NCBI GenBank assembly: GCA_024278235.1
Contig: JAJRTO010000100.1
Location: 1-37,398 of the forward strand
Source: Candidatus Poribacteria bacterium
GTDB taxonomy: Bacteria > Poribacteria > WGA-4E > JAJRTO01
Reading direction: 5' to 3'
DNA length: 37,398 bases
This document shows positions 1-37,398 of this stretch, one piece after another. How positions within the stretch are numbered: position 1 is the first letter of the stretch; every line of letters starts with the position of its first letter. Position numbers and translations under genes: made by a program. The notes beneath the pieces were generated by a model that made no database searches, was not told where the DNA came from, and saw only the letters and a list, made by a program, of their open reading frames with translations.

Positions 1-183
1 GAACTTGCCTGCCCGGTATTTCCAGGAGCGGTGACGCGCCTGGCCTGGCCAATGCCGGATCCGACAGGAACGATAGGTTCCATTGAGGAAATCATGCGAG
101 CGTTTCGTAGAGTTCGGGATGCAATCGAGCAGAAGATCCTTGAATTTAAGGAGAGAAATGATGCCCCACTTCCCTATCGTTGA
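1..183 (+). CDS. arsC: ArsC-type arsenate reductase / LMW phosphatase, C-terminal part
   Basis: Frame 1 is open from the window edge to a TGA at 181-183, giving the last 60 residues of a protein. The visible part has a CPVFPG segment, then a Trp followed by a Pro-Asp-Pro turn, and an amphipathic helix FRRVRDAIEQKI. This is the usual C-terminus of thioredoxin-coupled arsenate reductases of the low-molecular-weight tyrosine phosphatase fold. Those enzymes reduce arsenate to arsenite in the cytoplasm, or act as protein phosphatases. The P-loop with the catalytic cysteine lies upstream of the window, so phosphatase versus reductase cannot be decided. The 3' end overlaps the next gene by 23 bases in another frame, which suggests translational coupling. 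Confidence 0.72.
   Translation, partial: ELACPVFPGAVTRLAWPMPDPTGTIGSIEEIMRAFRRVRDAIEQKILEFKERNDAPLPYR
148..153 (+). promoter_or_regulatory. Ribosome binding site deciding the amidohydrolase start
   Basis: AAGGAG lies inside the arsC-like frame, 4 bases before an ATG at 158 and 7 bases before the next ATG at 161. The second spacing is better, so 161 is preferred. The open frame extends upstream to 83, but that stretch overlaps the arsC-like coding sequence and is not part of the family. Confidence 0.6.
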
Positions 184-1009
184 TACCCACGTCCATCTCT
201 GGGACCCAACTTATCTTGACTATCCCTGGCTCAGAGGCCATGCGACGCTGCACCGAAAATTCCTGTTGGAGGATTTTAATACAGCCTGTGATACCGTCAT
301 CGTCGATACCATCGTGTTCGTTCAGTGCGATGCCCTCGCTTCTCAGGGATTGGAGGAAGCCCGGTGGGTTACCTCACTCGCTAAGACAGATCCGCGTATC
401 CGGGGAACTGTCGCGTTCGCTCCTCTGGATCAAGGGGAATCGGTGCGCGACTATCTGGAGGAGTTGAGCCAGATACCACTTGTGAAAGGTGTGCGACGCC
501 TTATCCAGTCAGAGGATGTGGGGTTTTGTGTGCAACCGAAGTTCATTCAAGGCGTCCAGGCTCTGGAAGCATTCGGTCTGAGCTTCGATATCTGCATACG
601 TCATCCGCAGATGGCGAATACGATTCAAATGGTTCGCCAATGCCCCGGCATCTCCTTTATCCTGGATCATATCGGAAAACCAGACATCCGAAATCGGACG
701 CTGGAACCGTGGAAGCGCGAAATAGAGGAACTCGCCCGGTTTCCCAACGTCTACTGTAAGGTCTCCGGGCTGGTGACCGAGACCGATATGGAGCACTGGA
801 CGAAGGAGGAGCTGAGGCCCTACATCGACCACGTTATCGAGTGTTTCGGCTTCGACCGGGTTGCTTATGGCGGAGATTGGCCTGTCGCGACGCTGGCAGC
901 CGACTACCCGGAATGGATCAATGCCCTCGACTGGGCCGTGAGCGGCTGTTCTGAGGATGAAAAACGGAAGCTGTTCCGCGAGAACGCGCTCCGGTTCTAC
1001 CGATTGTGA
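161..1009 (+). CDS. Amidohydrolase family 2 protein, L-fuconolactonase-like
   Basis: This is a 282-residue cytoplasmic TIM-barrel hydrolase of the Amidohydro_2 type. The N-terminus carries the strand-1 motif VDTHVHLWDP (residues 7-16). Further on are DHIGKP, near residue 170, and YGGDWPV near residue 233, whose Asp is the usual catalytic base on strand 8. Length and motifs match the COG3618 group, which contains L-fuconolactonase, 2-pyrone-4,6-dicarboxylate lactonase and similar lactonases. Sugar lactone hydrolysis is the best guess because a sugar isomerase and two sulfatases follow on the opposite strand, but the substrate is not shown by sequence alone. The start at 161 is chosen from the ribosome site at 148-153. 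The gene is probably co-transcribed with the arsC-like gene it overlaps. Confidence 0.85.
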   Translation: MPHFPIVDTHVHLWDPTYLDYPWLRGHATLHRKFLLEDFNTACDTVIVDTIVFVQCDALASQGLEEARWVTSLAKTDPRIRGTVAFAPLDQGESVRDYLEELSQIPLVKGVRRLIQSEDVGFCVQPKFIQGVQALEAFGLSFDICIRHPQMANTIQMVRQCPGISFILDHIGKPDIRNRTLEPWKREIEELARFPNVYCKVSGLVTETDMEHWTKEELRPYIDHVIECFGFDRVAYGGDWPVATLAADYPEWINALDWAVSGCSEDEKRKLFRENALRFYRL

Positions 1010-1105
1010 TCCCGGTCAATTATTCTCCGGCCGGCCACTGGACAAGTTTCAGAAATGGCTGTTCAGTTTCAAACGCCAGGAACCCAGCAACCACAATGCT
1101 TTTCT

Positions 1106-1126
1106 AACGTTCAACGTTCAACGTTT
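1106..1126. repeat. Short tandem AACGTTC repeat
   Basis: Two exact heptamers AACGTTC at 1106-1112 and 1113-1119 are followed by AACGTTT. They lie in the otherwise featureless gap 1010-1137 between convergent genes. AACGTT is itself a palindrome, so the array could form small stems or bind a protein. No T-run follows, so it is not a clear intrinsic terminator. Confidence 0.5.
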
Positions 1127-1137
1127 TCACGTGAAAC

Positions 1138-1242
1138 TTACTTGGACCAACCGTTGTTTTCGACGGCATCAAAGATAGCGATCAGTGGCTCCAGGAATTC
1201 GGGAAACACACTGCCCAAAGTCCTGGTTTCAGCGGCCTCCAT
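1138..1242 (-). CDS. Small 34-residue open frame coupled to the sugar isomerase
   Basis: A 34-codon frame begins with an ATG that overlaps the TGA stop of the upstream isomerase gene as TGATG (1240-1244), and it ends in TAA at 1138-1140. The peptide is acidic and amphipathic, with the central stretch FPEFLEPLIAIFDAVENN and a GWSK end. It has no signal peptide and no motif I recognise. The TGATG junction is typical of translational re-initiation, so it may be a real coupled microprotein. It could equally be the surviving start of a longer gene, or chance. Function unknown. Confidence 0.35.
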   Translation of the reverse strand: MEAAETRTLGSVFPEFLEPLIAIFDAVENNGWSK

Positions 1243-2075
1243 CAGAGTTCCACTCCTACCTCCCCGGCAACGGAACGAATATACTCTGCAGCCAGTGCGT
1301 ACTCCTCGGCGGATGGCAGATGCTCCATCATGAGAGAAACATCCGGCTCCAGTCTGTCGAGTTCTCTCAGGTACACGGCATAATCGAGATTTCCCAGCCC
1401 CGGACGGACCTCATCGAGATGCACCATGAGCCTGGGACTCAGGCTGATGTCCTTCGCATGGCAACTCCTGACATAGGGGCCGAGTTTTTCAAAGCACTCA
1501 CGAATCAGAGCGTCCGTATTGTAATATCTTTGTGGACTGCACACCAGATTGACCGGATCCAGATGCACGGCGCACTGCTTCCTGTCAATCGCGTGGAGCA
1601 GCTTCACATAGGAGTCTGCGGAGTCGGGAAAGACCCACGGCATGGTCTCCAGAGTGTAGTACGTGCGAGTCGGCTTCACATCATCGATGATCTCTCGGAC
1701 GGTCTCGACGATGATATCGAAAGTCTCTTCTGTCAGATCCTTTGCATCGGGGCCATCCCATTTTTCGCCGCGAGAGCCTGCAATGTTGACGCAACACCGC
1801 GCCCCAACTGTATCAGCGAGAGCAAGGCGATCCTTGCATAGAGTGAGTGCCTTCCGTCGAGTCTCTCCATCCGGGCTGATCGGATTACTCCATGCCCCTA
1901 CTTCGGCGATCACCACATCCGCTTTCTGGGCCGCCTTCACATAATCCTGAATCACCTCATTGCTCGCATCCGTTCCAACGGGGCAGAATGCTGCACGATA
2001 ACCGAGCCGCCGCAATGCAGCGATCCACTGATCGGGATTTTCACATTTCTCAAATACGGGTCCGCCAAGTCTCAT
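1242..2075 (-). CDS. Sugar phosphate isomerase/epimerase, xylose-isomerase-like TIM barrel
   Basis: A 277-residue protein of the AP_endonuc_2 / xylose isomerase-like barrel family, which interconverts ketose and aldose sugars, inosose or hydroxypyruvate in the cytoplasm. The metal-ligand pattern of the fold is visible: Glu in LETMPW, Asp in HLDPVN, His in CHAKD and Glu in MMEHL, in the expected order along the barrel. The ATG at 2075 is chosen because AAGGA sits 8 bases before it. An open frame runs 14 codons further upstream but has no ribosome site. It lies 53 bases downstream of a sulfatase gene on the same strand and probably shares its transcript. Substrate not determinable; the neighbours point to a sugar released from a sulfated glycan. 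Confidence 0.85.
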   Translation of the reverse strand: MRLGGPVFEKCENPDQWIAALRRLGYRAAFCPVGTDASNEVIQDYVKAAQKADVVIAEVGAWSNPISPDGETRRKALTLCKDRLALADTVGARCCVNIAGSRGEKWDGPDAKDLTEETFDIIVETVREIIDDVKPTRTYYTLETMPWVFPDSADSYVKLLHAIDRKQCAVHLDPVNLVCSPQRYYNTDALIRECFEKLGPYVRSCHAKDISLSPRLMVHLDEVRPGLGNLDYAVYLRELDRLEPDVSLMMEHLPSAEEYALAAEYIRSVAGEVGVEL

Positions 2076-2128
2076 TGAATGATTCCTTTCCATATATGCG
2101 CAGATTTCGACACACAAGTTTTCGATCG

Positions 2129-3658
2129 CTACACGTAATTCGTTCCGGCAATCGGCTTGATTCTCTCCGGGTTGATCTTGCCATCGGCGTTGACCGTGTG
2201 TTGATAGCGTGTGATTCCCTGAGCGCTATCAACAGCCTTCAGAGGGTGTACCGTTGTCGGACGAGTGGTTGTGATGATCCAACGCATCAGTTCTCGTTCG
2301 AGTTCATGGACGACATCCTGATAAGCCGGATCGAAATATAGGTTTTGCATCTCCCATGGATCTGCCTGGAGATCATAGAGTTCACCAAATCCATCGGGGT
2401 ATTCAGTTTGAAACATTTCGGGCGGGTAGTAGACAAAACGGTATCTGTCTTTACGCACACTCTTGCTCCAGGCGAACTCCGTGACACCCACACGATGGAC
2501 CTCGCCAGTCTCACCATACAACAGGTGTGAAATGTCCTTGCCATCCACGGTCTCCATAGCCGGGAGATCGGCCAGTGCACATAAGGTATTTGCCAGATCC
2601 ACGGTTTCGACGATTTCCGATGCGACATGCCCGGCCTTGAAACGTCCGGGCCAACGCCAAATCCAGGGGATGCGCGTGATGGCATCGGAGCAAATACCAG
2701 GTGCTTTCTCCATGATCCCATGCTCGCACGCATAGTCTCCGTGATCAGAGGAGTAAACGAAGATGGTATCTTCCTCCAATTCCCGATCTTGAAGCCATCG
2801 CATCAGTTCCCCGACAGCATGGTCGACATGACTGACATTGCCCAGATACCCGTGGAGTTTGCGTCGCCTTCCCGCTTCAAAGGTTTTCGGCTCGAAAAGC
2901 TGCCAGTTGCGTGTCCGCCAGTTTTCCGCCGTCCGCCGCAGATTAGGGGCTTTATGTTCCATCTCATAATCCGCGTTGGGTGGCAGTGTCAGCTTCAATT
3001 CATCGTAGAGATCCCAGAACTGTTGTGCCGGCGTGTAACATTGGTGAGGTTTGGGCAAGCTCACGTGTACGATGAAGGGACTATTCTGCTGGACGCAATT
3101 CTCCATGAACACCATTGCCTCGCGTGCGATCCAGCCCTCTTGTCCATCCTCATAGGATACTTTGGAAGGGCGTCCCTCAACGGTCTGTTGGCCACGTCTC
3201 CCAAATTCCCGCATCGCACCGTGATCCTCCAGGTGGGTTATTTCCCGTTCTGCCAGATAGTTTGCGTACTTTGGGCTGCGTCCCCCAATGCTGCACCCAC
3301 ACGTCTCGTGAAATACGTCGCTGTCATCCTCGACCCAGTATTCGGGACAGTGGATCTTGCCGATTGCGGCAGTTTGGTATCCAAACCGGCGGAAGTGGCC
3401 GAGAATACCGGGAAGTCCGCCCGGGTTGGGACCGCTGAGGCCATAATAGCCGTGGTTGTGACAGTATTGGCCAGAGAGCCACGAAACTCGGCTCGGCGTG
3501 CAGATCGGGTTCTGCGTGATGGCGTTATCAAACCGTGCACCTTCCGCTGCCAGACGATCCAGATTCGGCGTCCGGACATCCGGATGGCCCTTGTGACCAA
3601 GCACTTTAGCGTTGTGCTGATCGGAGAGGATGAAGACAACGTTGGGTTGTTTGGGCAT
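2129..3658 (-). CDS. Type I (formylglycine) sulfatase, no signal peptide
   Basis: A 509-residue arylsulfatase-family hydrolase that would cleave sulfate esters. The N-terminal metal site is VVFILSDQH (residues 7-15). Cys53 sits in CTPSR, the C-x-P-S-R motif oxidised to formylglycine by an FGE or anSME enzyme that is not encoded here. A later YSSDHGDYACEHG supplies the second Asp-His metal ligands. Length is normal for the family. No signal peptide is seen at the chosen ATG, which has AAAGGA 9 bases upstream, so this copy is predicted cytoplasmic, acting on imported sulfated oligosaccharides or on choline-sulfate-like small molecules. It follows a Tat-exported sulfatase by 28 bases, probably in one operon. 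Confidence 0.93.
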   Translation of the reverse strand: MPKQPNVVFILSDQHNAKVLGHKGHPDVRTPNLDRLAAEGARFDNAITQNPICTPSRVSWLSGQYCHNHGYYGLSGPNPGGLPGILGHFRRFGYQTAAIGKIHCPEYWVEDDSDVFHETCGCSIGGRSPKYANYLAEREITHLEDHGAMREFGRRGQQTVEGRPSKVSYEDGQEGWIAREAMVFMENCVQQNSPFIVHVSLPKPHQCYTPAQQFWDLYDELKLTLPPNADYEMEHKAPNLRRTAENWRTRNWQLFEPKTFEAGRRRKLHGYLGNVSHVDHAVGELMRWLQDRELEEDTIFVYSSDHGDYACEHGIMEKAPGICSDAITRIPWIWRWPGRFKAGHVASEIVETVDLANTLCALADLPAMETVDGKDISHLLYGETGEVHRVGVTEFAWSKSVRKDRYRFVYYPPEMFQTEYPDGFGELYDLQADPWEMQNLYFDPAYQDVVHELERELMRWIITTTRPTTVHPLKAVDSAQGITRYQHTVNADGKINPERIKPIAGTNYV

Positions 3659-3686
3659 CTGTGAGTCCTTTCGATGGAAGTCGTCG

Positions 3687-5144
3687 CTAGTCGGAGGTCA
3701 GTGACTCAGGTTTGGTATCCCCATATCGCTTCTGCAAGCGTTCCAGCTCCATTTTATGTTCCACGATCCGATCCGCATATTGGGGGTGGCCGTACAGGTT
3801 GTTCAATTCATTCGGGTCCGCTTTCAGGTCATAAAACTCCCACGCATCGATGTCGTTATAGAAATGGATCAGTTTGTAGCGTCTTGTGCGGACTCCGTAA
3901 TGCCGCTTCACTGCGTGGGAACCCGGGAATTCATAGTAGTGATAGTACATCGAAGTCCGCCAATCCTCGGGTGGATCGCCTTCCAGAAGGGATCGGAAAC
4001 TTCGTCCTTGCATATCGGCTGGCGGTGAGATACCTGCATAATCCAGAAACGTCTCGGCAAAGTCGAGATTGAGCACGATATCCTCGTTGGTCGAGCCCGG
4101 CTGTACGATCCCCGGGTATCTCACCAACAGAGGCATGCGGAGTGATTCCTCGTACATGAATCGTTTGTCGAACCAACCGTGATCTCCCAGATAGAACCCC
4201 TGATCCGATGTATAGACAACGAGCGTGTTCTCTGCAAGGCCGGAGACATCCAGATAATCCAGCAGCCTTCCGACATTATCATCGACAGAAGCGATGCAGC
4301 GCAGATAATCCTTGATGTATCGTTGGTACTTCCACTTCTTTAACGCCTGACCTTTCAGATCTGCGGGCCACCGCATCTTGACATCCTTCGGCGTCAGATG
4401 ATGCTCAATCGTCATTTTCTGTTCACGAGCAGCCGCACTACGGGTCGCATAGTCGTCGTTGAATGTCTCCGGTTCGGGGATATCGACACCTTCATACATG
4501 GCCCGATGCTTATCGTCGGGTTGCCAGTTGCGGTGTGGGGCCTTATGTTGGCACATCAGCAAGAATGGTTTGTCTCCCTTGCGCTGTTGCAACCATTGAA
4601 TGGACAGATCGGTAATGATGTCTGTCACGTAGCCCGTGTGCTTTTTCCGCTTCCCCATTTCGATGAGCACGGGATGGTGATACGCCCCCTGTCCGGGCAA
4701 GATGTTCCAGTGGTCAAACCCGGTCGGGTCGCTCTTGAGATGCCACTTGCCGATCATGGCCGTTTCGTAGTCCGCCCGCTGAAGTAGCCTGGGGAAAGTC
4801 GGTTGGCTCCCATCGAACCGTATCCTGTTGTTGATAACCCCATTGAGATGGCTATACTTGCCGGTCAAGATCGTCGCCCGACTCGGCGCACAGATACTGT
4901 TTGTGCAGAAACAATTGTTGAACCTCATACCCTCTTGTGCCAATCGGTCGAGATTCGGCGTCGTGTTGATCCGGCTCCCATAGCAACTCAGCGCATGAGA
5001 AGCATGGTCATCGCTCATGATAAAGAGGATATTGGGCCGATTGCGCACCGATCCTGCCGCGAAGAGCGTCTGTGACATCGCTATGGATGCAGTGCCCAGA
5101 CCCACGAGTTTCAGGAAATCACGTCGCGTATAGGAGAACCTCAT
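3687..5144 (-). CDS. Type I sulfatase with Tat signal
   Basis: A 485-residue sulfatase of the iduronate/N-sulfoglucosamine type. Residues 1-31 are a twin-arginine signal, with [12 protein letters not shown] followed by a hydrophobic stretch ending AAG, so folded enzyme should be exported to the periplasm. The metal motif ILFIMSDDH is at residues 39-47, and the formylglycine Cys85 sits in [19 protein letters not shown] provides the distal metal ligands. A GAGTGAGG-like ribosome site precedes the ATG. With the cytoplasmic sulfatase next door it suggests sequential desulfation on both sides of the inner membrane. Tat export fits, because the cysteine must be matured before or during folding. Confidence 0.94.
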
Positions 5145-5539
5145 ACCTCACTCCAGTCACTCTGGCTTACTCTTTTCATACCACTTCGCATTTTTATTGA
5201 TTCTAACGGATTTCGTTGTGGAGCAGATACACAACGTGGAACGTTCGTAGGGGCAGAACATGCACTGTCAACCATTGGAGCCTTGCACGACATGATCTCC
5301 CCATCATGGACACGCTTCGCAAAGCACATGCCCAGAAGCATCCAATGTTTTCTGGTCCACTCTTGAAGAAGATGTTATAACGTGCTTCCGTGCCCTTGCC
5401 TTCGAGAGATAACACAGGGACGGGTGCGTAAGGTGATGCGGCGTCGCTGTGAGTTCCACATCAACAGTCTGCGGTATGGCACGGAGCAGTTCGAACTGGA
5501 CTTGCACAATCCTATGATCTCAAGTATGATCCACTGATC
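5145..5539. other. Gene-poor stretch, possibly a decayed gene
   Basis: No convincing gene is present in this gap between two minus-strand genes. Short overlapping minus-strand frames between about 5203 and 5507 could be pieces of a frameshifted gene, but I recognise no family in them. The 3' boundary toward the UroD-like gene carries the tandem duplication listed separately. A promoter for the sulfatase genes may lie here, but no pair of boxes with good spacing was found. Confidence 0.4.
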
Positions 5540-5554
5540 TCAAGTATGATCCAC
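5515..5554. repeat. Perfect 20-bp tandem duplication over a stop codon
   Basis: The 20-base unit TGATCTCAAGTATGATCCAC occurs at 5515-5534 and again at 5535-5554 with no mismatch. The second copy contains the last codons and the stop (5540-5542) of the minus-strand UroD-like gene, so the first copy is a duplicate of its 3' end placed just after the stop. Zero divergence implies a recent slippage event, or an assembly artefact. Confidence 0.9.
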
Positions 5555-6607
5555 GAACCACTGGATGAGTGCATCTGCTTCTTTCTCGTTGCGAGCCGAG
5601 GTTTCGTAGAATACCAACTCCGGTTTCAGAATGCTGTGTAGATGCTTGATCTCCGCAGAGGAAGCACGGATATGCAGACTCTTACCGGCTTGCTGGATCC
5701 GGAGAAGCAATTCAGGCCACTGGGAGGGAGGGGGATTTCCAGCTCCGGGGACCCACTGGATGCCGTCCAGGCTTTCGATGGAAAGCACTGAATCCAGATG
5801 GACAAGCGCACCAGGTCCATCGTAGTGGTAGATACTATGATCCAGGAAATCACATTCTGCGGTGAGCACCGGCAAGATAAACTCGTCGAACATAGACGGG
5901 GAGAGCATGATTGCAAAATCGCATTGAGTCATGGCGAAGCGTTTCGGTGAATAGAACGAACACCACCCTATCGTTCCCCGTCCATCCATGTTGCCTGCTT
6001 CATAGAGTGCATTGTAAATGACAGGATAGAGTTCCTGTACGCTTTCTATGGCGCGATGGACCTGCTCAGGGACATCCAACAGATCCGTACAGAGGTCTTG
6101 TGGATCACGGATGCTTGCCAGCGCATCCACATTGCTGTGCATGTCGAGCATGCCAACCAGGAACTTGCCCTCAGAGGCGTCGCCGGCAACCCGCATGAAT
6201 TCCAGCATCTTCTTCCACCACGGGTTTTCAGGATCCAGCCGTAGCGGCAAGACTTCCTCCCAGTTCTCCACAAAAGGTACCGCCCAACTGGTCGCATTGT
6301 AGGCTGCCTCTGAACGTTCCAGATCTGCCCCAAGAAAAGCCCCAAACTGATCTGGACCGAATGACAGTTCGATGTAAGGGATCGCATCCCCGGCGAAATA
6401 GAGATGGGATGCCCTCGCTTCCCAACGAGTGATAGCCTCAGCAAAATTGCCATCCCAGCCAGCCATATAAGGTGGCCCTGGAGGAATCTCGTGACCCTCT
6501 TTGGGAGCCGTTACAGCCAGACAAGGGCGGTTGATGATTTCATGGTTCCAGAATGCTTCCCAATGAGTACGCGCTTCCTCAAAATCCGGTTTATAGAGCA
6601 AGTCCAT
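5540..6607 (-). CDS. Uroporphyrinogen decarboxylase-like (UroD superfamily) protein
   Basis: A 355-residue soluble protein resembling the UroD/MtaA superfamily found in clusters of sugar and methyl-group metabolism in environmental bacteria. Landmarks are an N-terminal helix with WEAFWNHEIINRP, a GWCSFYSPKRF segment, and a C-terminal DGIQWVPGAG barrel strand. The true heme-pathway enzyme has a conserved N-terminal RxPxWxMRQAGR segment, which is absent here, so this is not HemE. Related proteins may bind a methylated substrate or corrinoid partner, but none is encoded nearby. The ATG at 6607 is chosen because AAGGAGA lies about 8 bases upstream. Two open codon blocks further upstream lack such a site. 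Function unknown. Confidence 0.7.
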   Translation of the reverse strand: MDLLYKPDFEEARTHWEAFWNHEIINRPCLAVTAPKEGHEIPPGPPYMAGWDGNFAEAITRWEARASHLYFAGDAIPYIELSFGPDQFGAFLGADLERSEAAYNATSWAVPFVENWEEVLPLRLDPENPWWKKMLEFMRVAGDASEGKFLVGMLDMHSNVDALASIRDPQDLCTDLLDVPEQVHRAIESVQELYPVIYNALYEAGNMDGRGTIGWCSFYSPKRFAMTQCDFAIMLSPSMFDEFILPVLTAECDFLDHSIYHYDGPGALVHLDSVLSIESLDGIQWVPGAGNPPPSQWPELLLRIQQAGKSLHIRASSAEIKHLHSILKPELVFYETSARNEKEADALIQWFVDHT

Positions 6608-6649
6608 AAGCTGTTCTCCTTGATTATCATGATCTGAGATAGGCATCGT

Positions 6650-7567
6650 TCATCGTTCAGATCCACCGGCTTCCCTCCATGCCGAATACCACAGATTTCC
6701 CAGGAATATCGCACCGGTCTGCAATCGTTGAATGGCCAGATGGCCGAGGTGCTTATCCAACAGATCATAGTAGGCGTTACGGTTCTCCTTGAATGACTGG
6801 ATATCCTTTGTTATATCAAGCTCCCTGGCAATGACCTTGTCGAAATAGATGATATGATCTTTATGCCAGATGGAATCCACGACCAGTGAGAACGTCTGTT
6901 CCAGGACATTGTCGATAGGCTGGAGATGTTCCCGGGTTGTCTCGACCTCCCGTGTGTATTCCTCCAGACGATGCGCGATGAGTCCCAGTTCAAATCGCTG
7001 ATGAACCCCTTTGTCCATGTATTCAGGCGTTCCCCAGTCGACCCTGTAGTAGAGATTCCCCGAGAACTTACCATTGTAGTTACGAGTAGCATGGAGTGGC
7101 ATACTTGCGTCCCCGGCAAAATGCGAGATCAACCCCGCATTCTCGATGATCGCATCTTTGTCGTTCTGTTTGAAGGCATCGACCAGCTTCCCATAGAAGT
7201 CCTCCATCGTCCAGGGCAGGTACCCAGCCTCTTTTTCATGCTGTTCATACAGTTTCGCGGCTTCTTGCCGATCACGTGGAAAATCTTTGAAGGGATAACC
7301 ATAGCTGAAGAGATCGATGTCAAGATAGTGCCAGGCATTTCGATAAGCATATTCCGGGTTGGCTTTCCATTCCTTATCAGGAACATTCGAGAGCCGGGCG
7401 AGTTCCTCCACATTCGCATCAAAGAGGGGACGTATTTCGTCTGGAAGCATCTCAATGGCTTTCTGAGTGATCAGGGCATGAGCATCTGAACCCCAGGGAA
7501 ACGCTTCAAATGAGATCAGTAGAGAAGCGGAGAGAATCAGCAATGTAAGTGAAATCAGCCGTTTCAT
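6650..7567 (-). CDS. Secreted zinc-dependent S1/P1-type nuclease
   Basis: A 305-residue exported hydrolase of the S1-P1 nuclease / zinc phospholipase C fold, which uses three zinc ions to cut single-stranded nucleic acids or phosphodiesters. Residues 1-24 form a Sec signal, so Trp25 would be the new N-terminus. Its amine is a zinc ligand in this family, and His30 follows at the expected +5. Further ligands are Asp64, His80, and the cluster HFAGDASMPLH with His149, Asp153 and His159, which have the same mutual spacing as in P1 nuclease. At the H-x3-D site the protein has His189 and Glu193, so Asp is replaced by Glu. A GAGGAA ribosome site precedes the ATG. It would serve phosphate or nucleotide scavenging in the periplasm. 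Confidence 0.88.
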   Translation of the reverse strand: MKRLISLTLLILSASLLISFEAFPWGSDAHALITQKAIEMLPDEIRPLFDANVEELARLSNVPDKEWKANPEYAYRNAWHYLDIDLFSYGYPFKDFPRDRQEAAKLYEQHEKEAGYLPWTMEDFYGKLVDAFKQNDKDAIIENAGLISHFAGDASMPLHATRNYNGKFSGNLYYRVDWGTPEYMDKGVHQRFELGLIAHRLEEYTREVETTREHLQPIDNVLEQTFSLVVDSIWHKDHIIYFDKVIARELDITKDIQSFKENRNAYYDLLDKHLGHLAIQRLQTGAIFLGNLWYSAWREAGGSER

Positions 7568-7609
7568 GGTATTCCTCGTTCCTAACCTCAGCAGATCACG
7601 ATTCTATGG

Positions 7610-7660
7610 GTAGGAGTGGCCTCCCGGCCGCGATTATCGCGTCCAGGAAGACGCTCCTAC
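7610..7660. repeat. REP-like imperfect palindrome
   Basis: A 51-base imperfect inverted repeat begins GTAGGAG and ends CTCCTAC. The two halves meet in CGCGAT/ATCGCG and differ at a few positions (TGGCC versus CGTCT). GTAGGAGCG-type palindromes are common dispersed intergenic elements in many bacteria. Only this one copy is seen in the window, so dispersal across the genome is an inference. It lies between divergently transcribed genes. Confidence 0.6.
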
Positions 7661-7717
7661 GGTGAAAATGTGAAGTGCTGAACCTGGATAAGCCAGAACC
7701 AGAAGGATTCAAAAGAC

Positions 7718-7745
7718 AGTGCTGAGCCAAACGCCGCTCAGCACT
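7718..7745. repeat. Inverted repeat AGTGCTGAG/CTCAGCACT
   Basis: A perfect 9-bp stem (7718-7726 with 7737-7745) surrounds a 10-base loop. A further partial copy CAGCACT follows directly. No T-run follows on either strand. It could be a protein binding site or a remnant of a dispersed repeat. Confidence 0.5.
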
Positions 7746-7828
7746 CAGCACTCCCGGATTATATCATACCCCCGGGCAGCGAACAAGCACTGGGAAACAC
7801 CAAAATAGAATGACAGGAAACATTTCTG

Positions 7829-7857
7829 TTGACCAGAGAGCAAACAGTCGGTAAAAT
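7829..7857 (+). promoter_or_regulatory. Sigma70-type promoter for the GT-C-like gene
   Basis: TTGACC (7829-7834) and TAAAAT (7852-7857) are separated by 17 bases. Transcription would begin near 7864, giving a leader of about 105 bases that contains the palindrome at 7902-7927. Confidence 0.55.
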
Positions 7858-7901
7858 GATAGGTGTCAGGCTCACATAATGGAGACAGTCGTCGTAGCAA
7901 A

Positions 7902-7927
7902 GATAGAGTGAACAAGTTCGCTCTATC
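7902..7927. promoter_or_regulatory. 26-bp near-perfect palindrome, candidate operator or RNA hairpin
   Basis: GATAGAGTGAAC and GTTCGCTCTATC face each other around AA, with 12 pairs of which only the middle one is T-G. It lies in the predicted leader of the downstream gene, about 40 bases after the predicted transcription start. It could be an operator for a dimeric regulator or fold into a hairpin in the mRNA. Confidence 0.55.
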
Positions 7928-7968
7928 GTGAACCCACAGCCAAATCATATGGAAAGTGCAGGTAGGAG

Positions 7969-10065
7969 TTGGATTGGAGGCTACTGATTCGGAAACATCT
8001 GACGTGGTGGCATCTCTTTGTTGTTCTACTGGTGCTGCATCTTGCTCCCTTGTGGTTCTTCGCTTACTTTCCATCCCAGGATGGGGTGAGCCACATCTAC
8101 AATGCCCATACGCTGAAGGAATATCACAAACATGAAAACTACAAGATGCGGGATGTCTTCAAACTCAATATCACTATTTTCCCCAACTGGATGTCACATC
8201 TGGTGTTGGCGGCACTCCTTTATATTTTCCCTCCACTCATCGCTGAAAAAATCCTCCTGACGTTTGCCATCGGGCTCGTCCCTGTTTCATTCTTCTACTT
8301 CCTCAATGCTATCCATGGACGGGGATTTCTGTTCGGCTGGCTCGGCTTTCTGTTCTCATACAACTACCTTCTCTTGATGGGTTTCTACAACTTTGCCTTG
8401 AGCATCTCGTTTTTCTTCTTGTCTTTTGGCTACTGGTGGAAGCACAGGGAAGATCTTCGTGTGAAGCATGTTGCGGTGCTCTATGGGCTTCTGCTCGTAA
8501 CCTATCTCTGCCACATCGTCTCCTACGGCCTGGTGCTGCTGGCGATGTCAATCACGGCCTTCTGTCTGTGGGGTAGCGAAGCAATCGCTGATGCATGGAA
8601 GGAACGAAAGACGGGAAGCCGGGTCGCCATACTCAACAGCCTGCTACCGAAGCTGAAGCAACTCCTCCTGTTTGCGGGATACATGCTCCCGGCTTACTTC
8701 GTTCTGATGGGCTACTACCTGGATAGCCTGAAAACATATGATACTGGACATCACAGGGGCATGGATTGGATTTCTGATTACTTCTGGAATGTCAAATCAC
8801 TCGTCTATTTTACCGATTGGTATACGAGTATCCCGCTCTATATCCGAGGTTGGCATCTAAACCTCCATCACATTCTGTTGGTAGTCCTGGGAGCAGCCAT
8901 CATGAATTCATTGGTCTACCGTATCCGACGGAGACAATGGCTGCAAAAGACGGATCCATTCCTACTCATTACGATTATCTTTACGCTCATGTTCATCAAA
9001 GCTCCGTGGGGTTTTGGACCGGGAGGCTGGATCAATGATCGCATCCATATCTATATCCTTCTGATGCTGGCCGCATGGCTTGTGCCAGATATTGGAAAGA
9101 TCATGCGATATGGCCTCATAGGGGCCCTGGTTGCCATCTGCCTGGTTCACCTCGGACGCACTGTATACGATTGGGCTCGCCTTGATGGGGAGATTGCCGA
9201 GGCGGTCTCTGGTGCCCAGTTGATGGAGCCGCACACAGTGTATTCCATCCGCAGCCCCGATTGGTTTAAGTCCGACGCGCTGGGCACAGTGAAATACGTC
9301 ACCCCTTTCGTTCATGCAATGGCCTTGTATGGGCTGGCAGCGAACGATATCGGACACCTGGCAAACTACGAAGCTAACTACAAATACTTCCCCATCAACT
9401 ACAATGGAACCTATCAAGGTATGACGCACTATATCGTGGCATGGGCTTATCCGGAGGATGAGACATTTGCAGACATCACGCCGAATTACGACATCATCTA
9501 TGAAACCAAGAACCTGAAGCTATTCCGCATGAAGCTATCCAGTGAACCTGATCTTTCTTTGTGGAGTCGAACCTTCGATGAACGATTGATGATTCGCTTC
9601 GACATGCAGCCTCAGGATGGTGTTACAGCAGAGGGCTATCATGCCATTACCCAGAATACAGGCTATGTCACCGGTAGATTCGGGTGGGTTACGCAGTCGC
9701 CTCGCCATGATTTTCAGGGCAACCAGGAGATCGCTCCGCGTGATAGGGATTATGTTTGGGACACTGATGACGCCGCATTCACCGTCGATGTACCCAACGG
9801 CACTTATCGTGTGATCAACTCCTTTTGTTCAGGGGAAGATAGTACTCATGAAGTGAATATATTGGCGAACGACCAGCCGCTCATTGAGAAGTTCATCGTC
9901 CCTGCCGGCAAAGAGACCGTCGAGCAATCTTCCACTGTGACTGTAACGGAAGGGCATCTTACGCAGGTGATCTACACGTCAAAAAAGCGTGTCCCTGCTG
10001 GAGGAGAACACAATCACTGGATCTGGAATAGTTTTACTGTGGAGCAGCTTCCCCTTGATTTTTAG
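7969..10065 (+). CDS. GT-C-like polytopic membrane protein with C-terminal carbohydrate-binding-like domain
   Basis: A protein of about 698 residues. The first 400 residues contain many hydrophobic helices, from WWHLFVVLLVLHLAPLWFF onward, and the Asp in FPSQDGVSH after the first helix lies where GT-C glycosyltransferases keep their catalytic acid. The last 170 or so residues form a soluble beta-rich domain with FTVDVPNGTYRV, similar to malectin-like or rhamnogalacturonan-binding modules, presumably outside the inner membrane. It may transfer lipid-linked sugars or act in glycan assembly; no exact family assigned. The start is uncertain. The only upstream candidate is TTG at 7969, directly against an AGGAG. 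GGAGG at 7976-7980 would instead favour CTG 7984 or ATT 7987. An in-frame TAG at 7963 rules out earlier starts. Confidence 0.75.
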   Translation: MDWRLLIRKHLTWWHLFVVLLVLHLAPLWFFAYFPSQDGVSHIYNAHTLKEYHKHENYKMRDVFKLNITIFPNWMSHLVLAALLYIFPPLIAEKILLTFAIGLVPVSFFYFLNAIHGRGFLFGWLGFLFSYNYLLLMGFYNFALSISFFFLSFGYWWKHREDLRVKHVAVLYGLLLVTYLCHIVSYGLVLLAMSITAFCLWGSEAIADAWKERKTGSRVAILNSLLPKLKQLLLFAGYMLPAYFVLMGYYLDSLKTYDTGHHRGMDWISDYFWNVKSLVYFTDWYTSIPLYIRGWHLNLHHILLVVLGAAIMNSLVYRIRRRQWLQKTDPFLLITIIFTLMFIKAPWGFGPGGWINDRIHIYILLMLAAWLVPDIGKIMRYGLIGALVAICLVHLGRTVYDWARLDGEIAEAVSGAQLMEPHTVYSIRSPDWFKSDALGTVKYVTPFVHAMALYGLAANDIGHLANYEANYKYFPINYNGTYQGMTHYIVAWAYPEDETFADITPNYDIIYETKNLKLFRMKLSSEPDLSLWSRTFDERLMIRFDMQPQDGVTAEGYHAITQNTGYVTGRFGWVTQSPRHDFQGNQEIAPRDRDYVWDTDDAAFTVDVPNGTYRVINSFCSGEDSTHEVNILANDQPLIEKFIVPAGKETVEQSSTVTVTEGHLTQVIYTSKKRVPAGGEHNHWIWNSFTVEQLPLDF

Positions 10066-10082
10066 TTGCGGTGTGTTATAAT
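10055..10082 (+). promoter_or_regulatory. Sigma70-type promoter for the TIM-barrel gene
   Basis: TTGATT (10055-10060) and a perfect TATAAT (10077-10082) are separated by 16 bases. The -35 box overlaps the end of the upstream gene. Transcription would start near 10089, about 235 bases before the next ATG. Confidence 0.5.
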
Positions 10083-10103
10083 ACCTTCCACAAAATCACC
10101 AGA

Positions 10104-10122
10104 TTCCCTTGACTCAAGGGAA
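10104..10122. promoter_or_regulatory. Perfect 8-bp hairpin TTCCCTTG-ACT-CAAGGGAA
   Basis: A perfect inverted repeat with a 3-base loop sits about 15 bases after the predicted transcription start at 10089. No T-run follows, so it is more likely an operator or a 5'-end mRNA stabilising hairpin than a terminator. It could still help end transcription of the upstream gene. The rest of 10123-10323 shows a 10-base palindrome at 10275-10284 and a strong AAAGGAGG near 10203 that leads only into a 10-codon frame. Confidence 0.5.
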
Positions 10123-10323
10123 CGATCCTAAAAAGGAAGTACCGGTATTTCATACAGTGCGTGGGAAAATCTCATCACGGATGGGACGATTCCATCAACA
10201 AGAAAGGAGGATGCCGCATAGTCCAGTTCTGAGTTATAGGTAACGGATATTGGGTGGACGAACCGACTCAATACTCAGTACTGAACGACAGCTTGAAAGC
10301 TATGCGTTCCCTGCGGCTATCTT

Positions 10324-11610
10324 ATGGAGTGGACAACGCTGGCATCGTTGAGTTTCCTCAGCGTCGCCTTTGCGTCGGATGATACGGTTGAGAGGTTTCC
10401 AATAGGCTACTGGTATGGTCCTCCTGTCGAACATACCAGCGAGAAAACGTATGCCGAAATCGCCGCGGCCCATTTCAATTTGGCCCTTCCTCAAGGCACG
10501 GGTCCTCATCTACCAGAGCAAAATGTTGGGATGCTGGATGTGGCAGCATCGAACAGAATTCGTTGTATTGTTGCAGATGATCGCCTTTCACCGGATCTTC
10601 TTAAGCAACCTGATGGACTCGCGATCCTCGACAAGATCGTGAGTACTTACGAGAGCCATCCCGCTTTTTGGGGCTACTTTATCAAGGATGAACCGAGTTC
10701 GAAGGTGTTTGATGATCTTGCAGATCTACTGGATGCACTTGCTGATCGGGATCCCGATCATCCTGGATTCATCAACCTCTTTCCCAACTACGCGACTCCT
10801 GTTCAGTTGGGGATACGTGGTTATGAGGAATACGTGGAACGATACATGCAGGTGGTCCAACCCGAGATTCTGAGCTATGATCATTATCACTTTCTGAAGA
10901 ATGGCGACCGGCCGGGATTTTTCGAGAATTTACGACTGATTCGCGAAAAGGCCGAGAAATACGCTGTGCCGTTCTGGGCAATCTTGTTGTGTGTCACCCA
11001 CGGACCCTATCGTGATCTGACAGAAGCTGAATTACGGTGGGAAGTGTTTCATAGCCTGGCTTATGGAGCACAAGGAATCCTTTATTTCACCTACTGGACG
11101 CCTCCCTCTGACAAGAAATGGCATTGGCGCAACGGTATCATCTCATGGGATGGGCAGCAGACCGCGCATTATGCCCATGTTCAACGCATCAATGCTGTGA
11201 TTGAAACGCTCGGCCCAACCCTGATGTCATTGCTGTCCACAGGAATTTATCATAGCGGTCGTGTTCCGGAGAATGCAGAGGAGCTGTCTGAGGGAACCGC
11301 GATTTACCGTGCTCAGGGCGGTGATCTGACGTTCGGCTTCTTTGAAGATTCGGAAGAACAGGAGTGGGTACTCGTCGTCAATAGCAATTATCGTAAGGAA
11401 GTGCGGGCAACTTTGAGTATCGTTGAAACGGTGGATCAGGTCGATGAACTCGACAAAAACACCGGAAGAATGCGCCCTCTGCCCATTGGGAACACAGGGG
11501 ATGAACCGGTTCTTCAACTGATGTTAGCCCCCGTAGATGGCCGTTTATTACGTATTGGCAACGCTGTCCCTGTGGATGTGAAGGAAATCCCTGTGAGACG
11601 TCGATTCTGA
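10324..11610 (+). CDS. Glycoside hydrolase-like TIM-barrel protein, probably secreted
   Basis: A 428-residue protein. Residues 1-18 are a short hydrophobic signal ending AFAS. Residues 25-310 look like a TIM barrel of the beta-galactosidase/GH42-like clan: a strand-4 segment HPAFWGYFIKDEPS places Glu123 where an acid/base would sit, and QGILYFTYWTPP resembles a late barrel strand. Residues 330-428 look like a beta-sandwich tail. A clear second catalytic acid was not located, so activity is unproven. No strong ribosome site precedes the ATG, and an in-frame stop 10 codons upstream limits alternatives. The likely role is cleaving or binding sugars outside the cytoplasm. A promoter at 10055-10082 could drive it alone. 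Confidence 0.7.
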   Translation: MEWTTLASLSFLSVAFASDDTVERFPIGYWYGPPVEHTSEKTYAEIAAAHFNLALPQGTGPHLPEQNVGMLDVAASNRIRCIVADDRLSPDLLKQPDGLAILDKIVSTYESHPAFWGYFIKDEPSSKVFDDLADLLDALADRDPDHPGFINLFPNYATPVQLGIRGYEEYVERYMQVVQPEILSYDHYHFLKNGDRPGFFENLRLIREKAEKYAVPFWAILLCVTHGPYRDLTEAELRWEVFHSLAYGAQGILYFTYWTPPSDKKWHWRNGIISWDGQQTAHYAHVQRINAVIETLGPTLMSLLSTGIYHSGRVPENAEELSEGTAIYRAQGGDLTFGFFEDSEEQEWVLVVNSNYRKEVRATLSIVETVDQVDELDKNTGRMRPLPIGNTGDEPVLQLMLAPVDGRLLRIGNAVPVDVKEIPVRRRF

Positions 11611-11730
11611 ACAATAGTGATGGGGCGCGCCATCATGGCACGGTTCATTGTCAGAATGGCAGATAACAGGGGTGCTGGATTCAGAGATGTCGGTCATGAA
11701 CTTTCGCTCGTGAAAATGGGGCGTGAGGGG

Positions 11731-11772
11731 CAATGGGTAAGGCTTGCGGCGGAATGGCGCGATTACCCATTG
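11731..11772. promoter_or_regulatory. 10-bp inverted repeat upstream of the J-protein gene
   Basis: CAATGGGTAA (11731-11740) and TTACCCATTG (11763-11772) are perfect inverted copies 22 bases apart. They lie in the 253-base gap before cbpA, about 90 bases from its ATG. The sequence does not match the CIRCE heat-shock operator. It may be an operator or a structured leader. Nothing else is recognised in the gap. Confidence 0.45.
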
Positions 11773-11863
11773 ACTGCCGACTGTTTTCAGACAGATGTAA
11801 AATCATCAGGCCCGTTTCTTGCTAGTATTCCAATAATCACACTGCTGAAGCGAGGCGAAGGGA

Positions 11864-12757
11864 ATGGCTCAAGACTATTATCAGGTATTAGGCGTCGATA
11901 AGAACGCCTCGGCGGAAGAAATAAAAAAGGCATATCGTCGGATCGCGATGAAGTACCATCCGGACAAGAACCCGGGAGATAAGCAGGCTGAAGAGAAATT
12001 CAAGGAAGCCTCCAACGCCTACGCCGTACTGAGCGATCCCGAGAAACGCCGCCTATACGATCAACAGGGAATCCACGGTCTACACAATGCGGGTTATGAG
12101 GGATTTTCCTCCTCTGAGGACATCTTTCAGCGTAGTGATATTTTTGGTGATATTTTCAGCGAAATCTTCGGATTCGGAAATCTTGGAGATCTCTTCGGCA
12201 GAGGGCGTGCTGCGGGTCATCCATTCAGACAACCGGAACCCGGTAAAGACCTGCGTATCCATCTGAAGATTCCCTTCATAGAGGCTATCAAAGGGACCCG
12301 GCGTGAAATCGAGCTTCAAAGGCAGGATGGACGACGGCGAATTGCGATCAAGATTCCAGCAGGAGTCGAGGATGGGGCGACGCTACGTATGGCGGGACAA
12401 GGGCAGCCGGGAATCAACGGAGGCCCCCCGGGGAACCTCCTCGTCAAGATAGATGTCCAACCGCATCCAACTTTTCGACGCGAGGGGCTGAATCTGATTG
12501 CGGATCTTTCTGTGAGCTTCACCAAAGCCGCATTAGGTGGCGAAATGCGTGTACCAACACTCGATGGACACGCAGTGATCAAGATTCCAAAAGGGACGCA
12601 AAGCGGGCAAATGCTGAGGCTTAAAGAGCAGGGAATTCGTGATGCAAAGGGCAAAAAAGGAGATCTCCTGCTAAGAATACAAATCACTGTACCGAGTAAA
12701 CTGACCCCTCAGCAGGAGAAACTATTGAAGCAACTCGATGAACTTGAGACAAACTGA
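11864..12757 (+). CDS. cbpA: CbpA-type J-domain co-chaperone (no zinc finger)
   Basis: A 297-residue cytoplasmic DnaJ-family protein that would stimulate DnaK ATPase and present substrates. The J domain is residues 4-69, with the DnaK-contacting His32-Pro33-Asp34. A Gly/Phe-rich stretch follows, with [13 protein letters not shown]. Residues 130-290 form two C-terminal substrate-binding barrels, with [18 protein letters not shown] and [14 protein letters not shown]. The four CxxCxGxG zinc-binding repeats of true DnaJ are absent, placing it in the type II CbpA/DjlA-like class. An AAGGGA site precedes the ATG. It converges with the next gene, leaving only 16 bases between stops. A 10-bp inverted repeat lies upstream. 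Confidence 0.93.
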
Positions 12758-12773
12758 GAACCATGCAAACCGT

Positions 12774-13325
12774 TCAGGGATCATATCTCACGTTTCCATA
12801 CTCGTCCAAAACAATACGAACGCAGATATCCTCACAGACGGCCCGGAATTCCATCAGGTTCTCACCGTGGGACCGGGGTGAGGATATGGTAAGCTGATCA
12901 TTGCCCAACTGACACCTTAAAGGCATTTTCGGATCGACTAGCAACTCAGGATTCCAGGGGACACGAGTTACATCTGCAAACGCTTGGATAGCCATTATCA
13001 GTGCACGTGTTGGATCATGGGGCCAAGCCGATGTCCCAGCCTTTGCCGCTGCTTCGAGTCCCGACAGCAAACGTTTCCGGTGATCTTTTTGAGAATCTCT
13101 TACCTCCACCTGTCCCCTTCTGATAGCGAGTACAATCACACCAACGAGCAGCGCTACGAAAACCCCGGTTGAGATCAATACAGTCACACGTATCTCGGCA
13201 CGTGCCTGAATGGCGCCGAAATCCTGAAGATGGTGTGGGTAAAACGCACCGTGAGCCGCTATCTGTCGGATAGGTATCAGAAGCACCAGCAGAAAGAGGC
13301 ATGCTATCAGGCCATTCCTGATCAT
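12774..13325 (-). CDS. Two-helix membrane protein of unknown function
   Basis: A 183-residue protein I do not recognise. Residues 1-24 are a hydrophobic signal or first helix (GLIACLFLLVLLIPI), followed by a short His-rich periplasmic stretch AHGAFYPHHLQDFG. A second helix is at about residues 47-68 (VLISTGVFVALLVGVIVLAI). The remaining 110 residues are soluble and start with a basic segment, which suggests they are cytoplasmic. They contain SRSHGENLMEFRAVCEDICVR-like beta structure without a known motif. The gene converges with cbpA and follows the ThuA-like gene on the same strand with a 56-base gap, so it may be co-transcribed with the two secreted proteins. Confidence 0.65.
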   Translation of the reverse strand: MIRNGLIACLFLLVLLIPIRQIAAHGAFYPHHLQDFGAIQARAEIRVTVLISTGVFVALLVGVIVLAIRRGQVEVRDSQKDHRKRLLSGLEAAAKAGTSAWPHDPTRALIMAIQAFADVTRVPWNPELLVDPKMPLRCQLGNDQLTISSPRSHGENLMEFRAVCEDICVRIVLDEYGNVRYDP

Positions 13326-13381
13326 TCGCGTTCATACCCCAATCCATATGGACACACCATCTCCACGATTTGTGGGTACGT

Positions 13382-14146
13382 TCACTGAAGTTTCAGGTTG
13401 CCCCAGGTGAGTGCGACCTTGTCTCGTGAATGTACGGCGAGCGGTCCACGCCAGAACAGGAAATTCTGAAGCACCTCAACAATCAATTCGTTCCCGGTGC
13501 GTCCGAGTGCCTGGAGAACCTGGAGTGAATTGAACACGACATATCCTTTGCCTGCTTGAGCACCCACGAGAATAGGCCAGTTGTTCGAGATGAGGAGTGG
13601 TTCCCAGGGGGCATTGGCTTCATGGGGACCGTCCGCCATGAAATCACCTTGCCCCCATCCCTTGAAATGGTCTTCTGTGATCTCATGAGGTGTCTTCCAG
13701 ATCGGGTGATCCACAAGTTCAACGCCCGCCGCCTCTTCCAGATCATCATCGAAAATGGTGAGCGGTTTAGGCAGGAAATCCTTCTTCCATGTGGAATCTT
13801 GCTGGAAGTCCAGCGTTATGAGATAGCCCCCTTTTTCCACGTATTCGTTGACAACTTTGAAGTTCGCTTTCAGATCCTCGTTCTTATCATAGGCAACCAC
13901 TCCAACGCCGATGACGTCGAATTCCAGGAGGCGGTCCAGCTTGTAATCATCCGTTCCGATGACCTCGTATTCAACCTCAGCGTTTTCGAATGCTTGAACC
14001 TGGACAGCGGCGTCATTTCCGCGTCCCTCGATAAATCCAACCTTGAGTTCCTGAGCCGCAAACACAGAACCTACGCTCAAACCCACCAGGAGCACAAATA
14101 GCAGACATCGCGTCGTGTAAAGACAGAAGTTGGTTCGTATACTCAT
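13382..14146 (-). CDS. Secreted ThuA-like / GATase1-fold protein with WG-type C-terminal tail
   Basis: A 254-residue exported protein. The ATG at 14146 is chosen because GGGAGG lies about 7 bases upstream. Residues 1-31 form a Sec signal ending VFAAQ. The body begins LKVGFIEGRGNDAAV and contains DVIGVGVVAYDKNED, FKVVNEYVEKGGYLITLDFQ and GKGYVVFNSLQVLQALG. This is the order of strands and helices of class I glutamine-amidotransferase-like folds (ThuA and related), but no catalytic Cys is present. A sugar-binding or scaffold role is possible. The last 16 residues, AVHSRDKVALTWGNLK, match the tail of the neighbouring LamG protein. The two genes are 32 bases apart and likely form one operon. Confidence 0.75.
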   Translation of the reverse strand: MSIRTNFCLYTTRCLLFVLLVGLSVGSVFAAQELKVGFIEGRGNDAAVQVQAFENAEVEYEVIGTDDYKLDRLLEFDVIGVGVVAYDKNEDLKANFKVVNEYVEKGGYLITLDFQQDSTWKKDFLPKPLTIFDDDLEEAAGVELVDHPIWKTPHEITEDHFKGWGQGDFMADGPHEANAPWEPLLISNNWPILVGAQAGKGYVVFNSLQVLQALGRTGNELIVEVLQNFLFWRGPLAVHSRDKVALTWGNLKLQ

Positions 14147-14178
14147 GGATTTCCTCCCAACGTCCTCGCGGATCATGT

Positions 14179-14952
14179 TCAGTCATACCCACGTTTGACC
14201 TGTCCCCAGATGGCCGTCAGTTTGCCACGTGCATTCACTGCAAGTACCGAAACGCCCCCTTTCATGAGTTGCTCAATCTCACCCTCCGTAAGAGCTTTTT
14301 TGAAGATAGCAACCTCATCGAGCACCCCCGCGAGATAACGATCGTAATGCCTCATGAATACCAACGGATAGTCGTTCCCACCATATGTATCCTGGCCGAG
14401 GAGAGGCACGGAGGCATCTTCAACGCCATCGATATAGACCTTCACTTCATCATCCGCTTTCATACACACCACGTGATGCCATTCTCCATCATTCACAGGC
14501 GTTGTGCCATCGGCAACCGAGTTCTCGTCGGCAAGGCTCCTCAGGTACAAGGTGATCGTTCCCGTAGGACGGTAATACATCAGGTACCACGGCTTCGTAT
14601 TCGACCTGTCGTGATATCCTTTCGTAATGATGGATGGTGGATCGCCTCCGGCGGCATCTGTCATAATCCAGGCCGCCAGGGTGAAATCGCCCTCAAATTC
14701 CAGAGCATCGGCATCTGGAATAACGACCATGTCATCAACTCCGTCAAACTCCAGACCGCCCCCAAATTTACCGGCAACCCATTTTGGGCCACCTTCTGTT
14801 TCGCCATCGTTCCCCAACCCGGAGGAATCACTGATGGTCGTGCCTTTGCCCTCGTCAAAGAGCCACATCCCTACCAGATCAGGGTCCGGGGCGGCGTTGC
14901 TGATGCTTATGCTCAGCAACAAAATTGCGAACATGCAGATAACTTTGGTCAT
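14179..14952 (-). CDS. Secreted LamG (concanavalin-like) domain protein
   Basis: A 257-residue exported protein. The ATG at 14952 has AAGGAAGG about 8 bases upstream; an open frame extends 17 codons further without such a site. Residues 1-21 are a signal peptide (VICMFAILLLSISISNA). Residues 25-225 form one LamG jelly-roll: LVGMWLFDEGKG, GLEFDGVDD, FTLAAWIM, WHHVVCMKADDEVKVYIDG and AGVLDEVAIFKKALTEGEI are classic signatures. Such domains bind glycans or Ca2+. The C-terminus ends with AVNARGKLTAIWGQVK, closely similar to the tail of the next protein. A strong promoter with an overlapping inverted repeat lies upstream. Confidence 0.92.
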   Translation of the reverse strand: MTKVICMFAILLLSISISNAAPDPDLVGMWLFDEGKGTTISDSSGLGNDGETEGGPKWVAGKFGGGLEFDGVDDMVVIPDADALEFEGDFTLAAWIMTDAAGGDPPSIITKGYHDRSNTKPWYLMYYRPTGTITLYLRSLADENSVADGTTPVNDGEWHHVVCMKADDEVKVYIDGVEDASVPLLGQDTYGGNDYPLVFMRHYDRYLAGVLDEVAIFKKALTEGEIEQLMKGGVSVLAVNARGKLTAIWGQVKRGYD

Positions 14953-15027
14953 CGTTACATCCTTCCTTTGAGATCGTAAGTGATTCTCAAGAACACCGCC
15001 CAACTTCCTAAATCGGCTGATAGCCAG

Positions 15028-15089
15028 GGTAGAATCTTGGGCCGCGAAAAAATGAGCACATCGATAGGCAATTGTGTTCAGATTCTACC
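15028..15089. promoter_or_regulatory. 10-bp inverted repeat, candidate looping operator
   Basis: GGTAGAATCT (15028-15037) and AGATTCTACC (15080-15089) are perfect inverted copies with 42 bases between them. The upstream arm covers the -10 box of the minus-strand LamG promoter. The downstream arm lies about 45 bases into the transcript. Since one arm is not transcribed, a DNA operator pair is more likely than an RNA hairpin. Confidence 0.6.
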
Positions 15090-15110
15090 AGCAAACACTG
15101 GTTATGTCAA
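15082..15110 (-). promoter_or_regulatory. Strong sigma70-type promoter of the LamG gene
   Basis: On the minus strand a perfect TTGACA (15110-15105) and TAGAAT (15087-15082) are separated by 17 bases. Transcription would begin near 15075, about 120 bases before the LamG ATG. The -10 box is embedded in one arm of the inverted repeat. Confidence 0.65.
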
Positions 15111-15168
15111 CAGTTTCTCCACATCACCACTTGGTCGGAGGTTCAGGTAGTCTTTTACATACTGTGCA

Positions 15169-15600
15169 TCAGAACAAAGTAGAATCGAGCAAAACGAAGC
15201 TGTGTGCTTCTGCATTCCCCTGGTTTTCTGACCAGTAAATCCACTTTGCGCCCGTTGCTATCTGCCCATCGTTGATAGCTGTTTGCCAGATGATCTTCGC
15301 GATTGCTAAGCAGCGCGAGTCCACACGTGGCGCAGTTATCCAAAAAGCACAGATACTATTCATTGATAGTCTGGTTTCAGCTATAAACATCATTCCCCCA
15401 GTTGCCAGATTATGCATGGTTGCTTTGTGTCGTCTGACAACAACTTCCTGGGGTAGCAAGACCTGGTAGGTCATCGGAAGCTGAACGTTGTAGCGAGAGG
15501 ATCGTCGTTTTTCCTCGTCCCCTGGCAGCAGATGTTGCCTACTGCCCTTTGCTACGCCTATTAGCTGAACAATCAGGTCTGTGGAGGGATTCTGCGGCAT
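15169..15600 (-). CDS. PilZ-like domain protein
   Basis: A 143-residue soluble protein. The ATG at 15600 is preceded by GGAG 8 bases upstream. Residues 31-120 resemble a PilZ barrel, the family that binds cyclic di-GMP. The first binding motif RxxxR is present (Arg32 to Arg36 in KRRSSR). The second, normally [D/N]xSxxG, reads NLATGG at 64-69, with the Ser replaced by Ala. Later strands ICAFWITAP and ATGAKWIYW fit the barrel. Binding of the dinucleotide is therefore uncertain. No partner domain is fused, so it could regulate motility or exopolysaccharide export in trans. Downstream lies the LamG promoter; upstream is the scarred intergenic region. Confidence 0.65.
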   Translation of the reverse strand: MPQNPSTDLIVQLIGVAKGSRQHLLPGDEEKRRSSRYNVQLPMTYQVLLPQEVVVRRHKATMHNLATGGMMFIAETRLSMNSICAFWITAPRVDSRCLAIAKIIWQTAINDGQIATGAKWIYWSENQGNAEAHSFVLLDSTLF

Positions 15601-15789
15601 AGGAGTATCTCCAAACCATTGAAGGCATAAGATCACACTCACGTTTCGTGGAATTGTAGGAATAGAAATTGTAGGAACAATCTCCTGGACATGATTTGGT
15701 CCACGTTTTTACTTTATCGCAACATGATCAGGTTGTCAAGTGTCAAGCTGGTCTTCAGGGATTTCCCGGGTATGTTTCGCTGTTAGTGT
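15601..15789. other. Gene-free region upstream of the PilZ-like gene
   Basis: No gene was found. It contains a two-copy direct repeat AATTGTAGGAA at 15652-15662 and 15667-15677 (15-base period) and a short palindrome TGGAC/GTCCA at about 15685-15702. These could be promoter-region elements of the PilZ-like gene or IS insertion scars. Confidence 0.4.
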
Positions 15790-15915
15790 GGCTTCGAGGT
15801 CTCCTCGACGCAGGTGAGCCAGGACGAACAAGTCCGCGATGCAGCCGTTCTCATTGCCGCCGGTTCCACTCCTGATGGCAAACGTAAGATTCTGGGGATC
15901 TCGTCGGAGGCTTGA
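15790..15915 (+). pseudogene. IS256/mutator-type transposase remnant
   Basis: A plus-strand frame reads GFEVSSTQVSQ, then DEQVRDAAVLIAAG and DGKRKILGIS, and stops at 15913-15915. Both blocks are typical of IS256-family (mutator-like) transposases: the first resembles the helix before the catalytic core, the second the strand after the first catalytic Asp. In intact enzymes about 40 residues carrying that Asp lie between them; here they are missing, so the fragment has an internal deletion. A further stretch near 15920-15975 resembles the PWQRCQFH segment that comes later in these proteins, out of frame. No terminal repeats remain. It cannot be active. Confidence 0.7.
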
Positions 15916-15962
15916 CTGACAGTTCTTAGAAATTCCCCAGGCAGCGACAGTTCTGTTTTCCC

Positions 15963-15991
15963 TTGCATTCTACAGCAACTTGTGATATATT
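15963..15991 (+). promoter_or_regulatory. Sigma70-type promoter of the nusA operon
   Basis: TTGCAT (15963-15968) and TATATT (15986-15991) are separated by 17 bases. Transcription would begin near 15998, giving a leader of about 200 bases before nusA, with two hairpins. Part of this promoter lies inside the transposase scar. Confidence 0.5.
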
Positions 15992-16014
15992 TGTTGAGGT
16001 GTTCTGATAATAAG

Positions 16015-16032
16015 AGGTAGCTTCGGCTATCT
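16015..16032 (+). promoter_or_regulatory. Leader hairpin with UUCG tetraloop
   Basis: AGGTAGC and GCTATCT form a 7-bp stem with one G-U pair, closed by the very stable TTCG tetraloop. It would be the first structure in the nusA leader RNA. Confidence 0.55.
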
Positions 16033-16043
16033 GGTTCCGCTGG

Positions 16044-16074
16044 AGAGTGGGATTTCGCCCGCTCTTTTTATTTT
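16044..16074 (+). terminator. Intrinsic terminator-like hairpin in the nusA leader
   Basis: AGAGTGGG (16044-16051) and CCCGCTCT (16058-16065) form an 8-bp stem with one T-G pair around ATTTCG, followed by TTTTTATTTT. There is no plus-strand gene just upstream to terminate, so it is best read as a leader attenuator. Such hairpins are typical in front of rimP-nusA operons, where transcript ends can be controlled by NusA. Here it is 126 bases ahead of the nusA ATG. Confidence 0.7.
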
Positions 16075-16200
16075 GTCAGTCTATCTTCAGCAGATGTCAG
16101 TTACGAATTGCCAGTGTTTGCAGTAGAAGAGCAGGGATATGCTCTAATGTGGGCACGGACTGCGCTTTTGACCCAAAGATCGGGATGTGGAGAAGTCATA

Positions 16201-17520
16201 ATGAACGGTGATATGTCTACCATTCTTCGGCAGCTCATTGCTCAGAAGGATCTTACGGAGGACGTCCTCATTGATGCCGTCCAAGCTGCCTTGCAGGCAG
16301 CAGCCAAGAAACGTTATGGAGCCGTCCACGACGTTCAGGTCGATTTTGATGCAGCAGCCGGTGAAGTCAGGGTGTTCGTGACGAAACAGGTTGTCGATAT
16401 TATGCGCAGCTATGCCACAGAGATTCCTATTGAAGAAGCGCAAAAACTCGATCCTACCGTACAAGTTGGGGATCTGATTCAGGTTCAGGCGGATACTCGC
16501 GACTTTGGACGGATCGAAGCCCAGACGGCCCGGCAGATCCTGGTACAAAAGCTGAAGGAAGCTGAGCGTGAGATGATCTATGAGGAATACAAGGATCGCG
16601 AAGGTGAGATTGTGATAGGCGTTGTCCAACGTATCGAACGGGGAGATGTATTCTTTGAATTGGAGCGGACCGAGGGCATCTTACCCTATTCTGAGCAGGT
16701 ACGTCGCGAAACCTATCACCGAGGTGATCAGATGCGCTGTCTGATTATCGAAGTCCCCTCCAATCCCAAGGGAGCCCCGATATTGCTTTCACGTGCGGAT
16801 CCAGGTTTGATCGCTCGTTTGTTTGAGCTGGAAGTGCCCGAGATTTATGATGGTCTCGTACGAATCATGGCGATTGCGCGCGATCCAGGAGATCGTGCCA
16901 AAGTCGCTGTTGCGGCAACCGATGAGAATATCGATGCGGTAGGGACATGTGTGGGGATGCGAGGTTCAAGAGTGCAAATGGTGGTCCGTGAACTTCGAGG
17001 TGAGAAAATAGACATCCTTGAATGGAGCCCTGATCCGGAAGTTTTCATTGCGAATGCACTCAGTACGCCTGCAAAGATCACCCGTGTTATAGTTGATGAG
17101 GAAAGTGAAACGGCTGAAGTCATCGTCCCGGAAGATCAACTCTCACTCGCGATCGGCCGCAGAGGGCAGAATGCCCGTCTCGCAGCCCGGCTGACCGGCT
17201 GGAAGATCGACATTGTTAGCGGGTCAGAAACACAAACTTCTGTTCGGGACCGGATGCTTGATGACGTGTTTAAATCTGAGGAGGAGCTGACGCAGGAGCC
17301 ATCGAGCGAAGAAAGTACTGAGGAAACGGCTGCGGATTTGACTCGGATACCAGGGATCGGAGAGAAAACGGCCGCCATATTGCAGGAACACGGCTATGCT
17401 GAAGTGGAAACGATTGCGAACACCAGCACTGAGAAACTCTCGATGGTGCCAGGGGTAGGTGTAAAAACTGCGGAACGTATAATCCAGGCGGCGAAACAGT
17501 TGATAGAAGGTGCAGGATAG
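16201..17520 (+). CDS. nusA: Transcription termination/antitermination factor NusA
   Basis: A 439-residue RNA polymerase-binding factor controlling pausing, termination and antitermination. The ATG at 16201 has TGGAGAAG about 7 bases upstream and yields the normal N-terminus (MSTILRQLIAQKDLTEDVL). An open frame from 16108 is discussed as a possible rimP relic. Domains in order: N-terminal polymerase-binding domain (1-125), S1 (about 135-200, VVQRIERGDVFFELE), two KH domains (about 230-345, with GMRGSRVQ and AIGRRGQNARLAA), an acidic Ser/Glu linker, and a C-terminal helix-hairpin-helix pair (RIPGIGEKTA, MVPGVGVKTAERI, about 385-435). It is the first intact gene of the operon and overlaps rnpM by one base. 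Confidence 0.97.
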   Translation: MNGDMSTILRQLIAQKDLTEDVLIDAVQAALQAAAKKRYGAVHDVQVDFDAAAGEVRVFVTKQVVDIMRSYATEIPIEEAQKLDPTVQVGDLIQVQADTRDFGRIEAQTARQILVQKLKEAEREMIYEEYKDREGEIVIGVVQRIERGDVFFELERTEGILPYSEQVRRETYHRGDQMRCLIIEVPSNPKGAPILLSRADPGLIARLFELEVPEIYDGLVRIMAIARDPGDRAKVAVAATDENIDAVGTCVGMRGSRVQMVVRELRGEKIDILEWSPDPEVFIANALSTPAKITRVIVDEESETAEVIVPEDQLSLAIGRRGQNARLAARLTGWKIDIVSGSETQTSVRDRMLDDVFKSEEELTQEPSSEESTEETAADLTRIPGIGEKTAAILQEHGYAEVETIANTSTEKLSMVPGVGVKTAERIIQAAKQLIEGAG

Positions 17521-17789
17521 TGGCTGAACCGATACGAACCTGTGTTGGCTGTCGCAAGCGCTCTCCCAAGCGTGCGCTGCTTCGGTTCGTAACCACTGCA
17601 GATGGAAAAGTCAAGGTCGATAAAACGGGAAAAATGTCTGGTCGTGGTGCCTATGTCTGTCCTACGTTGGAATGCGTTGATGCTGCCATGCATGCGAAGA
17701 AGCTGCAGCGTCCGTTACGATGCCAACTCAGTGATATCACGATTGCAGAACTGAAGGATGAGTTGGCTCATACAATTCAACAGGCTTGA
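17520..17789 (+). CDS. rnpM: RNase P modulator / YlxR family RNA-binding protein
   Basis: An 89-residue member of the YlxR (DUF448) family, shown in Bacillus subtilis to bind and modulate RNase P. The signature RTCVGCRKR is at residues 7-14, followed by LLRFV and GRGAYVC, which form the conserved positively charged RNA-binding surface. The GTG start shares its G with the TAG stop of nusA, so translation is tightly coupled. This nusA-ylxR-infB order is standard. The C-terminal 25 residues are less conserved. Confidence 0.93.
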   Translation: MAEPIRTCVGCRKRSPKRALLRFVTTADGKVKVDKTGKMSGRGAYVCPTLECVDAAMHAKKLQRPLRCQLSDITIAELKDELAHTIQQA

Positions 17790-17860
17790 GTCATAAAGGT
17801 CTATCATCCCCTCGGGTTTATAGGCCCATAACTCTTAGACCCATTGAGCCATCGACTCAT

Positions 17861-17868
17861 AAGGAGGT
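17861..17868 (+). promoter_or_regulatory. Full-consensus ribosome binding site of infB
   Basis: AAGGAGGT, a perfect anti-16S match, sits 9 bases before the infB ATG. It is the strongest such site in the operon. The 88-base gap after rnpM is otherwise free of genes. Confidence 0.85.
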
Positions 17869-17877
17869 AGCGAGTCT

Positions 17878-19869
17878 ATGAAAAAAAGCGAAAGTAAGAA
17901 GCAACAAAAAAGGAACGTCAGGGTCTATGAACTTGCGAAGGAAATGGAGCTTTCTAGTAAGGAATTGATAGAAGAACTGCGCGGCTATGGCATCTCTATC
18001 AAAAGCCATATGAGTACACTAGATCCTGAAACCGTAGAACTGATTCTTGCTGAAAGAGAGGAACCAGTCACAGAAGACGAGACACCCGCTCTTGCCGCCA
18101 AAGATGAACCGGTAGAGCCTGACGTATTACAGATTCAAGAGGGAACTACCGTTGGGCAATTGGCGGAGCAGTTAGGACAACGCGCTACTGAGATCATCAC
18201 CCATCTCATGACAATGGGGATCATGGCCCACATCAATCAGTCTCTTGACTATGATGTTCTCGAGAAGCTCGCTGATCACTATGATTTTCATCCCACAAAA
18301 CAACCATCATTGGAAGAACGCTTAATCGCCCAAGAAGAAGATCATGAAGAGGATCTCGTTCCAAGAGCCCCTGTTGCAACAGTGATGGGGCACGTTGATC
18401 ATGGCAAAACCTCCCTGTTGGATGCGGTTCGCAATACCAGTGTGATCGACACAGAGGCCGGTGGAATTACACAGCACATCAGTGCCTTCTCGGTGGACAT
18501 CGGTGACAAGCGGGTGGTTTTCCTGGACACACCTGGCCATCAGGCTTTTACTGCGATGCGGGCCAGGGGGGCTGAGGTAACGGATGTCGTCGTACTCGTC
18601 GTTGCAGCCGATGATGGGATTATGCCACAGACAGTGGAAGCACTGAACCACGCCAAAGCGGGTAACGTTCCAGTTCTTGTTGCTATCAACAAGATCGATC
18701 TGCCCAATGCCAAGGTCGATCAGGTGAAGCAGCAGTTTGCAGAGTACGACATCGTTCCTGAAGAATGGGGCGGTCAGAATATCTTCGTGGAAATATCAGC
18801 CAAGAACCGGATTGGTATTGACAACCTGCTCGAAATGCTTTTGCTGGAAGCTGAAATGCTTGAACTCAAGGCAAATCCGAACAGGCGTGCCTACGGTGCT
18901 GTGATTGAAGCCAGATTGGATCGTGGGAGAGGCGCCGTTGCAACGGTGCTGATACAGAATGGCACTTTACATATCGGAGATCCTTTCCTCGCAGGGAATT
19001 ATGATGGTCGTGTACGCGCCATGCTGAATGATCGGGGAGAACATGTCAAAGAAGCTGGACCCGCGACTCCGGTTGAGGTGCTAGGCTTTAACGGCGTACC
19101 AGAAGCAGGGGATCGATTCCACGTTGTAGAAAGTGAAAGCCAGGCCAGGGATCTCAGTACACAGAAACTGGCTGACCATAGGAATGCTCAGTTAACACCG
19201 CAAGCGCGTGTGACCCTTGAGGAGGTCTATCGGCAGATCCAGGAAGGGGATGTCAAGGATCTCAATCTGATCCTCAAAGCGGATGTCCAGGGATCTATCG
19301 AGGCACTTGCCGGATCCATCCAGGAACTTAGTGTACGTGAAATCCGGATCCGGATCCTGCATAAAGCCGTTGGTGGGATTACAGAAGCTGATGTGATGCT
19401 CGCAGCCGCTTCAAATGCTGTGATTATCGGTTTTAATGTACGCCCCACACCGGTTGCCATGGCCGCTGCAGAAGCGGAAGGGGTCGAAATCCGCACAGGG
19501 AGCGTTATCTACAGGATTATTTCAGATATTCGTGCGGCAATGGAAGGGATGCTGGAACCGGAAACCCGAGAAGAAATACTGGGCCGTGCTACTGTCCGCC
19601 AGGTCTTCAGGGTACCCCGATTGGGAAGCATCGCAGGTAGTTATGTCAGCAGTGGACGTATCGTTCGCAACGAATCTCTGAGAGTCATCCTCGATAATCG
19701 TGTGATCTATGAAGGTATCGTCCATTCTCTCCGCCGATTCAAAGAAGATGTGCGTGAAGTCCAGGCTGGATACGAATGTGGCATCGGTATGGAAAATTTC
19801 AGTGACTTCAAAGACAACGACATTCTGGAGTGCTACACCCAGATCCAGGTTGCGCGTCAACTAAAATAA
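17878..19869 (+). CDS. infB: Translation initiation factor IF-2
   Basis: A 663-residue GTPase that brings initiator tRNA to the 30S subunit and promotes subunit joining. Two short IF2_N modules are at about 14-60 ([20 protein letters not shown]) and 95-140, with an acidic link. The long repetitive N-terminal region seen in many IF-2 proteins is absent, so this is a short form. The G domain begins with GHVDHGKT (171-178), then GGITQHI, DTPGH, NKID and SAK in order. Domain II, domain III and the C-terminal fMet-tRNA-binding barrel follow, ending [11 protein letters not shown]. It is one base before ylxP. Confidence 0.97.
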
Positions 19870-19870
19870 C

Positions 19871-20152
19871 ATGCGTATTGGTGTATGTACCATCTTACTT
19901 AGATTGCCAAACGTTCATTCTCTGAAAGAAAAGAGACGGATCCTAAAGAGTCTAAAGGACCGATTACATCACCGGTTCAACGTATCAGTAGCCGAACTGA
20001 AGTATCAGGATCACCACCAGTGTGCTGAACTTGGTATCGCATACATTACCAATGATCCCCAGCAGGCGAACGTTGTTCTCTCTAAGGTGGCCCGGTTTGT
20101 CGAACAGACGAATCCCGGAGAATTTGCCGATTATTCCATCGAAATCTTATAG
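19871..20152 (+). CDS. ylxP: YlxP / DUF503 family protein
   Basis: A 93-residue protein of the DUF503 family, found in nusA-infB-rbfA operons of many bacteria. The family start VGVCTILLRLPNVHSLKEKR and the middle RFNVSVAEL are clear, followed by a ferredoxin-like alpha/beta pattern. The exact role is unknown; a link to ribosome maturation is implied by its constant location. It begins one base after the infB stop (TAA, C, ATG) and is followed by rbfA after 11 bases, consistent with coupled translation. Confidence 0.92.
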   Translation: MRIGVCTILLRLPNVHSLKEKRRILKSLKDRLHHRFNVSVAELKYQDHHQCAELGIAYITNDPQQANVVLSKVARFVEQTNPGEFADYSIEIL

Positions 20153-20163
20153 GTGTAAGAAAA

Positions 20164-20529
20164 ATGCGAAGTTATAGACGATCCGACCGTGTCGGTGAAC
20201 TGATGCTGCGCGAGATTAGCGATATTATCCACCGGGAGGTCAAGGATCCTCGGATAGGTTTCTGTACGGTGACGCGGGTTATTCTATCGGATGATCTGCA
20301 ATATGCGAAAGTCTACGTAAGCACGATGGGAAAACCTGAGGAGGAAGATAAAACACTCCAGGGACTGGAACGCGCAACTCGTTTCATTCGGCATGAGATA
20401 GGACAGCGGCTCAGACTTCGGCACACACCTGAGATCCGCTTTTTCTCTGACAAGTCTATCGAACACATGGATCATATCAGCCAGCTTCTGAAGCAGATCG
20501 CTCAAGAGGAGTCCACAAAGGAACAGTAA
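20164..20529 (+). CDS. rbfA: 30S ribosome-binding factor RbfA
   Basis: A 121-residue KH-fold protein needed for late 16S rRNA processing and cold adaptation. The family helix RRSDRVGELMLREISDIIHREVKDPRIG is present (quoted as the region at residues 4-31), followed by the strand FCTVTRVILSDDLQYAKVYV and the conserved RLRHTPEIRFF near residue 85. Length is typical. Its TAA stop overlaps the ATG of nrnA by one base (TAATG). Confidence 0.95.
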   Translation: MRSYRRSDRVGELMLREISDIIHREVKDPRIGFCTVTRVILSDDLQYAKVYVSTMGKPEEEDKTLQGLERATRFIRHEIGQRLRLRHTPEIRFFSDKSIEHMDHISQLLKQIAQEESTKEQ

Positions 20530-21593
20530 TGCGTTCGATGGATGTCGATACCATGGCGGCTATGTCTCAAGTGATAGCAGCCTATGAACACTTTACAATT
20601 TCTACACATATTCACCCTGATGGCGATGCGATAGGTAGTCAGTTAGCGTTTTACTCCTTCCTGAAAGAACTCGGCAAACACGTTGTACTGATCAATAGAG
20701 ACCCTGTACCGGCCAATCTTCGTTTCTTGCCGAATGCCGACGAGATCTCCGCTCAACTTCCAAGTCAACCATCTGAGGTGTTGATTGTACTCGATGCAGG
20801 CGACCTAACGCGCATCGGTGAAGAACTGGTGGAACCCCTGCGCCCACAGTATCTCACACTCAATATCGATCACCACGCCCATTGTTGTGAGTTCGGTGAT
20901 TACAATCTCATCATGCCCGAAGCCTGTGCGACCGCAGAAATCCTATACTATTTCTTCACCAAACACGCGCAGAACCTGGGAATCACCAGAGGGGATGAGA
21001 TTGGACATGAACGGGCTGTGTGTCTTTATACTGGCATTATGTATGATACCGGATGCTTCCGATACTCGAACGCGACACCAGCGGCCCATCAAGTTGCAGC
21101 GGAGCTGGTCACCGAAGGTGTCGCTGTCGATGAAATCTACGACAGCGTCTATGAATGCATTCCTGTCCGAAAGATACGCCTGCTATCGGATGTATTACAG
21201 ACATTCCGGTTGTCGTGTGAGGAAAGATGTGCCTGGCTCTATGTGACCCAGCAGATGTTGAAAGAACACGGTGCTACGGAAGAAGATCTCGATGGATTCA
21301 TCAACTATATACGGGCTATCGACACCGTTGAGGTCGCATTGTTGTTTAGTGAAACCAGACAGGGCAAGACCAAAGTGAGTTTCCGCTCAAAAGGTGCCGT
21401 GGATGTGGGCGCTATCTCGGCATCATTAGGGGGCGGAGGCCACCAGCGGGCGGCAGGTTGTACCTTATCAGAAGACCGAATCGTCGTCATTCCATACGTT
21501 GTAAAGAAGGTTGGAGAGGCCATATCCAGCAATGCCAATTCCATCGACAAAGACACAAACCGAAGTGATTCACGGGCTCCTCAATGTGAATAA
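20529..21593 (+). CDS. nrnA: Bifunctional oligoribonuclease/PAP phosphatase NrnA (DHH family)
   Basis: A 354-residue DHH/DHHA1 phosphoesterase that removes nucleotides from short oligoribonucleotides and can dephosphorylate pAp. Metal motifs are visible in order: HIHPDGDAIG at about 28-37, VLDAGD, NIDHHAHC (the DHH motif), and YTGIMYDTG. The DHHA1 substrate-binding domain ends with GGGGHQRAAGC. The start overlaps the rbfA stop as TAATG. The last 62 bases overlap truB. In this operon it would finish the decay of short RNAs produced by PNPase. Confidence 0.93.
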   Translation: MRSMDVDTMAAMSQVIAAYEHFTISTHIHPDGDAIGSQLAFYSFLKELGKHVVLINRDPVPANLRFLPNADEISAQLPSQPSEVLIVLDAGDLTRIGEELVEPLRPQYLTLNIDHHAHCCEFGDYNLIMPEACATAEILYYFFTKHAQNLGITRGDEIGHERAVCLYTGIMYDTGCFRYSNATPAAHQVAAELVTEGVAVDEIYDSVYECIPVRKIRLLSDVLQTFRLSCEERCAWLYVTQQMLKEHGATEEDLDGFINYIRAIDTVEVALLFSETRQGKTKVSFRSKGAVDVGAISASLGGGGHQRAAGCTLSEDRIVVIPYVVKKVGEAISSNANSIDKDTNRSDSRAPQCE

Positions 21594-22269
21594 GCCGGCA
21601 GGACTGACCTCGCGCAAGGTCGTGGACCGAGTGCGCCGGATCGCAGGGATGCGGAAAGCAGGCCATGCAGGCACACTGGATCCGGATGCGACAGGCGTTC
21701 TTCTTATATGCCTTGGGGATGCCACGAAGTTGTTCAGTCACTTGCAGAAAGGGAGCAAGGAGTACATTGGTACGATGGTGTTGGGAATGGAAACCGACAC
21801 ACAGGATGCAAGTGGTACCGTCATAGCAGTAGGGAATGCGGGTCTAACGACATGGGATGGTATCGAGAGAATCTTGCCGCGCTTTGTGGGTGAGATCAAG
21901 CAGATTCCCCCTATGTTTTCTGCCGTGAAACACCGGGGGAAGCGGCTATACAGCTTAGCGAGGAAAGGCATTCAGGTTCCACGGGAACCCCGATTGATCA
22001 CGGTCTATGAGCTGGAGATTCTTTGGGTTCGTCTGCCGGAGATCCGCTTTCGCGTTGTGTGTTCCACAGGCACCTACGTCCGAACACTGGCGGCAGATAT
22101 AGGGGCCCATCTTGGCTGTGGTGCCCATCTACGTGATCTGATCCGCACCCGTTCGGGTCCCTTTGGCGTTGAAAATGCCGTATCTCTTGAATCGCTTAGC
22201 CGTGAGCAATTGCTTTCGCATATCTATTCTATCGAGGATGTATGTGAGTTGTTTTCTCAACAAGATTAG
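21532..22269 (+). CDS. truB: tRNA pseudouridine-55 synthase TruB
   Basis: A 245-residue enzyme that forms pseudouridine at position 55 of the T arm of tRNAs. The N-terminus has LLNVNKPAGLTS, then HAGTLDPDATGVLL, whose Asp in GTLDP is the catalytic nucleophile. VCSTGTYVRTLAADIG and GAHLRDLIRTRSGPF complete the family pattern. The start is uncertain. The ATG at 21532 has GGAGAGG 12 bases upstream; a GTG at 21565 would give a family-typical N-terminus; a TTG at 21511 sits directly against an AGG. Either way it overlaps the 3' end of nrnA in another frame. Confidence 0.95.
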   Translation: MPIPSTKTQTEVIHGLLNVNKPAGLTSRKVVDRVRRIAGMRKAGHAGTLDPDATGVLLICLGDATKLFSHLQKGSKEYIGTMVLGMETDTQDASGTVIAVGNAGLTTWDGIERILPRFVGEIKQIPPMFSAVKHRGKRLYSLARKGIQVPREPRLITVYELEILWVRLPEIRFRVVCSTGTYVRTLAADIGAHLGCGAHLRDLIRTRSGPFGVENAVSLESLSREQLLSHIYSIEDVCELFSQQD

Positions 22270-22342
22270 CACTCTGGTGATTTTGCTTCTCCCCCTCGCA
22301 TCCCGGTTTGGTTCTGGCTTGACCAGGTTAGGAGAATAGAAC

Positions 22343-23263
22343 TTGCGGGTTCTCGAGGACCTTGCAGATGTCCACTTTGACTTCGACACAGTTCTGACAT
22401 TCGGTGCATTTGATGGGGTGCATATTGGGCACCAGGCGGTTATCGATGAGGTGGTCGCGAACGCTGGGCTGACGGATAGGCGAAGTGTCGTATTATCCTT
22501 TTACCCTCATCCAAAACGCTTCCTGGATCCCGGGAATTGTCCGCCATGCCTCACGGCCCGGCACAAAAAAATAGCTCTGATCAAATCGCTCGGTGTCGAT
22601 ATCCTTCTACTGGTGCGACTGGAAGGTTGGTTATCCCAGATGCAACCAAGAGAGTTCATCGAAGATGTCCTGTGTGATCGGTTGAGCACACGCCATATTA
22701 TTGTCGGCTACGACAGTGAATTTGGCTATAGGCGTCAGGGAAATGCCAGGGTGTTACAGGAGATCGCTGCTCCACTTGAGGTCGCTGTGGATATCATATC
22801 TCCCCGGCGCATCGGCGGTGAAGTGATTAGTAGTACGCGCGTCCGCGAAACGATCGCAGCAGGCGAACTGAGGCTTGCATCCCGTATGCTGGGGAGAAAC
22901 CACTCAGTACAGGCAAAGGTGATTGTCGGTCAAAAACTTGGACGCCAGATTGGTTTCCCGACGGCGAATCTACTCGTGGAAGATCAAATGTTACCGTCGC
23001 GAGGAGTCTATGCTGTGTATACCCGGCTGGATGGCTCAATCCACAAGGCTGTGCTAAATATCGGTACACGACCGACGTTCCATGGAACCTGTGTCCAGAT
23101 TGAAGCACACCTGCTTGACTTTGATAGGGATATCTACGGTGAAGTAGTGGAAATTGAGTTTGTGGAACGTATCCGGGATGAAAGGCAATTTGAGACCGTT
23201 GAATTACTTGTCACCCAGATAAGACAGGATATTGCCGTTGCAGGATCTTTGCTGGAGCGTTGA
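22343..23263 (+). CDS. ribF: Bifunctional riboflavin kinase / FAD synthetase RibF
   Basis: A 306-residue enzyme that phosphorylates riboflavin to FMN and adenylylates it to FAD. The N-terminal nucleotidyltransferase half has TFGAFDGVHIGHQAV (family GxFDGxHxGH) and ISSTRVRE. The C-terminal kinase half has GRQIGFPTANL, GVYAVY and NIGTRPTF. The start is a TTG at 22343 with AGGAG 8 bases upstream; no ATG fits better. Presence between truB and rpsO is the common arrangement. The 73-base gap after truB holds no other gene. Confidence 0.95.
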   Translation: MRVLEDLADVHFDFDTVLTFGAFDGVHIGHQAVIDEVVANAGLTDRRSVVLSFYPHPKRFLDPGNCPPCLTARHKKIALIKSLGVDILLLVRLEGWLSQMQPREFIEDVLCDRLSTRHIIVGYDSEFGYRRQGNARVLQEIAAPLEVAVDIISPRRIGGEVISSTRVRETIAAGELRLASRMLGRNHSVQAKVIVGQKLGRQIGFPTANLLVEDQMLPSRGVYAVYTRLDGSIHKAVLNIGTRPTFHGTCVQIEAHLLDFDRDIYGEVVEIEFVERIRDERQFETVELLVTQIRQDIAVAGSLLER

Positions 23264-23271
23264 AACCCACC

Positions 23272-23300
23272 TTGACAGAAATGCTCCAATGGAGTACTAT
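23272..23300 (+). promoter_or_regulatory. Consensus-like promoter upstream of rpsO
   Basis: A perfect TTGACA (23272-23277) and TACTAT (23295-23300) are 17 bases apart. The spacer contains the small palindrome CTCC-AAT-GGAG. Transcription would start near 23307, giving rpsO-pnp its own promoter in addition to readthrough from nusA, as known in other bacteria. Confidence 0.65.
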
Positions 23301-23327
23301 TTCTGTTAGTTGTCAGTAGACAGAAGG

Positions 23328-23352
23328 CAGAAGTTCAATGTCGGTTCTTCTG
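23328..23352 (+). promoter_or_regulatory. Leader hairpin before rpsO
   Basis: CAGAAG and CTTCTG form a perfect 6-bp stem with a 13-base loop in the leader of about 120 bases. S15 represses its own mRNA through leader structures in several bacteria, each with a different fold, so this leader is a reasonable place to look. No known S15 leader class is recognised. Confidence 0.35.
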
Positions 23353-23425
23353 AATTCTGGATTTTCGAAGTGACTGGTACTATTATCCACTGGCATTATC
23401 ATCCGGAAGGGAGGTGAAACAAAGA

Positions 23426-23716
23426 GTGGCTTTAACGAAGGAACAGAAACAGACAATCATTACGGAATATGGGCTGCAGGATCACGACACCGGCTCGCCT
23501 GAAGTACAGGTAGCACTGATCACAACCCGTATCAACTACCTGACGGAACACTTTAGACAGCACAAGAAAGATCACCATTCAAGGCGCGGGCTTTATAAGC
23601 TCGTTGGTCAGCGTCGACGGTTACTGCGATATCTTCATAGAACCGATATCGAGCGCTATCGCTCGCTGATCGTACGGCTGAATATTCGCGATCAGTTCTC
23701 AGCAAGAAGACGCTAG
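23426..23716 (+). CDS. rpsO: 30S ribosomal protein S15
   Basis: A 96-residue primary 16S rRNA-binding protein, slightly longer than the usual 89. The GTG at 23426 gives the canonical start [12 protein letters not shown] and has GGGAGGTG 9 bases upstream. A GTG 12 bases earlier lies inside that ribosome site and is rejected. [31 protein letters not shown] and [12 protein letters not shown] are family signatures, with the basic rRNA-binding loop. The tail SARRR is extended. A strong promoter lies upstream; pnp follows after 32 bases in the classical rpsO-pnp pair. Confidence 0.97.
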
Positions 23717-23748
23717 CCATCAGCCTGGAGACTACGGAGGAAAAAACA

Positions 23749-26115
23749 TTGAAGATTGAAATGCAGTTAGGAAGCGGCCAGTTGTCCATTGAGACAGGAG
23801 TTGTCGCAAAACAGGCAGATGGTGCGGCTTGGGTGCAATATGGTGACACTGTTGTATTGGTAACTGCTGTTGCAGATACAAAACCAAGTCCCTTAGACTT
23901 TTTTCCACTAACCGTGGATTACCGTGAGCGAGATTATGCAATTGGTAGGATTCCGGGGGTTTATGGTCGACGAGAACCCCGACCTGGGGTAAAGGCTACT
24001 TTGACCGCCAGATTGATCGATCATTGTATCCGTCCCCTCTTTCCAAAGGACTTTCATTCGTATGAGGTTCAGGTGATGGCAACAGTCCTGGCATGCGACC
24101 AGGTGCATTCACCGGCCACGTTGGCTATGCTGGGGGCTTCAGTAGCCCTGTCCATTTCAGACATCCCTTTTAATGGGCCTGTTGGCGCCGTGGTTGTAGG
24201 ACGGATTGACGGTGAGTTTATTGTGAATCCCGTTTGCGAGCAGTTGCCAATCTGCGATATGCACTTCTTTGTTACAGGAACAGAAGAAGCCGTCATGTCT
24301 GTAGAAGGTGATGCCCATGAAGTTCCTGAGGATGAAGTGATCGATGCCATCGAATTTGCTCACAAGCAGATCAAGGAACTTGTCAAATTTCAGGGAGCCC
24401 TGATCCAAACATGCGGCAAGCCCAAACGCACTTATGGATCAAAGCAGGTCAGTGAAGAGCTGAGTTCCAGGACTCGAGCGCTCGCTACATCACGTATTCA
24501 AGAGTCGATCGGGATGGACGATAAACAAGATCGCGAATCCTATCTGGACACCATCGAAACGGATGTCATGGCGGAACTGGCCGAAGAATATGGTCCTGAG
24601 TATGGTGAGGAAGAACAGCAATCGACACGCGAGATTCTGAGCGATATTGAAAAAGAAGAGATGCGCCGCTCGATTCTAGTGGCGGGAAAACGTGTCGATG
24701 GAAGAGGGGTAAAGGATGTTCGGACTATCAGCGCAGAAGTCGGTGTCCTCCCACGAGTCCACGGTTCTGCACTGTTCAGTCGTGGACAAACTCAGGCACT
24801 CTGTACGGTAACGCTTGGGTCCTCGATGGACGAGGAAGTCATTCGAGATATGCAGGGGGAACAGAGCAAATCTTTCTTCTTGCATTACAATTTCCCTCCT
24901 TTCAGCGTCGGTGAAGTTCGGCCAATACGAGGTCCCGGCCGGCGGGAAATAGGACACGGTTCCCTGGCAGAACATGCTCTTGTCCCCGTAATGCCTGATA
25001 AAGAAAATTTCGCGTACACCGTGCGTGTCGTTTCAGAAATCCTTGAGTCGAATGCTTCATCTTCGATGGCAACCGTATGTGGAGCAACACTTGCACTGAT
25101 GGATGCCGGAGTCCCGATTAAGGCGCCTGTGGCAGGTGTGGGAGTGGGGCTTATTAAAGAAGGAGATCAGGAAGTCATTCTAACTGACATGCTTGGTGCA
25201 GAAGATTTCCTCGGTGACATGGATTTCAAGGTGGCTGGAACACGCGATGGTGTCACTGCTATCCAGATGGACATCAAGATTACAGGTGTCACGACAGAAC
25301 TGATGAGACGGGCCATCAGTCAGGCTCGGGAAGCTCGTCTGTTCGTATTGGACAAGATGGCAGAGGCGATCGCCGAACCGCGCGAAGATATCTCACCGTA
25401 TGCCCCACGCATCTATAAGATCCAAATCCATCCCAGCAAAATCCGAGAGGTGATCGGACCACGTGGCCGTATCGTCCAGGGCATCCAAGAGGAAACGGGT
25501 GTTGCCATCAACATAGAGGATGATGGTACTGTGGAGATTGCTGCGACCAGTGTTGACGCCGCGCAGAAAGCAGAGGGAATGATCTGGGATATCGCGGCAA
25601 CAGCAGAAGTTGGCAAAGAATACACAGGGCCTGTTACACGTACGACAGCCTTCGGGGCCTTTGTGCAAATATTACCGGGACAAGAAGGTATGGTCCATAT
25701 CTCGCAGATGTCGGATGGCTATGTGCGCCGCGTTGAAGACGTGCTTCAAGAAGGAGAAGAAGTCAAAGTCAGGGTACTCAAGGTTGATGACGGAGGGCGA
25801 GTCGATCTAACCCTATCCGAAAAACGCGCAGATGCCGGCGGATCCGAGGAACGCCCGGATCAAGATTCACGTGGTAACCAAGATTCCCAAGATTCCCAAG
25901 ATTCCCAAGATTCACGAGGGTCACGAGATTCGCGAGATTCGCGAGATTCGCGAGGATCACGGGGATCACGAGGGTCACGAGATTCGCGGGGATCACGAGG
26001 GTCACGAGGGTCACGAGATTCTCGTGGCAGCCGAGATCAAAACGGATCTCGCGGTGAAAACAAAGGAGATCGTGGACGTAGTAACAAACCACGGATTCCC
26101 AAAGGCCGTTTCTAA
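23749..26115 (+). CDS. pnp: Polynucleotide phosphorylase with repetitive SRD/SRG tail
   Basis: A 788-residue 3'-5' phosphorolytic exoribonuclease of the degradosome. The TTG start at 23749 has GGAGG 8 bases upstream; the first ATG four codons later is too far from it. Domains in order: RNase PH 1 (about 10-140), all-alpha linker (about 145-225), RNase PH 2 (about 320-460, with FSVGEVRPIRGPGRREIGHG), catalytic GDMDFKVAGT near 485, KH (about 555-610, IREVIGPRGRIVQGI) and S1 (about 622-690, VTRTTAFGAFVQI). Residues 695-788 are a low-complexity tail of SRD, SRG and SQD triplets encoded by a 9-base tandem repeat, ending in a basic stretch. The tail is not part of the usual protein; it may bind RNA or partners. 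Confidence 0.96.
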   Translation: MKIEMQLGSGQLSIETGVVAKQADGAAWVQYGDTVVLVTAVADTKPSPLDFFPLTVDYRERDYAIGRIPGVYGRREPRPGVKATLTARLIDHCIRPLFPKDFHSYEVQVMATVLACDQVHSPATLAMLGASVALSISDIPFNGPVGAVVVGRIDGEFIVNPVCEQLPICDMHFFVTGTEEAVMSVEGDAHEVPEDEVIDAIEFAHKQIKELVKFQGALIQTCGKPKRTYGSKQVSEELSSRTRALATSRIQESIGMDDKQDRESYLDTIETDVMAELAEEYGPEYGEEEQQSTREILSDIEKEEMRRSILVAGKRVDGRGVKDVRTISAEVGVLPRVHGSALFSRGQTQALCTVTLGSSMDEEVIRDMQGEQSKSFFLHYNFPPFSVGEVRPIRGPGRREIGHGSLAEHALVPVMPDKENFAYTVRVVSEILESNASSSMATVCGATLALMDAGVPIKAPVAGVGVGLIKEGDQEVILTDMLGAEDFLGDMDFKVAGTRDGVTAIQMDIKITGVTTELMRRAISQAREARLFVLDKMAEAIAEPREDISPYAPRIYKIQIHPSKIREVIGPRGRIVQGIQEETGVAINIEDDGTVEIAATSVDAAQKAEGMIWDIAATAEVGKEYTGPVTRTTAFGAFVQILPGQEGMVHISQMSDGYVRRVEDVLQEGEEVKVRVLKVDDGGRVDLTLSEKRADAGGSEERPDQDSRGNQDSQDSQDSQDSRGSRDSRDSRDSRGSRGSRGSRDSRGSRGSRGSRDSRGSRDQNGSRGENKGDRGRSNKPRIPKGRF
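25861..26035 (+). repeat. 9-bp coding tandem repeat in the pnp tail
   Basis: About 19 copies of degenerate nonamers, such as CAAGATTCC, CGAGATTCG and CGAGGATCA, encode Gln/Arg-Asp-Ser and Arg-Gly-Ser triplets. The copy number can change without shifting the frame. Nearly identical neighbouring copies imply recent expansion by slippage. Confidence 0.9.
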
Positions 26116-26127
26116 CTCTCGAAACGG
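26106..26127 (+). terminator. Hairpin overlapping the pnp stop codon
   Basis: CCGTTTC (26106-26112) and GAAACGG (26121-26127) pair over an 8-base loop that contains the TAA. No T-run follows, so termination is doubtful. It may protect the 3' end of the rpsO-pnp message. Confidence 0.35.
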
Positions 26128-26158
26128 ACATACTTACTGATAAGTTGAGGTGATTTCA

Positions 26159-26404
26159 ATGCGATTGCTGCGATCCTCACCTCCACCTCCCAGAGGTCTT
26201 CTGGAGCGAAGGTGGCTAACCTACCTCCTGATGGTCCTTGTTATCATCTTGATAGTTGCATTTTTCGTTTCAATGCACTATCAAGATGAAATTGTGCAGT
26301 TCATCAAAGATCTACTGGGAGTCACAGATAATCCAGCCCCGCCTTCGTTTGTGCTTTTTCTGCAATCTCTGTCCTCTTCTCCCATCACGATTTCTATAAC
26401 CTGA
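26159..26404 (+). CDS. Small single-pass membrane protein
   Basis: An 81-residue protein of unknown function. The ATG at 26159 has GAGGT 7 bases upstream; a GTG three codons earlier overlaps that site. A short basic, proline-rich N-terminus (SSPPPPRGLLERR) precedes one strong helix at about 20-42 (LTYLLMVLVIILIVAFFVSM), so the N-terminus should be inside. The remainder is a short acidic helix and a hydrophobic Ser-rich end. It lies 43 bases after pnp and 15 bases before lptE, so it may be part of an envelope transcript. Confidence 0.6.
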   Translation: MRLLRSSPPPPRGLLERRWLTYLLMVLVIILIVAFFVSMHYQDEIVQFIKDLLGVTDNPAPPSFVLFLQSLSSSPITISIT

Positions 26405-26419
26405 CACAGAAGGTGAGCC

Positions 26420-26923
26420 ATGAAAACATGGGTCTGGCTGCTGATCGCATCACTCATCTCCCAAGGATGCGGTTATGTATCGACCTCTTCCTATCTCAAG
26501 CATATCGAAACGATCACGATCCCTCGCATCACGATTGACGAAGTGACGACAACAGAGATTCCAGAACTAACCGAGTTTGAAGATCAAGTCACCACAATCG
26601 TCCAACGTAAGTTTGCCACCAAGTGGAAAGAGGGGAATGATTCGCTTCTGACGATCCGCATCAAAGACTTCATCGTCGAGCCTATCGCATTGGACGCAAA
26701 CAATAATCCGGAGCAACTTCGGATGAGCCTGATCCTCGATTACAGTTTCTTGGATCGCGTCAAGAACAAAGTGGTAGATGCCAAAGAACAGTATGTACAG
26801 GCACACGATTTCTACATTGTGGAAGGACGAGGCGATCCGCCCGAAACCATCGAGTTTGCCATGACGCAGCTCATCCAGGAACTCGCGGATGATTTTTACA
26901 GTAGACTGGCTGAGCAATGGTAA
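26420..26923 (+). CDS. lptE: LptE-like LPS-assembly lipoprotein
   Basis: A 167-residue outer-membrane lipoprotein candidate. The signal peptide MKTWVWLLIASLISQG is followed by Cys17 in a lipobox (ISQGC) and the family-typical GCGY. ITIPRITIDEVTTTEIPELTEFEDQV resembles the LptE strand-helix start, in which the protein plugs the LptD barrel (quoted in part as residues 33-58). Charged beta-strands and a C-terminal helix follow, as in LptE. Length is normal. LptD and other Lpt genes are not in the window. If correct it implies an LPS-bearing outer membrane. A related secretin-pilotin-like lipoprotein is the alternative. Confidence 0.72.
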   Translation: MKTWVWLLIASLISQGCGYVSTSSYLKHIETITIPRITIDEVTTTEIPELTEFEDQVTTIVQRKFATKWKEGNDSLLTIRIKDFIVEPIALDANNNPEQLRMSLILDYSFLDRVKNKVVDAKEQYVQAHDFYIVEGRGDPPETIEFAMTQLIQELADDFYSRLAEQW

Positions 26924-26944
26924 AGAAAATGGGCGAATGGGCGT

Positions 26945-27967
26945 ATGAGTGAAAACACCATAGCTGTGACTCATGGGACAGCCACATTATTTCAGAGTAC
27001 CCAAATGTGCTCGCTTTTGCTGGTATTCCTGGTGCTATGGATGGGTTGTGCTTCAGAGACGGGATCTCCTCACACGATTGTGGTGGTGCAAGATAAGTAC
27101 ATCATTGGCGCTCTAAATGTCCGCGACGTGAAACAAGGGAAACAGCTCACGAAGCGATTCCTGGATTCGTTCCCACGGAGTGTCTGGACGATTCCCCAAC
27201 TCCACAAGCGTATACCTCTCCGTAAACGACTGCCAGACTCGATAGGGACATGGCGCGTCGGTGAAGATGTTCGCCTCTATCATGGTCGGCAACTCATGGA
27301 ACACTTGACAGGTTCGCAACTTTTCTTAGATTATGGTTTCGTAGAAATGGTGAGCACCGTCTATTACGAGAAGTATCTGGGAAAAGATCCGCTCCTGCAG
27401 GTGGATCTCTATGATATGGATACGCCGATCAATGCATTTGGCATCTATAGTCTCCAGCGCAATCTTCAGGCACGCCGGCAAGGGATCGGCGCGGAAGCTA
27501 TCATCACGGACGAATCGCTGGATGCCTGGAAAGGCCGCTACTATCTTAAAATCCAGGCATGGAATATTGCGGATGCTATCTCAGAGGGCATGGTGCGTAT
27601 TGCCCAGGAGATCTTCCGCCGAATCGATGAAAGTGCCGATCTGTCTGCTCTCCTGGGTACACTGCCGGCGGATGACAAGTTCCCCGGTACAGAGCGCGTT
27701 TTCCACACTTATCGAGCATTGGATCAGATCACACTCGTGCCAACCGTCGATGTTCTGCAACTCAGTCAGAATACAAACGGGTTACTGGCCGAATATCGTA
27801 ACAAGGGGAGTAAGCTGGATTTCGATACGTTGATCCTCTTTGGAGTTGAGTACCCGAATCCGGAGAAAGCGGCGGCAGCCTTTGAGTTCTATCGTACCTA
27901 TATCCAGCAACAGGGACAAGTTGAAAACCTTGAGATCGGGACGATGAGCTTTATCGGATTGTACTGA
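26945..27967 (+). CDS. DUF6599-like lipoprotein
   Basis: A 340-residue putative lipoprotein. A hydrophobic segment at 23-34 ends in WMGC, so Cys35 is the likely lipidation site. The N-terminal 20 residues before it are unusually long and uncharged; an internal ATG at 27005 would give a short 15-residue signal. The body has LPDSIGTWRVGEDVRLYHG, LFLDYGFVEMVSTVYY and VDLYDMDTPINAFGIY, the layout of the DUF6599 family, with a repeat of a similar fold in the second half. Function unknown; members sit near polysaccharide and redox genes. It follows lptE by 21 bases and may be coexpressed. Confidence 0.6.
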   Translation: MSENTIAVTHGTATLFQSTQMCSLLLVFLVLWMGCASETGSPHTIVVVQDKYIIGALNVRDVKQGKQLTKRFLDSFPRSVWTIPQLHKRIPLRKRLPDSIGTWRVGEDVRLYHGRQLMEHLTGSQLFLDYGFVEMVSTVYYEKYLGKDPLLQVDLYDMDTPINAFGIYSLQRNLQARRQGIGAEAIITDESLDAWKGRYYLKIQAWNIADAISEGMVRIAQEIFRRIDESADLSALLGTLPADDKFPGTERVFHTYRALDQITLVPTVDVLQLSQNTNGLLAEYRNKGSKLDFDTLILFGVEYPNPEKAAAAFEFYRTYIQQQGQVENLEIGTMSFIGLY

Positions 27968-28036
27968 GCGTGGTGGCAGGCCGTGGAATGATCTTCCCCT
28001 CTCCTTTGGATCGTGCAGAAGGGCTGATACCATATT

Positions 28037-29329
28037 GTGAGGTCGAACACTAAAAACCGAAAGCGGCCGTTTCTCGTTTACACCGATACGGATGGCAACA
28101 TCTATGATGCGCCTGATATCGAGATGGCCGTTCGCTCTGGCAACCGCTGTCTCCGTCCAGCGTTTGATGATCTGATCCCGCTTCCTGAAGGGAGCCGGTT
28201 ATTCACAATGCCCGGACGCATCCCTTTAGGTTGGGATATGAACACAGGTGAATTTGTCACAGTAGAGGGTTGCACAGCCGTTGCAGCATTCCCTCCGCCC
28301 GGTTTCACACGCCTTTTTCTTCCTGCCACAGAATCAGAAGATTCGGATGTTCTGTTGCCGCTCTGGGCGTATACTGCGGTGGGCTGGCTGGATGATCAAT
28401 TCTGGATTGCCGCGAAGCTGATTGATGAAAACATCTTCTGGGATCCTGGCAGTTTCGATGATCGTGTGTTGGTTCCAGCCATCGAGCAGATACTGAACGA
28501 ATTTCCCAACAACCGTCTCTGGAAACATCTCTCACGCTGTGCCATGGACTATCACTGTTTTGCCGCGAAGAATGCGTTCTATCGCCGCTGGGAATGTCCT
28601 ATTCCGACATCGCCCGGCTGTAATTCCCGCTGCATTGGGTGCCTCTCCCAACAGCCCGATGATTCTTTTGAGGCATCCCACGAACGAATCACTTTTGTGC
28701 CAACACCGAAAGAGATCATCGAGGTGGCGTTGCCGCATATAGAAAAAGCAGAAGATGCCATCATTAGCTTTGGGCAGGGATGTGAAGGGGATCCGATTCT
28801 TCAGGCCGAGGTGATCTCTGAATCAGTTCGCGGAATCCGGAAACATACAGATCGCGGCACCCTCAACGTCAATACGAATGCCAGTTGCCCGAAGGATATC
28901 GAGATGTTGTGTAAGGCGGGATTAGATAGCTTACGCGTGAGCATAAATAGCGCAACTGAGGAGTTTTACAACCGCTATTATCGTCCTGCAAACTATGGGT
29001 TTTCGGATGTGGTCCAATCGATCAAGGTTGCCAAGTCTTATGGATTATTTGTCTCTGTCAACTTGCTCATGTTCCCCGGACTCTCGGATCTTCTCTCAGA
29101 AACGGATACGCTCATCCAGTTTATTCAGGAAACACAGATCGATCTGATTCAGATGCGCAATCTTTGCATCGATCCGGATGTTTATGTGAGAGCCATCCAG
29201 CTAGGCGAGGAAGCAAGTATGGGAATACCCTCCTGGATGCAACGGATTCATACCGCTCATCCACACATCCAGTTCGGATATTTTAACAGACCATGCCGTC
29301 GGTCCTATTCTTCGTCTACCTCCGCTTGA
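28037..29329 (+). CDS. Radical SAM protein with an unrecognised N-terminal domain
   Basis: A 430-residue enzyme. The radical SAM cluster motif CNSRCIGC places Cys195, Cys199 and Cys202 as ligands of the [4Fe-4S] cluster. Typical barrel segments follow: ISFGQGCEGDP (the GGE-like region), TLNVNTNAS and LRVSINSATEEFYNRYYRP. There is no second Cys-rich SPASM region at the C-terminus. The first 185 residues form a separate beta-rich domain with an LPLWAYTAVGWLD stretch, unlike common radical SAM helpers. The start is a GTG at 28037, with AGAAGGG 14 bases upstream, a poor spacing. No nearby peptide or substrate gene identifies its target. It overlaps the convergent coiled-coil gene by 25 bases. Confidence 0.88.
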   Translation: MRSNTKNRKRPFLVYTDTDGNIYDAPDIEMAVRSGNRCLRPAFDDLIPLPEGSRLFTMPGRIPLGWDMNTGEFVTVEGCTAVAAFPPPGFTRLFLPATESEDSDVLLPLWAYTAVGWLDDQFWIAAKLIDENIFWDPGSFDDRVLVPAIEQILNEFPNNRLWKHLSRCAMDYHCFAAKNAFYRRWECPIPTSPGCNSRCIGCLSQQPDDSFEASHERITFVPTPKEIIEVALPHIEKAEDAIISFGQGCEGDPILQAEVISESVRGIRKHTDRGTLNVNTNASCPKDIEMLCKAGLDSLRVSINSATEEFYNRYYRPANYGFSDVVQSIKVAKSYGLFVSVNLLMFPGLSDLLSETDTLIQFIQETQIDLIQMRNLCIDPDVYVRAIQLGEEASMGIPSWMQRIHTAHPHIQFGYFNRPCRRSYSSSTSA

Positions 29330-29634
29330 TTCAATAGCTGAAGAATCCCTTCCACACGTGCACGGATTTGAGTCCGTTCTGTCTCGACACGCTGAATTTC
29401 TTGTTCTCGCTCATGTCGGAGCCGCTGGATTTCTTCCTCAAAGTGGAGCAGTTCGGCATTCCTGTCTTTGAGTTCCACAATGATCTCATCCAGTCGCTCG
29501 ATCTCGGATTCCAGTTGATCCACCCGTACATCCAGGGCTTCATTCTGCTTACGTAACTCCTGAATAACGTCAATCGCTTGTGTTACTCGTGATTCCAGAA
29601 TCGCCAGTATATCTTCCCGTAAATCTTCTACCAC
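29305..29634 (-). CDS. Short coiled-coil protein, ZapB-like in form
   Basis: A 109-residue, highly charged protein that is almost entirely heptad-patterned coiled coil from about residue 12 to 105 (RKQNEALDVRVDQLESEI, HEREQEIQRVETERTQI). The GTG start has AGGAGA 7 bases upstream, and a good promoter lies 70-95 bases before it. Size and pattern resemble ZapB-type cell division proteins, but coiled coils are easily confused and no zapA is present. It runs tail-to-tail with the radical SAM gene, sharing 25 bases. A scaffold or septum role is only a possibility. Confidence 0.7.
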   Translation of the reverse strand: MVEDLREDILAILESRVTQAIDVIQELRKQNEALDVRVDQLESEIERLDEIIVELKDRNAELLHFEEEIQRLRHEREQEIQRVETERTQIRARVEGILQLLNQAEVDEE

Positions 29635-29702
29635 AGATGTCTCCTTTCGATAATAACTGATGGAGGTAGGAGTTCTTACATGTCATGAAGTAGCGGAAGC
29701 CT

Positions 29703-29731
29703 ATTATACAATGGCGTGGATGGGAAGGCAA
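29703..29731 (-). promoter_or_regulatory. Sigma70-type promoter of the coiled-coil gene
   Basis: On the minus strand TTGCCT (29731-29726) and a perfect TATAAT (29708-29703) are 17 bases apart. Transcription would start near 29696, about 60 bases before the GTG. It lies in the 132-base gap after the envelope operon. Confidence 0.6.
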
Positions 29732-29766
29732 GTGCTTTCAGGTCAGAGCACTCATCCAGGTTGGGA

Positions 29767-32013
29767 TCACAGAAACTCCTTTGGCTTTTCGTTGAGTACG
29801 ATCCCCCAGACATCAGCAACACCCAGCATTTCTATCGCACGATCGAATGGCTTCTTACGTTTCCACCCTCGAGGACAATGAACCAGAATCACCCCGTCCG
29901 CCTGGGCAGCAAGAACGTGCGTCTCGGTGTTCGATAGGATCGAGCCACCGTCCATGAGGATCACATCGTAGGAGCCCTTGAAAGATGCCAGAAGTTCTGC
30001 AAATGCAGGCATACTCAGTATTTCGGATGCATTGGAGACAGGGATTCCAGCGAAGAGGAAATTCAGATTGCCGATGCCCATGACAGAGGCAATGACATCA
30101 GGCCCTAAATCTCCAAGAAGGAGATCGGATGCATTGCGAACAGCGTCATCCACTGTCGCTGATTCTAAGAGGATGTCCGTGATTCCAGGCACCCGACTCA
30201 ATCCAAAAGCGTCATGCAGTTGAGGATCCACCAGGTCACTCTCAATCAGGAGTGTCCGTTTGCCTGCCTGTGCAATAGCCACCGCCAGATTGGAGGTAAC
30301 CGTGGAGACACCTTCTCCAGGGCGAGCCGATGTGAATAGGATCAACAGCGGTTTGGGATCGGTCTCATGAAAGAGCACGTGAGTCCGTAGGTTACGGAAT
30401 GCTTCTGACCCCGGTACCAATGCTGCCGGCGGGGAAAGTTTAATGGCAGCATCGAGATCCCCATCAGTGGATGTATCAGCGGTGAATGGTTCCTTTTCCG
30501 TCCAGGCCCGGCTAAAGTCGATCTTCGGGATTCTCCCAATGATAGGTAGGCCAGGGTCCACATGGCTCTTTCCTGGTGTCGCATCTTTGGGTCGCCTGCC
30601 AACGGACGCAATCAAGCTGGACCACCTGTCTATGGATGGCCTCAGCTTGACCCACTTGTCGGTTGACGGGATGAGTCCTGGACGTTTGCCGATGGTAGGC
30701 AGCAAGCTGGGCCACTTCTCAACGGACAATGCCAATGCGACGAGCACTCCCACGATCAGCCCGCCCACAAGCCCATACAACATGCGAAGATAAGGAGGAT
30801 GAAGAGGCCGGGCTCGTACAGCATAGGCCACAACCATTCTTTCAGGCAGTGTACTTGCTGCCGTCTTCTTCTCCTGAACAGCCGTGAGTAATTCCCCAAA
30901 AATCTGAGATTGATCGTCGATCTCTCGCGTCAAGGTATCATATTCCGTCTGCAGCCGGAGCGCGGTTGGGGATGGCTTGTTCGGATTCCGTTTTTCTTCC
31001 TGGAGACGCGCGATCTCCTGAGTCACCTGTGCTGTCCGAGTCGCCAAAGCTTTCGATATCGCTGCTCCCAACGCCAATTTTGCATCGGCGATTGCCTGGG
31101 CGTTCTTTGCGATCAGCGGATGTTCCGGCATGTACTCCTGCAGGAACCGCATCTGTTTGTTCTCCAGCGATTGGATCTGCCTGAGAGCAGCATCCACATT
31201 GAGATCCGGAAGATAGGGACGAGCCGCAATCAATTGCAGAACAGGATCCTTGAGCTTCGCTATCGTTTGTCGAAGACGATTGAGTTCTGTCTTCCGAGCG
31301 TCGAGGGATGCCAGTTTCTTATCAAGATCCGCAATGCGTTCTTCCAAAGAGGTGGTGTCCTCAGTATTCACCGTGTTACGCGGTATAAAATTCGGGTACT
31401 CTCTGAGAAATGCTCGCCGTTTGGCATCCACTTCCTTAATCCGTCGATCGTAGTCAGCGAGTTGCTGCTCCATTTGAGAGATCTCGGCATCAACAACCCA
31501 CTGTTTGAGACGGATGTACTCTTCTGCGACCGTATTAGCTACAGCAACAGCATCCAGTGACGAAATCAGCCTGGCGGCAATTTGGATGATGTCAGAGTCT
31601 CCCTCTCTCTGTATGCGGAGGGCGGCATCGATCTCTTCTACCACGGTGGCGGCTTCCTGTGTGCTCTCCGCCTGATCGGATACGCCGATACGCTTGAAGT
31701 TGCCTATCGGTTCGTTGTAACGCCCTTCTGCATCCGAGTAGATCAACTCCTGTTCCTCAAGCTGAGCAAGGAGGAATGCAACGCGCTCCAACACAGGAAA
31801 ACTGTTGAGGATGGAAATATCGGATTGGATCTTTTCTGCTATGGTCAGCTCAGCGAGTCCTTCGTCTGATGAATCTAACAAAGGCTCCACGAGGCGAATT
31901 TGCGCAGTCGCCCATTTCACTGAACTGTATTGATGATAAAACCACATTAAAGCGGCCCCCAGCAGGGAGCAGAGTAGTAAGATCCACCAGTGACGAATGA
32001 ACCTGTTTTTCAT
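29767..32013 (-). CDS. Wzc-like chain-length / BY-kinase-type protein with defective ATPase
   Basis: A 748-residue inner-membrane protein. TM1 is at about 10-25 and TM2 at about 411-430. The large periplasmic part between them is Wzz-like with coiled coil at about 180-260 and 300-395. After TM2 a four-copy 10-residue repeat (433-472) leads to a P-loop ATPase of the bacterial tyrosine kinase type. Its Walker A reads PGEGVST: the invariant Lys is Val569. Walker A' is LLIESD and Walker B is VILMDGG. No tyrosine occurs in the last 60 residues, so the usual phospho-acceptor cluster is absent. It is probably not a kinase, although it keeps the fold and may gate export. It is the last gene of a three-gene operon and starts 6 bases after the Wza-like stop. 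Confidence 0.85.
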   Translation of the reverse strand: MKNRFIRHWWILLLCSLLGAALMWFYHQYSSVKWATAQIRLVEPLLDSSDEGLAELTIAEKIQSDISILNSFPVLERVAFLLAQLEEQELIYSDAEGRYNEPIGNFKRIGVSDQAESTQEAATVVEEIDAALRIQREGDSDIIQIAARLISSLDAVAVANTVAEEYIRLKQWVVDAEISQMEQQLADYDRRIKEVDAKRRAFLREYPNFIPRNTVNTEDTTSLEERIADLDKKLASLDARKTELNRLRQTIAKLKDPVLQLIAARPYLPDLNVDAALRQIQSLENKQMRFLQEYMPEHPLIAKNAQAIADAKLALGAAISKALATRTAQVTQEIARLQEEKRNPNKPSPTALRLQTEYDTLTREIDDQSQIFGELLTAVQEKKTAASTLPERMVVAYAVRARPLHPPYLRMLYGLVGGLIVGVLVALALSVEKWPSLLPTIGKRPGLIPSTDKWVKLRPSIDRWSSLIASVGRRPKDATPGKSHVDPGLPIIGRIPKIDFSRAWTEKEPFTADTSTDGDLDAAIKLSPPAALVPGSEAFRNLRTHVLFHETDPKPLLILFTSARPGEGVSTVTSNLAVAIAQAGKRTLLIESDLVDPQLHDAFGLSRVPGITDILLESATVDDAVRNASDLLLGDLGPDVIASVMGIGNLNFLFAGIPVSNASEILSMPAFAELLASFKGSYDVILMDGGSILSNTETHVLAAQADGVILVHCPRGWKRKKPFDRAIEMLGVADVWGIVLNEKPKEFL
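30598..30717 (-). repeat. Four 30-bp coding repeats in the kinase-like linker
   Basis: Four in-frame 30-base units encode KWPSLLPTIG, KRPGLIPSTD, KWVKLRPSID and RWSSLIASVG, with consensus [KR][WR]xxL(I/L/R)(P/A)(S/T)x[GD]. They lie just after the second membrane helix, at residues 433-472. The units have diverged at DNA level but keep exact length. Confidence 0.85.
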
Positions 32014-32019
32014 AGGGTC

Positions 32020-33243
32020 TTATTTCCTTGGGACATACGTGTGAACGTAGACGACATCCCCCTCTTTCAAGGTCAGCGTCTCATCCTGGAGCGACTGGCT
32101 ATAGGTGAAACTCAATCGTTGACCATCCTGGCGGAGGACTGAAACTCGAAGCCCTGTATGATCAGGAATCGTAGATCCACCCGCAGTGCGAATTACGTCT
32201 GCGAGGCTTTGACCGGAACGAAATGGTTGCAATCCCGGACTGTTCACCATACCAAACACAGCAACCTCAGTGGCCTCAGAGGATTGCTGCTTGGCGGGCA
32301 GGTAGACCACGTCTCCCGCACTTAGATTCAGATCCAAATCTTGAGCCAATAGTGTCTCCAGGTTCACGATATGGCGTTCATAGTCGCTTTCGACAATTCG
32401 GTACAGCGCAATGCGATTGAGATCTGCCTGAGAACCCCAACCACCAAGTCTCCTCAGTAGTTGGATGAGCTTCAGTTTCGGATGCCATTTATACTCACCA
32501 GCCGCTGCTATCCGTCGAAGTTCGCCCACCACAGTGATATACGGAACGGGATGTCGTCTGTGATGGATGGCTACGGAGAATCGTCGGAGATAAGGTTGAA
32601 GACGCTGTTCCAGGTGTTGTCGAAGCAACCCCAAAGGTAATCCTGCAACGGTCATTTTTCCTAATTCTCGATACTGAATTGTTTTGTCGGACTCGACCGT
32701 CACCTCGTCTCGGCGCATTGAACCCGTTTCCCAAAAGACAAAGATAACGAGTTGATCTCCAGGGCGTAGAACAGATGCTTCCTCCATTGAAGAGTCTGCA
32801 ACGTTGGATGTAGGGCCGATCAGAGTGGATGGTCTGGCCTCATCGAACATGAACCGAATGGAACGTCGAGTATGCTCGACAATCGGTGGCTGTTCCCAGT
32901 CTGCGATGAGCAGCATCCCCCCCGGCTGTGGACGAACCTGGAGCCGCGTCACAGGCCCCATGTTGATTCGGGATTCCCGAGGCTCATCATCTTGTAGAAA
33001 AATGCCACGTATGAAGATCTTCAGTTGGCCTGCATCATTAGCAAGTATCTTATAGCGCGGGATGTTAAAGGGACGTAGCTCATATACCTTGCGTCCGGGA
33101 TAGAATGAGAAGGTCAGCCAGTCACCATGAGTCGATGGAATCTGAGCCAGTTCCGTCTGCGCAGAGCAAACCGCTGCAAAGATGAATCCACCAAGCAACC
33201 ATAGAATCCATTGGGGACATAACGGGTAAAACCACCGTCTCAA
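32020..33243 (-). CDS. Wza-like polysaccharide export protein with N-terminal AMIN-like domain
   Basis: A 407-residue exported protein. The TTG at 33243 is chosen because GGGAGG (33257-33252) lies 8 bases upstream; a GTG three codons earlier overlaps that site. A signal with a long hydrophobic core (WILWLLGGFIFAAVCSA) is followed, at about 45-135, by a beta-rich AMIN-like domain (ILANDAGQLKIFIRG, MLLIADWEQPP) that may bind peptidoglycan. Then comes a Poly_export domain beginning LRPGDQLVIFVFWE, and two SLBB domains (YITVVGELRRIAAAGEYKW and VAVFGMVNSPGLQPF). There is no lipobox Cys and no clear C-terminal outer-membrane helix as in Wza. It would carry polysaccharide through the periplasm with the Wzc-like partner next to it. 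Confidence 0.88.
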   Translation of the reverse strand: MRRWFYPLCPQWILWLLGGFIFAAVCSAQTELAQIPSTHGDWLTFSFYPGRKVYELRPFNIPRYKILANDAGQLKIFIRGIFLQDDEPRESRINMGPVTRLQVRPQPGGMLLIADWEQPPIVEHTRRSIRFMFDEARPSTLIGPTSNVADSSMEEASVLRPGDQLVIFVFWETGSMRRDEVTVESDKTIQYRELGKMTVAGLPLGLLRQHLEQRLQPYLRRFSVAIHHRRHPVPYITVVGELRRIAAAGEYKWHPKLKLIQLLRRLGGWGSQADLNRIALYRIVESDYERHIVNLETLLAQDLDLNLSAGDVVYLPAKQQSSEATEVAVFGMVNSPGLQPFRSGQSLADVIRTAGGSTIPDHTGLRVSVLRQDGQRLSFTYSQSLQDETLTLKEGDVVYVHTYVPRK

Positions 33244-33260
33244 GGAAAGCACCTCCCAAG

Positions 33261-35051
33261 CTAACGTTCAACTTGCTGTTCATTCGTGGTGATAATGATT
33301 TCAACTCGGCGATTCTGCTGTGGATCGCGTTCATCGATTGGACGGAGCCGACCATAACCGATCATCGACAGACGATATGCAGGAATCGACTCCCGTTCGA
33401 CCAGGTATGTAAACACCTTCGCTGCTCGCTCCGCCGAGAGACGCATATTTGCTGTATCATCGCCTGAATCGTCCGCATGGCCTTCAATGTTTATTTCTGC
33501 ATTCGGATGCGTACGGATGGCCTGTGCAGCAACCTTCAAGGATTTGTAGGCACTCTCCCGGATGTCGACCGCATCTAGCTCAAATAGAACATCCGCTGCA
33601 ATCACGATACGCTCGATGATATGTTCTCGCTCCGAGATCGTCACGATCTGGGGCGACGATACATAGCGTTGGCCAGAACGATGGCGTCCTTCTAACCAGA
33701 ACGTGTAATTTCCCATTGGGAGCGGTTCGCCCTCATCATCGTTCCCATCCCATACGATTCTGGCAGGGAGCGGGGCAACGGGTGATCTATACACGGTTTT
33801 TCCCGTTGGGCCATGGATACTCAGGAAGAAATCCCAGTCCTTGAGAGTTTCAAGCGATTCGGATGTCACCGAGAACTCTGTCGTATCATCGACACCGTCT
33901 TGATCCGGGGTGAAAATCATCGGTACACAAGCGATGCGTATCCGGGGCAATGGGACATCTACCGACTCATCCTGCTGTCCGGCAGGGATTGGGTTTTCTT
34001 TCACACGAATATCTGAATTCTGTCCCGCAGATGTTCCATCGAAAGCGGATGTGTCCTGTGTCCTGAGTGCCGAATGCTGAGGGGTTTGGACAGGTGAACT
34101 GGTGACACTGTTTGCTCGGGGGGATGGTCGCTGTACCAATGCCAGTGAAGGAGGTAGATTCGAGCCACCGAAAGTGTAATGGATCTGGAAACTGTGGATT
34201 GCGTCTCTCGACAGTTTCTGTTCCCAGGCATAATCCAATCCCAGGCCATTCCACACCAGGCCCATCCCGGCAGCCATCTGACCGTCTCCTTGAGTGGCTC
34301 TGCGGTAACCTATCCTGACAAACAGAGGTTGAAGAATCCTCATTTCCATTCCAGCTTTCAGCCGTGGATCATCCTCCCCCACCCGGCTCAGTTCTGCATG
34401 GACCGTGGCGGCATGCTTGAGCGATAGAATATAGCTCGTACCAATTCGCCAACTGAGCGGCAGAGGTTCTGAGTACTGCATCCGACGTACATGAGGCCCC
34501 ATGTTCTGTATTGCTGCCCCAAAAGCAACCCGCCCCCGCTCGGGCCGGGCCAATATACCCACATCCAGGGCGATCCCTTCAACCGTCTCCGGTTCCGTAA
34601 ATCCACGGAGATCCATCCCCAGAGAGAGGAAATTTTTGCCGTTGTTTTGGATTCGCCAGCCCAACCCCACAGACAAGGTACGACGGCGATGTTGTACCCA
34701 GAAACTGCCACTCAAAGACGCACTGGGACTGACAGGCACGGCAATACCTATCGCTCGTTCTTGCCGCTGAACCTTCAAAGCCATTTGCAAATGTTGTATC
34801 TGTGCAATCCCTGCGCTATTAGCGTGAAAACCGAGCGCATCATCTCCTTGTGAAACGAAAGCGTTGCCAATACCGTCTGCTCTGACGCTCTGGAGCGATT
34901 CGAGAAAATCCTCGGATAGGATGGCTGCTTCACTTAGACCTATGACAGACCAGCAGAAAACGAGCAGTAGAATGAACACAGGAGATTTTCTCTGAAAACA
35001 GCTCTCGAGCTGAGAACAGTGACTAGAGTTCTTGGCCTGTTGGGCCTTCAA
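33261..35051 (-). CDS. PorV/PorQ-like beta-barrel fused to an Ig-like segment and an OmpA domain
   Basis: A protein of about 596 residues. After a signal (VFILLLVFCWSVIGLSEA), residues 50-320 resemble PorV/PorQ-type outer-membrane barrels: LESLQSVRADGIGNAFVSQGDDALGFHANSAGIAQ is the family start (quoted here as the region at about 51-85). A polar low-complexity linker at 325-395 follows, then an Ig-like FTPDQDGVDDTTEFSV segment of the CHU_C/FlgD type. The C-terminal OmpA domain (about 500-590) carries INIEGHADDSG and NRRVEI for peptidoglycan binding. The start is unsure: TTG at 35051 has no ribosome site, and a GTG at 34979 would shorten the signal. It is the first gene of the envelope operon, 17 bases before the Wza-like gene. 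Confidence 0.82.
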   Translation of the reverse strand: MKAQQAKNSSHCSQLESCFQRKSPVFILLLVFCWSVIGLSEAAILSEDFLESLQSVRADGIGNAFVSQGDDALGFHANSAGIAQIQHLQMALKVQRQERAIGIAVPVSPSASLSGSFWVQHRRRTLSVGLGWRIQNNGKNFLSLGMDLRGFTEPETVEGIALDVGILARPERGRVAFGAAIQNMGPHVRRMQYSEPLPLSWRIGTSYILSLKHAATVHAELSRVGEDDPRLKAGMEMRILQPLFVRIGYRRATQGDGQMAAGMGLVWNGLGLDYAWEQKLSRDAIHSFQIHYTFGGSNLPPSLALVQRPSPRANSVTSSPVQTPQHSALRTQDTSAFDGTSAGQNSDIRVKENPIPAGQQDESVDVPLPRIRIACVPMIFTPDQDGVDDTTEFSVTSESLETLKDWDFFLSIHGPTGKTVYRSPVAPLPARIVWDGNDDEGEPLPMGNYTFWLEGRHRSGQRYVSSPQIVTISEREHIIERIVIAADVLFELDAVDIRESAYKSLKVAAQAIRTHPNAEINIEGHADDSGDDTANMRLSAERAAKVFTYLVERESIPAYRLSMIGYGRLRPIDERDPQQNRRVEIIITTNEQQVER

Positions 35052-35131
35052 CCGGTTGACTGAACAACTGAATAACTTGGTGCAGGTTCAGGGCAAGTGA
35101 GGAGGTTACGCAACTGTTGTTTATATATTTG

Positions 35132-35137
35132 ATTATA
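35132..35137 (-). promoter_or_regulatory. Possible -10 box for the envelope operon
   Basis: A perfect TATAAT on the minus strand lies about 80 bases upstream of the TTG at 35051. A convincing -35 box at 16-18 bases was not found (GTCATT at 17). The surroundings (35117-35145) are AT-rich. The low score reflects the missing partner. Confidence 0.3.
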
Positions 35138-35205
35138 TCATGTGATTGCTCCGAATGACAGAGTTTTTTGGACTGGTCACTGGAATACAGCAAGATGGCG
35201 TGCTG

Positions 35206-35234
35206 TTGACTTGTTGTATCTCATCCGTTATGAT
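35206..35234 (+). promoter_or_regulatory. Sigma70-type promoter of the MATE gene
   Basis: TTGACT (35206-35211) and TATGAT (35229-35234) are 17 bases apart. Transcription would begin near 35241, about 97 bases before the ATG. It lies in the 286-base divergent intergenic region 35052-35337. Confidence 0.6.
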
Positions 35235-35337
35235 AGAACTCATCCGCCGCTCGTAGGAATGCACGGCCGGCAGAGAGCTATTCTGGCTTTTTATCTTCCA
35301 TCTATGGATATGGGCAGTATAACGACCGGGGAGAGGG

Positions 35338-36678
35338 ATGAAACGCGATCTGACATCTGGGAGTATTACACGCAATATCTGGCATCTATCCATCCCGATG
35401 ATCATTGGAAATCTACTACAGAACACGTTCAGCTTCGTAGATATGATCTTTGTCGGGAGGCTGGGACCCGATGCCATTGCAGCCGTTGCAATGAGCGGGA
35501 TCATGTTGAGCATGATCTTCACGGTTGCCATTGGCATCTCGATGGGAACTGTGGCACTTGTTGCACGCTACACAGGTGCCAGGAAAATGGATGCCATAGA
35601 GAACGTTACCATTCAATCTCTCTGGCTTGGCATCATCGGATCGCTTCTCATCGGTTGGATTGGCTATTACTTCGCGGAAGCAATTCTGAAACTGTTGGGA
35701 GCAAGCCCCGAAGTGGTCTCACGGGGAGTGCCGTATATTCGTATATCGTTCTTCGGTTCGTTCACGATGTTCTTTTCGGTTGCTTTGGGAGCGGCACTCC
35801 GTGGTGTTGGGGATGCCATCACGCCGACGAAAATGTTAGCAGGATCCACCGTTCTCAACATCGCCCTCGATCCCCTGTTGATCTTCGGGATCTGGAGGTT
35901 CCCTGAACTTGGCATCGCTGGTTCAGCCTGGGCAACGGTGATCACACGAGGCATCGGTACACTCTACCTGTTCCGGAAGTGTTCCAATGGACGAGGTTTT
36001 TTTACTCTTCGTCTCCGCCACGCCCAATTTGATTGGCTCACGATGAAGGCTATCCTTAAGATTGGTGTATTTGGGTCTGTCCAGGCGATCTTACGAAACC
36101 TCTCTGGTGTTGTGCTCATGCGCATTGTGGCGATCTATGGCACAACCACTGTTGCTGCCTATGGGATCGGGATGCGGCTCCAGTTTATGATCATGATGCC
36201 TGGGTTTGGTATCGGCAACGCGGTTGCAACCCTTGTCGGGCAGAATCTAGGTGCGGGGAAACCCGATCGCGCTGAGCGTACGGCCAAGATTGCCACAGGT
36301 TGGGGGTGGCTGATTATGACTGTGGGAGGAATCGGCTACATCCTCTTTGCAGAACCACTGATCCGCATTTTCAATACGGATCCGGAAGTCGTTCGACAAG
36401 GGATGCTCTACCTTCGCGTGACAGCAGGAGCCATCGGGTTGATTGGGATTTCCATCATCCTTTCACGCGCCTTCAACGGCGCAGGCGATACGCTCTCTCC
36501 GATGACGATTACCGGTATCGCCCTGTTCCTGTTACGTATTCCATTAGCACTTGGTGGCGCTCGCCTATGGCATGTTTTTGGCCTATTCCTGGGAATCGCC
36601 GGCTCTACTTTCCTGCAGGCGATGATCATGATCTTCTGGTTCCACAAAGGTCATTGGAAACACAAGGAAATTGGATAG
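35338..36678 (+). CDS. MATE family multidrug/toxin efflux transporter
   Basis: A 446-residue inner-membrane exporter with two homologous halves of six helices each. The N-terminus has the family pattern: LSIPMIIGNLLQNTFSFVD, VGRLGPDAIAAVAM and GTVALVARYTGARKMD. The second half repeats it with VFGSVQAILRNLSGVVL, GTTTVAAYGIGMRLQ and VATLVGQNLGAGKPDRAE. Such pumps export cationic drugs or natural products using Na+ or H+. GGGGAGAGGG precedes the ATG. The gene has its own promoter and is divergent from the envelope operon. No regulator is adjacent. The substrate cannot be told from sequence alone. Confidence 0.93.
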   Translation: MKRDLTSGSITRNIWHLSIPMIIGNLLQNTFSFVDMIFVGRLGPDAIAAVAMSGIMLSMIFTVAIGISMGTVALVARYTGARKMDAIENVTIQSLWLGIIGSLLIGWIGYYFAEAILKLLGASPEVVSRGVPYIRISFFGSFTMFFSVALGAALRGVGDAITPTKMLAGSTVLNIALDPLLIFGIWRFPELGIAGSAWATVITRGIGTLYLFRKCSNGRGFFTLRLRHAQFDWLTMKAILKIGVFGSVQAILRNLSGVVLMRIVAIYGTTTVAAYGIGMRLQFMIMMPGFGIGNAVATLVGQNLGAGKPDRAERTAKIATGWGWLIMTVGGIGYILFAEPLIRIFNTDPEVVRQGMLYLRVTAGAIGLIGISIILSRAFNGAGDTLSPMTITGIALFLLRIPLALGGARLWHVFGLFLGIAGSTFLQAMIMIFWFHKGHWKHKEIG

Positions 36679-36694
36679 GAAGGATGATTGTTTG

Positions 36695-36716
36695 ACCATC
36701 AGACCCGGATGATGGT
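36695..36716. terminator. Hairpin between convergent genes
   Basis: ACCATCA (36695-36701) and TGATGGT (36710-36716) form a perfect 7-bp stem with an 8-base loop in the 98-base gap between MATE and the ABC ATPase gene. No T-run follows on either side, so function as a bidirectional terminator is uncertain. Confidence 0.35.
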
Positions 36717-36776
36717 AGAATCAGGTTGGCAAAACGAGTCAACAAATCTGGAGAAGATCGAGTTTGATGAAGGAGT

Positions 36777-37398
36777 TCAAAAATGGCTGAGGGAATGATT
36801 CATATGCGATTCTTCAGTATCTGAACCGGTGAGTTTCAGGAAAATATCCTCAAGGCTCAGATCTGCGGCATGAGCTTCGCGTAGTTCCGCGACCGTTCCG
36901 ACAGCGATGAGTTTGCTCTGGTGGATGATGCCGATCCGATCACACATGCGCTCGGCGATGTCCAGGACATGGGTTGTCATGAACACCGTGCATCCCTGTC
37001 TACACAACTCCCTGAGCAGTTCCCTTGCCAACCTCGCGCTTCTGGGATCAAGGCCACTTGTGGGCTCATCCAAAAAAAACACCCTCGGTTGTTGTATCAT
37101 CAGAGCAATGAGGATGGTTTTCTTCCTCATGCCATAGGAATATGTGCGGATCAGTTTATCCGCTTCCTTATCGAGTTCAAACAGCTCAAACAGCTCCGTC
37201 ATGCGTTGGTCAGCACATCTTGGATCTACCTCATACATATCCGCAATGAAACGTACGAACTGACGGCCTGTCAGGGTCTCGTAGATATTGGGTTGATCCG
37301 GAAGCAAGCCAGTGATCGCCTTTGCATGCAGAGGTGAAGCCCACACATCATATCCGCAGATCCGCGCGAACCCTGAAGTCGGACGCACAATCCCCGTC
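36777..37398 (-). CDS. ABC transporter ATP-binding protein, C-terminal part
   Basis: About 207 residues are visible; the gene starts beyond the window edge, so the Walker A motif is missing from view. The frame opens with IVRPTSGFARICGYDV, the stretch just after the P-loop in exporter-type ATPases. The Q-loop is in LLPDQPNIYE. The signature is YSYGMRKK, typical of the ABC-2/NatA-like class. Walker B is VFFLDEPTSGLDP and the H-loop is TTHVL. These ATPases pair with an ABC-2 permease to export lipids, polysaccharide or peptides. The permease gene may be immediately upstream or downstream outside the window. No permease gene follows inside it, because the MATE gene converges. Confidence 0.93.
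   Translation of the reverse strand, partial: TGIVRPTSGFARICGYDVWASPLHAKAITGLLPDQPNIYETLTGRQFVRFIADMYEVDPRCADQRMTELFELFELDKEADKLIRTYSYGMRKKTILIALMIQQPRVFFLDEPTSGLDPRSARLARELLRELCRQGCTVFMTTHVLDIAERMCDRIGIIHQSKLIAVGTVAELREAHAADLSLEDIFLKLTGSDTEESHMNHSLSHF

Follow-up and report, generated by a model that had tools for sequence, protein, structure and literature searches.

The PCP-2a BY-kinase Wzc of E. coli is one of the closest known systems to the protein studied here. Autophosphorylation of the Wzc tail dismantles its octamers, and the K540M variant, which is not phosphorylated, assembles into a stable octamer held partly by the tyrosine tail inserted in the neighboring active site (PMC8285477). 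This K540M octamer binds Wza (PMC12881504), so that ring assembly proceeds without need of that lysine. A BY pseudokinase, EcpK of Myxococcus xanthus, has been studied experimentally, and a phosphorylation-independent scaffold role has been proposed for EcpK/EpsV from genetic and interaction data (PMC12004946). Fused PCP-2/BY pseudokinases are described in the part of PMC12004946 that cites Cuthbertson et al. 2009, namely S. meliloti SMc01795, Vibrio vulnificus VV1_2305 and proteins of Brucella ceti and Mesorhizobium japonicum. Stand-alone and fused BY pseudokinases are already known, and what is new here is a fused one in Poribacteria.

The gene is located in a stretch of 37,398 nucleotides (contig JAJRTO010000100.1, assembly GCA_024278235.1, Candidatus Poribacteria bacterium), which is referred to as the window. 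Its product is probably a lineage-specific BY pseudokinase fused to a PCP-2a co-polymerase, serving as a phosphorylation-independent scaffold for the adjoining OPX protein.

Domain organization and predicted structure

The gene (29767..32013, minus strand) codes for a PCP-2a/Wzc-like protein of 748 amino acids with a degenerate BY-kinase domain. The limits and strand of this frame, its 748 codons, the P-loop PGEGVST and the codon GTC at 30309-30307 (Val569) had been reported in a previous sequence-only reading and were all exact. Residues 1-431 (30721..32013, minus strand) include TM1 (predicted helix 2-30), a long periplasmic helical region and TM2 (helix 407-431), as deduced from the AlphaFold2 model, a weak TIGR03007 match and homology to kin proteins. 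A low-confidence insertion containing Trp and Pro (residues 432-487; 30553..30720, minus strand) constitutes a linker directly after TM2, with W-x-x-L / P-S-I-like patterns, which is longer than in the three nearest relatives, where an ESLDTSxxTxxDLE-type stretch is present. A true DNA tandem repeat was considered for this linker and was unsupported, the matches being short and degenerate only.

The BY-kinase fold, predicted to be pseudo-active, occupies residues 529-748 (29770..30429, minus strand). On the same strand are encoded the oligomerization motif EX2RX2R described in PMC3795738, which is kept as EAFRNLR (residues 537-543; 30385..30405), the Walker A motif PGEGVST (residues 565-571; 30301..30321), the Walker A' motif TLLIESDLVDP (residues 587-597; 30223..30255), the Walker B motif VILMDGGS (residues 684-691; 29941..29964) and a C-terminus that reads EKPKEFL after Asn741, followed by the stop codon (29767..29790). 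Residues 511-742 matched the NCBIfam models EpsG, eps_fam and Wzc, each under its curated cut-off, and the Pfam AAA_31 match was above cut-off. The best solved relatives by sequence were CapAB, BceF, VpsO and Wzc.

The AlphaFold2 model, built on an alignment of 54 sequences, had a mean pLDDT of 80.6 and a pTM of 0.46. Confidence was good for the kinase part (blocks of the domain mostly at pLDDT 82-97) and for the periplasmic part, and the linker 434-487 was unmodelled. Foldseek gave a TM-score of 0.85, normalized to the target, between the kinase domain and CapA2B2, and 0.75-0.85 for the CapAB structures; this agreement is favored by an alignment made of Lys-bearing homologues, which leads the model to the canonical fold. 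The top Foldseek matches were full-length Wzc, with a low global TM-score (about 0.27-0.40), probably because the relative placement of the domains is undetermined in a model with that pTM. According to the model and Foldseek, two transmembrane helices, a periplasmic helical domain and a BY-kinase fold are combined in a single chain, as in the PCP-2a layout.

Loss of catalytic residues and of the tyrosine tail

The protein was compared with 117 kinase-domain homologues, of which 80 loci were obtained from a scan of the contig collection with patterns that did not include the P-loop, and the others from whole-genome searches. A single-sequence scan of the same collection found no relative, whereas the alignment-based scan did find them. 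Lysine occupies position 569 in all 116 homologues covering it, and it is encoded by AAG or AAA in the nearest relatives, codons that differ from GTC at all three bases. Among the loci read from class- and phylum-wide searches, no second sequence had a residue other than Lys at this position. In Walker A', whose active form reads DxDxR, Arg595 (98% of homologues) is replaced by Val (ESDLV, with Asp593 kept), and in Walker B, Pro691 (Pro in 115 of 115 elsewhere) is replaced by Ser, with Asp688 kept. The protein deviates at eight of the 32 columns conserved at 90% or more, and the three of these eight that are at least 98% conserved are precisely Lys569, Arg595 and Pro691, one in each of Walker A, A' and B. 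Residues E537, R540, R543, S562, E567, G568, G610, G656, D688, D706 and G737 are kept, as are Ser570 and Asp593. The change of Asp to Glu at position 591 was rejected as a catalytic loss because other homologues vary there too. The sequence-only reading, which called the remainder of the fold intact, is right as far as the predicted fold goes; the active site is another matter, as it carries the changes at Arg595 and Pro691 that this reading had missed.

The last tyrosine of the protein is residue 682, so that the absence of tyrosines noted previously for the last 60 residues extends over the final 66. No hidden tyrosine tail was found downstream of the stop codon in any of three frames. A tail of about 25-30 residues with 4-6 tyrosines is present in the nearest relatives and missing here, and a tyrosine-containing tail is borne by all homologues whose C-terminus is intact; the only others with zero tail tyrosines, L044 (at a contig edge) and L085 (with a broken frame), are shortened ORFs. 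The combination of the three losses with the absence of the whole tail was found in this protein only, among the homologues. Several catalytic features have been lost jointly, while fold, frame and oligomerization motif are kept, and for this reason the pseudokinase assignment made earlier is supported by the sequence comparison.

Another kind of change was observed in 20 Wzc-like proteins (L048, L050-L052, L056-L060, L062, L065, L068, L071, L072, L075, L079, L082, L086, L091 and L096), 19 of them titled Rokuibacteriota/Rokubacteria and one Chloroflexi. They keep the Walker A Lys, but both Asp positions of Walker A' are occupied by non-acidic residues (VGANLRRP/VGGNMRRP and similar). These proteins have a long C-terminal extension, in which a tyrosine cluster is followed by a hydrophobic, probably membrane-spanning segment in the four that were read, and a SPOR domain was present in the two scanned. 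This group may be a stronger case of changed BY-kinase chemistry than the window protein, because its loss is common to a clade. Two Wzc-like proteins titled Deltaproteobacteria (L073 and L049) also extend at the C-terminus past the tyrosine cluster and carry a hydrophobic segment there, with a SPOR domain in L073.

Phylogeny and divergence of the locus

The three nearest relatives are all from Poribacteria (contigs DTYX01000748.1, JADFGN010000016.1 and JAPUIP010000450.1). Their contig identity was checked by sequence, and their genomes belong to the same class as that of the window. They share with the window protein the SDLLxG insertion in the domain and an OPX gene upstream, and differ from it in their motifs: their P-loop has EGK, Walker A' ends in LRRP or WRRP, Walker B contains PP and the tail bears 4-6 tyrosines. 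In a tree computed with the motif columns taken out, the window protein joined these three proteins with an SH-aLRT of 96. All close homologues in the alignment have Lys at position 569, so the valine, or any other residue in place of Lys, is not conserved there; by this comparison, the loss of the catalytic site is a single-lineage event. As the nearest relatives and branch neighbors in Poribacteria keep Lys, the sequence data suggest that the fused pseudokinase in this phylum had an origin separate from that of the earlier fused cases.

With the motif columns removed, the end branch of the window protein's domain was 1.47, versus 0.14-0.30 in the relatives. Identity to the relatives, compared with that among the relatives themselves, was 42% versus 53-57% for the kinase domain, 16-23% versus 27-31% for the periplasmic part and 23-27% versus 35% for OPX. 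PNPase identity was 72% between the window genome and that of the relative G004 and 68% between G004 and G060; being no lower than between relatives, it indicates that the acceleration is specific to the locus.

Gene neighborhood and genome context

Directly upstream of the PCP/pseudokinase gene lies the gene for an OPX protein of 410 amino acids with Poly_export and SLBB domains (32020..33252, minus strand), preceded by that of a protein combining a PorV-like beta-barrel, a FlgD-Ig-like/CHU_C region and an OmpA domain (33261..35051, minus strand), the barrel of which matches a PorV/UPF0164-like gene located close to the operon of the relatives. The minus-strand cassette therefore reads PorV/OmpA-like protein, OPX and PCP/pseudokinase. 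In the relatives, OPX is followed by PCP/kinase, with a PorV-like gene nearby in G059 and G060, and a Wzy_C gene is located between the kinase and the PorV-like gene in G060. The OPX proteins of the relatives (L040, L041 and L042) are 733-1367 amino acids long, versus 410 in the window, and several SLBB domains were present in the two scanned. Three long ORFs of the window (7969-10065, 10324-11610 and 5540-6646) had no Pfam match at 1e-5.

No Wzy or glycosyltransferase domain was recognized among the 20 window proteins scanned, nor was any phosphatase gene recognized in the window near the PCP/pseudokinase gene. Two Wzy_C (PF04932) genes are present in the genome, both on other contigs; in the PF13425 search of the genome, the controls gave no signal. 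Elsewhere in this genome there are four more OPX genes and three more BY-kinases, all Lys-bearing, the latter being distant from the window protein (35-44% over short stretches) and located in other loci. The coding signature of the kinase domain is like that of the neighboring genes, and no frameshifts were found in the three cassette ORFs.

Proposed role and alternative explanations

As Lys569, Arg595, Pro691 and the tyrosine tail are all missing, a cycle of ATP-driven phosphorylation of the tail would not be possible, and the protein is presumed from these losses to lack catalysis. It would form a ring through the kept EX2RX2R motif and its transmembrane and periplasmic parts, and this ring would keep the neighboring OPX exporter in a standing channel, whose control would come from expression or partner binding and not from phosphorylation. 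Loss of the Lys should block ring disassembly, because Wzc K540M stays octameric and it is tail autophosphorylation that dismantles octamers. Loss of the tail would take away both the phosphorylation substrate and one contact holding the ring, and the tail that helps to stabilize the Wzc K540M octamer is indeed missing here, which is a counterpoint to the proposed scaffold function. Cohesion of the ring would then fall to the EX2RX2R motif and to the transmembrane and periplasmic parts, perhaps with help from the new linker. A more specific proposal is that a phosphorylation-cycled ring of the Wzc type was converted, in one Poribacteria lineage, into one that is always assembled or is gated in another way, in which the new linker after TM2 replaced the tyrosine tail in stabilizing the oligomer; this is regarded as speculative and unlikely in such detail.

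Among the alternatives, the one that survives best, although rather unlikely, is that a redundant export cassette is in early decay, with catalysis lost by relaxed constraint and no important role left. Consistent with decay are the fast divergence of the whole locus beside normal PNPase divergence, the long end branch of the kinase domain, the lack of any Wzy, glycosyltransferase or phosphatase gene recognized nearby in the window, when Wzy_C adjoins the kinase in G060, and the other BY-kinases and OPX genes of the genome. The long branch and the unusually diverged periplasmic part and OPX would fit relaxed constraint as well as a new function. The 748 open codons and the normal coding signature speak against advanced decay, as the sequence-only reading had maintained in denying plain decay. 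Against early decay stand these features too, together with the unbroken frames of the three cassette ORFs and the retention of the invariant structural residues, the three best-conserved lost positions being all catalytic.

A role as dominant partner or regulator in mixed octamers with an active BY-kinase of the same cell is improbable. Three Lys-bearing paralogues are available in the genome and the EX2RX2R motif is kept, but these paralogues are distant and belong to other loci, the protein has no tyrosine tail to be phosphorylated, and the authors of the EcpK study argue that such pseudokinases are independent of active BY-kinases (PMC12004946). Even less probable is that ATP is still bound or hydrolyzed through a non-canonical P-loop and another substrate is used: Gly568, Ser570, Asp593 and Asp688 would be in place for it, but one key residue is gone from each Walker motif, and mutation of the equivalent Lys abolishes Wzc phosphorylation (PMC8285477). 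An error of sequencing or assembly, conceivable for a single sequence from a fragmented draft genome of 536 contigs, is hardly credible because three bases of one codon would have to be wrong, residues 595 and 691 altered independently and the tail cleanly removed, with the frame unbroken throughout. Such an error had been the proviso under which Lys in all close homologues was to count against the pseudokinase; the homologues do all carry Lys, but the error is unsupported.

As a fused BY pseudokinase beside Lys-bearing relatives, the window protein forms with them a natural before/after pair, in which the need of polysaccharide export for the phosphorylation cycle can be examined. By itself the protein does not establish a new mechanism.

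Comparison with known systems

Like E. coli Wzc, the window protein has two transmembrane helices, a periplasmic helical region and a cytoplasmic BY-kinase fold in one polypeptide, with an adjoining OPX gene; unlike Wzc, it lacks the Lys and the tyrosine tail, as well as the Arg of Walker A' and the Pro of Walker B, and has a long post-TM2 linker containing Trp and Pro. A control logic different from that of Wzc, as first suggested from the sequence, is plausible, but it has precedents in phosphorylation-independent PCP-2 proteins working with BY pseudokinases (PMC12004946). EcpK and HfsB (with HfsA, Caulobacter) resemble the window protein in having a BY-kinase fold without catalytic motifs that is tied to polysaccharide export, and EcpK likewise has no tail tyrosines (PMC12004946). 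The window protein thus shows the fold without catalytic motifs and tyrosine tail that characterizes the EcpK/HfsB kind, with motif remnants present, but not a degenerate state conserved in orthologues, the nearest relatives all having Lys. No motif remnants exist in EcpK, whereas Walker A, A' and B are each partly preserved here. EcpK and HfsB are stand-alone proteins, whereas the window pseudokinase is fused to the co-polymerase, as in the four earlier fused pseudokinases, which are known here by description only and also join co-polymerase and pseudokinase in one polypeptide.
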